From Roseiarcus fermentans (GTDB lineage: Bacteria; Pseudomonadota; Alphaproteobacteria; Rhizobiales; Beijerinckiaceae), in contig NZ_QNRK01000024.1 of assembly GCF_003315135.1 (NCBI RefSeq), positions 1 to 64,000 on the forward strand: a stretch of DNA of 64,000 nucleotides, written 5' to 3'. Position numbers and translations under genes: made by a program. The stretch's first letter is position 1. Each line of letters opens with the position of its first letter. A model generated the notes under the pieces. That model had not been told where the DNA came from and made no database searches. It saw only the letters and a list, made by a program, of their open reading frames with translations. This document shows, in pieces, positions 1 to 64,000 of the stretch.

Positions 1-118
1 ATGCCCGCCTCCCGCGAATCATGGCCCTTCTATCTATCACGCTGTTTCCGCTTCAGGAATCCCCAACCATCGAGTCAATCACGCGGAAACCGTATTACAG
101 AGTGACGGACCTCCCAAG

Positions 119-352
119 CCGCCGTCATCGCGAGGAGCGAAGCGACGTGGCGATCCAGGGGGGCAGGGCCAAGGTCTGGCGGAGTCGGGCAGCGCCGCTC
201 CTCCGGCAGTTGCAAAGTGACGCAATACCCAAGCCGCCGTCAAGTCTGCCGTATGCGCCGCGCGTCGCCGAGCTGCAACGTCGGCGCACGCGGCCCCTGG
301 ATCGCCGCGTCGCCCTTCGGGCTCCTCGCGAGGACGGCGGGAAGCGTCGATC
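119..352. repeat. Dispersed palindromic repeat, copy 1
   Basis: Two long arms face each other. The left arm (about 123-166) reads CGTCATCGCGAGGAGCGAAG and runs into a GGCGATCCAGG core. The right arm (about 293-346) carries the reverse complement core CCTGGATCGCC followed by CTCCTCGCGAGGACGG. Related copies lie at 22887-23076, 23564-23715, 36587-36791, 37209-37400 and 53905-54049. All are intergenic except the one inside higB. The rest of 1-480 shows no convincing gene. The element type (REP-like or MITE-like) is inference. Confidence 0.75.
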
Positions 353-480
353 AAAGTGACAAAGTGACAGGTTCGGGCGCCCAAGTCCCTGAAGGGATGC
401 TGCGCCTGCCAGAACTGCGCGCGGAGCCGGCGACGGCCGACGGCGTCCTTGCCCGCGACCCGCTGGGCGACCGGCAGACC

Positions 481-1260
481 CTAGCCGCCTCCAAAAGCTC
501 CGTGGCGGCCTTCGCCGCCCGCGAAACGCGCCGGGCCTTCGGCCGCCTCGCCGCTGGCGAGGGTGGCGAGACCGCGCTCCGCCTCGTAGGCAACGGCCGC
601 CTCGGCGTCGAGATCCCATTGTGCGATCGCCGAGAGGCGGTCGTTGCGCATCGCGTTCTGCGGAAAGGCGCTGAGGCTGCGGGCGAGCGCGACCGCGCGC
701 GCCAGCGCCGCGCCGTCTTCGGTCACCTCGTTGACGAGGCCGATGCGGCGCCCCTCCTCGGCGTCGACCGGACGGCCGGTGAGAATGAGCTCCATCGCCC
801 GGCCGTGCCCGACGATGCGCGGCAGGCGGATCGTGCCGAGGTCGATGAGCGGCACGCCGAAGCGGCGGTTGAAGACGCCGAAGGTCGCCGATCGGCCGGC
901 GATTCTGAGGTCGCACCAGAGGGCGAGCTCCAGGCCGCCCGCCACCGCCGGACCCTCGATCGCGGCGATCGCCGGCTTCGTCAGGGTCAGCCGCGTCGGC
1001 CCCATCGGACCGAAGTCGCCGTCCTTCAGGAACCGGCCCGGCTCTCCGGCCGCGAGCGCCTTGAGGTCGGCGCCGGCGCAGAAGGCCGCGCCCGCGCCGG
1101 TCAGAACCGCGACGTCGGCGTCCGGATCGGCGTCGAACCGCTTGAAGGCGTCGTACAGCGCCCGCGCGGTCGCAAGATCGACCGCGTTGCGTCTTTCCGG
1201 CCGTTCGATGGTCACGATCGTCACGCGCCCCTCGGCGCGAACGGAAACCGGGGTCGTCAT
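481..1260 (-). CDS. Enoyl-CoA hydratase/isomerase family protein
   Basis: This 259-aa protein has the usual length and layout of the crotonase superfamily, which acts on acyl-CoA thioesters in the cytoplasm. Seen: an N-terminal ERRNAVDL segment, the first oxyanion-hole strand AAFCAGADLKAL (around residues 59-70), and the second segment GPAVAGGLELALWCDLRI (around residues 103-120). The substrate cannot be read from the sequence. The gene stands alone, with a repeat downstream at 119-352 and a divergent membrane protein gene upstream. A second, unrelated-context crotonase lies at 49761-50561. The family call is firm and the reaction is open (hydratase, isomerase or other). Confidence 0.85.
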   Translation of the reverse strand: MTTPVSVRAEGRVTIVTIERPERRNAVDLATARALYDAFKRFDADPDADVAVLTGAGAAFCAGADLKALAAGEPGRFLKDGDFGPMGPTRLTLTKPAIAAIEGPAVAGGLELALWCDLRIAGRSATFGVFNRRFGVPLIDLGTIRLPRIVGHGRAMELILTGRPVDAEEGRRIGLVNEVTEDGAALARAVALARSLSAFPQNAMRNDRLSAIAQWDLDAEAAVAYEAERGLATLASGEAAEGPARFAGGEGRHGAFGGG

Positions 1261-1400
1261 CGTCTCTTCCCTCGCATCGTCGCCGGATTGGTTTAGCGCG
1301 GAACCGATCGGCCGATAAGTCGGGCGACCGCGACCGCGCGCCGCGCTTGACCCTCCGCCCGCGGTCGGGCAAGGCAGGCTCGAACGATGAACGGCTCCGC

Positions 1401-2099
1401 ATGACCATCCCCCCGCCGTCGCCGGCCGCCGACGAAGAGCCGGGAGGGTTTCTCGTCACCCTCGCGCACCGTCCCCGCCTGCTCGCCGGGGCGGCCATCA
1501 TGATTGCGACCTATTTCGTCCTCCTGTTCGCGCCGCTCGTCATGCGGGAGTCGACCCGGCTTCTGATCGCGTGGAACGCCGGGTCATGGGCCTATCTCTT
1601 GCTGATCGCGCAGATGATGCGCCGGCCGACCGCCGATCCGCGCGTGGAAGCCCGCCCGGAAGACGAGAACCAATGGGTGCTCGTGGTCCTCGGCGTGACG
1701 GCGAGCTGCGCCGCGCTCGCGGCGATCGTCTGGGACCTCGGCCCGGTCAAGACCATGGACGGCTTCGGCAAGGCGGAGCATGTCGCGCTCGTCGTGACAA
1801 GCCTGCTCAGCGCCTGGACCTACATTCAGGTGCTGTTCGCCATCCATTATGCCGGCGTCTTCTTCGCCGCGGTCGCCGGCGGCCGCCCGGGCGGGCTCGA
1901 CTTTCCCGGCAAGCCGGACCCCGAATGGACCGAGTTCGTCTACCAGGCCTTCACGGTCGGCTGCACCTTCGCCAGTTCCGACACCAGCGTCACCTCGACC
2001 CGGATGCGGCGCATCTGCGTCATCCAGGGCGTCGTCGCCTTCTTCTTCAACACCATCATCGTCGCCCTCGCCATCAACATCGCGGCCGGGTTCTTCTGA
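1401..2099 (+). CDS. DUF1345-type predicted membrane protein
   Basis: A 232-aa integral membrane protein. Hydrophobic segments are seen near residues 25-48, 55-72, 95-115, 135-160 and at the C-terminus, where the chain ends in a helix finishing [26 protein letters not shown] segment before the last helix is typical of the DUF1345 family, whose function is unknown. An upstream in-frame ATG at 1347 is possible. ATG 1401 is preferred because the family begins close to the first helix. hisS starts 30 bp downstream on the same strand, so the two may be co-transcribed. Confidence 0.75.
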
Positions 2100-2128
2100 A
2101 CGCGCGCCGCCGACCGGACCGAATCCCC

Positions 2129-3634
2129 ATGACCGAATCCCCTGTTTCGAACCGCGTGCGGCCTGCGCTGCCGCGCGGCCTCGTCGACCGCACCCCCGCC
2201 GACATCGCCGCGGCCGAGGCGATGATGGCGACGATCCGCAGCGTCTACGCCCTCTACGGCTTCGAGGCGGTCGAGACGCCGTTCATCGAATACACCGAGG
2301 CCCTGGGAAAATTCCTGCCCGACCAGGACCGGCCGAACGAGGGCGTGTTCTCGTTCAAGGACGACGACGAGCAATGGCTGTCGCTGCGCTACGACCTCAC
2401 CGCGCCGCTCGCCCGTTACGTCGCCGAGCATTTCGACAGGCTGCCGAAACCCTATCGCAGCTATCGGGCTGGCTGGGTGTTCCGCAACGAGAAGCCCGGC
2501 CCGGGCCGCTACCGCCAGTTCATGCAGTTCGACGCCGACACCGTCGGCGCGGCCAGCGTCGCCGCCGACGCGGAGATCTGCATGATGGCGGCCGACGTGC
2601 TGGAGGCGCTGGGGATCAAACGCGGCGACTACGTCGTCAAGGTCAACAACCGAAAGGTGCTCGACGGCGTGATGGAGGCGATCGGCCTCGGCGGCTCGGA
2701 AAACGCCGGCCGCCGCCTCACCGTTCTGCGGGCGATCGACAAGCTCGACCGGCTGGGCCCCGAGGGCGTGCGCGCGCTGCTCGGATCCGGCCGCAAGGAC
2801 GAGAGCGGCGATTTCACCAAGGGCGCGGGACTCGAGGCCGACGCGATCGACCGGGTGCTCGCCTACACCGCGGCGCGCGCTGAAGACAATCGCGCCACGG
2901 TCGCCGCGCTCGCGCCTGCGGTCGCCGGCTCCACCGTCGGCGAGCAGGGGCTGCGGGAACTCGCCGAGATCGTCGGCCTGGTCGAGGCGGGCGGGGCGGC
3001 GGACCGGGTGATCGTCGACCCTTCCGTCGTCCGCGGCCTCGAATATTACACCGGCCCCGTCTTCGAGGCCGAGCTGACCTTCGCGGTCAGGGACGAGGCC
3101 GGGCGGCCGGTGCGCTTCGGCTCGGTCGGCGGCGGCGGGCGCTACGACGGGCTGGTGGCGCGCTTCCGCGAGGAGCCGGTGCCGGCGACCGGCTTTTCCG
3201 TCGGCGTCTCGCGGCTGCTCGCGGCGCTGCGCGCCATCGACAGCCCGATCGTCCGGGCGGCGGCGACCGCGGGCCCGGTCGTGGTGCTGGCGCTCGACCG
3301 GGACGAAGCCGCGATGGCGAGCGTCCAGCGCCTCGTCGCCCGGCTGCGGGGGGCGGGAATCGCAGCCGAACTGTACCTCGGGCAGGCGGGCATGAACGCC
3401 CAGCTCAAATACGCCGACCGGCGGCGCGCCCGGGTCGCCGTCATCCAGGGCTCGAACGAGCGCGAGGCGCCGGGCGGAGCGCAGGTGACGATCCGCGACC
3501 TGAAGCTCGGCGCGGAGCTCGCCAAGGGCACGAAGGACCGCGCCGACTATCTGGAGCTGCGCCAGCAGGCACAGTTTTCGGCGCGGGAGGCGGAGCTGGT
3601 GGAGCGGGTGCGGGAGGTGCTCGCGCGCCCCTGA
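2129..3634 (+). CDS. hisS: Histidyl-tRNA synthetase
   Basis: A class II aminoacyl-tRNA synthetase of 501 aa that charges tRNA-His with histidine. Seen in order: N-terminal [12 protein letters not shown]; class II motif 2 around [20 protein letters not shown]; the histidine-binding signature [15 protein letters not shown]; motif 3 around [15 protein letters not shown]; and a C-terminal anticodon-binding domain (about residue 375 on). ATG 2129 is chosen because the reading frame is open far upstream but homology starts here. Slightly longer than bacterial enzymes such as E. coli HisS, which is common for the alphaproteobacterial type with an insert between catalytic motifs. Confidence 0.96.
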
Positions 3635-3656
3635 TTTCCGCCGCGGCGGCGCCCGG

Positions 3657-4319
3657 TCAGCCGGCCTCCGCCTTCGGCTCGAACGGGCAGATCGCCTTCA
3701 GCACGCAAACGGGGCAGGCGGGCTTGCGCGCCTTGCAGACGTAGCGGCCGTGCAGGATCAGCCAATGGTGGGCGTGCGGCAGGAAGCGGTCGGGGACGAC
3801 CGTCATCAGCCCGTCCTCGACCTCGCGCGGCGTCTTGCCCGGCGCGATGCCGAGCCGGTTGGCGACGCGGAAGACGTGGGTGTCGACCGCGAGCGTATGC
3901 TCGCCGAAGGCGATGTTGAGCACCACGTTGGCGGTCTTGCGCCCGACGCCGGGAAGGGCCTCGAGCGCCGCGCGGTCGCGCGGAACCTCGCCGCCGTGCT
4001 GCTCCACGAGCGCTTTCGACAGCGCGATCACGTGCCGCGCCTTCGAGCGGTAGAGCCCGATCGTCCGGATCCGCTCGGCCAGACCCTCCTCGCCCAGCGC
4101 CGCCATCCTGGCGGGCGTGTCGGCGACCGCGAACAGCGGTTTGGTCGCCCGGTTCACGCCCGAATCCGTCGCCTGCGCCGACAGCACCACCGCCACCAGC
4201 AACGTGAACGGGTTGACCGACTCGAGTTCGCCTTTGGGCGTCGGGTTGGCGGCGGCCAGCCGCTCGAAAACCGCCTCCGCGAGCGCCTTGCGCTTGCTGA
4301 GGGAAAGTCTTGCCGCCAT
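3657..4319 (-). CDS. nth: Endonuclease III (DNA glycosylase/AP lyase)
   Basis: A 220-aa base-excision repair enzyme that removes oxidised pyrimidines and cleaves the abasic site. The helix-hairpin-helix LPGVGRKTANVV contains the catalytic lysine, and the catalytic aspartate sits in VDTHVFRV. The C-terminus carries the [4Fe-4S] cluster pattern C-x6-C-x2-C-x5-C. The frame is open up to 4397, but the ATG at 4319 (MAARLSLSK) matches the family start. It converges on hisS, whose stop lies 23 bp away. Confidence 0.95.
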   Translation of the reverse strand: MAARLSLSKRKALAEAVFERLAAANPTPKGELESVNPFTLLVAVVLSAQATDSGVNRATKPLFAVADTPARMAALGEEGLAERIRTIGLYRSKARHVIALSKALVEQHGGEVPRDRAALEALPGVGRKTANVVLNIAFGEHTLAVDTHVFRVANRLGIAPGKTPREVEDGLMTVVPDRFLPHAHHWLILHGRYVCKARKPACPVCVLKAICPFEPKAEAG

Positions 4320-4470
4320 GGAGCCTCGCTGTCCTCGACCGTCGGGCGCCGGCGGCGAGCCCGGTCGGGCGCGTCTTGCTTTGGGCTCGGTCGGCACGCA
4401 ATATGCGCGAACAGGCCGTTGTCAGAAAGTCGGGCGGGCTGTGGTTCGCGAGATTTCTGGGAGGATACGA

Positions 4471-5676
4471 ATGCGACAGTTCAATCGCGTGGCTCGCGCC
4501 GGCGCGCTGTGCGCGGCGCTCGCCGCGGGCGCGGCGCAGGCGGCGCCCGACAAGGTGGTGATCGGCGACATCGACGACATGTCAGGGCCTTACGGCGACG
4601 TGATCGGCGCCGGCGGCGTCGAGGCGATCCGGATGGCGATCGCCGACTTCGGCGGCAGCGTGCTCGGCAAGCCGATCGACGTCCTGACCGCCGACCACCA
4701 GAACAAGCCCGACATCGGCCAGCAGAAGTTTCGCGAGTGGGCGGACACTCAGGGCATGACCATGACCCTCGGGGGCTCGAACACCGGCGTCAGTCTCGCC
4801 ATGTCCGCGGCCGCCAAGGAGAAGAAGATCCCGTTCTTCGCCATCGGCGCGGCGGGCGCGCAGCTCACCGGCAAGGCCTGCAACCCCTATACGATCCACT
4901 ACGGCTACGACACCAAGGCGCTCGCCAACGGCACCGCCAAGACCATCGTCGCCGAGGGGGGAAAAAGCTGGTTCTTCATCACCGCCGACTACGCCTTCGG
5001 CAAGCAGCTCGAGGCGGACGCCTCGGATATCGTAAAGGCGGGCGGCGGCAGCGTCGTCGGCGACGTGCGCGTGCCGCTCGGCACCTCCGACTTCTCCTCG
5101 TATCTGTTGCAGGCGCAGGGGTCGGGCGCGCAGGTGCTCGGGCTCTCCAACGCCGGCGCGGACTTCTCCAACTCGCTCAAGGCGGCCTCGGAATTCGGCC
5201 TGACGAAGAGCATGAAGCCCGCGGCGCTGCTCGTCTTCCTGACCGACATCCGCTCCGTCGGCCTCGAGACCGCGCAGGGGCTGATCCTGACCGACGGCTG
5301 GTACTGGGATCTCGACGACCGCACCCGCGCCTTCGCCAAGCGGTTCTACGACAAGGTCAAACGGGAGCCGACCATGCCGCAGGCCGCCTTCTATTCGGCG
5401 ACCCTGACCTATCTGTCCGCGGTCAAGGCGGCCGGCACGACCGACGGCGACAAGGTGATGGACGAACTGCACAAGATGACGATCAACGACGCGTTCACCC
5501 AGAACGGGACCATCCGCCCGGACGGGCTCTTGCTGCACGACATGTACATCATGCAGGTCAAGACGCCGGCCGAGTCGAAGGGCGAGTGGGACTATTACAA
5601 GCTCGTCAAGACGATGACCGGCGAGGAGGCCTACGGCAAGCTGTCCGACTCCGCCTGCCCGCTGGTGCAGAAGTAG
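4471..5676 (+). CDS. Periplasmic branched-chain amino-acid-type ABC transporter substrate-binding protein
   Basis: A 401-aa periplasmic binding protein of the LivJ-like (Peripla_BP_6) fold. A Sec signal peptide is seen: MRQFNRVARAG, then an Ala-rich core ending AAQAA before PDKVVIGDIDDMSGPY. Later blocks include GGSNTGVSLAMS, FFITADYAFGKQ and QAAFYSATLTYLSAVKAAG, as in proteins binding amino acids, amides or aromatic acids. A GGGAGG ribosome-binding site precedes ATG 4471. No permease or ATPase genes are adjacent, so this is an orphan subunit here and its ligand is unknown. Confidence 0.87.
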   Translation: MRQFNRVARAGALCAALAAGAAQAAPDKVVIGDIDDMSGPYGDVIGAGGVEAIRMAIADFGGSVLGKPIDVLTADHQNKPDIGQQKFREWADTQGMTMTLGGSNTGVSLAMSAAAKEKKIPFFAIGAAGAQLTGKACNPYTIHYGYDTKALANGTAKTIVAEGGKSWFFITADYAFGKQLEADASDIVKAGGGSVVGDVRVPLGTSDFSSYLLQAQGSGAQVLGLSNAGADFSNSLKAASEFGLTKSMKPAALLVFLTDIRSVGLETAQGLILTDGWYWDLDDRTRAFAKRFYDKVKREPTMPQAAFYSATLTYLSAVKAAGTTDGDKVMDELHKMTINDAFTQNGTIRPDGLLLHDMYIMQVKTPAESKGEWDYYKLVKTMTGEEAYGKLSDSACPLVQK

Positions 5677-5807
5677 GGCTCCCGACCGGCGGGTGACGAC
5701 CTTCGCGCCCGCCGGCCCTGTTCGCCGCCAAGGATACGAAGCCGCCTTCGTGGTCCCCTGTGACCCCTGGTGGTTCGAGAAAGCTCCGCCTGCAGGGCGA
5801 TCAGCCG

Positions 5808-5948
5808 AGCGCCACCCGGTAGGCCGCCTGCGTCTTCGCCGCGATTTCTTCCAGCGTCACGCCCGGCGCCGTCTCGATCAGCGCCATGCCGCGATAGCCG
5901 TGTCTTGTCGATCGTGAACACGCCGAGGTCGGTGATCACGAGGTCGGC
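5808..5948 (-). pseudogene. Second, decayed copy of the scoB 3' end
   Basis: This stretch repeats the last ~135 bp of scoB (6811-6948) in the same orientation, starting at the shared AGCGCCACCCGGTAGGCCG. The copies are roughly 90-95% identical. This copy has a one-base insertion (GTGTCTTGTCG against GTGCTTGTCG) that breaks the frame, so it is not coding. It lies on the far side of the MNT/HEPN module from intact scoB, so the module is flanked by direct repeats of a core gene's end. The far end of the copy runs into the last codons of the HEPN gene. Confidence 0.85.
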
Positions 5949-6334
5949 GACCTCGGCGGTGTTCGCGGCGCAGCGCCACGCAGTCGCTTCAGCAAATCGT
6001 CAATTCGTTGTTTCAGCGCCGGCAGATCGCTCTTGACCGTTCGCCAGACAACATCGACGTCTACGTCAAAGTACTCATGGATCATCTTGTTGCGCATGCC
6101 GCGCATTTCGATCCACGGCAACTCAGGGTGAGCCGCCACGAATTGCGGCGCGTGTTGCTGAATTTGGCGGGCGGCTTCGCCGATGATCTCCATGTTGCGG
6201 ATCACGGCGTCCTGATCGCGCTGACTCTGCCGAAAGGCGCTCACACCGCCAAGCCGGTCGATATAGTCGGTGGCTCGCTGAATGGCCTGCGCAATGTGGT
6301 TCAAATACTCTTCGACGCGCTCGGGGTGCTTCAT
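5936..6334 (-). CDS. HepT-like HEPN-domain toxin (DUF86 type)
   Basis: A 132-aa all-helical protein. The HEPN RNase signature R-x4-H is seen in RGMRNKMIHEYF, preceded by NMEIIGEAARQI, typical of HepT/DUF86 proteins. In characterised HepT-MntA pairs the HEPN protein is a toxin neutralised by AMPylation from the nucleotidyltransferase; that is family knowledge, not shown here. Its ATG overlaps the stop of the upstream MNT gene by 4 bp. The last ~10 codons (RGAAPRTPPRSPTS) read into the duplicated scoB end at 5808-5948, so the natural C-terminus was probably replaced at the junction. Confidence 0.85.
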   Translation of the reverse strand: MKHPERVEEYLNHIAQAIQRATDYIDRLGGVSAFRQSQRDQDAVIRNMEIIGEAARQIQQHAPQFVAAHPELPWIEMRGMRNKMIHEYFDVDVDVVWRTVKSDLPALKQRIDDLLKRLRGAAPRTPPRSPTS

Positions 6335-6621
6335 AGCGGTTCGGCACGTTTCAGCACGCGATCCCTGAACGTCTCGGGCAAGAACCCCGGCGTCAAAACC
6401 GATACCCGAACGCCGAGCAACGCTTGCGCGGCATGTTCCAGCCTGGCGAGCGTGAACAAGGTTGTCTCGTCCGTCGCCTCCACGAGGAGATCGAGATCGC
6501 TGTCGTCAGTATCCGCGCCGGTCAACACGGAGCCATACACACGCGGGCGCCTCACCCCGTAGCCCAGGAGAAGCTGGCGCAGTTCAGCGCGATGCGCATC
6601 AAGGGCTGCGGATGGTTTCAT
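6331..6621 (-). CDS. MntA-like minimal nucleotidyltransferase (antitoxin)
   Basis: A 96-aa protein with the Pol-beta-type nucleotidyltransferase signature: GS at VYGSVLTGADTDD followed by SDLDLLVEA, giving the metal-binding aspartates. In known MntA-HepT systems it transfers AMP to the HEPN partner and so blocks it. It overlaps the HEPN gene by 4 bp (ATGA), the usual operon order. The pair is inserted 187 bp beyond the scoB stop codon. GC content is lower than in neighbouring core genes, which fits a transferred module. Confidence 0.85.
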   Translation of the reverse strand: MKPSAALDAHRAELRQLLLGYGVRRPRVYGSVLTGADTDDSDLDLLVEATDETTLFTLARLEHAAQALLGVRVSVLTPGFLPETFRDRVLKRAEPL

Positions 6622-6807
6622 GGTTGGAGACTAACATAAACGGGGCGCGAACCCGAGCGGCGGATCCGGGTCGCAATGCCGTTCGTTATAAACGCCTGAG
6701 CGGGGCAGCCAGTTTCGGACCCGAGCCGCTGTTGCGGCTCGGAGTCTCCGCCCTTCTTTGGCGGAATCGTCGTTGACCCCGCTTGACAGCGCGCTCAGCG
6801 ACGCGCC

Positions 6808-7449
6808 CTACAGCGCCACCCGGTAGGCCGCCTGGGTCTTCGCCGCGATCTCCTCGAGCGTCACGCCCGGCGCCGTCTCGATCAGCGCCATGCCGCGATA
6901 GCCGTGCTTGTCGATCGTGAACACGCCGAGGTCGGTGATGACGAGGTCGACGACCTTGGCCCCGGTCAGCGGCAGTTCGCAATGATGCAGCAGCTTCGGC
7001 CCGTCCTTGGACGTGTGCTCCATCACCACGACGATCTTCTTGACGCCGGCGACGAGGTCCATCGCGCCGCCCATGCCCTTGACCATTTTTCCGGGGATCA
7101 TCCAGTTGGCGAGATCGCCGGTCTCGGAGACCTGCATGGCGCCCAGAATCGCGAGGTCGATGTGGCCGCCGCGGATCATCGCGAACGAGTCGGCGCTGGA
7201 GAAGAAGCTCGTCGTCGGCAGTTCGGTCACGGTCTGCTTGCCGGCGTTGATGAGGTCGGCGTCCTCCTCCCCCTCGTAGGGGAAGGGGCCCATGCCGAGC
7301 ATGCCGTTCTCGCTCTGCAGCGCGACCGTCATGCCCTCGGGGATGTAGTTCGACACCAGCGTCGGGATGCCGATGCCGAGATTGACGTAGAAACCGTCCT
7401 TGAGTTCCTTGGCGGCGCGGGCCGCCATCTGTTCGCGAGTCCAGGCCAT
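6808..7449 (-). CDS. scoB: 3-oxoacid CoA-transferase subunit B
   Basis: A 213-aa subunit of succinyl-CoA:3-ketoacid CoA-transferase, used in ketone-body/acetoacetate activation. Family landmarks are [15 protein letters not shown] near the N-terminus, the active-site glutamate in [10 protein letters not shown], and [15 protein letters not shown]. The start is ATG 7449 ([12 protein letters not shown]), 17 bp after the scoA stop. The last ~135 bp recur, degraded, at 5808-5948 beyond an MNT/HEPN module. The intact gene ends normally in AAYRVAL. Confidence 0.93.
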
Positions 7450-7466
7450 GTCGGCGCTCCTTGAGT

Positions 7467-8174
7467 TCAGGCCGCGTCGCGCTTGCGCACGGTGCGCTGC
7501 TCGATGTGCTTCTTGGCGCCGGGGACATGCACGATGCGATGCACGAACACGCCGGGCGTCATGATGTCGTCCGGGTCGATCTCGCCGGGCTGGACCAGAT
7601 GCTCGACCTCGGCGACGGTGATCTTGCCCGCGGTGGCCATGTTCGGATTGAAATTGCGCGCCGTCTTCCGGTAGACGAGATTGCCCTCGGTGTCGCCCTT
7701 CCAGGCGTGCACCAGCGACACCTCGGCGGTGAGGCCGAACTCCATGACATAGGCTTCGTTGTTGAAGTCGCGGATTTCCTTGCCCTCGGCGACGATCGTG
7801 CCGACGCCGGTCTTGGTGAAGAAGGCGGGAATGCCGGCGCCGCCGGCGCGGATCCGCTCGGCCAGCGTGCCCTGCGGGTTGAACTCGAGTTCGAGCCTGC
7901 CCGAGAGGTAGAGATTGGCGAAGGTCTTGTTCTCGCCGACGTAGCTCGAGATCATCTTGCGGATCTGGCCGCTCTCGAGCAGGACGCCGAGGCCGACGCC
8001 GTCGACGCCGCAATTGTTGGAGACGACGGTCAGGTCCTTGACGCCGGTCTTGCACAGGGCCTCGATCAGCGTCTCCGGGATGCCGCACAGGCCGAAGCCG
8101 CCGGACATGATCGTCATGCCGTCCTTGACGATGCCCGCGAGCGCCGCGTCGGCGGTGGCGTAGACTTTTCTCAC
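7467..8174 (-). CDS. scoA: 3-oxoacid CoA-transferase subunit A
   Basis: A 235-aa partner of ScoB. Seen: [15 protein letters not shown] (the glycine-rich CoA-transferase N-terminal motif), [12 protein letters not shown], and [16 protein letters not shown]. The frame is open to 8231, but GTG 8174 ([12 protein letters not shown]) is preferred: a GGAGGG ribosome-binding site lies 8 bp upstream and homologues begin here. scoB follows after 17 bp, so they form an operon. Only 31 bp separate it from the upstream membrane-protein gene, so read-through from the moxR cluster is possible. Confidence 0.93.
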
Positions 8175-8205
8175 CGGATGACCCTCCCCAAAAAGCCCGT
8201 CATCC

Positions 8206-10356
8206 CTAAACCGGCGGCGCGCGGCCGGCAAGACGGGCTTTCGGATGGGGCGACTTGGGTCGACGCCCGAACCGCCCCGCTTCCGCCATCCACCCGGCCA
8301 CGATCATCCCCAGGAGCACGGCCAGCCCGAAGAAGCCCGAGGCCAGCGACGTCGAGCGGGCGCCGATCAGTTCGCTCGAACCTGTCCGCTTGATCCCGAT
8401 ATAGCCGCCTCCCGCGTAAAAGGGCGCGGGGTTGAGGCCGACGATGCGCGGAACGTTCGCGTCGTCCGCCTTGGTCTCCGAGAGCCGGCGCGCCGAGCCC
8501 CCGGTCGCCTCGGCGAGCGGCCTCAGCTTCTCGGTCGTCGAGACGACGTCGCGCATCTCGAGCGGGTTCTCGGGGCCGACGTTGACGAGCGCGACATGCT
8601 CGCCGTCCTCGGCGCGGTAAAGCCCGAAACGGTCGACGGTGGTCTGCGCGCGGCTGAGGCCCGGGGCGACGGCGGCGAAGGCGAGTGGGGTCCTCGTTCC
8701 GTCCGGCCCGATGAGGACCGTCTCCCGCGCCTCCCCGCTGACGCTCTGCCGCTCGACGGTGATCGCGCGGCCGTGGGCGCTCGCGCGCAGCGCCTCCTCC
8801 TCGAGCTCCGGTTCCTTCATCAGCCAGTGCGCCAGGCGGCGAAGGAGGTCGAGATAGGGGCCGCCGCCGTCGTAGCCGCGCGCCCAGAGCCAGATCTGGT
8901 CGCTGAGCAGCAGCGCGACCCGGCCCTTGTCGACGCGCGACAACACGAGCAGCGGCCGGTTGTCCGGCCCCGTCATCACCGTCTGCCCGTCGGTGGCCTT
9001 CGCCCCCACGAGCCGGAACCACCGGCCGAGCGTCGGCGGGTCCCCGGTCCCGTCGGGGCCGACGAGGCCGCGGGTGACCGGGTGACGAAGGCCGAGTTCG
9101 GCAGCCTGCGGCCGGAACGGCGCCTCGAGGTCCTCGCCCGTCGGCTCGGCCGGCGTGATGGCGCCGAGCGGCGAATAGTAGAGCCCGTCCGGGGTCGAAT
9201 ATTCGGGACCCTCCGCCATCAGGAGCGCGCCGCCGCGGCGGACGTAGTCCGCGATGTTCTCGAGGTAAGCGTAAGGCAGGATCGACTGCTGCGCGTAGCG
9301 GTCGAAAATGATCAGGTCGAAGTCCTTGATCTTGCGCCCGAACAGATCCGCGACCGGGAAGGCGATCAGCGACAGCTCGTTGATCGGCACCCCGTCGCCG
9401 CCCTTTTCCGGCGGACGCAGGATGGTGAAATGCACGAGGTCGACGTTGGCGTCCGACTTCAGGAGATTGCGCCACATGCGCTCGCCCGGATGCGGCTTGC
9501 CCGAGACGAGCAGCACGCGCAGCTTGTCGCGCACGCCGTCGATGTCGACCACCGCCCGATCGCCCTCGGTCGTCAGCTCGCCGGGGACCGGGGCGATCTC
9601 GAGCTCGACCACATTCCGGCCGGCGTGCTCGATCGGCGTCTTCACCTCGATGCGCTCGCCGACCGCGGCGTCGATCGTGGCGATCGTTTCGCCGTCACGG
9701 CGCACAGTGAGCCTGACCGGCTCGCCCTGGCTCGCGCTGTCGAGGACGCGCGCGGCGATCGTTTGATCCTTGCCGACGATGCCGTAACGCGGCGCCTCGA
9801 TCAGCTCGATCCGGCGCTGCCGCTCGCCTTCGTGGCCGGTGATCAGGGCGTGCAGCGGCGCGTTGAACCCGAGCGCCGAAGCGGCTCCGGGGATGTCGTG
9901 GACGTCGCCGTCGGTGATCAGGATCGCGCCGCCCACGCGGTCGGGCGGCGCGTCGGCGAGGGCGCCGCGGAGCGCCGCGAACAGCCGCGTCCCCTCGGTG
10001 TCGGATTCCGCGCGCGAGGTCTCGACGACGCGCAGGTCGACGTCGCCCAGAGCCTTGAGGCGCGCTTCGACCTCGTCGCGCGCCTGGTCGGTCTGGCGCG
10101 GGCGATCGCCGAGCTGCTGGCTTTCCGAGCGGTCGACCACGACCGCCACGATGTCCTTCAGCGGCCGGCGGTTCTCCTGAACCAGATTGGGATCGGCGAG
10201 GCCGACGAGGGCGAGCGCGAAGGCGGCGGCCCTCAGCCAGGCTCCCGGCGCCCGCCGCCAGACGAGCGCCGCCGCGATCGCGAGCGCCGCCGCGGCCAGG
10301 CCATAGAGGAGCCAGAGGGGGACGAGCGGGGCGAAGTCGATCGACCAGGACGTCAC
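8206..10356 (-). CDS. Membrane protein with glutamine-amidotransferase-like/VWA-like domain
   Basis: A 716-aa protein. Two N-terminal membrane helices are seen (PLWLLYGLAAAALAIAAALV and a following AFALALVGLADP), then a periplasmic or cytosolic region with VVVDRSESQQ, resembling a VWA MIDAS start, a GGALLMAEGPEYS segment typical of class I glutamine-amidotransferase-like folds, and a C-terminal helix (GFFGLAVLLGMIVAGWMAE). The GTG start overlaps the DUF4159 stop by 4 bp. It is the fourth member of a moxR-DUF58-DUF4159 cluster; homologues are often annotated only as conserved membrane proteins. Function unknown. Confidence 0.8.
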   Translation of the reverse strand: MTSWSIDFAPLVPLWLLYGLAAAALAIAAALVWRRAPGAWLRAAAFALALVGLADPNLVQENRRPLKDIVAVVVDRSESQQLGDRPRQTDQARDEVEARLKALGDVDLRVVETSRAESDTEGTRLFAALRGALADAPPDRVGGAILITDGDVHDIPGAASALGFNAPLHALITGHEGERQRRIELIEAPRYGIVGKDQTIAARVLDSASQGEPVRLTVRRDGETIATIDAAVGERIEVKTPIEHAGRNVVELEIAPVPGELTTEGDRAVVDIDGVRDKLRVLLVSGKPHPGERMWRNLLKSDANVDLVHFTILRPPEKGGDGVPINELSLIAFPVADLFGRKIKDFDLIIFDRYAQQSILPYAYLENIADYVRRGGALLMAEGPEYSTPDGLYYSPLGAITPAEPTGEDLEAPFRPQAAELGLRHPVTRGLVGPDGTGDPPTLGRWFRLVGAKATDGQTVMTGPDNRPLLVLSRVDKGRVALLLSDQIWLWARGYDGGGPYLDLLRRLAHWLMKEPELEEEALRASAHGRAITVERQSVSGEARETVLIGPDGTRTPLAFAAVAPGLSRAQTTVDRFGLYRAEDGEHVALVNVGPENPLEMRDVVSTTEKLRPLAEATGGSARRLSETKADDANVPRIVGLNPAPFYAGGGYIGIKRTGSSELIGARSTSLASGFFGLAVLLGMIVAGWMAEAGRFGRRPKSPHPKARLAGRAPPV

Positions 10357-13133
10357 CGCGTCAGCCTTTCGATGATGTCCTTGGCGTGAACCTGGTCGGC
10401 CTTGTAGTTCCCGGTGAGGGTGTACATGACAATGTTGACGCCGCTGCGGAAGGCCAGCTCGCGCTGCCGGGCGCCGCCGGGAACGAGCGGATAGAGCGCG
10501 CGCCCATCGGCGTCCGTCGCCCAGCCGCCGGCGAGATCGTCCGATACGATGATGATCGGCGACACGCTGTCGCCTGCGCGCACCGGCCTCGGCGCCCGGT
10601 CGTTCGGGTCGGGCGACGGCAGCGCCTCGACCCAGGTCTGGCCGATCGCGGTCCGGCCGACGATGCGGTCGAGCAGATAGAACGTCTTGGTCAGCACGTG
10701 ATCGCGGGGGGCGGGTTCGAGCTGCGGCACGTCGACGCCGTCGAGCAGCGCGCGCAGCCACAGAGCCTCCGGCGTCGGCGGACCGCCCGGACTGGCGACG
10801 AGCGCGTCGCGGGTGTCGAACACGACCGTGCCGCCGTTCTTCATGTAGGCCGCCAGGCGCGCCCGGGCCCCAGGGGCCGGTTGGGGCCGCCCGGCCACGA
10901 TCGGCCAGTAGAGCACCGGATAGAAGGCCAGTTCGTCGCGCGCCGGTTCGACCGCGACGGGGTCGGCGAGTTCGGCCGAGGTGCGGTTCGACAGCACGCG
11001 GGTCAGCGCGGCGAGCCCGAGTCGGGAGGTCTCGTCGACGGTCGGATCGCCGGTCGTGACGTAGGCGAGCCGGGTCGACAGCGCCGCGTCCATGTCCCGG
11101 GCGCTGACGGCCGTGTCCGCGGCCCGGGCGGCGTCCGGATGAGTCGCGGCGCCGAGCGCGGCGGCGACGATCATCGCCGCGAACGCGCCGCGCCCGCGCA
11201 GCCGCGCGCCCGCCCCGATCCACTGCGAGAGAAGCGCATCGACCATCAGTCCGACGAGGGCGATCGGCAGCAGCCAGGCGCGCAGGTCGACCGGCGGCGC
11301 CGAATCGAGCGCGTCCAGGCGCACCGCGAGCGGGCCGTAATCGGCGCGCGCCAGCGTCTGCCCAGCGGCGAGAGCGTTGACCGCGCGCAAGGATTCCGGC
11401 GCGCCGTACAGGCCGGGCGGGTGGGCGGCGTCGCCGACGCCGGCGAAATCGGCGGCGATCGGCTCGGCCACGGAGGGCGGAACGCCGAGCGCGCCGAACC
11501 CGTTCAGCGTCCGCCACGGCGGAAGGCTCGCCGCGCGCGCGCGCCCGCCCGCGGCGTCCGCCGCGCCGCTGGACGAATCGGCCTCGGCCACGACCCGACG
11601 CAGCAGGTCGACGAACAGGCCCGACAGCGGCAGGTTCGACCAGGTCGTGTCGGCCGTGACGTGAAAGAGCACGATCAGGCCCTTGCCGCGGCGCGCCGCG
11701 GTGACGAGCGGCGTGCCGTCGGCGAGGCGCGCCCAGGTCTTGTCGGCGAGGCCCTCCTCCGGCTCCGCCAGCACCTGCCGCGACACCGTCACCTCGTCGG
11801 GGACGGGCAGGCCGAAGAACGGGCTCGTCTTCTCGAACGGCGCCACATGTCTGGGCGCATCCCACGACAGCGCGCCGCCGAGCGTCCGGCCGCCGCGCCG
11901 GAGCGCGGTCGGGGTGAAGTCGTCGTCGCCCGCCGCGAGCCGGGCGCCGGCGAAGCGGACGAGCACGCCGCCGTCGTCGAGAAACCGCTGCACCGCGTCG
12001 CGCTCGGGCCCCGGCGCGATGCTCATGTCGGCGATGGCGAGGACCGAGGGCTTTTCCGCCAGCAGCGACACGATCGGATCGCTCGCCGAATCCCGCCACT
12101 CGCTGACGTCGGCGAACAGCTCGAGCGCGCGCCTGAGATAGTAGCCCGGCGCGATCAGCGGTTGCGCCGCGTCGGCGCTCGTCCCCGTCGCGATCGCGAC
12201 CCGGCGTCGCCGCGAGCGATCGTCGATCAGCCAGGTCGCGCCGGCGGAGCGATCGCCGTCGATCACGAGACTCTGGACCTGGTTGCGCAGTTCGACCGGC
12301 AGGTCGAAGCGGACCTCGGCTGCGGCGCCGGCGGCGAAGTCGAACGGCGCGCGCCCGATCTCCCGTCCCTGCGCGTCGAGCGCGCGCGCGACCCCGCGCG
12401 CCGGCGCGCCCGGGTCAGACCGGACGAGCCGCGCCGCGAGCGTGCCCGCCTCGTTGTCGGCGCCTGCGACGGCGCGCGCGCCGGACCCGTCGGTCACGAC
12501 CTCGGCCGACCGGGCGAGCCCCGCGAGGCGGGACGCGAACGCGCCGGCGCCCCCGAGTTCGACGCCGTCGGCGATCCACAGCACGTCCGTCCCCGGCCGC
12601 GCGGCGAGGTACGGCTCGATCGCCGGCAGCGCCGCCGCCCGCGACGAAGCGTAGGGGGTCGGCGCGAGCGAGCGCAGCCGCCCCTCGATCTCCCCCGCAT
12701 CGAGCGGCGCGATCGCCCGGCCGGTCTCCGAGAACGCCTTGAGGGCGACCGCGCGCCCGGCCCTCGCGGCCGCGCTCATCTGTCGCTCGGCGAACGCGAT
12801 CCGCTTCTCGAATGTCGGCGCCGCCGGCCAGCCGTCGTCGATCAGGACCAGGAGCGGCCCCGATCCCGCCGGCCCGGCGAGCGCGCGCCACAGCGGTTGC
12901 GCCATCGCCACGATGACGAGCGCCGCGATCGCCAGCCGCAAGAGGAGGATCGGCCAGGGCGTCCTCGCCGGCTCGGTCTCGTTGGTCGACAGCCCGAGAA
13001 GCAGCCGCAGCGGCGGAAAGCTCACGCGCCGCGGCGCAGGCGGGGTTACGCGCAGGAGGTAGTAGAGCGCGCCGAGGCCGGCCAGGACGACCAGGACGGC
13101 GGGCGCGCCGAACGCGAGCGGGAGACCGAGCAT
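10353..13133 (-). CDS. BatA/DUF4159-domain membrane protein
   Basis: A 926-aa protein. The N-terminus has the double-membrane-helix BatA-type domain (LAFGAPAVLVVLAGLGALYY, then RTPWPILLLRLAIAALVIVA). A degenerate VWA-like region follows (LLVLIDDGWPAA). Further helices occur around residues 620-660. The C-terminal ~210 residues match DUF4159 (MKNGGTVVFDTRDAL, FYLLDRIVGRT). It starts 4 bp after the DUF58 stop and overlaps the next gene by 4 bp. MoxR/DUF58/BatA sets are thought to assist maturation of envelope or metal-containing complexes; the client here is unknown. Confidence 0.85.
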   Translation of the reverse strand: MLGLPLAFGAPAVLVVLAGLGALYYLLRVTPPAPRRVSFPPLRLLLGLSTNETEPARTPWPILLLRLAIAALVIVAMAQPLWRALAGPAGSGPLLVLIDDGWPAAPTFEKRIAFAERQMSAAARAGRAVALKAFSETGRAIAPLDAGEIEGRLRSLAPTPYASSRAAALPAIEPYLAARPGTDVLWIADGVELGGAGAFASRLAGLARSAEVVTDGSGARAVAGADNEAGTLAARLVRSDPGAPARGVARALDAQGREIGRAPFDFAAGAAAEVRFDLPVELRNQVQSLVIDGDRSAGATWLIDDRSRRRRVAIATGTSADAAQPLIAPGYYLRRALELFADVSEWRDSASDPIVSLLAEKPSVLAIADMSIAPGPERDAVQRFLDDGGVLVRFAGARLAAGDDDFTPTALRRGGRTLGGALSWDAPRHVAPFEKTSPFFGLPVPDEVTVSRQVLAEPEEGLADKTWARLADGTPLVTAARRGKGLIVLFHVTADTTWSNLPLSGLFVDLLRRVVAEADSSSGAADAAGGRARAASLPPWRTLNGFGALGVPPSVAEPIAADFAGVGDAAHPPGLYGAPESLRAVNALAAGQTLARADYGPLAVRLDALDSAPPVDLRAWLLPIALVGLMVDALLSQWIGAGARLRGRGAFAAMIVAAALGAATHPDAARAADTAVSARDMDAALSTRLAYVTTGDPTVDETSRLGLAALTRVLSNRTSAELADPVAVEPARDELAFYPVLYWPIVAGRPQPAPGARARLAAYMKNGGTVVFDTRDALVASPGGPPTPEALWLRALLDGVDVPQLEPAPRDHVLTKTFYLLDRIVGRTAIGQTWVEALPSPDPNDRAPRPVRAGDSVSPIIIVSDDLAGGWATDADGRALYPLVPGGARQRELAFRSGVNIVMYTLTGNYKADQVHAKDIIERLTR

Positions 13134-13137
13134 GGCG

Positions 13138-14043
13138 TCAGGCGCTCCGGATTCCTGCGCCGATCTCCGGCGCGGACAGGCGCATGCGCAGCGTCAGCAG
13201 GACCTCTGCGACGGAGGCGTCGGTCCGGTGCAGGCTCATTCCCCAGCCGAGCCGCGAACAGATCTGCTTCAATTCGTCCCGGTGGGCGGAAAGCAGGGCG
13301 AGATAGGCTTCGCGCAGGGACTGCGCCTTCGGCGCCAGGAGGCGCATCGACCCCCCCGGGTGCTGGAACTCGACATGGCCCGTGTAGGGATAGGTCTCCT
13401 CGATCGGATCGGCGACCGTCACGATTTCCCCGACCGCGCCGTTCGCCGCGATCGTCCGGAGCCTCCGCTCGGTCTCGGACGCCGGGCCGAGAAAATCGCC
13501 GACGAGCAGGACGAGGGAGCGCGCGCTGGCGGGCGCCGGCGGCGGCAGCGGCGCGTCGGAAGCCCCGTTCAGGCGTTCGTCAGTCGCGATCGCCTCCGCC
13601 AGGCTCTCGATCACCCCCGCCGTCGCCATCGGTCGCGTCAGCCCGAGCAACCCGGCGCGCTCGCCGCTGCCGACGCAGAGATCGGCGAAGGCGAGCGCGA
13701 TGACCGCGGCGCGGTCGATCTTGGTCGCCGGCGCGAGGCTCGACCCGAAACGCATCGAGGCGGACCGGTCGAACCAGATCCAGACCGTGTGGGCCGATTC
13801 CCATTCCCGTTCGCGCACGAAGGCGTGCTCCCCTCGGGCGGACCGTCGCCAGTCGACCCGCGAGGACGGCTCCCCGGACACGAACGGCCGGAACTGCCAG
13901 AAGATTTCCCCGGAGCCGGCCTTGCGCCGCCCGTGGACGCCGTGACGCACGGTCTGCGCCACATTGCGCGAAGCGACGATGAGGCTCGGCAGTCTCGCGG
14001 ACAGGGTCGCGGCCTCGAGGCGGATCGACGGGGAGACGGTCAT
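13138..14043 (-). CDS. DUF58 domain protein
   Basis: A 301-aa protein with the DUF58 core: GEIFWQFRPFVSGEPSSRVDWRRSAR followed by a VWA-like segment IWFDRSASMRFGSS, where DRSAS resembles the DxSxS metal site. DUF58 proteins are the usual partner of MoxR ATPases. It begins 37 bp after moxR and ends 4 bp before the DUF4159 gene. No signal peptide or membrane helix is obvious, so a cytoplasmic or membrane-associated role is likely. Confidence 0.9.
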   Translation of the reverse strand: MTVSPSIRLEAATLSARLPSLIVASRNVAQTVRHGVHGRRKAGSGEIFWQFRPFVSGEPSSRVDWRRSARGEHAFVREREWESAHTVWIWFDRSASMRFGSSLAPATKIDRAAVIALAFADLCVGSGERAGLLGLTRPMATAGVIESLAEAIATDERLNGASDAPLPPPAPASARSLVLLVGDFLGPASETERRLRTIAANGAVGEIVTVADPIEETYPYTGHVEFQHPGGSMRLLAPKAQSLREAYLALLSAHRDELKQICSRLGWGMSLHRTDASVAEVLLTLRMRLSAPEIGAGIRSA

Positions 14044-14080
14044 GGCGGCGGCAATGGGCGAAGTCCCGACGTTCGCGCCC

Positions 14081-15082
<1,002 letters not shown>

Positions 15083-15215
15083 GTCCAGTCCCTCTTCGCC
15101 ACAGAACCCCTCGCTGGTTTCGCTTTTGCGCCGGCGGCGATACATTGCGTCGGTCGCAACATGATCGAACCGCACCATGCCCCCGCCAAACTCGCCCACA
15201 AACGAGCGCCAGAAT

Positions 15216-15800
15216 ATGGCGGACCTCACGAAATCTCCGGACGCCGCGCTTGCGGGGCTGGGAGAGCTCGCCGCGCGCCGGGGACCTGCGCCGGTGCATC
15301 TGTGGAACCCGCCCGACTGCGGCGACATCGACATGCGGATCGCCGCCGACGGCGTCTGGCATTATTGCGGCTCGCCGATCGGCCGGCCGGCGCTCGTCCG
15401 GCTGTTCGCGTCGATCCTGCGCAAGGACGGCGATCGCTTTTGTCTCGTCACGCCGGTCGAAAAGGTCGGCGTCAAGGTCGACGACGCCCCGTTCCTCGCC
15501 GTCGAGATGCGGGTCGGGTCGAGCGAGCGCGGGCAGGCGCTGACTTTCCGGACCAATGTCGACGACGAGGTGGCGGTCGACGACGAGCACCCGCTCCGTT
15601 TCGAGCCCGGCGCCGCCGATGGCCTGAAGCCCTATGTCCGCGTGCGCGGCGATCTGTGGGCCCTGGTCAAGCGGGCGCTGTTCTACGATCTCGTCGCCCT
15701 CGGCGTCTGCGAGCGTTCCGGCGGCGCTTCGTGGTTCGGGGTGCGTTCGGGCGGCGTCTTCTTCCCCATGTGTCCGGCAAGCGAGATCGAGGGCCTTTGA
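15216..15800 (+). CDS. DUF1285 family protein
   Basis: A 194-aa protein matching DUF1285: HLWNPPDCGDIDMRIAADG near the N-terminus, GSPIGRPALVRLFASILR, and FLAVEMRVG. The family has no established function. Another in-frame ATG lies at 15177. Neither has a strong ribosome-binding site, so the start is uncertain. It is divergent from moxR. Its stop overlaps the TTG start of the NUDIX gene by 3 bp (TTGA), opening a tightly packed run with the NUDIX, DUF6111 and CCA-enzyme genes. Confidence 0.88.
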   Translation: MADLTKSPDAALAGLGELAARRGPAPVHLWNPPDCGDIDMRIAADGVWHYCGSPIGRPALVRLFASILRKDGDRFCLVTPVEKVGVKVDDAPFLAVEMRVGSSERGQALTFRTNVDDEVAVDDEHPLRFEPGAADGLKPYVRVRGDLWALVKRALFYDLVALGVCERSGGASWFGVRSGGVFFPMCPASEIEGL

Positions 15801-16456
15801 CCATCGTCGATGTGACCGGCCTCGATCGCGAATCGTTCTCGGCGCTGGCGCGGCGCCGGCTCAAGGCGACGCTGACGCTCGACGACCTGACCAGCCCCGG
15901 CGCGCCGAAATCCAGCGACTTTCTCCTGAGCGGCCTCGTTCCCGACGCCGCCCTGATCGCCCGGGCGCGGCCGGCCGCGGTGCTCGCGCCGATCGTGGCG
16001 CGGCCGGAGGGCCTGACCGTGCTGCTCACCCTGCGCGCCTCGCACCTGAGCACCCATTCCGGGCAGATCGCGTTTCCCGGAGGCAAGATCGATCCGGGCG
16101 AAACCCCGCTGGAGGCGGCGCTGCGGGAAGCCCAGGAGGAAGTCGGTCTCGATCCCGCCTTCATCGAGCCGCTCGGCTGGCTCGATCCCTATCTGACGGG
16201 AACCGGGTTCCGGATCGCGCCGCTGGTGGCGATCGTCGATCCCGGCTTCACCTTGTCGATCAACGCGCGCGAGGTCGACGAGGCCTTCGAGACGCCGCTC
16301 GCCTTCCTGATGGACGCGGCCAATCATCGGGTGGACGAGCGCGAATGGCAGGGCCGGGTGCGAAGATTCTACGCCATGCCGCACGAGGGCCGGTATATCT
16401 GGGGCGCGACCGCTGGAATCCTGCGGATCCTGTACGAGAAGCTTGTCGCCTCATGA
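15797..16456 (+). CDS. CoA pyrophosphatase-type NUDIX hydrolase
   Basis: A 219-aa NUDIX hydrolase. The complete NUDIX box G-x5-E-x7-REUxEExGU is present, starting GGKIDPGETPLEAALREA and ending QEEVGL. It is preceded by THSGQIAFPGG, which is typical of the CoA pyrophosphatase (NudL/YeaB) subgroup. The start is TTG 15797, overlapping the previous stop as TTGA; GTG 15812 is an alternative. It is translationally coupled to both neighbours. NUDIX next to a CCA-adding enzyme is a frequent order in Hyphomicrobiales. Confidence 0.9.
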   Translation: MTIVDVTGLDRESFSALARRRLKATLTLDDLTSPGAPKSSDFLLSGLVPDAALIARARPAAVLAPIVARPEGLTVLLTLRASHLSTHSGQIAFPGGKIDPGETPLEAALREAQEEVGLDPAFIEPLGWLDPYLTGTGFRIAPLVAIVDPGFTLSINAREVDEAFETPLAFLMDAANHRVDEREWQGRVRRFYAMPHEGRYIWGATAGILRILYEKLVAS

Positions 16457-16713
16457 GCCGCGCCGTCCTCGAACCGCTCGCGCTGTTTCTCACGCCGTTT
16501 GCGGTCTACGCGATCTATCTCGTCCTGCGGGCGCGATGGCCGCTCGAAGTCGAGCACTGGACCGGCGTCCGGGTCTCGATTCTGACCGTCATCGGCGTCG
16601 CGGCCGCGATCCTCGGCCTCGTGGCCGTCAACCTGTTCGCGCCCCGCGGCCAAGGTGCGTATGTTCCGGCGCATCGGGAGAACGGCGTGCTGGTCCCGGG
16701 GCGCTTCGAGTGA
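16453..16713 (+). CDS. DUF6111 small membrane protein
   Basis: An 86-aa protein with two membrane helices (about residues 7-25, LALFLTPFAVYAIYLVLRA, and about 42-63, ILTVIGVAAAILGLVAVNLF) and a short polar tail RENGVLVPGRFE. Its ATG overlaps the NUDIX stop by 4 bp, and its own stop overlaps the GTG of the CCA enzyme. The family is conserved at this position in related genomes but has no known function. Confidence 0.85.
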   Translation: MSRAVLEPLALFLTPFAVYAIYLVLRARWPLEVEHWTGVRVSILTVIGVAAAILGLVAVNLFAPRGQGAYVPAHRENGVLVPGRFE

Positions 16714-17969
16714 CCGGCCTTCCCGGCGCCGAGGCGGGCCGGTTGAGGACCTGCGAAGCGCTCGGTCGCAGGCCTCTCGCCGACGCGCTCGCGGCGCTGA
16801 ACGACGGCGACGTCGAGACGCGGGTGGTCGGCGGCGCCGTCCGCGATCTGGCCCTCGGCCTCGAGCCGGAAGACTTCGACCTCGCCACCACCGCCTTGCC
16901 CAGCGAGACGATCCGGCGCGCCGAGGCCGCGGGATTCAAGGTCGCGCCCACGGGCATCGACCACGGCACGGTGACGCTGATCATGCTCGGCCGGACGATC
17001 GAGACGACGACGCTGCGCGAGGACGTCGAGACCGACGGCCGCCGGGCGAGGGTCGTCTTCGGCCGGGATTTCCTCGCCGACGCGCGCCGCCGCGACTTCA
17101 CCATCAACGCCCTCTCGCTCGACGCCGAGGGGCGGATCTTCGATCCGCTCGGCGGCCTCGAGGATCTCGCCGCCGGCCGCGTCCGCTTCATCGGCGACGC
17201 GGACGCACGCATCGGCGAGGATCATCTCCGCATTCTCCGGTTCTTCCGGTTCTCGGCGCGGTTCGGGCGGGGCGCGCTCGATCCGCACGGCCTGAGCGCC
17301 GCGATCCGCAACCGCGCGAGCCTCGCGCGGCTGTCGCGGGAGCGGGTGCGCGCCGAAGTCCTCAAGCTGCTGGTCGCCCCGCACGTTCCCGAGGTCGTTC
17401 GGGCGATGGGGGAGGCGGGAATTCTGGCGGAATGCCTCGGCTTCTCGGCGCCCGACCGGCTGGCGCGCGCGGTCGCGATCGACACGGCGCCGGACGGGCT
17501 CTTGCGGCTGGCCGCGCTCGCCGTCTTCGTCGAGGAGGATTCGGAGCGCCTGCGCGAACGATTGCGTCTCTCGAACGGCGAAGGCGAGCGCCTGCGGCGG
17601 GCGGCCGCCGCGCTCGCGCCCCTGCATGGCCTCACGGTCGCCCCGTCGACCGACGCCCTGCGCCGTCTCCTGTTTCGCGCCGGCCGGCGCGGCGCGTCCG
17701 ACGCCCTGCTGCTCGCGCACGTCGAGTCCGGGGCCGCTGCGGACGACCCCGATTTCGCGCGCGCCCATCGCTTCCTGGCCGAGGCGCCGGCGCCGAAGTC
17801 GCCGGTCAGCGGAAAGTCGATCGTGGCCCGCGGCGCGGCGGCGGGGCGACGCGTCGGTGAGATCCTCAGAACCTTCGATGCGCTCTGGGAAGACGCGGGC
17901 TTTCCGACCGACAAGGCGACAATCGACAGGCTGGTGACCGCGGCCGAGGCGCCCGGACGCGCTCGATAG
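16710..17969 (+). CDS. CCA tRNA nucleotidyltransferase
   Basis: A 419-aa class II tRNA nucleotidyltransferase that builds or repairs the 3' CCA end of tRNAs. Seen: motif A VVGGAVRDLALG with EDFDLATTA (metal-binding aspartates), motif B RRRDFTINALSLD, and the DHLRILRFFRFSARFG block. The C-terminal ~200 residues are the helical tRNA-binding part. GTG 16710 overlaps the DUF6111 stop by 4 bp. It is the last gene of a four-gene overlapping run starting at 15216. Confidence 0.94.
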   Translation: MTGLPGAEAGRLRTCEALGRRPLADALAALNDGDVETRVVGGAVRDLALGLEPEDFDLATTALPSETIRRAEAAGFKVAPTGIDHGTVTLIMLGRTIETTTLREDVETDGRRARVVFGRDFLADARRRDFTINALSLDAEGRIFDPLGGLEDLAAGRVRFIGDADARIGEDHLRILRFFRFSARFGRGALDPHGLSAAIRNRASLARLSRERVRAEVLKLLVAPHVPEVVRAMGEAGILAECLGFSAPDRLARAVAIDTAPDGLLRLAALAVFVEEDSERLRERLRLSNGEGERLRRAAAALAPLHGLTVAPSTDALRRLLFRAGRRGASDALLLAHVESGAAADDPDFARAHRFLAEAPAPKSPVSGKSIVARGAAAGRRVGEILRTFDALWEDAGFPTDKATIDRLVTAAEAPGRAR

Positions 17970-18106
17970 CCGCCGATTTCGGAAAAGGGAGCCGGTCGAA
18001 CCCGGGCCGCCGCCGGCGTCGCCCCCAAGCTCTGAAAAAAATTGCAAAAAGGCCGCGAATTCCGCCTGACAAAGCGGGGATTCTGTGCCCTACTCCGACC
18101 GGACAC

Positions 18107-20102
18107 GTGTCAACGTTCCGGCCGCATGAGCGCGCGTCGCGTCACTCGATGGAGGCTTGGTCTCAAGGGCCGGGAAGCGCCGAGCCTCGCGGGGCGCAAC
18201 TCGTGCGCACGTCGCGTCGCGGCCTGTCTGCGACGCGGGCGACGCACCGCCCGATCCCTCCCGAACTCCAGATCGCGATCGAAGCGGGGGCGACGCTCGA
18301 TGCGCTCATGGCCGCAGTCGCGCGCGCGCCCGCCGACGTCAGTCCGCTCGACGCCGTTCTCGCCTCGGGCGCAATCGACGAGGAAAGCTACTACCGCGCG
18401 CTGTCGCGCCGGCTCGGCTGCGCCTATTATCTCGGCTCGCCCCGTTTCGCCGAGGACTTCGAGGCCGCCAAGGCCTTGTGCTGCGGGGTCGCCCCGCTCG
18501 CCGCGCCTCACGGCGGCGCCCGGGCGGTGATCGCGCCGCGCGCGGCGGTGGTTCCCCGGCTGATCGACATGACGCTGTCGGGGCGCCTGCGTCCCGAGAG
18601 CTTCGCGGTCACGTCGCCGAAGCGGTTCAACGCGCTCGTTCGCGCGCAACGCGCCGGCGACATCCTCGACCGGGCGCTCGCGCGCCTCCCCGTCGCGCTC
18701 TCCGCCAGGACCGGACTGGCGCGCGGGCAGGTCGCCGCGGTCGGGCTCGTCGCCGCGCTCGGGGCGGCGCTCGCGGCCGCGAGCGCCGGGGCCCTGTCGG
18801 CGGTCGCCTCCGCCATGCTGTGGATCCTGTTCCTGTCGTCGATCGGGTTCAGGTCGCTGGCGGCGGTGGCGAACCCCGAGGAGCGGCGGCCGCGCCGTCT
18901 CACCGACGAGGAATTGCCGGTCTATACCGTCATCGTCGCGGCCTATCGCGAGGAGGAGGTCGTTTCGCAGCTCGTCGGCGCGCTGAACGCGTTCGATTAT
19001 CCCAAGAGTAAACTGGACATCAAGCTCGTGGTCGAGCGGCGCGACCGCGAGACCCTGTCTCGCCTCGTCGCGCTCGACCTGCCCGCTCACATCGAGGTCG
19101 TCGTCGCTCCGCCCGGACGGCCGTCGACCAAGCCTCGCGCCCTCAATCTGGCGCTCATGGAGGCGCGCGGGGCCTATCTGGTCGTCTACGACGCGGAAGA
19201 CATCCCGGCGCCGGGGCAACTTCGGCTCGCGGCGTCGCAGTTCGCCGCCGACCGCGACGTCGATTGCCTCCAGGCGCGCCTGACCGTGCGCAACGCCGAC
19301 GATTCCTGGCTCTCCCGTCTGTTCGCGCTGGAATACGCGGTGCTGTTCGATCTCATCAATCCGGGGCTGTGCGCCCTGCGCCTGCCGATCGCGCTCGGAG
19401 GGACCTCCAATCATTTCCGGGTGTCCGCGCTCGCCGACGTCGGCGGATGGGACGAATGGAACGTCGCAGAGGACGCCGATCTCGGCGTGCGGCTGGCCCG
19501 CTACGGCTACCGGGTCGGAACGCTCGACTCCGAGACGTCCGAGGAAGCGCCGTGCGAGTTCGGCAACTGGTTCGCGCAGCGCGTGCGCTGGCAGAAGGGT
19601 TGGATGCAGACCTGCATCGTCCATTCGCGCGATATAGTCCGTTTCGTCCGCGACCTCGGCGCGCTCAAGGCCTTCGCGGCGGCGATCCTGATTTTCGGCA
19701 CGGTGGCGAGCGCCCTGGCGTGGCCGGCCTTCGCGGTCGCCACGCTGTGGCGCGCCTTCGGGCCCGGCGACGCCGAGGTCTCGCGCTGGCGCGAGGCCGA
19801 GGACCTGTTCGTTTATCTGCTGGCGGCCGCCGGGGTGTGGTCGATCGTGGTTCCGGCGGCGGTCGCCGCGGGGCAGCGGCGCCTGAGAGTCGGCGTCGCC
19901 GCGTTCGCGACGCTTCCGCTCTATTACGTCCTCGTTTCGGCGGCCGCCTGGACGGCGATCGTCGATCTGGACGGCGATCGTCGATCTGGCGCTCCGGCCC
20001 CATTTCTGGGCGAAGACCGCGCACGGCCGCGCCCGGTCGAACGCTGCGCCGGTTCCCCTCCTGCGACGCGCCCGGCCCGAGCGCGAGCCGGCGGTCGGTT
20101 GA
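18107..20102 (+). CDS. Family 2 glycosyltransferase, C-terminus frameshifted by a 19-bp duplication
   Basis: A membrane glycosyltransferase. Residues ~45-180 resemble the N-terminal domain of type II secretion ATPases (GSPII_E_N type), then two helices near 205-245, then a GT2 domain: TVIVAAYREEEVV, YDAEDIPAPGQL, NVAEDADLGVRL and QRVRWQKGW, followed by C-terminal helices. A 19-bp tandem duplication (19948-19985) shifts the frame. With one copy the protein is 658 aa and ends normally with ALRPHFWAKTAHG and a stop at 20102. As sequenced the frame runs to 20941 through lysK, which is implausible. Start uncertain (GTG 18107 or ATG 18149). Confidence 0.82.
19948..19985. repeat. 19-bp perfect tandem duplication inside the glycosyltransferase gene
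   Basis: The unit CTGGACGGCGATCGTCGAT occurs at 19948-19966 and again at 19967-19985. Nineteen is not a multiple of three, so the duplication shifts the reading frame. Deleting one copy restores a C-terminus that reads TAIVDLALRPHFW. It is either a recent slippage mutation or an assembly artefact. Confidence 0.93.
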
Positions 20103-20183
20103 CACGTCGTCCGGGCCTTCTAGTGTGCGCGGCTTTCGACGCCCGCGAGAAACGACGCCGGCGTCCGGAGCGGAACGGAATCG

Positions 20184-21845
20184 ATGTCTTCACAGTCCCT
20201 CAGCGAGGCCGCCGGCGTCTCCAAGGCCTGGCCCTTCGAGGAGGCGCGCAAGCTGATCGCGCGGCTCGCGACGGCGAACAAGGACGAGGTCGTGTTCGAG
20301 ACCGGCTACGGCCCGTCCGGGCTGCCGCATATCGGGACGTTCGGGGAAGTGGCGCGCACCACCATGGTCCGGCACGCGTTTCGCGTGCTGACCGGCGACA
20401 CGGTCAAGACCCGTCTGATCGCGTTTTCCGACGACATGGACGGCCTGCGCAAGACGCCGGACAACATCCCCAATCGCGAGCTGGTGTCGCAGCACCTCGG
20501 CAAGCCGCTGACCCGCGTGCCGGACCCGTTCGGCGAATATCCGAGCTTCGCCGCCCACAACAACGCCATGCTGCGCCGCTTCCTCGACCGGTTCGGCTTC
20601 GACTACGAGTTCATGTCGTCGACCGAAGCCTACACCTCCGGGCGGTTCGACGCGGCGCTGTTGCGGGCTCTGGAGCGGTTCGACGAAATCCAGGCGATCA
20701 TGCTGCCCTCGCTGCGCGAGGAGCGGGCGGCGACCTACTCGCCGTTCCTGCCCATCCACCCGGTGACCGGCGTCGTCATGCAGGCGCCCGTGCTCGCGCA
20801 CGACGCGAAGGCGGGCACGATCGCGTGGCGCGATCCCGACAGCGGGGAAACCTACGAGACGCCGGTGACCGGCGGGCGCTGCAAGCTGCAGTGGAAGCCG
20901 GACTGGGCGATGCGCTGGTGCGCGCTCGGCGTCGACTATGAAATGGCCGGCAAGGATCTGATCGATTCGGTAAAACTCTCGTCGCGAATCGCCCGCGCGC
21001 TCGGCGGCGAGCCGCCGGCCGGCTTCAACTACGAGCTGTTCCTCGACGAGAACGGCCAGAAGATCTCCAAGTCTCGGGGCAACGGCCTGACGATCGAGGA
21101 ATGGCTGACCTACGCCAGCCCCGAGAGCCTGTCGCAGTTCATGTTCCAGAAGCCGTCGGCGGCCAAGCGGCTCTATTTCGACGTCATCCCGCGCACCGTC
21201 GACGACTATCTCGGCTTCCTCGAGGCCTACCCCGACCAGCCGTGGAAGGAGCGTCTCGGCAACCCGGTCTGGCACATCCATTCCGGCGAACCGCCGCAGC
21301 CGGAAGCGCTCGAGCACGGCGACGGGCGGACCTCGGTCTCGTTCGCGATGCTGCTCAATCTCGCCGCGGTCGCCAACAGCGACAACCCGGCGGTGCTGTG
21401 GGGTTTCCTGCGCCGCTACGCCCCCGACGCCTCGCCCGAAAACCATCCGCGGCTCGACAGCCTGGTCCGCTACGCGGTCGCCTATTTCCGCGACTTCGTG
21501 GCGCCGAAGAAGCGCTACCGGCTCGCCGACGCGGTCGAGCGCGAGGCGCTGGCCGCCGTGTCGGCGAAGCTTGGCGAGCTGCCCGCCAGCGCCAGCGCCG
21601 AGACCGTCCAGCACGCCCTCTACGACATCGCCCGGCCGATCCCGCGCTACCAGGATTTGAAGGCCAAGGGCGCGACGCCCGAGCGCCCCGGCGTCTCCAA
21701 CGATTTCTTCAACATGGTCTACGCCGTCCTGCTCGGCGAGGAGCGCGGCCCGCGGCTAGGGTCGTTCATCGCGCTTTACGGGCTGGCGGAGACGCGGGCG
21801 CTGATCGACCGCGCGCTGGCGGGGGAGCTGGTCGGGGCGGGGTGA
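20184..21845 (+). CDS. lysK: Lysyl-tRNA synthetase, class I
   Basis: A 553-aa class I enzyme, of the archaeal type also used by many alphaproteobacteria in place of class II LysS. The HIGH-type motif is [12 protein letters not shown] (residues ~44-55) and the KMSKS-type motif is [12 protein letters not shown]-terminal helical anticodon-binding region follows. It charges tRNA-Lys. It begins 81 bp after the corrected end of the glycosyltransferase. No other lysyl-tRNA synthetase is present in the window. Confidence 0.95.
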
Positions 21846-22015
21846 GACGGAGGCCGCGTTAGGGTCAAAGCCCAATCGGGCTGCCGATGCGGCGGACTGT
21901 GCTTTGCCGAAGGAGCGCGCGCGTTGTTGTGAACCGAATCCTACCCGCCGGACATAGAATCCTCGCGCGATTGAGGGTAACGCAGCGTACGCGTGGTTCA
22001 AAGTCCGAGACCAGC

Positions 22016-22225
22016 ATGAGCGATCTGATTACATACCTTGTCGATTGCAAACGGCTCGGGGAACTGCTCCAGACCTACGAACTTTCTCAGGCCGAGACGC
22101 TCGCCGGACCGCCGCCGCAGCCTATTCGCGAGGCGCTTGAAAGAGAGGCTCAAGAAAATCTCGCCAGACAAGGCCTAGCGTTCCCGCCCTTCGATGGGAT
22201 CACATTTCATATTCGGCGCCGATAG
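22016..22225 (+). CDS. Small hypothetical protein
   Basis: A possible 69-aa protein beginning MSDLITYLVDCKRLGELL and ending DGITFHIRRR. The frame is open upstream to 21887, but that part is rich in Arg and looks non-coding. Composition is less GC-rich than the neighbouring lysK. I do not recognise the family. It lies at the edge of an accessory stretch with a broken higBA pair. Existence as a real gene is uncertain. Confidence 0.35.
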   Translation: MSDLITYLVDCKRLGELLQTYELSQAETLAGPPPQPIREALEREAQENLARQGLAFPPFDGITFHIRRR

Positions 22226-22385
22226 TGAGAGCGGGTGTTACGGTGACAGGCCCGCAATCACCACTCGCTTACGCGCGACCTTCCCCTCCGGGCAACGCGT
22301 AACCGCCTAGGCCCCGTGGCCGATACGCTGTCATGCTACAGACCGCTCCGCGAAATCCCTCCTCATGTGTATCTGTATCGGTCTC

Positions 22386-22775
22386 TCAGCCTGGGGGCGC
22401 CTTCGGCTTCGCTCGACGTTTGGCAGTGATCTTGCGGGTTCGCGAGGCGGCGCCGTCCAAGGCGAGGTCGCCGAGGCGCTGAAGGCGCAAGGGCGCGTGG
22501 GACGGCAATCGTACGACCAGTTCAAGCTGCCCGCCGACGGCCTCGATGTAGCTTCTGAGAGTGGACAGATACATGTCGGTCTGCTTCTCGATTTTTGACA
22601 CCGAGGGCTGCTTGACCTTGAGAGCCGAGGCAATATCGACCTGGGCCTTGCCAGCGACACGGCGCAATTTACCGAGGCTCTCGACCTCGTCCATCAATTC
22701 TTGCGCACGCGCCTCCACACGCTGGCGGCGCTCCTCGGGAAGCGAGGCGAGAACGTCATCCAGGGATCTGCTCAT
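22386..22775 (-). CDS. HigA-type XRE-family antitoxin
   Basis: A 129-aa protein whose central helix-turn-helix reads GKAQVDIASALKVKQPSVSKIEKQTDMYL, followed by LRSYIEAVGGQLELVVRL, a typical HigA/XRE antitoxin pattern. N-terminal helices precede the HTH and a basic tail KITAKRRAKPKAPPG ends it. Its ATG (22775) shares one base with the stop of the upstream toxin gene, so the two were translationally coupled. The toxin gene is disrupted, so the antitoxin is now an orphan that may only act as a DNA-binding protein. Confidence 0.85.
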   Translation of the reverse strand: MSRSLDDVLASLPEERRQRVEARAQELMDEVESLGKLRRVAGKAQVDIASALKVKQPSVSKIEKQTDMYLSTLRSYIEAVGGQLELVVRLPSHAPLRLQRLGDLALDGAASRTRKITAKRRAKPKAPPG

Positions 22776-23346
22776 CACGTCTTCTTCCTCTTCGCGGCTC
22801 CAAGTCGATCGAGGTGGGTCTCGTAGCGCTTGTCCGCCTTGGCGATGAGCGACCTGTAAAACCGCTTTTCGCTTCCGCCGTGTCTGCCAAGCTGGGCGGA
22901 CGACAGGGCTCTCCGTCATCGCGAGGAGCGAAGCGACGCGGCGATCCAGGGGGCCGGGCCAATGCTCCAGCGGATTGGCGGGCGCAGTCGTTCCTCGCCG
23001 TCCGCGCAGACGGCTCCTGGATCGCCGCGTCGCCCTTCGGGCTCCTCGCGATGACGGCGGAAGGGGACTACCTTGGCTTGTCGCCCGCGACCAGCAAGAC
23101 ACCCTGCCGCTCGGGATCGAACGCGAAGGCCACGCGCCAAACGCCGCCATCGGCGTCGAAGCGCAGCTCCTTCATGTTCGCAAACACCGAGTCATCGAGC
23201 GTGTCAGCGTGCGGCCTGCCCAATTGCGGACCGAACGCAGCCAAGAGCTTGGCGGACGCCAGCAATTCGTCCTGCACCGCTTCCGGCAGCGCCTCGAACT
23301 CTGGTTCGAACGCGTCGACGAACGCGACCTTCCACCTCTTATCCAT
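22775..23346 (-). pseudogene. HigB-like toxin gene interrupted by a palindromic repeat
   Basis: The 5' part (23068-23346) encodes MDKRWKVAFVDAFEPEFEAL through to LLVAGDK and then stops. The missing C-terminal part lies at about 22775-22881 on the same strand: GGSEKRFYRSLIAKADKRY continuing to GAAKRKKT and a stop that overlaps the antitoxin start. Between them sits a ~190-bp copy of the dispersed palindromic repeat (22887-23076). Joined, the parts give a normal HigB/Gp49-like toxin of ~125 aa. As it stands the toxin is truncated before its conserved C-terminal helix and is probably inactive. Confidence 0.87.
22887..23076. repeat. Dispersed palindromic repeat, copy 2 (inside higB)
   Basis: The arms are GTCATCGCGAGGAGCGAAGC (from 22916) and the complementary CTTCGGGCTCCTCGCGATGA (ending ~23055), with the GGCGATCCAGG core on both sides. 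Short inverted ends GCCAAG/CTTGGC mark the outer limits. It is the only copy in the window that clearly lies inside a gene, so it shows that the element can insert into coding DNA. Confidence 0.8.
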
Positions 23347-23364
23347 ATAGCTCCTAAGCTATAT
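23345..23364. promoter_or_regulatory. Perfect palindrome at the toxin start, probable higBA operator
   Basis: ATATAGCT-CCTA-AGCTATAT is a perfect 8-bp inverted repeat with a 4-bp spacer. It begins inside the toxin ATG (23344-23346) and extends upstream. HigA-type antitoxins usually bind such palindromes to repress their own operon. AT-rich bases around it could form the promoter. Binding is inference. Confidence 0.6.
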
Positions 23365-23563
23365 CTGTCAATCGTCAGCCGGACGGACTCTCGGATTTCC
23401 GTCGGGCGGCTAGCCTGACGCGATCCGCTCTATGAGGCTGTGGATATATCCGCATACGGGCTGCTGGGACAAGCCAAAATGGCCGCTGGGTCGAACTGCG
23501 CCCCAAGCGCTTCGGCTTGCACGCCCGCTACCTCGCGCTTTCCTCCGCTCTCGTCGACCGAAG

Positions 23564-23715
23564 TCGGTCGTCGACGCCGAGGCTGGGGCGATGACGCTTC
23601 CCGCCGTCCTCGCGAGGAGCCCGAAGGGCGACGCGGCGATCCAGGGGCCGCCTGCGCCGACGTTGAAGCGCGGCGACCAAGTCCGGGGGTCGCTCCTCGC
23701 GATGACGGTGGCTTT
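23564..23715. repeat. Dispersed palindromic repeat, copy 3, in a 570-bp gap
   Basis: The left part GGTCGTCGACGCCGAGGCTG, then CCGTCCTCGCGAGGAGCCCG, matches the copy at 53877-53960. The right arm is GCTCCTCGCGATGACGG. The gap 23365-23934 otherwise shows no gene I can support. AT-rich DNA at 23765-23870 may be promoter sequence but has no clear match. Confidence 0.7.
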
Positions 23716-23934
23716 GGTGTTACCCCAGCGCGGGTAAGTTTCGAGAGCGCTGGAGGAGCCTCCTCTTGTGAAGGAGTTAGCCTCTATACTGGGTATCGAG
23801 CGTGATTCCTTTGAAAAGGTAAGATTCTTATGAAGTTATTGCCCTGCGCGGGCTTGTAAATGTCGGAAAAAAACGCTGGTTCCGGTAAGCCCAGATATTG
23901 TATCCGGACCGAAAAGCCATCGCTCGCGGGTCTC

Positions 23935-24663
23935 TTAGCCTGTCGTCCACAATGGAGAATGCTGGGCTGTGGCCACGGCGCAGATCCGGGCAATTGTCCC
24001 GCTGGCCTGCCATGCTGCGCCGAGTATCTGCTCCGGAACCTCCCGCTCCGACGTCCACTGGACCGATTGCGGGTCGGCTTTCTTGATTGCGGCTCTCAGC
24101 TCGCGCACCTCGTCTTCAAGTCGATAGGCTGATCCGAACCGGTTAGTCTTTCCCTGCCAATCCGGCTCCTCGATAATCAAGTTGCGTTGGAACGGCAGCC
24201 AAATTTGTGCCCCGAGCAATATTTGTGGAAACCGGCCCGTGAAGCCTCGCTGAATCGCGCCGTCGAGCGCGCGGCGGAGTTCCTCTTGCGCCGGTTTCTG
24301 GCGACCGACAAGCTTGGCAAGCTCGTCGGCGCCTTGTTGGGCCACTGCGGCAACATAGCGAAGGAGAAGGTCTCCGCTCACCGCGGCGTCTTCCGACTTA
24401 TAGAAATCCCTGGGCTCGTCCCAGGAGAGGAGTTCGCCGAGTTGGGGCGCGTATTTTGTCGCAAGCTTGTCACGCCAAGCGATGATGTCTTCCGTTGCCG
24501 GAGACCGAAATCTGGCGGGTTCCGTCATATATCTTGCGCCCGGAATGGGGGGTAACTTCCATCCTGGCGGCGGCTCAGTCGTATATGGAGCCTTCGCGTC
24601 GACGACGAGATACGAAATGAGGTGCAGCGCCGATGCTTGGTAGCCCACGCCCAATTCAGGCAT
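23935..24663 (-). CDS. Hypothetical protein, possibly N-terminally truncated
   Basis: A 242-aa protein I do not recognise. It is soluble, with a proline-rich N-terminal stretch (TEPPPGWKLPPIPGARY), then a mainly helical body with YAAVAQ-like and EDEVRELRAAIKKAD segments and several Trp residues. The ATG at 24663 has a GGGGAG directly abutting it and an in-frame stop lies just upstream, next to the transposase fragment. The 5' end may therefore have been cut by that element. GC content is lower than in core genes. No partner gene is evident. Confidence 0.55.
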   Translation of the reverse strand: MPELGVGYQASALHLISYLVVDAKAPYTTEPPPGWKLPPIPGARYMTEPARFRSPATEDIIAWRDKLATKYAPQLGELLSWDEPRDFYKSEDAAVSGDLLLRYVAAVAQQGADELAKLVGRQKPAQEELRRALDGAIQRGFTGRFPQILLGAQIWLPFQRNLIIEEPDWQGKTNRFGSAYRLEDEVRELRAAIKKADPQSVQWTSEREVPEQILGAAWQASGTIARICAVATAQHSPLWTTG

Positions 24664-24687
24664 CTCCCCGGCTCTGTGTGGGCTACA

Positions 24688-25014
24688 CTACGCCCGCTGC
24701 TCGACGAAATCAGTGTATGAAGCGTGCCCCAATCGTGTCGCCAAGCCGAGCAGCCTGTCGCAGGCCGAGGCAGTGCGCCGCCTGCGGTTCCATCGGAATG
24801 TGAACTCGTCTAGGTAGCGCCGCAAGTGCTGTTTCCGGACGCCGTGCAGCGTGCCGATGAACCAGCGCTTCAGGTTGGAGACTGCCCGGTGGATCCAGGG
24901 CAGTAGGGCGTGCGCCGCCGTCTTGCCGACCACCTTGCCGACATGCGCGCGATGTTCGGCCAGCTTGCGATAGTCCGGAATCCCGTCGCTCACAACGGTG
25001 GCGCTGACCACCAC
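24688..25014 (-). pseudogene. IS1595-type (ISXO2-like) transposase, C-terminal fragment
   Basis: About 108 residues resemble the C-terminal half of ISXO2-like transposases: LLPWIHRAVSNLKRWFIGTLHG followed by LRRYLDEFTFRWNRRR, the most conserved block of the family. The N-terminal zinc ribbon and the first catalytic aspartate region are absent, and 25015-25196 contains no coding remainder I can read. The element is a dead fragment. Terminal inverted repeats were not identified. Confidence 0.8.
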
Positions 25015-25196
25015 ATTGCGCTCGACGAAACCCCTGACGCTCGGGGATTGCGGCGACAGCTTACGAAACCCCTAATTGTCATCCTTCACGCCATGCCTCG
25101 CTAACGAAACAAGAACCGGATGGGCGTGCGACACTGTTCGCCATAGACGGTGCGGACTAATTGGCCTAGCTTTCCTCCCGAAACTGGGGGTGGGCC

Positions 25197-26006
25197 ATGT
25201 TGCGGACCATCTTGTTGGTTGGGCTCGCCGTAATGGCTCTTGCGGCGCCGAAGCCATCGCAGGCCGCCGACACCGTCTACGACTGTGTGCCGGACGAACC
25301 TCGCGTAACCGCGCCCGATCGACTCGTGTCCGTCGAAATCCGGTTAAAGCCGAATGGGGCGTTCGCCTCCGTCGTCTACAGGGCCGCCAATGGCGCCGTC
25401 ATTGACCGGGCCGCCCAATACCAGAACATGAACGGACAGGAAGGCAATTTCCGCTACTGGGTCGGTCGATTGCGCAACAATCCGAACGTCGGGATCATGG
25501 GCTCATTCCAGCGCAACCAGGGCCGGCTTTTTTATCTTGAGACCGTCCACGACAATCTCCAAGGCGGAAGGACTGTCGCGCAAGTCACGTCGCTTTGCGA
25601 CGGGGGGCGCCTGGATTACGGCGAAGTTGCCTCGTCGCCTCCGCAGAGTGCGCCGCCGCCGCCAATCCAGGCCCCGCAGCCCTCGCCCTCTCCCACCTTG
25701 CCGGACCCCGAAATCAAGAAGTTCCTCGATTGCGTGGACGCGGCGACTGTAGCGCTCGCGGCAATCTCGAACGAGCCGGCGCAAACGGTCGTGGACGCGG
25801 CAAAGGGCGAATGTCCCAAGGAAGAGGTTGCCCTCGAAAGCGCGTTAGAGCGCCACGGAATCGCCAAGTCCGTCGATTGGCTGGACGGGCTCATGAAGGA
25901 GATGCGCCCGAACCTCTTGGCGCTGGTCCTGAACGCCCGCGCGTCGGCCGCCAGACCGTCCGAAGGGCCAGCCAAGACCGAACCGACAAAGGGGCAGGCG
26001 CTTTAG
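25197..26006 (+). CDS. Hypothetical secreted protein
   Basis: A 269-aa protein with a clear Sec signal peptide (MLRTILLVGLAVMALAAPKP, cleavage likely after SQA-A). Residues ~25-140 form a possible beta-rich domain (GAFASVVYRAANGAVID, GRLFYLETVHDNLQGG). A proline-rich linker follows (PPPPIQAPQPSPSPTLPDP), then a helical C-terminal domain with paired cysteines (FLDCVDAA, GECPKEE). I do not recognise the family. It sits alone between the transposase fragment and an inverted repeat. Confidence 0.65.
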   Translation: MLRTILLVGLAVMALAAPKPSQAADTVYDCVPDEPRVTAPDRLVSVEIRLKPNGAFASVVYRAANGAVIDRAAQYQNMNGQEGNFRYWVGRLRNNPNVGIMGSFQRNQGRLFYLETVHDNLQGGRTVAQVTSLCDGGRLDYGEVASSPPQSAPPPPIQAPQPSPSPTLPDPEIKKFLDCVDAATVALAAISNEPAQTVVDAAKGECPKEEVALESALERHGIAKSVDWLDGLMKEMRPNLLALVLNARASAARPSEGPAKTEPTKGQAL

Positions 26007-26040
26007 ATAGATCTCGTCATTGTTTGCTTGGCGGAGCGGG

Positions 26041-26147
26041 GCGCGAAAGGACTTTGAAGTCAAGGATGCGCGCATAGGGCGTTCGGAAGGACGCCCGTCT
26101 TTCGACGGGCTAAGCAGACCGTCCTTGCGTTCAAAGTCCTTCCGCGC
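26041..26147. repeat. 107-bp inverted-repeat element (MITE-like)
   Basis: The left arm (26041-26065), starting GCGCGAAAGGACTTTGAAG, and the right arm (26122-26147), ending TTCAAAGTCCTTCCGCGC, are complementary at about 23 of 26 positions. Inside, GCCCGTCTTTCGACGGGC (26093-26110) makes a second hairpin, and AAGGACG/CGTCCTT a third. It lies 35 bp after the stop of the secreted hypothetical gene, so it could also act as a transcription terminator. The rest of 26007-26379 shows no gene. Confidence 0.6.
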
Positions 26148-26379
26148 AAAATCGCCTTCAAGCAATCAATGGCGAGCCGCGGCCTTCGGCCGAGCTGCCC
26201 GTCTCAAAACCCGTCCGAACCCGGTCAACATCTCTCGCGTGCGCGCCCGCGCCAAGGTCGTGTCTGAACCGAGACGGGTCGTTCGACTCTCCTGCACGCG
26301 GCGCGATTCGAACAATTCCTTGACAGCCGCCCAAATCCGTTCCACATTTGTTCTCAGTACCCGAAATCGAGGCGCGCGC

Positions 26380-26940
26380 GTGTCCGACCCCCTCTCCGTT
26401 CCCGACATCCGCGTCGCCCGCGCGCCCGCGGCGCGCGCGGTCCGGTCCGAGCCAGAAAAATCCGCGCGGGAGCGGCGGGTGGTCGAGGGGCTCAGGGGCG
26501 GCGTGGCGATGGCCGAGATCGCGCGGCGCGAGGGGATCTCCGAGCGGGGCATGCGCAAATATGTCCGCACCCTGTTCGCCCGGCGCGCGCCCGAGGCGAC
26601 CGGCGAATTCGTCGCGACGCAGATGAACCGTCTCAACGAGGCGCTGCTCGTCAGCTTCGGCGCGATGTCGGCCGAAAACCTTCCGGCGGTCGACCGGGTG
26701 GTCAAAATCGTGCGCGAACTCGATCGCTATCAGGGGTTGGACGGCGGCGCGCGCGGAACCGAAACGCGCCGCAAGCTCCTGGAATCCCTCGATTCCGGAG
26801 CCGAAACCGACCCCTGTCTCGCCCTTGCCGCGCTCGATCTCGAGAAGGCCGAGGCTTTTGCCGAGGACGAGTCCGCGGCCAACGGCGGCGTCGACCCCCA
26901 AGAGTTCGGTCGTCGGGGCCGAGACCTGTCGCCCGCCTAA
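26380..26940 (+). CDS. HTH-domain protein of unknown role
   Basis: A 186-aa protein. A helix-turn-helix is seen at RVVEGLRGGVAMAEIARREG with ISERGMRKYVRTLFARR after it. Next comes FVATQMNRLNEALLVSFGAM and AVDRVVKIVRELDRYQGL, a block I recall from small conserved Hyphomicrobiales proteins that resemble phage terminase small subunits. GTG 26380 is chosen because upstream sequence looks non-coding. It converges on the PRC-barrel gene, overlapping by 4 bp. DNA binding is likely; the target is unknown. Confidence 0.65.
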   Translation: MSDPLSVPDIRVARAPAARAVRSEPEKSARERRVVEGLRGGVAMAEIARREGISERGMRKYVRTLFARRAPEATGEFVATQMNRLNEALLVSFGAMSAENLPAVDRVVKIVRELDRYQGLDGGARGTETRRKLLESLDSGAETDPCLALAALDLEKAEAFAEDESAANGGVDPQEFGRRGRDLSPA

Positions 26941-27710
26941 GCCCCCCGTTCCGGCGGCCCGAAGTGTTCCCGCAGGCGCGCCTCCACGAGGTCGTCGGCC
27001 ATGACCCTGGTCGGGTCCCAGACGGGCGCCGACTCGACGCGCTCGCGGGCGACGTCGAGGGTCACGCTGCGGGCCGTCCAGTCGACGCTCGCGACCGCCG
27101 TGATTGGAACCCGGACGAGCCGGCCGCGCAGCCAGCCGCGCGTCGCGACGACGAGATGGCCGACGGTCCAGCGGACGTCGTCGAGAAACACGTTGTCGAC
27201 CGACCCGGCGTCGCCGTCCGCCGCGTGGACCGAGAATCCCTTGAGGGCCGCGGCCGAGCCCAGCCGCGGGCCGCCGCCCGCCGGGCCTTCGGCGGGAATG
27301 GCGCGGGCCGCCGGCCGCAGGATGGCCGGCTCGCCCCCGAGCTGCGGCGCGCTGAAGAACGGGTCCCATCCGTAATGATCGAACAGGCGCTGCTCCATGT
27401 CCTCGGTGACCGGCTCGTCCGCGGCCGCCTCGGGGCTGGCCTCGACCTGCGCCCTTGTCAGGTTGACCGGCAGCGCCATCTGCTCGCCGACGGCGAGCAT
27501 CGGAAACGCCGGCCGCGGCGGCAGACGGATCGGCGCGACGGCGGAGGGGTGGATCAGGACCTTGCGGCCCGGCAGCCAGTCGCCGGTGTCGACCACGAGC
27601 CAGCGCACCGTCCAGCGCCGGTCGTCGAGCAGGAAGTCCTCGACGGCCCCGATGCGGCCGTCGCTCGCCGCGACGGGGCATCCGATCAGACTGGCTGCGG
27701 CGAACAGCAT
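26937..27710 (-). CDS. Protein with two PRC-barrel domains
   Basis: A 257-aa protein built of two PRC-barrel repeats: one at residues ~5-60 (GCPVAASDGRIGAVEDFLLD, WLVVDTGDWLPGRKVLIHP) and one at ~155-215 (KGFSVHAADGDAGSVDNVFL, HLVVATRGWLRGRLVRVP). PRC barrels occur in photosynthetic reaction centre H subunits, RimM and stress proteins. No membrane helix is seen apart from a weakly hydrophobic start. Function unknown. It converges on the HTH gene and precedes the accD transcription unit's end. Confidence 0.85.
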   Translation of the reverse strand: MLFAAASLIGCPVAASDGRIGAVEDFLLDDRRWTVRWLVVDTGDWLPGRKVLIHPSAVAPIRLPPRPAFPMLAVGEQMALPVNLTRAQVEASPEAAADEPVTEDMEQRLFDHYGWDPFFSAPQLGGEPAILRPAARAIPAEGPAGGGPRLGSAAALKGFSVHAADGDAGSVDNVFLDDVRWTVGHLVVATRGWLRGRLVRVPITAVASVDWTARSVTLDVARERVESAPVWDPTRVMADDLVEARLREHFGPPERGA

Positions 27711-27740
27711 CGGCGCCTCCCCGGCGTCGCGCGAGAAACC

Positions 27741-28631
27741 TTATGCGGCCGCGGCCTGCTCGGGGGCCGGCTCCGGCGCCGGTCTCGGCTCGCGCATGAG
27801 CAGCCGGCACAGCCGCGCCAGCGTCGCCCGCTGCTGCGGTCGCGGCACGACCATGTCGACCATGCCGTGAACCTTGAGATACTCGGCGCGCTGGAACCCC
27901 TCGGGCAGCCGCTCGCGGATCGTCTGCTCGATCACCCGCGCGCCGGCGAAGCCGATCACCGCGCCGGGCTCGGCGAGGTGGATGTCGCCGAGCATGGCGT
28001 AGGAGGCGGTGACGCCGCCGGTGGTGGGGTTGGTGAAGACGACGATGTAGGGCAGGCGCGCGGCGCGCAAGCGGCGCACGGCGACGGTCGTGCGCGGCAT
28101 CTGCATGAGCGCGAACATGCCCTCCTGCATCCGCGCGCCGCCGGAGGCGGTGAAGATGATGAACGGCGTGCGGCGTTCGATCGCGGCGGTCATGCCGGCG
28201 ATGATCGCCTCGCCCGCCGCCATGCCGAGACTGCCGCCCTGGAAGGCGAAGTCCTGCACCGCGACCGTGACGGCCTGACCCTCGAGCTGGCCGTGGGCGA
28301 GCGTCACCGCGTCGTAGGCGCCGGTCTTGAGGCGGTTCTCCTTCAGGCGGTCGACGTAGCGTTTGACGTCGCGGAACTTCAGCGGGTCCGCCGGGACTTC
28401 CGGAGCGGGAAGCTCCTCGTAGAGCCCCTCGTCCATGAGCGCGGCTAGTCGCGCCTTGGCGCCGATCGGCATGTGGTAGCCGGAGCCCGGCACCACCATG
28501 AGATTGGCTTCCAGATCCTTGTGGAAGACGAGTTGCCCGCTCTCGGGGCACTTGACCCAGAGATTGTCCGGCGTCTCGCGGCGCAACAGAGACCGGATTT
28601 TTGGCGGGACGACGTTGGCGATCCAGTTCAT
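27741..28631 (-). CDS. accD: Acetyl-CoA carboxylase carboxyltransferase subunit beta
   Basis: A 296-aa beta subunit that, with AccA, transfers CO2 from biotin to acetyl-CoA for fatty acid synthesis. Seen: [20 protein letters not shown] and [19 protein letters not shown] (acyl-CoA binding and oxyanion region). The N-terminal region that is a Cys4 zinc ribbon in E. coli keeps only one cysteine ([12 protein letters not shown]), so zinc binding as in E. coli is unlikely. It follows trpA after 23 bp, the usual trpA-accD order in alphaproteobacteria. folC, the usual next gene, is not present. Confidence 0.95.
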
Positions 28632-28654
28632 CGGTGCAGGCGTCTCCAGGCGGA

Positions 28655-29485
28655 TCACGCGGCCGGCCGGGCGGTCGACGCCGCGCGCGCAAGCGTCTCG
28701 ACGAGCCGGCTGACCGCGCCGACCGTGGCCGGGCTCGCCCTGCCGTCGTCGAGCGAGGTCCGGACCGCCTCGACGATCGCCGAACCGACGACGACCGCGT
28801 CGGCGGCCGAGGCGATCGCGGCGGCGCTGGCCGCGTCCCTGACCCCGAAGCCGACCGCCACCGGCAGCGGCGTGCGCCGCTTGATCCGGGCGACCGCCTG
28901 GCGCACGAGCGCCGGGTCCGGCGTCGCCGAGCCGGTCACCCCCGCGATCGACACGTAGTAGACGAAGCCCGAGGTGTTCTGGAGCACGGCGGGGAGGCGG
29001 GCGTCGTCGGTCGTGGGCGTCGCGAGCCGGATGAAGGCGAGGCCCGCGCGCATCGCCGGCAGGCACAGTTCGTCGTCCTCTTCCGGCGGCAGGTCGACCA
29101 CGATCAGCCCGTCCACGCCGGCGGCCTTCGCGTCGCGCAGGAACGGCTCGACGCCGTAGGAATAAATCGGATTGAAATAGCCCATCAGGATGATCGGCGT
29201 GTCGGCATTGTCCGTGCGGAAGGCCGCGACCATTTTCAGCGTGGCCCGCAGCGTCTGCCCGGCCCTCAGCGCTCGCAGGCCCGCCGCCTGGATCGCCGGC
29301 CCGTCGGCCATCGGGTCGGTGAACGGCATGCCGACCTCGATCACGTCGGCGCCGGCGTCGGGAAGCGCCTTCAGGATGGCCAGCGACGTCTCCGCGTCGG
29401 GATCCCCGGCCATGACGAAGGTGACCAGTCCGGGCCTGCGCTCGGCGGCCAGCCGCTGAAAGCGGCGTTCGATGCGTTCGCTCAT
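28655..29485 (-). CDS. trpA: Tryptophan synthase alpha chain
   Basis: A 276-aa TIM barrel that splits indole-3-glycerol phosphate and passes indole to TrpB. The catalytic glutamate lies in [18 protein letters not shown] and the catalytic aspartate in [14 protein letters not shown]; the phosphate-binding end VAVGFGVRD is also present. The frame is open to 29587, but ATG 29485 (MSERIERRF) fits the family. trpB is absent from the window, so trpA is at the start of this unit, 70 bp from the DMT gene on the same strand. Confidence 0.95.
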
Positions 29486-29555
29486 GCGCCGCTCGTTAGC
29501 ACGGGCGGCCGGCCGGGGGAACGGGGAAGCGGCAGGGAGACGGCCGTCCGCTCGG

Positions 29556-30464
29556 CTACCGCGGCCGCGCGACATAGATCCCCGCAAGGATCATGAGGCC
29601 GCCGAGCGCCTGCACGGCGCTGACCGGCTCGGCCAGGATCAGCCAGCCGAAGCCCGCCGCCGCGATCGCCTCGAGAAAGATGACCAGCGAGGAGAAGGCG
29701 GCCGGCAGGCGGCCGAGCGCGATCGCCAGCAGCCCCTGCCCGCCGGTGTGGCTGATCCAGGCCATGGCGAGCAGCGCCGCCAGGCCGCGGAGCGTGTGCG
29801 GCAGCAGGACCGGCTCGGCGACGAGCGCCACGACGAACAGGATCGCCGCCGTCACCACGGTGGCTTCGAACGTCAGCCGCGCCGCCGAGGTCGTCTTGCG
29901 CGCGGCCTGCACGGCGAGAAAATAGAGGCCGAAGAAGACGCCGGTGGCGATCCCGTAGAGGTCGCCGATCGCGCCGGCGGGCTGGAGCTGAAAACTCCGG
30001 GCGAGCAGCGCCGCCCCGCCCGCGAGGCACAAAGCCAGGCCGGCGAGCACGTTCGCCTTCACCCGCTCGCGCAGCAGCAGCCAGCCGAACAGCACCACCC
30101 AGATCGGCGCGCAAGTGGCGAAGAAGGTGGCGTTGGCCACGCTCGTGTGGACGATCGCCAGATGCCAGAAGAACAGGTCGCCGGCGAAGGCGAGGCCGGA
30201 CAGGATCGCGGGCCGGGCGAAGCGTGAGCCGCTGGGCGCCGGGCCGTCGGCGATCCGCGTCCAGGCCCAGAGCAGCGGCAGCGCCAGCGTGACGCGCCAG
30301 AAGGCGCTGGCGAACGGGCCGACGTCGGCGAGCCGGACGAAGATCGGCGAAACGCCCATCGCGACCGCGCCGGCGACGAGCGCGGCGAAGGGGGCGAGGG
30401 CGCCGCGCGCGGCGGCGTTCGGCAGCAGGGGCAAGGGGAAATCCGTCAGCGGGCGAATAGACAA
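29556..30464 (-). CDS. DMT-family (EamA) transporter
   Basis: A 302-aa inner-membrane protein with about ten hydrophobic helices in two EamA repeats. Landmarks are [36 protein letters not shown] near the first repeat end and [18 protein letters not shown] near the second. Such proteins export metabolites or drugs; the substrate is unknown. It is divergent from the N-formylglutamate amidohydrolase gene with a 59-bp gap that must hold both promoters. Confidence 0.88.
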
Positions 30465-30523
30465 AACACCCGTTTCGGGCTTTCGTCCTTAGTCTCGCCC
30501 CAACCCTACGGCAAGACCGCGCG

Positions 30524-31354
30524 ATGGACCGAACGCCGAACCTCTTTCCCGAATCGGATGCGACCGCCTTTTCCCCGGTCGAGACGATCGCCGGTCCGCT
30601 CGACGCCGGCGCGCTGCTCGTCTGCGACCACGCCTCCAACGCCCTGCCGCCGGAATACGGCACGCTCGGCCTGCCGGCGGCGGCGCTCGAGCGGCACATC
30701 GCCTACGACATCGGCGCGGCGGCGCTGACGCGGGCGCTCGCCCGGCGCCTCGGCGCGCCCGCCGTGCTCTCGACCTTCTCGCGCCTGCTGATCGACCCCA
30801 ATCGAGGCTGCGACGACCCGACGCTGGTGATGCGCTTTTCCGACGGGGCGATCGTTCCGGGCAACGCGCACGCGGACGCCGCCGAGATCGCGCTGAGGCG
30901 CGAACGTTGCTGGGCGCCTTATCGCGAGACCGTCGCCGCGACGGTCGAGGCGATGATCGCGACCGGCGAGCCGCCGGCGCTGATCGCCATTCATTCCTTC
31001 ACGCCGGTGTGGCGCGGTGCGGCGCGGCCGTGGCAGGTCGGGGTGCTGTGGGATCGCGACGATCGGATTTTTGCGCCGCTGTTTGCGGCGCTGCGCGGCG
31101 AGCACGATCTTGCCGATTGCGAGGTTGGCGACAACGAGCCCTATGACGGGGCGCTCGCAGGCGACACGATCGACGCGGTCGCGACCGCCCGTGGGCTCGC
31201 CAACGCGCTGATCGAGGTGCGCCAGGACCTGATCGGGGACCTGGCCGGCGCCGAGGCCTGGGCCGGCCGCCTCGCGCGGTTGCTCGCGCCCATTCTCGCC
31301 AATCCCGACGCGCGGGCGCCCAGGGACCTCGGCAGCCGGGTCAGGCGCGGCTGA
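30524..31354 (+). CDS. N-formylglutamate amidohydrolase family protein
   Basis: A 276-aa member of the FGase family (HutG-like), zinc-type hydrolases of the cytoplasm. Landmarks are [39 protein letters not shown] and VGDNEPYDG, which include conserved metal or substrate residues. No other histidine-utilisation gene lies nearby, so its real substrate may differ from N-formylglutamate. Good start at ATG 30524. Confidence 0.88.
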
Positions 31355-31518
31355 CCGGGAGGGTCGGCGTCTCGCCGGCCGGCGGCGGGCCGCCGCCGCG
31401 CCCAGGACAACGCCACCGCGCCGCGCTTCCTCCACAGGCCTGTCCGCGCGGCCTTGACGGAGGCGGGCCTTTGGCGCCACGTCGCCGCCGCATCCACTTG
31501 GGCGGTAGAGAATCGATC

Positions 31519-31794
31519 ATGGCCGAGCCGGCGAACAAGGACGAGATCGCGACCGGGACCGCGGAGGTCAACGCCGGCCACCTGCGCGCCTTCATCGAGC
31601 GCATCGAGCGGCTCGAGGAAGAGAAGAAGGCGCTCGCCGACGACATCAAGGACGTCTACGGCGAAGCCAAGGGCAACGGCTTCGACGTCCGGATCATGCG
31701 CAAGATCGTGTCGATCCGGAAGCAGGACCGCGACAAGCGGATCGAGGAGGAGACGATTCTCGACCTCTATCTCTCGGCGCTGGGGATGAACTGA
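31519..31794 (+). CDS. gapR: GapR-type DNA-binding protein (DUF2312)
   Basis: A 91-aa protein matching GapR of Caulobacter, a nucleoid-associated protein that binds overtwisted DNA ahead of replication and supports gyrase; that is family knowledge. Seen: coiled-coil [20 protein letters not shown], then [16 protein letters not shown] and [13 protein letters not shown], ending DLYLSALGM. The ATG at 31519 is preferred over one at 31471, since homologues begin near here. Confidence 0.92.
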
Positions 31795-31970
31795 GGGGCG
31801 GCTCGCCATCTTGCAGATGCGGAGAGCGGCGCGCGGCTCCGCCGGCGACCGTCGACGCCCCGCGAGCGGTCTCCTGCAAAGCGGCTGGAAAAGCCGCGCC
31901 GCCGCGCATTGATTACGACATAAACATATGCCAAGAAATCGCGTCTTTGACTGATCAACGAGCGTATACC

Positions 31971-32585
31971 ATGAGAAACGGATGGATAAATCGGACGTTG
32001 CTGGCAGGGGCCTCGGGGCTGGCGATCATGGCCGCGAGCGGGGCTCGGGCGGACTCGACCGTGTGCGGCGCGGTCGCGGGCAATCTGGTCCAGAATTGCA
32101 GTTTCGAAACCACGGACAGCTGGTCCGGCCTGTATCAATCCTCTAATCAAGTGAACAGCGGCGCCAATAGCGCTGGCGTGGGGAGCGGCGACGGTTTTCC
32201 CGACAGCTTGAGCCAGACGGTCGCCACGACTGCCGGCGACACCTACGATCTGACGGCGTGGGCGACATACTGGATTTGGGGTAACACGGGCACCGTCGAG
32301 TGGAACGGCGTTGCGGTCGGCACGATCGATCAAGGGCAGAGCAATCCCAGCTGGGACAAATTCTCGTGGTCTGTCACGGCGACCGGCGCCACCTCGGTGA
32401 TCAGTTTCTCGGTTTCCGATACCTCCTACGGCTACATCGACGACGTCAGCCTGGTCGACACGACTCCGTCGGCTCCTGCGGCGCCGGAGCCGGCCACCTG
32501 GGCGCTGATGGCGCTCGGCTTCGCCGGCGTCGGCACGCTCGGCCTGCGCAAGTCCCGCAAGCTCGCCCGCGCGGCGGCCGTCTGA
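31971..32585 (+). CDS. PEPxxWA-CTERM surface/secreted protein
   Basis: A 204-aa exported protein. The N-terminal signal peptide is LLAGASGLAIMAASGARA-D. The middle is Gly/Ser/Thr/Trp-rich and reads like a carbohydrate-binding-type jelly roll (NLVQNCSFETTDSWSG, YGYIDDVSLVDT). The C-terminus has a sorting signal: APEPATWALMALGFAGVG, then LGLRKSRK. Such tails are processed by exosortase-type enzymes linked to exopolysaccharide production; no exosortase is in the window. The start region (31900-31970) is AT-rich and probably contains its promoter. Confidence 0.85.
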   Translation: MRNGWINRTLLAGASGLAIMAASGARADSTVCGAVAGNLVQNCSFETTDSWSGLYQSSNQVNSGANSAGVGSGDGFPDSLSQTVATTAGDTYDLTAWATYWIWGNTGTVEWNGVAVGTIDQGQSNPSWDKFSWSVTATGATSVISFSVSDTSYGYIDDVSLVDTTPSAPAAPEPATWALMALGFAGVGTLGLRKSRKLARAAAV

Positions 32586-32625
32586 CTCGCACGCCCGTGA
32601 CGACTGCGTCCCTTCTGCGGCGCGC

Positions 32626-33822
32626 ATGAGCGCCGCAGGCCCCCGCCGCCGGATTCTGATCGCCTGGGAACTCGGCGGCGGCTATGGGCACGTCCACCGG
32701 ATGCTGCCCCTCGCCGATCGGCTCGTCGCCGACGGCCACGAGGCGTCGCTGGCGGTCCAGTCGGTCGAAACCGGCCGCGCCCTTTTGGGTGATCGCCGCC
32801 ACCCGCTGCTGGCGGCGCCGGCGGCGCGGACGATCGCAAGGCCGGTGCGGATCGAAAGCTGGGCCGACATCGTCTTCAATGCGGGCTACGACACGGCGGA
32901 GTCGGCCGCGGGGATGGTCGGCGGGTGGCTCGGGGTGGTCCAGGACAGCGCCGCCGACCTCGTGGTCGCCGAGTTCTCGCCCGGCGCGCTGCTCGCCGCG
33001 CGAATTGCCGGCGTGCCGGCGGTCTCGGTCGGTTCGGGCTGGGGCACCCCGCCCGCCGCGACGCCGCTGCCGGCCATCCGCTTCTGGCAGCCGCCCGCCC
33101 CGGAGACTCTGGCGGCCTCGGAGGCGCGGCTGCTCGACGCGCTCAATCCGGCGCTGCGCGCGCTCGGCGGGGCGCCGCTGCCGAATTTGGCGGCGCTGGT
33201 TCCGCCGGAGGACAATTGCCTGTGCAGCTTTCCCGAGCTCGACCACTATCCCGATCGCGGCGGCGTCGGCTATTGCGGCCCCGTCTACGCCGAGGCCGAG
33301 GGCGGCGCCCCGCGGTGGCCGGCGGCGAGCGGGCCGCGCTGCCTCGCCTATCTCAGCGGCGCCCATCCCGCTCTGCCGGCGCTTCTCGGCGGGATCGGCG
33401 GGACCGGCTTCCCGACGGCGCTGCACCTGCGCGGAGGCCTCCCCTCCCATGCGACGATTCCGCCGAACGTCTGGCTCGCGCCGGGCCCGTTGCGCCTCGA
33501 CCTGATCCTGCCCGAGCGTCCGATCGTCGTCTGCCAGGGCCTGAACCTGATGTCCGCCGCGCTCGCCGCCGGATGCCCGGTCCTGGCGGCGCCGGAGCAT
33601 CTGGAGCAGACCGCGCTGGCGAACCGGCTGTTGCTTCAGCGCCTCGGGCTGGCGCTCGACCCGAAGCAAGGCGCCGGCGACGCGGCGGCGCTGCTCGGCC
33701 GCTTGGCCGAGGAGCCGCAGTTCCGGCAGGCGGCGGCCGGTTTCGCCACACACTACGCCGGCTATGCGCCGGCCATGGCGGTCGACGCGGTGGTCGAGGA
33801 CTGTCTCGACCGGCTCGGCTGA
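32626..33822 (+). CDS. UGT/MGT-like glycosyltransferase
   Basis: A 398-aa two-domain glycosyltransferase of the GT-B fold. The N-terminal ELGGGYGHVHRMLPLADRL resembles the acceptor-side start of UDP-glycosyltransferase/MurG-like enzymes. The C-terminal IVVCQGLNLMSAALAAGCPV and APEHLEQTALANRL resemble the donor-binding region, with the usual H in HGG replaced. It starts 41 bp after the PEPxxWA-CTERM gene on the same strand, which suggests a link to surface carbohydrate, but that is inference. Substrate unknown. Confidence 0.75.
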   Translation: MSAAGPRRRILIAWELGGGYGHVHRMLPLADRLVADGHEASLAVQSVETGRALLGDRRHPLLAAPAARTIARPVRIESWADIVFNAGYDTAESAAGMVGGWLGVVQDSAADLVVAEFSPGALLAARIAGVPAVSVGSGWGTPPAATPLPAIRFWQPPAPETLAASEARLLDALNPALRALGGAPLPNLAALVPPEDNCLCSFPELDHYPDRGGVGYCGPVYAEAEGGAPRWPAASGPRCLAYLSGAHPALPALLGGIGGTGFPTALHLRGGLPSHATIPPNVWLAPGPLRLDLILPERPIVVCQGLNLMSAALAAGCPVLAAPEHLEQTALANRLLLQRLGLALDPKQGAGDAAALLGRLAEEPQFRQAAAGFATHYAGYAPAMAVDAVVEDCLDRLG

Positions 33823-33945
33823 CCCTTCGGCCTGCGAAGCACGCCCCGGCCAGCAGCCGGGGAGCGGTCCACCCGATTGATCCTGGCTGCCCTCGGCGAA
33901 AAGATCGGCTATCCTCGGCCCGCCTCGCGCTTGGGGAACGCCGTC

Positions 33946-34881
33946 ATGAGCTGGAATCCCGCCCTTCGACCCGGCTATCCCGACACGACCGGGCCGGACG
34001 CCATCGAAACCGTGATCGTGCCGCGCGCCCGCGACATCGGCGGCTTCGAGGTGCGGCGCGCGCTGCCCGCGCCGGGCCGGCGCATGGTCGGGCCGTTCGT
34101 GTTCTTCGACCAGATGGGGCCGGCCGAATTCATCACCGGCCAGGGCATCGACGTGCGCCCGCATCCGCACATCGGGCTCGCCACCGTCACCTATCTCTAT
34201 CGCGGCGAAATCCAGCATCGCGACAGCCTGGGGTCGAACCAGGTCATCCATCCGGGCTCGGTCAACTGGATGGTCGCTGGCAAGGGGATCACCCATTCCG
34301 AGCGGACGAGCGCCGACGTCCGCGCCGCGCCGCACGAACTGTTCGGCGTCCAGACCTGGGTCGCCCTGCCGGAGGCGAACGAGGACGACCCGCCGGGCTT
34401 CGCCCACCACGCCCGCCATGATCTGCCCGAACTCGAGGACGCGGGCGCCGCCTTGCGCCTGATTCTCGGCCGCGCCTATGGCGAGCGCGCGCCGGCGAAG
34501 GTGTTTTCCGAGATCTTCTATGCCGACGTCGCGCTTCGTCCCGGCGCCCGTATCCCCTTGCCGGACGACCACGAAGACCGCGGCGTCTATATCGTCGAGG
34601 GCTCGCTCGTCGTGGCCGGCCAGACGTTCGAGGCGGGGCAAATGATGGTGTTCCGCCCCGGCGACCGGATCACGGTCGCGGGCGGCGAGCAAGGCGCGCG
34701 CATCCTCGCGCTCGGCGGCGCCACGCTCGGGCCGCGTTATCTGTGGTGGAACTTCGTCGCCTCGAGCCGCGAGCGGATCGAGGCCGCCAAGGAGGCATGG
34801 CGCAAGGCCGACTGGGGTTTTGGCCGCTTCGACCTGCCGCCCGACGACCGTGACGAGTTCATTCCGGCGCCGGAGACATAG
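33946..34881 (+). CDS. Pirin family protein
   Basis: A 311-aa bicupin. The metal-binding set of pirins is seen: HPHIGLATVTYLYRGE (two His) and GKGITHSERTS (His and Glu). The C-terminal cupin includes PDDHEDRGVYIVEG. Bacterial pirins have been linked to quercetinase-like activity or metabolic regulation; the role here is unknown. ATG 33946 (MSWNPALRP) is chosen over 33877, as the family starts here. Confidence 0.92.
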   Translation: MSWNPALRPGYPDTTGPDAIETVIVPRARDIGGFEVRRALPAPGRRMVGPFVFFDQMGPAEFITGQGIDVRPHPHIGLATVTYLYRGEIQHRDSLGSNQVIHPGSVNWMVAGKGITHSERTSADVRAAPHELFGVQTWVALPEANEDDPPGFAHHARHDLPELEDAGAALRLILGRAYGERAPAKVFSEIFYADVALRPGARIPLPDDHEDRGVYIVEGSLVVAGQTFEAGQMMVFRPGDRITVAGGEQGARILALGGATLGPRYLWWNFVASSRERIEAAKEAWRKADWGFGRFDLPPDDRDEFIPAPET

Positions 34882-34919
34882 CGCCCCACTGTCCACTCTC
34901 CCGGCCTACCGCCTACCGC

Positions 34920-35789
34920 CTACCGCCCCACTTTCTTCAGGCTTGCCGGCGGCGGGGGATCGTGCGGGACGAGGACGTCGGTGGCGAGATCGGAGGTCGG
35001 ATCGACCCGGTAACGGTCGAAATCCCTGACGCCGCAGTCGAACAGGAACGAGTCGTCGATCAGGAAGTTGGCCGTGAAGCTCCGGGAATCCTTGAGGAGA
35101 ACCGCGTAGGCCGCGTCGGCCATGATGTCGGGGGTGCGCGAGGCGCGCATCGCCGGGTCGCCGCCGAGCAGGTTTTTCACCACCGACGTCCCGATCAGGG
35201 TGCGCGGCCAGAGCGCGTTGACCGCGATCCCGCTCGCGCGCAACTCGCCCGCGAGGCCGAGGGCCGCGATGCTCATGCCGTATTTGGCGATGGCGTAGGC
35301 GGTCATCGGCGCGACCTGCTTCTCGTCGAAGACCAGCGGCGGCGACAGAACCAGGATATGGGGGTTCGTCCCCTGCTCGAGGTAGGGAACGGCGAATTTC
35401 GACACCAGAAACGTACCCCGCGCATTGATCTGATGCATGAGGTCGAAGCGCTTCATGTCGGTCGCCTGGGAGGCGGCGAGGTTGGCCGCGCTGGCGTTGT
35501 TGACCACGATGTCGAGGCCGCCGAAGGTCGCGACGGTCGTCTCCAGGGCGGCGCGCACCTTCGTCTCGTCGCGCACGTCGACGACCAGCGGCAGCGCCCG
35601 GCCGCCCGCCTGCTCGACGGCCTCCGCCGCCGTGTAGATCGTTCCGGGCAGTTTCGGATGGGGTTCGGCGGTCTTGGCGGCGATCGCTACATTGGCCCCG
35701 TCGCGCGCCGCTCTCAGCCCGATCGCGAGCCCGATGCCGCGCGAAGCGCCCGTGATGAACAGGGTTCTTCCGGACAGGCTGGCGGCCAT
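34920..35789 (-). CDS. SDR-family oxidoreductase (HSDL2-like), paralogue 1
   Basis: A 289-aa short-chain dehydrogenase. Rossmann glycine motif [19 protein letters not shown], cofactor segment [20 protein letters not shown], and the catalytic YxxxK as YAIAKYGMS. The TAEPHPKLPGTI segment is typical of the HSDL2-like SDR subgroup acting on lipid-type substrates. A 289-aa paralogue at 37474-38343 shares most of its sequence. Both face the same way with 1.7 kb of repeats between them. The substrate is unknown. Confidence 0.9.
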   Translation of the reverse strand: MAASLSGRTLFITGASRGIGLAIGLRAARDGANVAIAAKTAEPHPKLPGTIYTAAEAVEQAGGRALPLVVDVRDETKVRAALETTVATFGGLDIVVNNASAANLAASQATDMKRFDLMHQINARGTFLVSKFAVPYLEQGTNPHILVLSPPLVFDEKQVAPMTAYAIAKYGMSIAALGLAGELRASGIAVNALWPRTLIGTSVVKNLLGGDPAMRASRTPDIMADAAYAVLLKDSRSFTANFLIDDSFLFDCGVRDFDRYRVDPTSDLATDVLVPHDPPPPASLKKVGR

Positions 35790-36068
35790 CTTTCGTCTCC
35801 TCGATGCTTTTCGTCCCGTCCATGGCGCCGCCGCGCGCGCCGGACAAGAAGGATCGGCGGGGCCTCGCTCTTGCGGCCCGGGCCCGCGCCGGTCGGGCGC
35901 GGGGTCAGATATTGCGCAAGATAGAACGAAGCAGGATCATATTTCGGATGAGAGACGTTTCGCTCCTCCGTCTCCGGCGCGATCGCGAGGAGCGCCACCG
36001 TCTGATCCGGGGAACGCGGCGATTCAGCGACGCTGGGCTCGGATGCGACGCCGAGGGAGCGGGGTAAG

Positions 36069-36195
36069 CAGAGTGCTCGGCGGACAATTTGTTGCGAAAA
36101 GAAGAAATAAGGACTAGGGTGCTTTCGATTGGACGTGAATCGCTTGCGACGAAAGCGCCCGGCTGTCTGACATCCAGAAGCAGAACCTGCACGGG
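36069..36195 (+). repeat. Repeat family A, copy 1
   Basis: About 127 bp containing GCTCGGCGGACAATTTGTTG, TTTCGATTGG and CGCCCGGCTGTCTGACATCC. The same sequence, roughly 80% identical, occurs inverted at 55232-55357. It does not look coding. The gap 35790-37473 holds this repeat, two B-family copies and two palindromic elements, and I see no gene in it. Confidence 0.75.
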
Positions 36196-36586
36196 CTCGC
36201 CCCTGTCGTCCACGCCCGGCTGAAGACGCGGCCGCTGGCCGCGCACCGCGCCCAACGCACCGGCGATGGGTGGGTCGCGCGTGACAGCCGAGCCGGCTTG
36301 ACGATCGGCGAGCATTCCGCCGTCCTCATCCCGACATCGTCGAAGGATTCCGTGCGCGGAGACGTGGGTGTCCCCGCGAGCGTCCTTCGACAAGCTCGGG
36401 AAGAGGTCGGAAGAGGCGGCTCGGCTGCGACACCGCCCGTATCTCCCAAGCCGGGCGCGCAAGCGGCGATCGCGGCGCTCAACGGGAGGGTGCGCGTCTC
36501 GCGCACCCGGGCGGCGGGACGCCCCCTCCCAGCGCGCGCCCTGTCCGGCTCCTCGCGGGCAGCCACCTTGGCAGTTACACCCGCCC

Positions 36587-36791
36587 GTAACTCCCAACCC
36601 CGTCATTGCGAGGAGCGAAGCGACGAAGCAACCCATGCCGCCGCTTGCCTCCTGCGGAAAAAATCGCTCCGTCTTCTGCTCGCAACGAAGGGCGGCGGGA
36701 CGATCAGAGGGCGCAACAGCGGCCCAGCGACCCTGGATCGCTTCGCTTCGCTCGCGATGACGGCGCTGTTCGCTGCCGGCTTGGGAGTTAC
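36587..36791. repeat. Palindromic element, copy 4, with terminal inverted repeats
   Basis: Bounded by GTAACTCCCAA (36587-36597) and TTGGGAGTTAC (36781-36791). Inside are GTCATTGCGAGGAGCGAAGC and its partner CTTCGCTCGCGATGACGG, and the CCCTGGATCGC core. The element at 37209-37400 is an inverted copy with the same ends. Confidence 0.75.
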
Positions 36792-36821
36792 GTCCAATTG
36801 TCACTTCCAAGCCTCGGCGCA

Positions 36822-36905
36822 CCTTGGGAGTTACACCCGCCCGGAAAATCCCGCGCAACCTATTGAAAAAGCTCAAAACCGGCCGACATCGGGCGCGCTT
36901 CAGCG
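36822..36905 (+). repeat. Repeat family B, copy 1
   Basis: Reads TTGGGAGTTACACCCGCCCG, then GAAAATCCCGCGCAACC and CTCAAAACCGGCCGACATCG. Related copies are at 37388-37462 (same strand) and, inverted, at 53515-53600, 53775-53862 and 54888-54965. Confidence 0.7.
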
Positions 36906-37208
36906 CTCCGGCGCGGCAAACGCCCAGTTTCCTCGGCAGGGTTCGAGGCTCCGAACGCCTCGACGCGCGTCACAATGGGCGCGGAGCCGACAATGCCGAC
37001 CGGTCATGGCCCGTGACGCCCCGCCGATTCGCGCCGGCGGCCGCAGACAGCGCAGACGGCTCCGGATCCGTTGCTGCAACCACATGGAAACCGGTTCAGG
37101 TGGTGCGCGGCGCGGCGCTTCGGGCGCGCAGGCGGCCTTGGATCGCCCGCGGCGCCCTGCGGGCCTCTCGCCGCGCGCGGGGCGCCCCACGGGAGACGCG
37201 ACTCGCCC

Positions 37209-37400
37209 GTAACTCCCAAGCCGGCAGCGAATAGCGCCGTCATCGCGAGCGAAGCGAAGCGATCCAGGGCCGCTGGGCCGCTGTCGCGCCCTCTGGTCGT
37301 CCCGCCGTCCTTCCTTGCGAGCAATTTCTTCCGCAGGAAGCAAGCGGCCGCATGGATTGCTTCGTCGCTTTGCTCCTCGCAATGACGGGTTGGGAGTTAC
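37209..37400. repeat. Palindromic element, copy 5, with terminal inverted repeats
   Basis: Same ends as copy 4 (GTAACTCCCAA at 37209-37219, TTGGGAGTTAC at 37390-37400), but its interior runs in the opposite direction: it ends ATTGCTTCGTCGCTTTGCTC followed by CTCGCAATGACGG. Confidence 0.75.
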
Positions 37401-37462
37401 ACTCGCCCGGAAAAGTCCCTGCAAACTGTTGAAAAGGCCCGAAACCGGCTCGGGCGAACACG
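37388..37462 (+). repeat. Repeat family B, copy 2
   Basis: Overlaps the end of palindromic copy 5 at the shared TTGGGAGTTAC, then CACTCGCCCGGAAAAGTCCC and GAAACCGGCTCGGG. More diverged than copy 1. Confidence 0.6.
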
Positions 37463-37473
37463 GTCGTCGACCG

Positions 37474-38343
37474 TTATCCGCTGAGCTTCTTCAGGCTCGC
37501 CGGCGGCTTCGAATCGTCGGGGACGAAGAAGTCGGGCGCGAGGTCGACCGTCGGGTCGACGCGATAGCGGTCGAAGTCCGCGACGCCGTTCTCGGACAGA
37601 AACGTGTCGTCGATCAGGAAGTTTCCGGTGAAGCTCCCGGCGTCCTTCAGAAAGATCATATGCGCCGCGTCGGCGAGGATGTCGGGGGTGCGGGAGGCGC
37701 GCATCACCGCGTCGCCGCCGAGCAGGTTCCGGATCGCCGCGGTCGCGATGGTGGTGCGCGGCCAGAGCGCGTTGACCGCGATCCGCTTGCGACGCAGCTC
37801 GCCCGCGAGCCCGAGCACGACGAGGCTCATGCCGTATTTCGCCATGGCGTAGGCCGTGTTCGGCGCGAACCACTTTTCCTGAAGGTCGAGCGGCGGCGAC
37901 AGCATGAGGATATGGGCGTTGGCCGACTTTTCCAGGTAGGGGACGGCGAACTTCGACACCATGAAGGTCCCGCGCGCGTTGACCCCGTGCATCAGGTCGA
38001 AGCGCTTCATGTCGGTCGCCTGGGAGGTGGTCAGCGAGATGGCGCTGGCGTTGTTGACCACGATGTCGAGACCGCCGAAGGTCGCGGCGGTTGTTTCCAG
38101 CGCCGCGCGCACCTGCGCCTCGTCGCGCACGTCGACCGCCAGCGGCAGCGCCTTGCCCCCCGCCCTCTCGATCTCTTCGGCCGCGGAAAAGATAGTGCCC
38201 GGCAGTTTCGGGTTGGGCTCCGCGGTCTTGGCGGCGATCGCGACATTGGCGCCGTCGCGGGCGGCCCTGAGCGCGATCGAAAGCCCGATTCCGCGCGAGG
38301 CGCCGGTGATGAACAGGGTCTTGCCTGCAAGCGTGTCGGCCAT
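37474..38343 (-). CDS. SDR-family oxidoreductase (HSDL2-like), paralogue 2
   Basis: A 289-aa short-chain dehydrogenase closely similar to the gene at 34920-35789. Seen: [28 protein letters not shown], catalytic YAMAKYGMS, and the shared ends KNLLGGD/RNLLGGD and PPASLKK. Differences cluster around residues 150-170 and 195-205, near the expected substrate side. It lies upstream of hisB but points away from it. The 171-bp gap to hisB should contain both promoters. Confidence 0.9.
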
Positions 38344-38514
38344 ACGCGTCCTCCCATAAGCGCGAAGTGTTGGCGCCGCGCGCGACGGACGGCAAGGCTC
38401 CTGCGGGCCCTACACCGGGTCGATCAGTCGCGCATCCGTCCTTATGCGGGTGGCCAACCGCCGCCGGGCTTGCTATCACGGCTGCCCCAATCCCGCGAGG
38501 CCACGGCAATTTCC

Positions 38515-39102
38515 ATGCGCAAGGGCGCAGTCGCACGCAAGACCAATGAGACCCGCATCGAGGTCGACGTCGACGTCGACGGGACCGGCGTCTCGGACAT
38601 CTCGACCGGGGTCGGCTTCTTCGACCACATGCTCGACCAGCTCGCCCGCCATTCGCTGATCGACATGCGAATCGTCGCCGAGGGCGACCGCCACATCGAC
38701 GACCATCACACGGTCGAGGACGTCGGCATCGCGCTCGGGCAGGCGCTCGCGCGGGCGCTCGGCGACAAGAGGGGCCTGACCCGCTACGCCGACTGCCTGC
38801 TGCCGATGGACGAGGCGCTGACCCGCGTCGCCGTCGACGTGTCGGGGCGGCCGTTTCTCGTCTTCCGCGCCGAGTTCCCGACCGAAAAGATCGGCGGCTT
38901 CGACACCCAGCTCGTGCGCGAATTCTTCCAGGCCTTCGCCGGCCACGGCGGCCTGACCCTCCACGTCGAGACGCTCTACGGCGTCAACAGCCATCACATC
39001 GCGGAATCCTGCTTCAAGGGCGTCGCGCGCGCTCTGAAGGCTGCGGTGGCGATCGACGCGCGGCAGGCGGGTGTTGTGCCCTCGACCAAGGGCGCGCTCT
39101 AG
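38515..39102 (+). CDS. hisB: Imidazoleglycerol-phosphate dehydratase
   Basis: A 195-aa enzyme for the sixth step of histidine synthesis. Metal-binding histidines lie in [26 protein letters not shown] and [12 protein letters not shown]. Stand-alone (no phosphatase domain), as usual outside enterobacteria. The start at ATG 38515 ([14 protein letters not shown]) is chosen by homology, since the frame is open much further upstream. First gene of hisB-hisH-hisA-hisF; hisH follows after 2 bp. Confidence 0.96.
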
Positions 39103-39104
39103 CC

Positions 39105-39755
39105 ATGACCGTCGCGATCATCGATTACGGCTCGGGAAACCTGCATTCGGCGCACAAGGCCTTCGAGCGCGCAGCGCGCGAGGCCGGGCTCGACCGCGCG
39201 GTGAAGGTCACGTCGCGACCCGAAGATGTGCTCGCGGCCTCGCATGTCGTGCTGCCGGGCGTCGGCGCCTTCGCCGACTGCCGCCGTGGGCTCGACTCGG
39301 TCGCTGGCATGGTCGAGGCGCTGACGGAGGCGGTGCGCGAGCGGGGAAAACCCTTTCTCGGCATTTGCGTCGGCGCGCAACTGCTCGCGACCCGCGGCCT
39401 CGAATACGAGACCTCCGAGGGCCTCGGCTGGATTCCCGGCGACGTGGCGCCGATCCGGCCGGGGGATCCGACGCTGAAGATTCCCCACATGGGCTGGAAC
39501 ACGCTCGACGTGACGCGCCCTCACCCCGTGCTCGACGGGATTCGCACCGGACGGGACGGCCTGCACGCCTATTTCGTCCATTCCTTCCAGATCTACGCGG
39601 ACCACGCCAGCGACGTCCTCGCGGTCGTGGATTACGGCGGACCCGTGACGGCGATCGTCGCGCGCGACAACATCGTCGGCACGCAGTTCCATCCCGAGAA
39701 GAGCCAGACGCTCGGCCTCGGCCTGATCGCCAATTTCCTGAAGTGGCGCCCGTGA
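39105..39755 (+). CDS. hisH: Imidazole glycerol phosphate synthase, glutaminase subunit
   Basis: A 216-aa class I glutamine amidotransferase that supplies ammonia to HisF. The nucleophile cysteine is in [11 protein letters not shown] and the catalytic His/Glu pair in QFHPEKSQ. N-terminal [12 protein letters not shown] is typical. Its stop overlaps the GTG start of hisA by 4 bp. HisH and HisF form one complex and are separated here only by hisA. Confidence 0.96.
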
Positions 39756-40513
39756 TCCTGTTCCCCGCGATCGATCTCAAGAACGGCGAGTGCGTGCGCC
39801 TGCTGCGCGGCGACATGGCGCAGGCGACGGTTTTCAACGCCGATCCGGAGGCGCAGGCCAGAACCTTCGCCGCGAAGGGGTTCGAATATCTGCACGTCGT
39901 CGACCTCGACGGGGCGTTCGCCGGCCATCCGGTCAATGCCGATGCAGTCAGGCGTATCCTCTCCAGCCTCACCATGAAGATGCAGCTCGGCGGCGGCGTG
40001 CGCGACATGAAGACCGTGCGCGGCTGGCTGGAGGCGGGCGTGACGCGGGTGATCATCGGCACCGCCGCGGTGCGCGATCCGGACTTCGTCCGCGAGGCCG
40101 CCCGGCTCTATCCGGACCGGATCGCGGTCGGGATCGACGCGCGCGACGGCTGGGTCGCGGTCGAGGGTTGGGCCAAGACGTCCAATGTCTCCGCTCTCGA
40201 CCTCGGCCGCCGGTTCGAGGACGCTGGCGTCGCGGCGATCATCTACACCGACATCGCGCGCGACGGGGCGCTTCAGGGCCTGAACATCGCCAGCACCGTG
40301 GCGCTCGCCGAGGCGCTCGCCGTTCCCGTCATCGCCTCCGGCGGCCTTGCCTCGATCGAGGACGTGCGCCGGCTGACCGAGCCCGATTGCGTGCGGCTCG
40401 CCGGCGCCATCGCCGGCCGCGCGCTCTACGATGGCCGGCTCGATCCGCGCGAGGCGCTGGCGGTGTTGCGGGGCCGCGGCGCGCCGGTCCGCCCCGAAGG
40501 AGCGCCGCCATGA
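39752..40513 (+). CDS. hisA: ProFAR isomerase
   Basis: A 253-aa TIM barrel that isomerises ProFAR to PRFAR in histidine synthesis. Landmarks are [18 protein letters not shown] (first catalytic Asp), [11 protein letters not shown], and [13 protein letters not shown] (second catalytic Asp), with ASGGLAS for phosphate binding. GTG 39752 overlaps the hisH stop (GTGA). Its own stop overlaps hisF. Confidence 0.96.
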
Positions 40514-41286
40514 CCCTCAAGGCCCGCGTCATTCCCTGCCTCGACGTCAAGGACGGCCGTGTCGTCAAGGGCGTCAATTTCGTCAATTTGCGCGACGCGG
40601 GCGATCCGGTCGAAAGCGCGATCGCCTACGACAGGGCCGGGGCGGACGAGCTCTGCTTCCTCGACATCACCGCGAGCCACGAGGACCGCGGCATTCTGCT
40701 CGACGTCGTGCGCCGCACCGCCGAGGTCTGCTTCATGCCGCTGACCGTCGGCGGCGGCGTGCGCACCACCGACGACATCCGCAACCTGCTGCTGGCCGGC
40801 GCCGACAAGGCGTCGATCAATTCGGCCGCGGTCGCCGACCGGCAGTTCGTCCGCCTCGCAGCGGAGAAATTCGGCAGCCAGTGCGTGGTCGTCGCCATCG
40901 ACGCGAAGCGCGTCTCGGGCGTGGGCGAGCCCGCCCGCTGGGAGATCTTCACCCACGGCGGCCGGCGGCCGACCGGCATCGAGGCGGTCGCCTTCGCGCG
41001 CGAGGTGACCGAGCTCGGCGCGGGCGAGATCCTCCTCACCTCGATGGACCGGGACGGCGCGAAAATCGGTTTCGATCTCGACCTCACCCGCGCGATCGCC
41101 GACGCCGTGCCGATCCCGGTGATCGCCTCCGGCGGCGTCGGGACTCTGGACCACCTGGTGGACGGCGTGAAGGTCGGCCACGCGAGCGCGGTGCTCGCCG
41201 CCTCGATCTTCCACTTCGGCGAATACACGATCCGTGAGGCGAAGAGCCGCATGGCCGAGGCGGGCATTCCCGTCCGGATGGACTGA
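40510..41286 (+). CDS. hisF: Imidazole glycerol phosphate synthase, cyclase subunit
   Basis: A 258-aa TIM barrel that closes the imidazole ring and releases AICAR to purine synthesis. Catalytic aspartates lie in [15 protein letters not shown] and [25 protein letters not shown] and [10 protein letters not shown] bind phosphate. ATG 40510 overlaps the hisA stop by 4 bp. hisE, often next, is not present: ubiE follows after 59 bp. Confidence 0.96.
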
Positions 41287-41345
41287 GACGGTGTACGGGC
41301 GCCGCGCGGCGCGCTAGAAGGCGCGCGCCCTCCACGGAGATCGAA

Positions 41346-42104
41346 ATGTCCACGAGCCCCGAGCACACGCACTTCGGCGAGCGCCAGGTGCGCCTTGACG
41401 AGAAGCAGGGCCTGGTCGACGACGTTTTCCACAAGGTCGCCGACCGTTACGACGTGATGAACGACCTGATGTCGTTCGGTCTGCATCGCGTCTGGAAGGA
41501 CATTTTCGCCGCCAAGGTTCACCCTTCGGCGACTAGGGCCTTCGCCCACCTCGACGTCGCCGGCGGGACCGGCGACGTCGCCTTCCGGATCGCCCGGGCC
41601 GGGGGCCCGCGTACGCGGGTGACCGTCGCCGACATCAACGCGGACATGCTCAGGGTCGGCGCCGAGCGTGCGAGCAAGCGCGGGCTCGACGAACGCCTGA
41701 CCTTCGTCGAGGCCAACGCCGAGGAACTGCCGTTCGGCGACGGCGAATTCGACGCCTATACGATCGCATTCGGCATCCGCAACGTGCCGCGAATCGAGAA
41801 GGCGCTCGGGGAGGCGTTTCGCGTGCTGCGGCGCGGCGGGCGGTTCCTCTGCCTCGAGTTCTCGCACGTCGACCTTCCGGTTCTCGACCGGGTTTACGAC
41901 GCCTATTCGTACACCGCCATTCCCGCGATCGGCAAAGTGGTTGCGGGCGACGGCGCCCCCTATCGCTATCTCGTCGAGTCGATCCGCAAGTTTCCCTCGG
42001 CCGACCTGTTCGCCGACATGATCGCCGCCGCCGGCTTTTCGCGCGTGGACGCTGTGAAGCTCAGCGGCGGCGTGGTCGCGATCCACTCGGGCTGGAAGCT
42101 CTGA
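41346..42104 (+). CDS. ubiE: Ubiquinone/menaquinone C-methyltransferase
   Basis: A 252-aa SAM-dependent methyltransferase that methylates the benzoquinol ring in ubiquinone synthesis. Seen: [19 protein letters not shown], the SAM motif [12 protein letters not shown], and the UbiE signature [13 protein letters not shown]. ubiB follows 3 bp later, so the two are coupled. In related genomes mutM often precedes; here hisF does. Confidence 0.95.
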
Positions 42105-42107
42105 TTC

Positions 42108-43652
42108 ATGGGACTCGTCACCGCGGTCGGCCATGGCGTGCGGCTCGCGCGCGCGGGGTTCGTGTTCGCCCGCGAAGGGGCGTTCGTCGACGTCGACCCG
42201 GCGCTCCTGCCTCCCGGCGCGCGCCTGCCGCTTGCGCTCGTCAATCTCGTGGCCAGGCGCGACGTCCGCGGGCTCGCGGGCCTGTCGCGCGCCATCGATC
42301 GGCTCGGGCCCTCCTACGTCAAGATGGGCCAGTTCCTGTCGACCAGGCCCGACATCGTCGGGCCCAAGGTCGCGCTCGAACTCGAAAGCCTGCAGGACCG
42401 GGTGAGGCCGATGAGCCGCGAGGCGGCGATCGCCATCATTGAAAGAGCCTTCGGCGCAAAGATCGAGACGGTCTACGCCGAATTCGGCGAGCCGGTCGCG
42501 GCGGCCTCAATCGCCCAGGTCCACCGGGCCTCGGTCGACGGCCCGGAGGGGCGGCGCGACGTGGCGGTGAAGGTGCTGCGCGATGGCGTCGAGAAGCGCT
42601 TCGCCAGCGAGATCAAAGACATGGTCTTCGCGGCGCGGCTCGCCGAGCGCATCGCGCCGGAAGCGCGCCGCCTGCGCCTCGTCCAGGTGGTCGACACGCT
42701 GGCGCGGTCGGTGCGGATGGAGATGGATTTCCGGCTCGAGGCCGCGGCGGCGTCGGAATTCGCCGACAATGCGAAGGACGATCCCGACATCCGCGCGCCG
42801 GCGATCGACTGGGACCGGACCACCCGCGAAGTGATGACGATGGAGTGGGTCGAGGGCGTCCCGCTCGCCGATCCCGACCGCCTCGCGGCGCTCGGGTTCG
42901 ATCCGCCCGCGCTCGCGCGGACGCTCATCCAGACCTTTCTCCGCCATGCGCTGCGCGACGGCTTCTTCCACGCCGACATGCATCAGGGGAACATTTTCGT
43001 CGATTCGGCCGGGCGGATCGTCGCGGTTGACTTCGGCATCATGGGCCGCCTGGGGCGGAAGGAGCGCCGGTTCCTCGCCGAGATCCTGTTCGGCTTCATC
43101 CGGCGCGACTACCGGCGGGTCGCCGAGGTCCATTTCGAGGCGGGCTACGTGCCGGACACCTACCGCGTCGAGGATTTCGCACAGGCCATCCGGGCGATCG
43201 GCGAGCCGATCCACTCGCGGACCGCCGACCAGATCTCCATGGCGAAGCTGTTGACGCTGCTGTTCGAGGTGACGGCGCTGTTCGACATGACGACACGGGT
43301 CGAGTTGGTCATGCTGCAGAAGACGATGGTGGTCGCCGAAGGCGTGGCGCGGAAGCTCGATCCGCAACTGAACCTGTGGTCGATTTCGGAACCGGTGGTC
43401 GGCGCCTGGATCGCGGACAATCTCGGCCCAAAAGCGAAGGTGGAGGACGCCGGCCGCGGCGCCGCCGCCCTCGCGACGCTGATCGTCGAAGGGCCGCGCC
43501 GGCTCGAGGCCATCGCCGCGAGGCTGGAGGCCTGGGCCAAAACGCCGCCTGTGGAAAGTGAACCGGAAGGGCGCGGCCTCGCCAGACTGGGCTATATTTT
43601 TACTGGCGCTTTCGTCACGATTTTGTTATTTGCGCTGATCAAGTGGAGTTAA
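42108..43652 (+). CDS. ubiB: Ubiquinone biosynthesis protein UbiB (atypical kinase family)
   Basis: A 514-aa UbiB/ADCK-type protein needed for ubiquinone synthesis. Landmarks are the KxGQ motif in SYVKMGQFLSTRPD, the Ala-rich nucleotide loop AAASIAQVHRA, HADMHQGNIFVD, and the DFG motif in VAVDFGIMGRLG. Two helices end the protein (GYIFTGAFVTILLFALIKW), anchoring it in the inner membrane. It is coupled to ubiE. Confidence 0.95.
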   Translation: MGLVTAVGHGVRLARAGFVFAREGAFVDVDPALLPPGARLPLALVNLVARRDVRGLAGLSRAIDRLGPSYVKMGQFLSTRPDIVGPKVALELESLQDRVRPMSREAAIAIIERAFGAKIETVYAEFGEPVAAASIAQVHRASVDGPEGRRDVAVKVLRDGVEKRFASEIKDMVFAARLAERIAPEARRLRLVQVVDTLARSVRMEMDFRLEAAAASEFADNAKDDPDIRAPAIDWDRTTREVMTMEWVEGVPLADPDRLAALGFDPPALARTLIQTFLRHALRDGFFHADMHQGNIFVDSAGRIVAVDFGIMGRLGRKERRFLAEILFGFIRRDYRRVAEVHFEAGYVPDTYRVEDFAQAIRAIGEPIHSRTADQISMAKLLTLLFEVTALFDMTTRVELVMLQKTMVVAEGVARKLDPQLNLWSISEPVVGAWIADNLGPKAKVEDAGRGAAALATLIVEGPRRLEAIAARLEAWAKTPPVESEPEGRGLARLGYIFTGAFVTILLFALIKWS

Positions 43653-43804
43653 GGCGCATCCCTCCGGCGCGACACGATTCGGGGGCCCGGGAGTCGATGA
43701 CCGCGCCGAAGGGCGCCCACGTCGTCCCCTTTCCTGAGATTTGCGGCGGCGAGACCAGATCAGATGCGGACAGTCCGTTCCCACGCGACCGGCCTTGAAG
43801 ACCG

Positions 43805-45043
43805 ATGACCGCCGTTCCCCTAGCGGCAGCGCGCATTCTTCTGGTCATCGGAGGCGGGATCGCCGCCTACAAGTCGCTCGAGCTGATTCGGCGCCTTCGA
43901 GACCGCGGCGCCGCGGTGCAGGTGGTGATGACCGATTCGGCGCGCCAGTTCATCACGCCGCTGTCGGCTGCGACGCTTAGCGGGCAGCCGGTTCGGGACG
44001 CGTTATTCAACCTGACCGACGAATCGCTGATCGGCCACATCGAACTGTCCCGTTCCGCCGACCTGGTGGTGGTGGCGCCGGCCACCGCCAATCTGCTGGC
44101 GCGAATGGCGGGAGGGCTTGCGGACGATCTGGCGACGACGCTCCTGCTGGCGACCGACAAGCCCGTGCTCGTCGCGCCGGCGATGAACGTACGGATGTGG
44201 TTGCATCCGGCAACCCAGAGGAACATCGAACGGCTCGGGGCCGATGGCGTCGCATTTGCCGGTCCCGACGAAGGTCCGATGGCGTGCGGCGAATTCGGCC
44301 CCGGTCGCATGGCCGAACCCGCGGCGATCGTTGATGCGATCGAGAGGGCGCTCTCGAAGACGGCTGATTCGCCGGAAAGGCCCAGCTTGCTTGCCGGGCG
44401 ACGAGTGATTGTCACGTCGGGTCCGACTTATGAGCCCATTGATCCGGTCCGGTTCATCGGCAACCGGTCGTCGGGTCGCCAGGGCCATGCAATCGCGCAA
44501 TCGGCTGTTGGCGCCGGCGCAAATGTTATCCTCGTCACCGGGCCCGTCGCGCTGCCCGATCCGCCCGGTGCGACTGTCGTTCACGTTGAGACCGCGCTTG
44601 AGATGCAAGCTGCGGTTGCCGCCGCATTGCCTGCCGACGCCTTCATAGCGGCGGCTGCGGTGGCCGATTGGCGAGTCGAACGTGTCGATAACGAGAAGAT
44701 CAAGAAGGGCGAAGGCGGCGCCCCGACCCTGCGACTTGTTGAAAACCCCGATATACTTGCGGAAGTCGCCAAGATGAACAAGCCACGTCCCGCTGTCGTG
44801 ATCGGGTTCGCAGCGGAAACGAATCACTTAGTCGACAATGCGAAATCCAAATTGCTGCGCAAGGGGTGTGATTTCATCATCGGCAATAGTGTCGCGAGCG
44901 GAACCACGACTTTCGGCGGCGAAACAAACGAGGTGCTGCTGATCGGCGCGGAAGGCGTCGAGCGCTGGCCGTCGATGAGCAAGGCGGCCGTCGCCGACCG
45001 GCTCGTTGCGAAGCTCGCTGTAGAATTGGCGAAGCGCTCGTGA
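43805..45043 (+). CDS. coaBC: Bifunctional phosphopantothenoylcysteine decarboxylase/synthetase
   Basis: A 412-aa CoA biosynthesis enzyme. The CoaC domain (FMN decarboxylase, ~1-185) has [43 protein letters not shown] and the catalytic Cys in [16 protein letters not shown]. The CoaB domain (~195-412) has [20 protein letters not shown] with SSGRQG, and [10 protein letters not shown]. Its last bases overlap the dut GTG. The 150 bp upstream (43653-43804) may hold its promoter. Codon use is slightly less GC-rich than in ubiB. Confidence 0.95.
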
Positions 45044-45504
45044 TTCCAGTTGTTTACACACAGCTTCCGCACGGCGAGGGCTTGCAATTGCCGGCGTATA
45101 AGAGTGAAGATGCGGCGGGGATGGACCTCTTGGCCGCGTTGCCGGCCGACGGGGAGGTTGTTCTGGCCCCCGGGGCCCGGTCGTTGATCCCGACCGGGTT
45201 GGCAATCGAGCTGCCCAAGGGTTTTGAAGGGCAGATCAGACCGCGTTCGGGGCTCGCACTGCATGAGGGTGTGACCGTCCTCAACAGTCCGGGAACGGTC
45301 GACGCCGATTACCGAGGGGAAATCGGCGTCATACTCATCAATTTTGGAACCAAGCCCTTTGTTGTTCGGCGGGGCGCGCGCATTGCGCAACTCGTCGTTT
45401 GTCCTGTGGAACGCGTCGCTCTCATTGCGGGCGGGCGGCTCACTGCGAGCGCAAGGGGTGCAAATGGATTCGGCTCCACCGGGCGCTCATCAGAGGAGGA
45501 TTGA
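45040..45504 (+). CDS. dut: dUTP diphosphatase
   Basis: A 154-aa trimeric dUTPase that hydrolyses dUTP to dUMP. All five motifs are seen: [47 protein letters not shown] and the C-terminal [13 protein letters not shown] 45040 overlaps the coaBC stop by 4 bp. The coaBC-dut pair is standard in this group. Confidence 0.96.
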
Positions 45505-45505
45505 T

Positions 45506-45958
45506 ATGAACCTGCTATCGCGACGGAGCGTCCTCGCCATCGCCGCCGTTGTCGATGTCGCGTTGCACTCGAGGTCCGCGCCGGTTGCGGCGAAGGCCCT
45601 CGCCGCGCGTCACAAACTGCCTCCCCGACACCTGGAGACCTTGCTCCAGGGTCTCGTTCACGCCAAGATTCTCAAGGGCGTGCGCGGGCCTCGGGGCGGC
45701 TATGAACTGGCCCGGGAGCGCCGGCGCATCACGGTCGGCGAAATCGTCCGCACTGCGATGTCGTTGAGCACGGCGGATCCGGACGATCTGGGCGCGAACT
45801 CGCTCCTCCTGGAGCGGGTCATCGACCCGACCGTCAAGAAGGCCGGGGAGTCGTTCCTCGCCAACCTGGACGCAATCACGGTCGAGAACATGTGCGAAAC
45901 GGCGGAACAGGCGCACGTGCTCGACGACGAGAAGACCTCGGGCGATTTTGCTATCTAG
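45506..45958 (+). CDS. Rrf2-family transcriptional regulator
   Basis: A 150-aa regulator with the Rrf2 winged helix: SRRSVLAIAAVVDVALHS, LAARHKLPPRHLETLLQGLV and GVRGPRGGYELARERRRITV. Only one cysteine is seen (ENMCETAEQ), so it lacks the three-Cys Fe-S site of IscR/NsrR. An AGGAGG site precedes ATG 45506. It lies directly upstream of cysK on the same strand, an order suggesting a cysteine-metabolism regulator (CymR-like role), which is inference. Confidence 0.9.
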   Translation: MNLLSRRSVLAIAAVVDVALHSRSAPVAAKALAARHKLPPRHLETLLQGLVHAKILKGVRGPRGGYELARERRRITVGEIVRTAMSLSTADPDDLGANSLLLERVIDPTVKKAGESFLANLDAITVENMCETAEQAHVLDDEKTSGDFAI

Positions 45959-45966
45959 CGGCGATA

Positions 45967-46045
45967 TAACCGACGATATATAGATCAGCCTCGGTTAAAG
46001 GCGCATCGTCCGGACCGAGCCGCGCAAGCGACGGCCCGGACGATG
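45967..46045. promoter_or_regulatory. Inverted repeat and hairpin between the Rrf2 gene and cysK
   Basis: Two structures lie in the 106-bp gap. TAACCGA (45967-45973) and TCGGTTA (45991-45997) form an inverted repeat with AT-rich DNA between them, a candidate operator. CATCGTCCGG (46004-46013) and CCGGACGATG (46036-46045) form a perfect 10-bp stem, followed by TCTGTTTAC. The second could be a terminator or attenuator before cysK. Both roles are inference. Confidence 0.5.
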
Positions 46046-46064
46046 TCTGTTTACGGAGACGCAC

Positions 46065-47042
46065 GTGATGATGATGGATGCAGGCGCCGGACGCAAGCCG
46101 GGCCGGGGGCGGGTCTACGCCTCGATCACCGACACCATCGGCGATACGCCCCTCGTCGCGCTCGACCGTCTCGCCAAGGAAAAAGGCGTCGACGCGCGTC
46201 TCCTGGCCAAACTCGAATTCTTCAATCCGATATCAAGCGTCAAGGACCGCATCGGCGTGGCGATGATCGACGCGCTCGAGGCGCAGGGCAAGCTCGCGCC
46301 GGGCAAGGGCGTTCTCGTCGAGCCGACGTCCGGCAACACCGGCATCGCGCTCGCCTTCGTCGCCGCGGCGCGCGGCTACAAGCTGATTTTGGTGATGCCG
46401 GAGTCGATGTCGATCGAGCGGCGCAAGATGCTGGCGCTGCTCGGCGCCGAACTCGTGCTCACGCCGGCCGCGCTCGGCATGAAGGGCGCGATCGCCAAGG
46501 CAAACGAGATCGTCGCCACGACCCCGGGCGCGCTTATTCCGCAGCAGTTCGAAAACCCGGCCAACCCCGAGATTCATCGACGCACCACCGCCGAGGAAAT
46601 CTGGAACGATACGGACGGCGAGGTGGATATCTTCGTCGCCGGCGTGGGCACCGGCGGCACGATCACGGGCGTGGGGCAGGTGCTGAAAGCGCGCAAGCCG
46701 GGCGTGCGAATCGTCGCGGTGGAGCCGGAGGACTCGCCAGTGCTGTCCGGCGGGGCGCCGGGGCCGCACAAGATTCAGGGGATCGGCGCGGGCTTCGCGC
46801 CCTCGATTCTCGACCGCGGGATCATCGACGAGGTCGTGGCGGTCGGGAACCAGACCGCCTTCGACATGGCGCGGCTCACCGCGCGCATCGAAGGCGTGCC
46901 GGTCGGCATTTCGTCCGGCGCGGCGATCGCGGCCGCCATCGATGTCGGCCGCCGCCCGGAAAGCGCCGGCAAGACCATCGTGGTCGTCATCCCGTCGTTC
47001 GCCGAGCGCTACCTGTCGACGGCGTTGTTCGAAGGCTTGTGA
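46065..47042 (+). CDS. cysK: Cysteine synthase
   Basis: A 325-aa PLP enzyme that makes cysteine from O-acetylserine and sulfide. The PLP lysine is in [15 protein letters not shown], the substrate loop is [11 protein letters not shown], and the PLP phosphate site is [12 protein letters not shown]. The start has four Met codons in a row (46065 on), and any may be used; GGAG lies ~8 bp upstream. It is preceded by an Rrf2 regulator. Confidence 0.95.
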
Positions 47043-47173
47043 AGGGCGCGCGCCCGACGGGCCCCGCTTGCCGCTCGCGGAGAAATGATTGGCTTCGGAT
47101 GTCGTGATGCGTCAGACCCACGCGCAAGCTCGTCCGAGGGTCGCCGGCGGAGCGCAGGGTCGAGGAGAATGAC

Positions 47174-47812
47174 ATGGACCGCAGGCGTTTTCTGTTGGCC
47201 TTCCCGGCGGGCGCGGCGTCGGTCCTGATCGGCGAGGCCGCCGCGCCGCAGGCCGGACGCGCGGCGGCGGCGAACACGGTCGACATCCATGCGATCCTGG
47301 ATGATCCGGACGCGCCAGTCGGCGGCGACCCGACCGGCGATGTAACGATCGTCGCCTTCATCGACTACAACTGCCCGTTCTGCAAGCGGGCCGAACCCGA
47401 CCTGCAGCGACTGGTGGCGAGCGACGGCAAGATCCGCCTTGTCTACAAGGATTGGCCGATCCTCGCGCGAAGCTCGGTCACGGGCGCGCGGCTCGCGCTC
47501 GCCGCAAACTACCAGGGTAAATACGAGCCCGCGCACGCGGCTCTGATGGCCCTGCATGGGCGATCTTCGGATGCCGCGATGCGCGCCGCGGTCGCGTCGG
47601 CGGGCGTCGACATCGCCCGGTTGGACAAGGATCTCGACGCTCATGGCGACGCGATCATGGATTGTCTTCGCCGCAACGGGACGCAGGCGAACGCGCTCCA
47701 CCTTCAGGGCACGCCCGTCTATCTGGTCGGCCCCTATCTGGTGGCGGCGTCGCTGAACTATGACCAGTTCAGCGACGTCGTCGCGAAGTTCCGGGCGCAG
47801 ATCGGGAAGTGA
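47174..47812 (+). CDS. DsbA-family thioredoxin-fold protein
   Basis: A 212-aa exported thiol oxidoreductase. The N-terminus MDRRRFLLAFPAGAASVLIG has RRRF before a hydrophobic core, a possible Tat signal. The active site is CPFC in IDYNCPFCKRAEPDL, and the cis-Pro loop is LQGTPVYLVG. Resembles Com1/BdbD-type DsbA relatives that shape or isomerise periplasmic disulfides. It converges on the VOC gene (stops adjacent). Confidence 0.9.
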   Translation: MDRRRFLLAFPAGAASVLIGEAAAPQAGRAAAANTVDIHAILDDPDAPVGGDPTGDVTIVAFIDYNCPFCKRAEPDLQRLVASDGKIRLVYKDWPILARSSVTGARLALAANYQGKYEPAHAALMALHGRSSDAAMRAAVASAGVDIARLDKDLDAHGDAIMDCLRRNGTQANALHLQGTPVYLVGPYLVAASLNYDQFSDVVAKFRAQIGK

Positions 47813-48184
47813 TCAGCCGCCCGCGACGGGAGCGAACACCCGCAGGCGCTGGCCGTCCGGGTCGAGCGCCACGAAGGTGTAGCCGAACTCCATCGCCGTC
47901 GGCTCCATCACGATCGACGCGCCCTTCCTGCGCCAGGCGGCGCACAGGGCGTCGACATCGCCGTCGCTTTCGGCCGTGAAGGCGATCTCGACGCCCCCTG
48001 CGGCGGTCGCGGAGGGCTGGACGCCGTCCCGTCTCCACAGGCCCAGCATCAGGCCCGGGGCGGCGGGAAGCATCGCGAATGTCGGCGAGGATTCGACGGC
48101 GGGACGGTCGAGGAGCCAAGCGTAGAACGCCGCGCTTCGGGCGACGTCGTCGACATAGACGAGGATGAAACTGACGTTGGACAT
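47813..48184 (-). CDS. VOC-family (glyoxalase/bleomycin-resistance fold) protein
   Basis: A 123-aa two-repeat beta-alpha protein. Seen: FILVYVDDVARSAAFYAWLL at the start and GYTFVALDPDGQRLRVFAP at the end, both typical of VOC halves. A full glyoxalase metal set (His/Glu) is not clear: the final Glu of the E-DPDG motif is replaced by R. Function unknown. Confidence 0.88.
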   Translation of the reverse strand: MSNVSFILVYVDDVARSAAFYAWLLDRPAVESSPTFAMLPAAPGLMLGLWRRDGVQPSATAAGGVEIAFTAESDGDVDALCAAWRRKGASIVMEPTAMEFGYTFVALDPDGQRLRVFAPVAGG

Positions 48185-48230
48185 GGGGATCGACTCCGGT
48201 GAACGGGACGATCCGTAGCCCGCGGCGCTG

Positions 48231-48509
48231 TCAGTTTCCGTCAGCAGCGGTCGGCGCAGCCGGCGCGACGAAATAGGGCTCGACCGGACCGGTCAGTTTC
48301 ACCAGCAGCAGATTGCCCTTGCGGTCGCGGGTCTTGCCGGCCGGAGCGCGTATCCAGTTCTCGCTGACGCAATATTCCTCGACGTCGGTGCGCTCCGACC
48401 CACGAAACCGGATGCCGACGCCGCGCGCCAGCGCCACCCCGTCATAGTGCGGGCTCGCCGGGTCGATGCTGAGCCGATCGGGAGGGGCGTCGGTCGTCTG
48501 AGCGGTCAT
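48231..48509 (-). CDS. DUF3297 family protein
   Basis: A 92-aa protein matching DUF3297: PPDRLSIDPASPHYDG, ARGVGIRFRGSERTDVEEYC and VSENWIRAPAGKTRDRKGNL, ending with VKLTGPVEPYF. The family is glutathione peroxidase-associated in some annotations but has no proven role. ATG 48509 is preferred over 48533. It lies between the VOC gene and rpsT, all on the minus strand. Confidence 0.88.
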   Translation of the reverse strand: MTAQTTDAPPDRLSIDPASPHYDGVALARGVGIRFRGSERTDVEEYCVSENWIRAPAGKTRDRKGNLLLVKLTGPVEPYFVAPAAPTAADGN

Positions 48510-48578
48510 CGTGGCGTCCGTCGATCGCAACACGGGGCGGCGAACCCGCGGCCCTAGCGGTCGGTCCGGTACCCTCGC

Positions 48579-48842
48579 TTAGGCGAGCGCCTTGACGCGC
48601 TTGGCGAGGCGCGAAATCTTGCGCGAGGCGGCGTTCTTGTGAACGATGCCCTTCTGCGCGGCGCGCGCGAGCTTCGGCTCCGCCGCGCGCAGGGCTTCGG
48701 CCGCCGCGTTCGGGTCCTTGGAGGCGAGCGCCTCCTCGACTTTGCGGACGTAAGTACGCATCTCGCTGCGGCGCGACTTGTTGACCGCGGTGCGGCGGAT
48801 GGTCTGGCGGGCGGCTTTCTGGGCCGACTTGGTATTGGCCAT
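48579..48842 (-). CDS. rpsT: 30S ribosomal protein S20
   Basis: An 87-aa basic helical protein: [57 protein letters not shown]. It binds 16S rRNA. The start at 48842 is fixed by the MANTKSA signature although the frame is open upstream. No dnaA is near, although rpsT often lies next to dnaA in related genomes. Confidence 0.97.
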
Positions 48843-48952
48843 GAACTCGATTCCCTCGGAGCGCGGCTCGCCGCGCATTCGCGCAAAAACAATGAGGCCG
48901 GGCGAGGGCCCAGCCTTGATCGCGGGCTTATATGCTTTTTCGCCCGACCGCG

Positions 48953-49738
48953 TCAACCGCCGCCGGCGAAACGCCAGGCCAGGGAAAGAAGCCCGCCCGG
49001 CGCCGTCATGAGCTTGAGGGCCATCGCGCAGCTCATCGTGACGATCAGCGGCCGGACCAGGCGCGCCCCGGCGCGCAAGGCGGCGTTCGCGCCGACGCGG
49101 GCGCCGAGAAACGCGCCGGCGCCCATCGCGAGGCCCGCCGCGACCACGATATGCCCGGAGAGCGCATAGACCGCGAGGGACCCGACGTTGCTGCCGAAAT
49201 TGGCGAACCTCGCCCCCGCCATCGCCCGGGTGAGGCCGAACCCGCAAAGGACGACGAGCGCCGCCATGTAGAACGCGCCGGCCCCGGGTCCGAACACCCC
49301 ATCATAGAAGCCGATTGCGGGCGCGAGCGTCGCCGCGAAGCCGCGGACGGAAAGGCGTGCAGGCTTCTGGATCTCACCGAGACGGGGCGCGAGCGCGAAA
49401 TAGAGCGCGACCGCGACGAGGACGACCGGCAGGGCCCGAGCGAGGAAGGCGCTCGGCGCCCACGGCAGGGCGAGCGCGCCGAGCGCTGCGCCGCCGAGCG
49501 CGGCGAGGGCCGACGGCGCCATCCCCGACTCGATCTTGCCCGCGCGCCAGAAGCTGAGCGTCGCCGAACCGGAGCCGAAGGTCGAGGCGAGCTTGTTGGT
49601 GGCGACCGCCGCCACAGGATCCAGTCCCGCGAGCGCCAGCGCCGGCAGGGTCACGAGTCCGCCGCCGCCGGCGATCGCATCGACGAAGCCGGAGCCGAAC
49701 CCGACGGCGGCGAGCGTCGCCAGAAAGGACAGCGTCAT
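48953..49738 (-). CDS. TSUP-family (TauE/SafE) transporter
   Basis: A 261-aa inner-membrane protein with about eight helices. The TSUP signatures are [18 protein letters not shown] and [19 protein letters not shown] near the N-terminus, and the second-repeat [19 protein letters not shown]. The family exports sulfite, sulfonates or similar anions; the substrate is unknown. Stop lies 110 bp beyond the rpsT start on the same strand. Confidence 0.9.
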
Positions 49739-49760
49739 CGCGACCGTCCCGCGCCCGGGC

Positions 49761-50561
49761 TCAACTCTCCGCGACCGGAGAGGTGGCGTCGCGGGCGGCG
49801 AAGCGGGCAGGCCGCTTCTCGCCGAAGGCGGCGCGGCCTTCGGCGAAGTCCGGACCGAGGGCCGCCCGCTCGACCAGCGCGCGGAACGCCGGCGTCTCCA
49901 CCGTCAGGCCGCCGGCGATCGCGTCAACCGTCCGCTTCGCGCTGCGGATCGAGGTCTGGCTGAGATCGGCGAGGCCGCGCGCGTAGCCGAGCGCGGTTTC
50001 GCGCAGCGCCGTCTCGATTCGCCGGTCGATCAGGCCGATCGCGAGCGCTTCGTCCGTCTCGATCCGCCGGCCGGTGAACAAAAGGTCCTTGGCGCGCGCC
50101 GGGCCGACGAGTTCGACGAGACGCCGGGTCTCGGCGTGGCCGTAGACGAGGCCGAGCCTCGCCGGGGTAATGGCGAGATAGGCGTCGGCGGCGCAGAAGC
50201 GGAGGTCGCAGGCGATCGCGAGCGCGATGCCGCCGCCGACGACATTGCCCTGCATGACCGCGACGGTCGGCCGGTCGATAGCGCTCAGCGCCCTGAGGCC
50301 GTCCTGGATCGCATCGCCGTAGTCGCGCGTGGCGGCAGCGTCACGGTAGACCTCATCGAATTCGGAAATGTCGGCGCCGGCGCTGAAATGGCCGCCGGCG
50401 CCTTCGAGCAGCACGACGAGCGCGTCGGTCCGCGCCTCGATCGAGGACCGGATCGCCGGCAGCGCGCGCCACATCGCGCGCGAGATGGCGTTGCGCCGGT
50501 CCGGCCGGTTGAGGACGATCCGGGCGAACGGCGGTTCGAAGCTCAGGGTGATGTCGGTCAT
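49761..50561 (-). CDS. Enoyl-CoA hydratase/isomerase family protein
   Basis: A 266-aa crotonase-fold protein: RPDRRNAISRAMW, oxyanion GGHFSAGADISEF and GNVVGGGIALAIACDLRF, with LGLVYGHAETRRL in place of the usual catalytic Glu region. Only 22 bp precede the TSUP gene start, so the two are probably co-transcribed. The substrate is not evident. Divergent from puuE. Confidence 0.88.
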   Translation of the reverse strand: MTDITLSFEPPFARIVLNRPDRRNAISRAMWRALPAIRSSIEARTDALVVLLEGAGGHFSAGADISEFDEVYRDAAATRDYGDAIQDGLRALSAIDRPTVAVMQGNVVGGGIALAIACDLRFCAADAYLAITPARLGLVYGHAETRRLVELVGPARAKDLLFTGRRIETDEALAIGLIDRRIETALRETALGYARGLADLSQTSIRSAKRTVDAIAGGLTVETPAFRALVERAALGPDFAEGRAAFGEKRPARFAARDATSPVAES

Positions 50562-50684
50562 GAGGCCCTACGAGGAGGCGGGGAACGCGCGGCGCCCTTT
50601 CTGGAGCATTTGCCGGGTTGGAGCAAACCGCGGCGTGTCGTAGCGTTGCGCCGATCACGGGGCGCGACGCGCGCGAGGAGCGGC

Positions 50685-52106
50685 ATGACAAGCAGAGACG
50701 AGTATCCGCGGGACATGGTCGGCTACGGACGCACGCCGCCTTTCGCGGACTGGCCGAACGGGGCGCGCGTCGCGGTGCAGTTCGTCATCAATTACGAGGA
50801 AGGCGGCGAGAACAACATCCTCCACGGCGACGCCGCCTCGGAGGCTTTTCTGTCGGAGATCGTCGGCGCCGCGCCCTGGCCGGGCCAGCGGCACATGAAC
50901 ATGGAGTCGATCTACGAATACGGCTCGCGCGCCGGCTTCTGGCGCCTGCACCGCATGTTTACGGAGCGCTCGGCGCCGGTCACGGTCTATGCGGTCGCGA
51001 CCGCGATGGCGCGCAACCCGGAGGCGGTCGCGGCGATGAACGAGGCCAAGTGGGAGATCGCCACCCACGGCCTGAAGTGGATCGACTATCGAGATACGCC
51101 GCCCGAGGTCGAAGCCAGGCACATTGCCGAGGCGATCCGCATCCACACCGAGGTCGCGGGCGCGCGTCCGCTCGGCTTCTACCAGGGGCGCTCCTCGGTC
51201 AACACCATCCGCCTCGGCGCCGAGGAGGGCGGCTTCGTCTATTGCGCCGACGTTTATTCCGACGATCTGCCCTACTGGATCGAAGGCCCGCGCGGGCCCC
51301 AACTCCTCGTCCCCTACACGCTCGACTCCAACGACATGCGCTTCGCCACGCCGCAGGGCTTCAATTGCGGCGACCAGTTCTACGCTTACCTCAAGGACTC
51401 GTTCGACACCCTCTACGCCGAAGGCGACGTCGCGCCGAAAATGCTGTCGGTCGGCCTGCACTGCCGTCTCGTCGGCCGTCCCGGACGGGCGGCGGCGCTG
51501 GCGCGGTTCCTCGACTACGTGCTCGCCCACGACAAGGCCTGGGTTCCGACCCGGCTCGACATCGCGCGCCGCTGGATTCAGAAACACCCGCCCGCCGGCG
51601 GCTGGAAGCCGGCGGAGCTGACGAGGACGCTGTTCCTCGAGCGGTTCGGCGGCGTCTACGAGCATTCCCCCTGGGTCGCGGCCGCGGCCTGGGACGCCGG
51701 GCTCGGCGCGGACGCCGCCGCCGCCGAGGGGCTCGCGCGCGCGATGGCGGGAGCGGCCGTGGGCGGGAGCGACGCGCAGAAGCGCGCGCTGATTCTCGCT
51801 CACCCCGATCTCGCCGGACGCCTCTCGCAGGCGAAACTCCTGACCGCGGAATCGACTGGCGAGCAGGCGAGCGCGGGGCTCGACCGGCTGAGCCCGGACG
51901 AGCTGAAGGCGTTCACCGATCTCAACGAGGCCTACCGCGCCCGCTTCGGCATGCCGTTCATCATGGCGGTCAAGGGCAAGGACAAGGCCGAGATTCTCGC
52001 GGCCTTCCGGCGCCGGCTGGGCAACGATGCGGAGGCGGAGACGCGGACGGCGCTGGCCGAAATCGACCGCATCGCGGCGCTGCGCCTTCAGGAGATCCTG
52101 TCGTGA
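50685..52106 (+). CDS. puuE: Bifunctional allantoinase (PuuE type)/OHCU decarboxylase
   Basis: A 473-aa two-domain purine-catabolic protein. Residues ~1-310 are a polysaccharide-deacetylase-like allantoinase (PuuE): MVGYGRTPPFADWPNGARV, NYEEGGENNILHGD, and WEIATHGLKWIDY. Residues ~315-473 match OHCU decarboxylase (uric acid pathway): RFGGVYEHSPWVAAAAW, ALILAHPDLAGRL, and RARFGMPFIMAVKGKDK. GAGGAG precedes ATG 50685. It is coupled to guaD by a 4-bp overlap. Other pathway genes (urate oxidase, HIU hydrolase) are not in the window. Confidence 0.93.
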   Translation: MTSRDEYPRDMVGYGRTPPFADWPNGARVAVQFVINYEEGGENNILHGDAASEAFLSEIVGAAPWPGQRHMNMESIYEYGSRAGFWRLHRMFTERSAPVTVYAVATAMARNPEAVAAMNEAKWEIATHGLKWIDYRDTPPEVEARHIAEAIRIHTEVAGARPLGFYQGRSSVNTIRLGAEEGGFVYCADVYSDDLPYWIEGPRGPQLLVPYTLDSNDMRFATPQGFNCGDQFYAYLKDSFDTLYAEGDVAPKMLSVGLHCRLVGRPGRAAALARFLDYVLAHDKAWVPTRLDIARRWIQKHPPAGGWKPAELTRTLFLERFGGVYEHSPWVAAAAWDAGLGADAAAAEGLARAMAGAAVGGSDAQKRALILAHPDLAGRLSQAKLLTAESTGEQASAGLDRLSPDELKAFTDLNEAYRARFGMPFIMAVKGKDKAEILAAFRRRLGNDAEAETRTALAEIDRIAALRLQEILS

Positions 52107-53401
52107 GCCGGGCGACGCGGGTCGTCCGCGGGCGCGTCCTGAGCTTCGCCGACGATCCGGCGGCGGCCGGCACGGACGCGCTCCGCAGGATCGACGACGG
52201 CGCGGTCCTCGTCGAGGGCGGACGGATCGCGGCCGTGGGCGAGGCGCGCGCCATTCTGGACCTCGCGCCGGCGGACGCGGTCGTGGATGACCATTCGGGC
52301 GCGCTCGTCATGCCGGGGCTGATCGACGTCCATATCCACTATCCGCAGACGCAGGTGATCGCCTCCTACGGCGCCCAGCTCCTCGACTGGCTGCACAATT
52401 ACACCTTCGTCGAGGAGCAGCGGTTCGCCGACCCGGACCATTGCGCGCGGGTCGCCGAGTTCTTTCTCACCGAACTGTTTCGCAACGGCACGACGACGGC
52501 GCTCGTCTATTGCACCGTCTATCCGCAGTCCGCGGACGCCTTCTTCGCCGCGTCCGAGCGCGCCGACGCTCGGATGATCGCCGGCAAGGCGATGCTCGAT
52601 CGAAATGCGCCGAAGGGGCTCCTGGACACCGTTCAGACGGGTTACGACGACTCGAAGGCGCTGATCGGGCGCTGGCGCGGCCGGGGACGGCTCGACTACG
52701 CGGTCACGCCGCGCTTCGCCGTCACCTCCTCGCCCGAACAGCTCGAGGCGGCGGGGGCGCTGATGAAGGAATTCCCCGGCGTCTACATGCAGTCGCACGT
52801 CGACGAGAACACCGACGAGATCGAGTTCGTCCGCCAGCTGTTCCCGGAGGCGCGCGACTATCTCGACGTCTACGCGCGGGCGGGGCTGCTCGGGCCGCGC
52901 TCGGTGTTCGGCCACTGCATCCACATGACCGGCGACGAGATCGCGGCGATGGCCGGGACGGGCTCGGTTGCGGCCTTCTGCCCGACCTCGAATCTGTTTC
53001 TCGGCTCCGGCCTGTTCGACCGCACGCGGCTCGCCCGAGCCGGGGTGCGGATCGGGCTCGCCACCGACGTCGGCGGCGGCACCAGCTACTCAATGCTGCG
53101 CACCGCGGCCGAGGGCTACAAGGTCCTGCAGCTCGGCGGCCAGTCGTGGCCGGCGGCGGAGGCGTTCTATCAGATGACCCTCGGCAACGCCCGGGCGCTG
53201 AGCCTCGACCACGCGATCGGCTCGATCGAACCGGGCAAGGACGCCGATCTGGTGGTGCTCGATTCGCACGCCACCCCGGCCATGGCGCACCGGATGGAGC
53301 GGGTCGACGACCTCGAACAGGAGCTGTTCGTGCTCATGACCCTCGGCGACGACCGCGCCGTGCGCCAGACTTACGTGGCGGGCGAGCCCAAGAAGGCGTG
53401 A
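52103..53401 (+). CDS. guaD: Guanine deaminase
   Basis: A 432-aa amidohydrolase that converts guanine to xanthine. The metal ligands are in PGLIDVHIHYPQTQ, SHVDENTDE, GHCIHMTGDE and LATDVGGGTSYSML. GTG 52103 overlaps the puuE stop. Together with PuuE it points to use of purines as a nitrogen source. Confidence 0.94.
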   Translation: MSRATRVVRGRVLSFADDPAAAGTDALRRIDDGAVLVEGGRIAAVGEARAILDLAPADAVVDDHSGALVMPGLIDVHIHYPQTQVIASYGAQLLDWLHNYTFVEEQRFADPDHCARVAEFFLTELFRNGTTTALVYCTVYPQSADAFFAASERADARMIAGKAMLDRNAPKGLLDTVQTGYDDSKALIGRWRGRGRLDYAVTPRFAVTSSPEQLEAAGALMKEFPGVYMQSHVDENTDEIEFVRQLFPEARDYLDVYARAGLLGPRSVFGHCIHMTGDEIAAMAGTGSVAAFCPTSNLFLGSGLFDRTRLARAGVRIGLATDVGGGTSYSMLRTAAEGYKVLQLGGQSWPAAEAFYQMTLGNARALSLDHAIGSIEPGKDADLVVLDSHATPAMAHRMERVDDLEQELFVLMTLGDDRAVRQTYVAGEPKKA

Positions 53402-53514
53402 GCCGGCGGCCGGGCGGCCTCGACCTCTGCGCGGGGTATGAGACGGTTTCCGTGTGATCGCAGCGGCGGTTCCGGAACGCCGCGCTCTCGTCGTCGCGCC
53501 GAGCGCGGAAGCGC

Positions 53515-53600
53515 GCCCCCCGATGTCGGCCGGTTTTGAGCGTTTTCAACAGGTTGCGCGGGATTTTCCGGGCGACCGTAACGCCCGGGGCGGTTGTTCG
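53515..53600 (-). repeat. Repeat family B, copy 3 (inverted)
   Basis: Contains GATGTCGGCCGGTTTTGAGC, GTTTTCAACAGG and GGGATTTTCCGGGCGACC, the reverse complement of 36822-36905. The non-coding gap 53402-55432 consists almost wholly of repeats and the intron fragment. Confidence 0.7.
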
Positions 53601-53618
53601 CCAGGGGCGGACGCGCTG

Positions 53619-53903
53619 GGAGGGGCGGCTGTCCCGCCGCCCGGGAGCGTGAGACGCGCTTCAAGGCGGTCCGAGCCTCGAACCCTCCCGAGGGAACTGG
53701 GCGCTCGACGGAGCGCGCAGCCATGTTCCGGGCGCCGCGCTCTCATCGCCGCGCCGAGCGCAGAAGCGGGCGCCCCGATGTCGGCCGGTTTTGAGCGTTT
53801 TCAAAGCTTTGCGCGGGATTGTCCGGGCGACTGTACCTGCCAAGCCTTGGCGCGCCTTAGGGCATGACGGGCGGTCGTCGACGCCGAGGCGGGGGCGATG
53901 ACG
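53619..53903. repeat. 285-bp direct repeat, copy 1
   Basis: Starts GGAGGGGCGGCTGTCCCGCC and ends GCGGGGGCGATGACG. Nearly identical, and exactly as long, as 54730-55014. It contains a B-family copy (53775-53862) and the start is a short hairpin. The high identity suggests a recent duplication. Confidence 0.85.
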
Positions 53904-53904
53904 T

Positions 53905-54049
53905 TTCCCGCCGTCCTCGCGAGGAGCCCGAAGGGCGACGCGGAGATCCAGGGGCCGCCTGCGCCGACGTTGCAGCGTGGCGACTCCGGCATACGGCGGA
54001 CCTTGGCCGCGCCCCCCTGGATCGCCGGTGCGCCCTGCAAGGCGCGTTT
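53905..54049. repeat. Dispersed palindromic repeat, copy 6
   Basis: Left arm CCGTCCTCGCGAGGAGCCCG, then GGCGACGCGGAGATCCAGGG; the interior GCGCCGACGTTGCAGCG matches copy 1 in reverse. The right arm CCCCCTGGATCGCC is incomplete and runs into the intron fragment. Confidence 0.7.
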
Positions 54050-54729
54050 CTCTAGTGGAGGAAGGTTCCACCCGGATATTTGTCGGTAGGTCCGGTAGCT
54101 GACGAGCGGTTTTGGCGAGCGATTGCTGGGATCGAAGCCTCGTGACAAAGGCCGCGTGGCGGCTGAGCGATCCGGCGGGCCGCAATGTGAATGAAGCCCG
54201 AGCAGGCCTCGAAAGTGGAGATGCGGCTGCCGACCCACATGGCGATTGGGGAAGGCTGCGCGGACAGGGAAGAAATCGACACGAGCACCTGTTCGACCGC
54301 CGGGGTAGTGGGCGCGGCACGTGGGGAGAGAGAAACGAGCAACAGGGGAGACCCGTTTGAGCCGGGGGTAGCGGCCTCGAACGTCGCCTTGGGCGGCGGT
54401 TCGAACGGGAGTCGGAGAGGGACGTAGTCCTGTCGAAGCCGGGTAACTCCGGGGGAGGGAAGGTCCCTTGCTTCAGATGCGCTTGTTGAAGAAGGCGAGG
54501 ACGAGGACCGGAGGATTGGCGTGAGCCTGGAAACACCGGAAAAGATCAGGAGCCTTCAGAGGAAGCTTTATTGCAAGGCGAAGGCGGAGCCGGCCTATCG
54601 CTTCTACATGCTTTACGACAAGATTTATCGGATCGACATTCTGGCTCACGCCTACGCGCTCTGTCGGGAGAATGACGGCGCGCCGGGGGTGGACGGCGTG
54701 AGGTTCGCGACGATCGAGGCGCAGAGCGT
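54050..54729 (+). mobile_element. Truncated group II intron (5' RNA domains and start of its reverse transcriptase)
   Basis: The sequence before the reverse-transcriptase start is typical of bacterial group II intron RNA upstream of an ORF (for example GGAGGAAGGTTCCACCCGG, GAATGAAGCCCGAGCAGGCC and GTAACTCCGGGGGAGGG). The exact 5' boundary was not resolved. The intron is cut at ~54730 by the second 285-bp repeat; the rest of the RT, domains V and VI and the 3' exon are missing, so it cannot splice. Confidence 0.8.
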
Positions 54730-54742
54730 GGAGGGGCGGCTG
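54521..54742 (+). pseudogene. Group II intron reverse transcriptase/maturase, N-terminal fragment
   Basis: About 74 residues match the N-terminus of LtrA-type proteins: MSLETPEKIRSLQRKLYCKA, AYRFYMLYDKIYRIDIL and the RT0/RT1-type block NDGAPGVDGVRFATIEA. After SVEGRL the frame runs into the repeat at 54730 and codes for nothing recognisable. Full proteins are about 400-600 aa, so over 80% is missing. Confidence 0.85.
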
Positions 54743-55014
54743 TCCCGCCGCCCGGGAGCGCGAGACGCGCTTCAAGGCGGTCCGAGCCTCGAACCCTCCC
54801 GAGGGAGCTGGGCGCTCGACGGAGCGCGCAGCCATGTTCCGGGCGCCGCGCTCTGGTCGCGGCGCCGAGCGCAGAAGCGCGCCCCCCGATATCGGCCGGT
54901 TTTGAGCGTTTTCAAAGCTTTGCGCGGGATTGTCCGGGCGACTGTACCTGCCAAGCCTTGGGGCGCCTTAGGGAATGACGGACGGTCGTCGACGCCGAGG
55001 CGGGGGCGATGACG
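54730..55014. repeat. 285-bp direct repeat, copy 2, ending the group II intron
   Basis: Begins GGAGGGGCGGCTGTCCCGCC directly inside the RT gene and ends GCGGGGGCGATGACG. Includes a B-family copy (54888-54965). Differs from copy 1 by a few scattered bases, such as CTCTGGTCGCGGCGCC against CTCTCATCGCCGCGCC. Confidence 0.85.
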
Positions 55015-55069
55015 CCGGCTTGGCAGTTATGGGCGATCGCAACACCCTCGCCGCGGCGGCAGGCGGTTC

Positions 55070-55205
55070 GCAACCCCTCTCCCTCCGGGAGAGGACAGGC
55101 CGCGAAGCGGCCAGGTGAGGGGGCGCCACGCCGACCGTCGGCGTTGCGGGCCCTCACCCTGCCGGGCTTCGCCCGGCTGTTTCTCTCCCGGAAGGGAGAG
55201 GGCGG
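55070..55205. repeat. Palindromic intergenic repeat of the CTCTCCC/GGTGAGGG type
   Basis: CCTCTCCCTCCGGGAGAGG, then CGCGAAGCGGCCAGGTGAGG, faces GCCCTCACCCTGCCGGGC and TCTCCCGGAAGGGAGAGGG. This is a widespread kind of intergenic palindrome in proteobacteria. No coding function. Confidence 0.75.
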
Positions 55206-55231
55206 CGCTGCCGCCGGCCGACAGGCGCGAG

Positions 55232-55357
55232 CCTGCGCAGGTTGTGCTTCTGGATGTCAGACAGCCGGGCGCTTCGTCGTCAGCGAAACATGCCCAATCG
55301 AAAACACCATAGTCTACATTTCGTTTTTTCGCAACGAATTGTCTGCCGAGCGCCCTG
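55232..55357 (-). repeat. Repeat family A, copy 2 (inverted)
   Basis: Reverse complement of 36069-36195 at roughly 80% identity: GGATGTCAGACAGCCGGGCG, CCAATCGAAAACACC and CAACGAATTGTCTGCCGAGC. Confidence 0.75.
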
Positions 55358-55432
55358 CTTCGCCATCTTCGGCGCCGCAATCCGAGCCCCGCGGCTCGAA
55401 GCCATCGTCCGGAAGACGGACCGGGCCGCGCG

Positions 55433-55978
55433 CTACGCCCGCGGCCCGGTCCGCACCCAATGCTCCTGAGCCCCGGTTTCGATCGCGCCCGGCTGGACGG
55501 CGCGGACGCGGCCCATCGCCACGTCGGGGTCGACGCCGGTCTCGACCAGGAGTCGGGCGGCGATCATGCCGGCGCGCCCGACGCCGCCGCGACAATGCAC
55601 GAGGATGTTGTCGCCCGCTTCCAGTTGCGACCGGAGGCGTTGGCTCGCCGCCCGCCACTCCGCGTCGGAATCGGGTCCCGGCGTGCTCACGTCGGGGACC
55701 GGCAGATGCAGCCACTCCATGCCGCGACGCTCGACGCCGGCGCCGAGCTCGGTGATCGCGAGTCCGCGCAGCTCCCGCTGCTCCAGCAGCGTCACCACGA
55801 TTTTCGCGCCCCACGCGGCGATGGCGTCGAGGTCCCTGTCGAGATCCCTCGCCCAGCTGCCGCCGAACGACTCCCCGTCGTTCTTGCCGGGGGCGAAGGT
55901 CACGCCAATTCTGCCGCATCCGGCGCCGAGGTCGAGTTCGGCGATATGGATCGGGTCGGTTTCGCTCGTTCTGATCAT
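55433..55978 (-). CDS. Dual-specificity/tyrosine phosphatase-like protein
   Basis: A 181-aa protein with the Cys-based phosphatase loop [11 protein letters not shown] (C-x5-R) and an upstream general-acid region [14 protein letters not shown]. It resembles the kinase-associated (CDKN3-like) phosphatases found in bacteria. ATG 55978 ([10 protein letters not shown]) is preferred, since the open frame to 56071 shows no homology. It is divergent from hslV. The target is unknown. Confidence 0.87.
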
Positions 55979-56207
55979 GGAAGGGGCGTCTCCGAAATGG
56001 GTTGGAGCCGCGAAACTATCACGAACGGCGGCAGGCTTTCTGCCGGCGGGCGCCGTGACACGTGGACGCACCGGTCGCGCCGATCAGCGGGCGTCCGGTC
56101 GACACGCCCGACCGCCGCGAGGCCGTCCGGCCCGGTCTCGGGCGCGCACTTGCGCCCCGCCTCCTCCGCCCATATGTGCGGCGCCTGTGACCGAAGGACG
56201 AACGCCG

Positions 56208-56774
56208 ATGCCGCACGCAGCCGCCGCCCCGTTTCCGGGGTGGCACGCCACCACCATCCTCATGGTGCGCAAGGGGCCCCGGGTCGTCATCGGCGGCGAC
56301 GGCCAGGTCAGCATGGGCCAGACCGTGGTCAAGGCGAATGCGCGAAAGGTGCGCCGGCTCGCCAAGGGCGAGGTGATCGCCGGCTTCGCCGGGGCGACCG
56401 CCGACGCCTTCACGTTGTTCGAGCGGCTCGAGGCCAAGCTCGAGCAATATCCGGCCCAGCTCGCCCGCGCCTGCGTCGAACTGGCCAAGGACTGGCGCAC
56501 CGACCGCTACCTGCGCCGGCTCGAAGCGATGCTGCTCGTCGCCGACAGGACGTCGGGTTTCACGATCTCCGGCGCTGGCGACGTGCTCGAGCCTGAAGCG
56601 GACGAGTACGGATCGGCGACGGCGATCGGCTCGGGCGGCAACTACGCGCTCGCCGCCGCGCGGGCGCTCCTGCCGATCGGACTCGACGCCGAGGAGATCG
56701 TGCGCCGGTCGATGCGCATCGCCGCCGACATCTGCGTCTACACCAACATGAACCTGATCGTCGAAAGTCTCTGA
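56208..56774 (+). CDS. hslV: ATP-dependent protease HslV subunit
   Basis: A 188-aa proteasome-like peptidase. Processing would expose Thr in [12 protein letters not shown], the catalytic N-terminal residue. Further marks: [20 protein letters not shown], and the end [16 protein letters not shown] 56208 starts 15 residues before the active Thr. hslU follows 4 bp later. Confidence 0.95.
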
Positions 56775-56778
56775 CCCC

Positions 56779-58080
56779 ATGACGGAACTCAGTCCGCGCG
56801 AGATCGTCTCGGAACTCGACCGCTACATCGTCGGCCAGGGCGAGGCCAAGCGCGCGGTCGCGATCGCGCTGCGCAACCGCTGGCGGCGCCTGCGCCTCGG
56901 CTCGCCGATGCGCGAGGAGGTGATGCCGAAGAACATTCTGATGATCGGCCCGACCGGCTGCGGCAAGACCGAGATCGCCCGGCGCCTCGCCAGGCTCGCC
57001 GGCGCGCCGTTCCTCAAGGTCGAGGCGACCAAGTTCACCGAGGTCGGCTACGTCGGCCGCGACGTCGAGCAGATCGTGCGCGACCTGGTCGAGGTCGGCA
57101 TCGCGCTCACCAAGGCGCGAAAGCGCAAGGACATCGAGGCCAAGGCGGAGCTCGCGGCGGAGGAGCGGCTGCTCGACGCCTTGGTAGGCGCGACCTCGTC
57201 CTCGTCGACCCGCGAAGCGTTCCGGCGCAAGCTTCTCGCCGGCGAACTCGACGGGAAGGAGGTCGAGATCGAGCTGCCGCAGACGGGATCCAACATGCCG
57301 ATGTTCGAGCTGCCCAACATGCCCGGCGCCTCGATCGGCGCAATCAACCTCGGCGACATCTTCGGCAAGGGGCAGCGGACGAAGCCGCGGCGCATGACGG
57401 TCGCCGAGGCGCGCGAGCCGCTGGTGGCGGCGGAGGCCGACAAGCTGCTCGACCAGGATGCGATCGTGCGCGACGCGCTGGCCGAGGTCGAAAGCAACGG
57501 CATCGTGTTCCTCGACGAGATCGACAAGATCTGCGCCCGCGACGGCCGCGGCGGCGCGGACGTGTCGCGCGAGGGCGTGCAGCGCGACCTCCTGCCGCTG
57601 ATCGAGGGCACCACGGTCGCGACCAAGCACGGCGCGGTCAAGACGGACCACATTCTGTTCGTCGCCTCCGGCGCCTTCCACATCGCCCGGCCCTCGGACC
57701 TCCTGCCCGAGCTGCAGGGCCGCCTGCCGATCCGGGTCGAGCTCAAGTCGCTGACCGAGGACGACTTCAAGCGCATCCTGACCGACACCGAGGCGAGCCT
57801 GATCAAGCAGTACACCGCGCTCCTGAAAACCGAAGGCGTGTCGCTCGAATTTTCCGAAGACGCCATCGCCGCGATCGCCCGCATCGCCGCCAAGGTCAAC
57901 GGCACCGTCGAGAACATCGGCGCGCGGCGGCTTCAGACGGTGATGGAGCGGGCGCTCGACGACGTGAGCTTCACCGCCGCCGACCGCTCGGGCGAGACGG
58001 TCAAGATCGACGGCGCCTTCATCGAGAAGCAGGTCGGCGACCTCGCGGGCGATGCGGACCTGAGCCGGTTCATTCTGTGA
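56779..58080 (+). CDS. hslU: ATP-dependent protease ATPase subunit HslU
   Basis: A 433-aa AAA+ unfoldase for HslV. Walker [16 protein letters not shown], pore motif GYVG in [12 protein letters not shown], the I domain (~115-235), Walker [11 protein letters not shown] and the C-terminal DLSRFIL, which docks into HslV. Intact. Its last ~120 bp recur, degraded, at 58856-58967 beyond a dead HEPN/MNT pair. Confidence 0.97.
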
Positions 58081-58098
58081 GGCGGCGGCTGCGCGGCC

Positions 58099-58482
58099 TC
58101 ATTCGATGATCGCTCCGATGACGGCGACAAAACGCCGGGCGACCGCGATCGCTTCAGACGCCTGCGCCTCCGTCACGTTCGCGCCAGGACCGGCTTCGTA
58201 GTCTGCAATGGCTTTGAGCTGGTAGGCGCGACCGAGAAACGCGCGAAGCTCGGCGTCGACACGCGGGTCGTCCTTCGCAAGCCGGGCAAACTCGCCCTAC
58301 ACGCCCTTGTGCGATTTGAAAGCGCGATCTTCACGCTCGAAAATCAGAGCCTGGGCGGCATGAAAACCCGCGAGGTACGCGGTTCGGCCGGCCGCATCGG
58401 CATAGCCGACGCGCAAGACCGTTTCGGCTTGCTCCAGGAGCTCCCGCGCCTTTCCGAGAAAAGCGGCCGACTGCGGCTTCAC
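58099..58482 (-). pseudogene. HEPN-domain protein gene with an internal stop
   Basis: A 128-codon frame with one in-frame TAG (58297-58299), after DRAFKSHKGV. Read through it, the gene encodes a normal HEPN protein: LRVGYADAAGRTAYLAGFHA, AAQALIFERED, then GEFARLAKDDPRVDAELRAF and ADYEAGPGANVTEAQASEA. The stop probably came from CAG to TAG. The GTG start overlaps the MNT stop (GTGA). This HEPN subfamily differs from the DUF86-type toxin at 5936-6334. Confidence 0.87.
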
Positions 58483-58804
58483 AAATCGCGGCCTTCGCGA
58501 CGGACTTCGTGCATGAGCGGCATGCGCGGGTCGTCGTACGTTCCCGCCAGATAGGGCATCGCGTGAACGAGTTCTCCGGTTTCATACAGGATGTCGGTCC
58601 CGAGATCGGCGAGTCGATCAGCTCGGCCGCCCGATCGGGCATGTCGTGAAGAAAAACGGCGACATCGTAATCCGAATCCGGACCCGCGTCGCCGCGGGCG
58701 CGAGAGCCGTAGAGCACCACCCGCTCCAGCCGCCGCCCATACGCCTCGTCGAGCGCGGCCCGGAACCGCGTCAGGATCGGATCGTCGGCCGGGCTTCTGT
58801 TCAT
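58479..58804 (-). pseudogene. MNT nucleotidyltransferase gene with a frameshift
   Basis: The N-terminal part carries the active site: RVVLYGSRARGDAGPDSDYD with DVAVFL. After PDRAAEL (near 58615) the frame is lost. The next frame continues RLADLGTDILYETGELVHAM and ends MHEVRREGRDL with a stop overlapping the HEPN gene. One missing base in GAGCTGATCGACTC would restore a continuous ~108-aa protein. Both genes of this module are therefore disabled. Confidence 0.87.
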
Positions 58805-58855
58805 GGTTCGATCTTACTCCGCATGGGCGGCGTACGGCAAGCGTAGCGCCGCCCG

Positions 58856-58967
58856 CGTCGGCTTCAGCGCCGCCGACGGATTCGGCGAGGCGGTCGAGAT
58901 CGACCAAAGTCAGGTCCGTGACCTCGCGGGCGACGCGGACCTGAGCCGGTTCATTCTGTGAGGCGGC
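58856..58967 (+). pseudogene. Decayed second copy of the hslU 3' end
   Basis: Same strand as hslU. Translates as VGFSAADGFGEAVEID and then [16 protein letters not shown]-stop, against [16 protein letters not shown] and [16 protein letters not shown] in hslU. About 18 bases of the middle are missing. Identity in the last 50 bp is almost perfect, including the TGAGGCGGCG after the stop. It lies on the far side of the HEPN/MNT pair. Confidence 0.87.
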
Positions 58968-59034
58968 GCGTGGCTCGAACCCCGGGTCGGGGCCGCGCGC
59001 CCGTCTCGCCCCGCGGCTCCTTCGACGGTTCCGG

Positions 59035-59883
59035 CTAGCGCCTCGGCTCGCGGCCGCGAATGGCGTCGAAGCCCTGCTTGATGGCGGCGAAACGCGCCTC
59101 GATATAGGGCTCGAACTCGGTGTCGGTGAAGATATAGGCCCGGTCTTCCTCGATTCCCTCGCGTACGAGCTCGCCCACGTACAGGGGGTCGATGCCGGTC
59201 TCTACCCGCTGGCGGACGAACTGGTGCAACTCGGACGCCTCCGCCTTCGCGAGCGCGGCGCGATCCGGGCGGTCGAAGCGCGGCGGCTCGTTTCGCCGCG
59301 AGGTCATGATCTGCGTGCGGATGAAGCCGGGGCAGAGCACGGAAACGCCGACGCCGCGCGGCGCCAACTCCATCCGCAAGCCTTCCGAGATCGCAACGAC
59401 ACCGTATTTGGTCACGTTGTACGGAAGGCTGCCCCGCGACAGGAGTCCGGCTATCGACGCCGTGGAGACGATGTGTCCTCCCTCCCCGTGGCTCTCGATG
59501 AGCGGGCCGAAGATCTCGATGCCCCAGAGCACTCCCATCAGATTGACGCCGACCGTCCACGCGAGATCGTCGTCGGTCCAGGCCCCGTAGGGGCCCGCGC
59601 CGCCGACGCCCGCGTTGTTGACCAGGATATGAACCTTGCCGAAGCGGGCGAGCGTCGCCTTCGCCGCGGCGTCCAGCTCCGTCTTGAGCGAGACGTCGGC
59701 CTTTACCCCGTCGACGTCCGCGTTGGTTCGCTTCAGCCCCTGCACCGCCTTGTCGAGGGCGGCTTCCTCGATGTCGCAGAGCATCACTTTCGCGCCGGCC
59801 TGCGCGAGCGCGGTCGCGATCCCGAGTCCGATCCCCGACGCGGCGCCGGTGACGAAGGCCGTCTTGTTGGCCAGGTCCTTCAT
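59035..59883 (-). CDS. SDR-family oxidoreductase
   Basis: A 282-aa classical short-chain dehydrogenase: TGAASGIGLGIATALAQAGA, CDIEEAALDKAV (acidic residue after beta-2, so NAD is preferred), NNAGVGGAG, STASIAGLLS and catalytic YNVTKYGVVA. The C-terminus YIEARFAAIKQGFDAIRG is extended as in many bacterial SDRs of unknown substrate. ATG 59883 preferred over 59889. Confidence 0.9.
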   Translation of the reverse strand: MKDLANKTAFVTGAASGIGLGIATALAQAGAKVMLCDIEEAALDKAVQGLKRTNADVDGVKADVSLKTELDAAAKATLARFGKVHILVNNAGVGGAGPYGAWTDDDLAWTVGVNLMGVLWGIEIFGPLIESHGEGGHIVSTASIAGLLSRGSLPYNVTKYGVVAISEGLRMELAPRGVGVSVLCPGFIRTQIMTSRRNEPPRFDRPDRAALAKAEASELHQFVRQRVETGIDPLYVGELVREGIEEDRAYIFTDTEFEPYIEARFAAIKQGFDAIRGREPRR

Positions 59884-59889
59884 GACCAT

Positions 59890-60212
59890 TCCTCCCGAAT
59901 TGTTTTGCGTTACGAAATCAGAGGCTTGTCTCTAATCATCGGCAACGTCGGCCGTCTCGCGCCTTCGCGACGGAACAAACGTTCATGGCGCCGCGAAAAG
60001 CGGCCGACCCAAGTCATGCAGCAACGCCGCGACGCGTCAAGGCGCCGCAGCGTGGCCGAAGGCGCAGGACTTGTCTTCGTCGAAAGCGGCGCCCGAAAAC
60101 AAGAGCCTGAGCCGCAGGATACCCGGCAAGATGTGGGGTACGGCCGGCCGCGACTGCGTAACCGGCGCGCGCGAGCCGCCGGTGAGGACGAGGGCCGACA
60201 CCCTCGAAAACG
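59890..60212. other. Gap with AT-rich promoter-like DNA and a HEPN remnant
   Basis: The 323 bp between the SDR start and the Rieske stop. The part next to the SDR (59890-59945) is AT-rich (TTGTTTTGCGTTACG, CTTGTCTCTAATC) and probably holds its promoter. The part nearest the Rieske gene holds the HEPN fragment listed separately. Nothing else is recognised. Confidence 0.6.
60095..60175 (-). pseudogene. HEPN-gene remnant
   Basis: An 81-bp stretch translates as LARAGYAVAAGRTPHLAGYP then AAQALVF. It matches LRVGYADAAGRTAYLAGFHA-AQALIF of the HEPN gene at 58482 at 17 of 24 core positions. No start, no stop and no catalytic motif remain. It begins ~37 bp after the Rieske stop codon, on the same strand. 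Confidence 0.65.
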
Positions 60213-61418
60213 TCAGGTCGCGCCGGCCTGCCCCCGCTTCTCGCCATCCGCCCGCGCCATCGTCGCGACCCACCATTCGACGAACTGGATGACGCCGCCC
60301 TCGTGGACGGGGTTGTAGGGACCGGGTTCGTAGGCCGGGGAGCAGACGCCGATCTGGTTCTCCTCGACGATGCGGCGATCCTGTTCGTTGGTCGCGAGCC
60401 AGACCTCGGTCAGGTCCTTCACCGAATAGTCGACGCCCTCGACGGCTTCGGCGTTGACCAGCCACTTGGTCGTCAACATCGTCTGCATCGGCCCGATCGG
60501 GAGCAGCCGAAACGTCACGGCGTGGTCGCCGAGCACGTGATTCCAGTTGCTCGGATAGTTGAACATCAGCAGCGAGCCGATTCCGGGCTGGATGACGTCG
60601 GGGCTGAGCGGCCGGCGCACCGCCGGGGCGCCCGACATCGTGGTGCTGTCGCCCAAGAGCGGCATGCGCGCCATGCGATAATTCCCCTCCGGCGACAAAT
60701 GCAGGCGGCTGAGGAGGCCAGCGCGCTCCATCCGCTCCCAGTGCGCAGCGATCAGCGGGTCGTCGCCGCCGCCCTCGACTCCCGTGACGCCGGGCGCTTC
60801 GGGAAACGTTCGGCAGAGCTCGGGGTGGTTGGGCGCGCAATGGTAGCATTCGCGATTGTTCTCCCACACGAGCTTCCAGTTGCCGTTTTCGATGATCGTG
60901 CTCTCGAACGCGAGTTTGGCGTTGGCGATCGCGTGCGGCCGGAAATAGGGCTCCATCGTCGCGCGAAACGTCGCGAAGTCGGGAGGATCGGACGAAAGGC
61001 AGACCCAGACGTAGCCGGCGACGCTCGCGCAGGCCACGGACTTCAGTCCGAGTTCGGCCGCGTCGAAAGGCTTCGTCATGTCGCGGGCGAAACGCAGCCG
61101 TCCCTCGAGATCATAGCTCCACTTGTGGTAGGGACACACCAGCCGAACCGCGGAGCCGCGCGCCGCCGAGCAGATCCGCGAGCCGCGGTGGCGACAGCTG
61201 TTGTGAAACGCCCGGATCGCTCCGTCCTCGCCGCGCACCACGACGATCGGATAGTCGCCGATCCTGAAGGTGAAGAAGTCGCCGATTTTCCCGATCTCGC
61301 AATCGTGTCCGGCGAAGATCCAGTCGGAATAGAAGATCGCATCCAGATCACGGCGGTAGATGTCTGGATCGACGTAACAATCCCTCGGCAGGGCGTAGCC
61401 CTTGCGATAGCCTTTCAC
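60213..61418 (-). CDS. Rieske non-heme iron oxygenase, alpha subunit
   Basis: A 401-aa oxygenase. The Rieske [2Fe-2S] site is CRHRGSRI and CPYHKWSYD (CxH-x17-CxxH type), at residues ~75-100. The mononuclear iron site is in WENNRECYHCAPNHPEL with a later Asp. It resembles glycine betaine/stachydrine demethylase alpha subunits (GbcA-like) more than aromatic dioxygenases, but this is inference. No reductase subunit gene is adjacent. The 309 bp upstream (61419-61727) hold divergent promoters; I see no gene there. Confidence 0.9.
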   Translation of the reverse strand: MKGYRKGYALPRDCYVDPDIYRRDLDAIFYSDWIFAGHDCEIGKIGDFFTFRIGDYPIVVVRGEDGAIRAFHNSCRHRGSRICSAARGSAVRLVCPYHKWSYDLEGRLRFARDMTKPFDAAELGLKSVACASVAGYVWVCLSSDPPDFATFRATMEPYFRPHAIANAKLAFESTIIENGNWKLVWENNRECYHCAPNHPELCRTFPEAPGVTGVEGGGDDPLIAAHWERMERAGLLSRLHLSPEGNYRMARMPLLGDSTTMSGAPAVRRPLSPDVIQPGIGSLLMFNYPSNWNHVLGDHAVTFRLLPIGPMQTMLTTKWLVNAEAVEGVDYSVKDLTEVWLATNEQDRRIVEENQIGVCSPAYEPGPYNPVHEGGVIQFVEWWVATMARADGEKRGQAGAT

Positions 61419-61727
61419 CGGACCGGGACCTTCTCGTCAGGGCGCAAGTGTTCGCCTCGTTGCAGCGGGGGTGGGGCGAATCCGCGCGAACGCGCGCGAA
61501 CTTCGCGCAGCCAGACTACGCCTGCGGGCGAGCCGGCGACAATGCGCCGGGCCGCCGACTTTGCAGATGGCGACCGACAATTGCGTCATGGCGTTGGGAT
61601 CGCGACGCATCGCGGCGCGGCGCGTCATTCCGCTTTCGACGGTCGGCTCTGCGCCCGTGTCGCGTTTGCGGCGACCCCACGATGACTTAAGATGCGCGCC
61701 GCCACGTCGCCCCCGAGGAGCCTTCGC

Positions 61728-62258
61728 ATGATCCCGCTCGTTCTCACCTTTGTCGGCGACGACCGGCCTGGTCTCATCAATGCGGTGGCGGAGACGATCG
61801 CCGCGTCCGGAGGCAGCTGGCTCGAAAGCCGCTCCGTCAGGCTCGCCGGCAAGTTCGCAGGCGTGGTGCGCGCCAACGTTCCCGAAAATGGCGCCTCGGC
61901 GCTGGAACAGGCCCTGCGCGGCCTCGCCACGGCGGGGCTCACCCTCACCATCGAACGGGGCGCGCGCGACGAGGGCGAGCGGCAGCCGCGCGTGGTGACG
62001 CTCGATATTCTCGGCAACGAGCGGCCGGGGATCGTGCGCGACGTGACGCAAGCCCTGAACGCACTCGGGGTGAACATCGTGGAATTCGAGAGCGAACTCG
62101 AAAGCGCCGCTTTCACCGGCGTCGAGATGTTCCGCGCGCACGCCCGCTTCACCGCCCCGGAAACGCTGCCGCTCGACGAACTGCGCCGGAGCCTCGAGCG
62201 GCTCGCCGGCGAGATCATGGTGGACCTGACATTCGGCGAGGCGGACGGGCGCGCCTGA
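61728..62258 (+). CDS. Double ACT-domain protein (GcvR-like)
   Basis: A 176-aa protein with two ACT domains: LTFVGDDRPGLINAVAETIA (start ~5) and VTLDILGNERPGIVRDVTQA (start ~88). It resembles GcvR, which regulates the glycine cleavage system in E. coli. GAGGAG lies 8 bp before ATG 61728. If the neighbouring oxygenase is a betaine demethylase, both would touch glycine metabolism, but the link is only positional. Confidence 0.85.
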   Translation: MIPLVLTFVGDDRPGLINAVAETIAASGGSWLESRSVRLAGKFAGVVRANVPENGASALEQALRGLATAGLTLTIERGARDEGERQPRVVTLDILGNERPGIVRDVTQALNALGVNIVEFESELESAAFTGVEMFRAHARFTAPETLPLDELRRSLERLAGEIMVDLTFGEADGRA

Positions 62259-62378
62259 CGCACAAGCCGCAGCGGCAAGTCCTGCGACAATCGGCGACAA
62301 TCGGCGGCCCCTTGCGCCATGGGGCCCCGGTGGCGATAAGAGCGCCCTGCGAAACCGACCTCAGGCAAGCGAAAGACG

Positions 62379-63413
62379 ATGGCGACCTTCCCCGAGCTGG
62401 TGTTCTCAGGCGTTCAGCCGACCGGCAACCTCCACCTCGGCAATTATCTCGGCGCGATCAAGCGCTTCGTGACGCTGCAGGATACCCGGCCCTGCATCTA
62501 TTGCGTGGTCGACCTGCACGCGATGACCCTGCCGCACGAGCCCGCGCAACTCGCCCGCACCACGCGCGAGGTGACGGCGGCGTTCATCGCCTGCGGCATC
62601 GATCCCGGGCGCAATGCGATCTTCAATCAGAGCCGGGTCGCCGAGCACGCCGAGCTCGCCTGGGCGCTCGACTGCGTCGCCCGCATGGGATGGCTCAACC
62701 GCATGACCCAGTTCAAGGACAAGGCGGGCAAGGATCGCGAGAACGCGTCGGTGGGTCTGTTCAACTATCCGGTGCTGATGGCGGCGGACATTCTGATCTA
62801 CCGCGCCACGCACGTTCCGGTCGGCGACGATCAGAAGCAGCATCTCGAGCTCGCCCGCGACGTCGCCCAGAAATTCAACAACGACTTCGCCGAGTCGATC
62901 GCCGCCCATGGACATGGCGAGGCGTTCTTCCCGCTGCCCGAGCCGGTGATCCTCGGCCCGGCGACGCGGGTGATGAGTCTGCGCGACGGGTCGAAGAAGA
63001 TGTCGAAGTCCGACACGTCGGAGAATTCCTACATCGCGCTGACCGACGATGCGGATACGATCGTCCAGAAGATCCGCAAGGCCAAGACCGACCCGGAGCC
63101 GTTGCCGGGCCATCTCGACGGACTGGCCGGCCGGCCGGAGGCGGAGAACCTCGTCGGCATCTTCGCCGCGCTCACCGACCGCTCCAAGGCCGACATCGTG
63201 CACGAGTTCGGCGGCAGCCAGTTCTCGGCCTTCAAGACGGCGCTCGCCGACGTGACCATCGAAAAGCTCACGCCGATCCGGACCGAAATGGCGCGGCTGG
63301 CGGCCGACCCGGGATATGTCGACACCGTGCTCGCCGAGGGCGCGGAGAAGGCGCGCGCGATCGCGCGGCCCAACATGGACGCCGTCAAGGACATTCTCGG
63401 CCTGATCCGCTGA
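62379..63413 (+). CDS. trpS: Tryptophanyl-tRNA synthetase
   Basis: A 344-aa class I synthetase. The HIGH-type motif is [14 protein letters not shown]; the KMSKS-type motif is [10 protein letters not shown]. Further landmarks are [33 protein letters not shown] and the C-terminal LIR end. Charges tRNA-Trp. Followed by a 281-bp gap that I could not assign. Confidence 0.96.
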
Positions 63414-63694
63414 CGCCAGGGCGCCCGCTCGCGACCGGAATTCTTTTTGCCGCGTCGCGGCGCCGGAGAATCCGGCCGCCGTTGCGTAAACTTCATAGAT
63501 GTTGCGATCTACTCGTCTTGCCCTGCTAGATATTGCATCCTGCCGCGATTTGGCCGCCTGGTCGCCTGCATTCGTGGTTAACGACTTTCCGGCAAACATT
63601 TCGTAAGCCTGTTCCGGAGCTGATTCGGAACTCCTGGCGGAGGGCGCGGGTCGGCCGGACGCGCCTCTCGCGCCTCCGGGCTCTCGAGGAGGCC

Positions 63695-64000
63695 ATGTCG
63701 TTGCGGGGGTTCAGCGCGCGAAGGTTCGCCGGACCGGAAGGGCGGGCGCGGACGATCCGTCGAGCGCGCGCGGTCGCCATGGCGAACGTGTCGTTTCTGG
63801 CGTCCGCCGGGGCGCGTGCGGACGACATGCTTCGCGGCCTCGAGCCGCCGCCGCAGACCTCGTTTCCGGCTTCGTCCCAGGCCGCCTTCGCCGCGCTCGT
63901 GGTCGTGTCGGCGGCGCTGGCTGCAATGGCGGTGTTTCACATCGGGGCGCGGCGGGCCTGGGCGCGGCGCCTCGGCGACATGGAGGTCGAACTCGCCGAG
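63695..64000 (+). CDS. N-terminus of a probable membrane protein, running off the window
   Basis: An open frame of 102 codons without a stop to the window's end. It starts at ATG 63695 with GAGGAGG 5-8 bp upstream: MSLRGFSARRFAGPEGRA, a possible signal-like stretch (VAMANVSFLASAGARADDML), then one membrane helix (AFAALVVVSAALAAMAVF) followed by ARRLGDMEVELAE, the start of a likely coiled coil. The layout resembles the N-terminus of membrane sensor kinases of the DivL/PAS type, but no catalytic domain is visible. Identity unproven. Confidence 0.55.
   Translation, partial: MSLRGFSARRFAGPEGRARTIRRARAVAMANVSFLASAGARADDMLRGLEPPPQTSFPASSQAAFAALVVVSAALAAMAVFHIGARRAWARRLGDMEVELAE

Follow-up and report, generated by a model that had tools for sequence, protein, structure and literature searches.

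A putative HepT/MntA-type module between scoB and a second scoB 3' end in Roseiarcus fermentans, and similar layouts at other genes

We analysed a stretch of 64,000 nucleotides (the window) from Roseiarcus fermentans (assembly GCF_003315135.1, contig NZ_QNRK01000024.1, positions 1 to 64,000). On the minus strand, scoA and scoB are followed by an mntA-like gene, a hepT-like gene and a second scoB 3' end, after which the end of a converging gene for a substrate-binding protein is reached (Table 1). The original prediction had placed an mntA-hepT-like pair between an intact scoB and a second scoB end of about 135 bp carrying a frame-breaking base. Both parts were borne out: the pair is recognised by Pfam families and motifs, and the second end is a direct repeat of the intact one, slightly longer than claimed at 150 bp, with 94.7% identity. 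Since the blastn E value of this repeat is 2.5e-64, a chance origin is excluded. The extra base in the distal copy breaks the reading frame, and the end of mntA overlaps the start of hepT. Between scoB and the next gene, mntA and hepT were the only genes recognised among the family-tested ORFs, with no integrase. Likewise, no integrase family was found by Pfam scan among 11 ORFs from the 0.5-14 kb part of the window, in agreement with the prediction that none is visible. The scoB side of the spacer has 84-94% matches in four other contigs of the same genome. A palindromic repeat of the TGTAGGGCGCG...CGCCCTACA type occurs at several places in this genome (L003, L004, L005, L006); what seems to be a decayed copy of it comes after scoB in the window, with similar copies in the related genomes G009 and G010. 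By eye, the flank beyond the distal copy contains a CACGAAG-type inverted segment common to the window and G009 and not seen in G010.

Table 1. Features of the scoB site (window positions) and, below them, loci with a strong flanking repeat; G and L numbers are our handles for genomes and loci, G000 being the genome of the window
Feature	Position	Strand	Evidence or remark
scoA, partner subunit	7467..8177	-	Pfam CoA_trans, E 3e-76
scoB, intact; its own 3' end is the proximal copy (6812-6960)	6808..7449	-	NCBIfam TIGR02428 pcaJ_scoB, E 1e-96; Pfam CoA_trans
Spacer between scoB and mntA, 186 bp	6622..6807	.	similar, on the scoB side (about 6768-6812), to a palindromic repeat dispersed in the genome
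mntA-like gene, putative antitoxin (nucleotidyltransferase)	6331..6621	-	Pfam PF01909 NTP_transf_2; PADLOC PDC-S09; GSX10DXD motif
hepT-like gene, putative toxin (HEPN ribonuclease)	5936..6334	-	Pfam PF01934 HepT-like, E 3e-27; RX4HXY motif
Distal copy of the scoB 3' end	5808..5957	-	direct repeat, 94.7%; frame broken by an additional base near 5903; synonymous to non-synonymous differences 5:2
Flank from distal copy to next gene, 131 bp	5677..5807	.	read directly
Converging ABC-transporter substrate-binding protein gene, bounds the site	4477..5676	+	below cut-off matches to urea/branched-chain substrate-binding families
3'-end loci 1 and 2: scoB	G000 and G009
3'-end locus: GH63-type glucosidase gene	G010, L023 1501-1893		antitoxin-like MNT gene between glucosidase gene and shortened end copy
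3'-end locus: phosphonatase-like gene	G005
3'-end locus: VWA-domain gene	L098, Syntrophaceae MAG
3'-end locus: glmS	L330, G1328
3'-end locus: gene without family assignment	L342, G1174
Outside the 3'-end class	L325		114-bp, 99% duplication around the start (5' end) of the downstream gene
Outside the 3'-end class	L075 3106-5705, Nitrospira MAG		end of a relaxase-like gene shared with a Fic-like gene
Outside the 3'-end class	L326		tandem MNT/HEPN pairs
Outside the 3'-end class	L318 6275-8377, G799		200-bp repeat

The repeat background of the same genome was determined by scanning 884 kb of its 6.79 Mb for pairs of at least 60 bp and at least 85% identity, 400-4000 bp apart. This yielded 18 repeat pairs at ten loci, the scoB locus included. 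Eight of the nine other loci were checked by their ORF lists alone, and no module between a gene and its 3'-end copy was recognised in them; as far as can be told from these lists they are repetitive ORFs or intergenic repeats, C2:192719 being less clear, where the repeat starts in the final bases of a gene and a 162-aa ORF without family assignment lies between its copies. The ninth was judged from its spacing to be a 60-bp tandem array. Elsewhere in the window, two 285-bp direct repeats (96%) lie 1.1 kb apart around short ORFs at 53469-55014, together with a 112-bp pair (88%). One ORF there (54521-55012), which we take to be like the start of a group II intron maturase, had no match in Pfam. 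Two stretches 2.5 kb apart at 34933-38343, about 80% identical over 789 bp, are probably tandem paralogues.

The module consists of adjacent PF01934 HEPN and PF01909 MNT genes, as in HepT/MntA systems. The motifs RX4HXY and GSX10DXD, defined as HepT/MntA motifs in the part of PMC7641770 used here, are present as RNKMIHEY in the HEPN protein and as GSVLTGADTDDSDLD in the MNT protein. The Shewanella HepT/MntA pair (PMC7641770, same part; PDB 6m6u, 5yep) has the same domains and the same two motifs, but the window pair is distant from it in sequence, its HEPN protein matching the solved toxin at E 8e-4. Scores of 44/60 and 25/60 bits fell below the NCBIfam HepT/MntA equivalog cut-offs, which makes the pair family-like and not a curated equivalog. 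With PADLOC, the MNT protein matched the candidate defence family PDC-S09, and no family was matched by the HEPN protein. From family and motifs, we infer that the module is a HepT/MntA-type toxin-antitoxin pair. Copies of the module on plasmids were looked for and rejected, the matches being partial ones in 3 records.

It had been predicted that the last codons of the HEPN gene run into the second scoB copy. The hepT stop codon does lie inside the distal copy, and the last residues are read from scoB DNA out of frame. The window HEPN protein follows that of G009 up to ..RGAAPRTP before entering scoB DNA. Since the HEPN proteins of G009, of an Acetobacteraceae MAG (L068) and of Methylocapsa (L069, translated by eye) end in a similar ..RSR before the stop, a tail which is missing in the window protein, the run-in appears to be a truncation at the join to scoB rather than a designed overlap. 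At the glmS locus, L330, the HEPN stop likewise abuts the gene-end copy. Tails like CCGATGAAAGCYCCCGC follow HEPN in L068 and L069. The motif CCGATGAAAGCYCCCGC was considered as a dispersed repeat and rejected, since the sole listed match free of mismatches among 11 genus genomes was the G009 module itself.

We compared the site among the 11 genomes of the genus. An empty site, which the original prediction had expected in some relative, was found in G010, where a single scoB end is followed, after about 50 bp, by the same substrate-binding gene with no module. In G009, a MAG of the sister species, this site is occupied by the module (93% identity to the window over 690 bp), and two separated scoB pieces, the last 79 bp and an internal piece of 30 bp, make up a degraded second end beyond it. 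The substrate-binding gene is syntenic in both genomes. A scoAB tree calculated without the last 150 bp grouped G000 with G009 (98/98) and G010 next (100/99), and a substrate-binding/nth tree of five genomes agreed with it (93/96). As G010 is empty and is the outgroup to G000 and G009, the module most simply entered their common ancestor; separate entries into the two genomes may instead have taken place. Nothing at the scoB loci retrieved from the other eight genomes matched module DNA. In G001 (L038 10028-10360), the end of scoB is extended, and about 110 bp further comes a short second scoB end, with 30 of 36 bases matching as counted by hand, with no module and with Ns near the locus; we take this as a separate event. 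The second end was thus absent from the module-free G010, as the prediction implied, and a short one is present in the more distant G001.

In the last codons, the stop and the following bases, the intact gene of G000 resembles G010 and the distal copy resembles the sister G009. Whether the G010 tail proves the native scoB type was considered, but the argument is weakened by the resemblance of this tail to the dispersed palindromic repeat; the G010-like tail in G000 is partly that repeat. Both G000 copies share two replacements missing in G009 and G010 (ETAPG and LEEI). A comparison over 72 bp of the scoB end gave 4 differences between the G000 copies, 5 between the G009 copies and 9 between the two distal copies; over the same 72 bp the intact end of G000 lies nearer to G009 (4 differences) than to G010 (7). 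Because of the shared replacements and these distances, scoB requires either a closely related donor, or gene conversion, or independent events.

The search suggested by the original prediction, for MNT/HEPN pairs flanked by repeats of a neighbouring gene's 3' end, showed that such pairs recur, at seven loci and six genes. We tested 135 MNT/HEPN loci chosen by similarity, with the discovery locus in the window among them: the genus contributed 12, named genome contigs 37, the order 10 and the class 29, and a phylum search gave 30 loci and 17 further places, one of the 17 being in the genome of the window. Of the 135, 29 were placed by locus centre instead of HEPN profile. Three of these, L290, L306 and L315, were thereby tested off the module, and were negative at the right place in a looser scan; some with clipped flanks may also be misplaced. 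Any flanking direct repeat at E 1e-6 was present at 18/135 loci. Strong repeats (direct, at least 85% identity, at least 50 bp) were present at 11/135 loci and absent at 124, as compared to 9/1163 control tiles (Fisher p 8e-7), the tiles having similar flanks, overlapping one another and being scored on repeats without regard to gene ends, with their 9 hits in 6 regions. The p value was 1e-4 for 8/132 when scoB was counted once and L318 and L326 were dropped, 5e-4 for 7/131 with both scoB loci and a further two, trivial cases left out, and 0.009 when only the 3'-end cases at genes other than scoB were counted (5/129). With a looser criterion, 4/40 loci versus 21/367 tiles gave no clear excess; a general enrichment at HEPN loci under that criterion was not seen in these 40 loci, nor clearly in 30 with shorter flanks (2/30) that overlap the 40. 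The L165 repeat counted in the scan of 135 loci is a 64-bp part of a 265-bp repeat.

Seven of the 11 strong-repeat loci carry a copy of the 3' end of a neighbouring gene. At the G010 glucosidase locus the HEPN gene is gone, no partner was detected for the MNT gene, and the gene-end copy has lost its middle. For neither the glucosidase nor the phosphonatase-like gene was a clean empty site found: each gene is present in a relative, but with different downstream DNA. An identification of the L342 gene as a known deacetylase was rejected, as no family supports it. In L075, outside the 3'-end class, the MNT/HEPN pair and a Fic-like gene lie between what we take to be relaxase-like and traG-like genes, and a 378-bp segment is shared by the ends of the Fic-like and relaxase-like ORFs. 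In L318, three copies of the 200-bp repeat (about 94%) are spaced 0.9-1.0 kb apart, the last directly 3' of HEPN, in a cassette-like manner.

The two gene-end copies differ in the way that coding sequences do. Pooled over the seven 3'-end loci, 48 differences were synonymous and 27 were not, where 30% synonymous would be expected (P about 1e-9); with scoB excluded the excess was 40:23. For the individual blocks, the synonymous to non-synonymous counts were 5:2 in G000 and 3:2 in G009, a weak signal for scoB alone, 0:3 (the last piece) and 3:0 in G010, 9:7 in G005, 6:2 in L098, 8:3 in L330 and 14:8 in L342. The similar segments measure about 50 to 265 bp, with two separated gene pieces in G009 and G010, and at 7/7 loci the similarity ends within about 6 bp of the stop codon; in L342 the stop concerned is that of the distal copy, the near copy reading on for about 55 bp. 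From the synonymous excess and the similarity ending at the stop, it appears that the copies diverged mostly as working genes, probably in different genomes. A similarity ending near the stop is expected if the copies come from genomes with differing intergenic DNA, and is unexpected for a copy made in place. The idea in the original prediction that the module brings its own version of the gene end therefore gains support from the pooled loci, and little from scoB by itself.

With moderate confidence, we propose that incoming DNA with a scoB 3' end and the module joined the resident scoB by homology-facilitated illegitimate recombination and left a scar. The incoming DNA would carry the scoB 3' end of another genome together with mntA-hepT. 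Homologous recombination inside scoB would leave an intact gene, its 5' part resident and its 3' end incoming, and the far end of the incoming DNA would join inside the resident scoB by little or no homology. The resident 3' end would then be stranded beyond hepT and decay there. At the far junction about 4 bp of possible microhomology (ACCG) can be seen by eye, and the homologous junction would lie inside scoB. Alternatively, the fragment may be ligated into a circle and enter by one crossover, giving nearly the same product; according to the part of PMC3240628 drawn on here, linear DNA can circularise and enter in this manner in E. coli. Toxin addiction would select against loss of the module by recombination between the repeats. 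The proposal is supported by the empty site in the outgroup G010, the module at this site in G009, the recurrence at other genes, the pooled synonymous excess and the similarity ending at a stop codon. No donor of the incoming scoB 3' end and module was found. Also speaking against the proposal are the replacements private to the two G000 copies, the 72-bp distances, the 0:3 block of G010, the partly repetitive nature of the G010-like tail, the 124 loci that lack a strong repeat and the missing excess under the looser criterion.

Insertion with a long target duplication, in the style of restriction-modification systems, would instead copy the resident end in place, one copy then decaying. The layout and length range described for restriction-modification cases, in the parts of PMC3874152 and PMC1643837 used here, are the same overall, and long variable direct repeats flank the window module and are absent from the empty site, as a target duplication would leave them. 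The private replacements common to both G000 copies also speak for it, as does L325, whose 99% duplication at the 5' end of a gene fits a true target duplication better. Neither the pooled synonymous excess nor the similarity ending at the stop codon at all seven 3'-end loci is expected of a decaying in-place copy, and we regard this explanation as unlikely.

An integrative element with an attachment site in the scoB 3' end, its integrase lost or acting in trans, would have restored and displaced gene ends as its classical result, and the glmS gene, hit in L330, is a known target region of other elements. The tRNA-type integrase mechanism to which the original prediction had likened the layout finds no support in the ORFs scanned near the site, and the copies are long for att cores, are drawn from six different genes and show no common core by eye. 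The prediction was right in kind about the gene end brought by the module, and the evidence does not extend to an integrase; site-specific integration appears improbable. An old tandem duplication of scoB, into which the module was inserted later, would account for the two separated pieces in the second copy of G009, which was probably once longer, and for the short second end without a module in G001; the single copy in G010, outgroup to the carriers, and the occurrence of this layout with MNT/HEPN modules at other genes make it quite improbable. An assembly or binning artefact is hardly credible: G009 is a MAG, most genus genomes are fragmented and that of the window is in 90 contigs, but the separately assembled G009 has the same structure and the junction is internal to a contig of 106.7 kb and flanked by synteny to either side.

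The recurrence of the layout at other genes suggests that MNT/HEPN pairs may enter chromosomes by recombination into a gene tail, the reading we prefer for scoB, without an enzyme of their own. As a tentative extension, such pairs could be mobile without an integrase, moving in the company of a host gene's 3' end: this tail would provide homology into the same gene of relatives and keep that gene intact, the toxin would punish loss between the repeats, and new tails acquired by illegitimate joins would open new genes such as glmS. A gene 3' end stranded beyond a module would be a recognisable scar, from whose sequence one could deduce entry events, their donors and their directions. It would also tie the spread of toxin-antitoxin pairs to ordinary homologous recombination and to the behaviour of restriction-modification genes.

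No report of an MNT/HEPN pair between a gene and its 3'-end copy was found in the literature searched, which consisted of titles and abstract openings with subscription journals thinly covered. Integrative elements at gene 3' ends leave a restored gene end and a displaced one. The scoB layout likewise has a restored and a displaced end, but here no integrase was found, the copies are long and variable, and several genes are used. Insertion of restriction-modification systems with long target duplication has reportedly been described by Nobusato (2000) and Furuta (2010). Some of these systems insert with long, variable target duplications, as described in the parts of PMC3874152, PMC3031569 and PMC1643837 used here, and as in the present case an addictive unit is movable without a known mobile element and has long variable target repeats at its flanks. 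In contrast, the unit here is an MNT/HEPN pair, and, pooled over loci, the differences between the copies resemble those between working alleles and the similarity stops at a stop codon, so that one copy probably arrived with the module. Homology-facilitated illegitimate recombination has been proposed for the displacement of T6SS effectors (PMC5361080, in the part considered), where an incoming module is also anchored by homology and the older 3' part is shifted downstream. In that system, as far as that part describes it, the anchor belongs to the effector module, whereas at scoB the anchor would be an unrelated housekeeping gene and the cargo a putative toxin-antitoxin pair.
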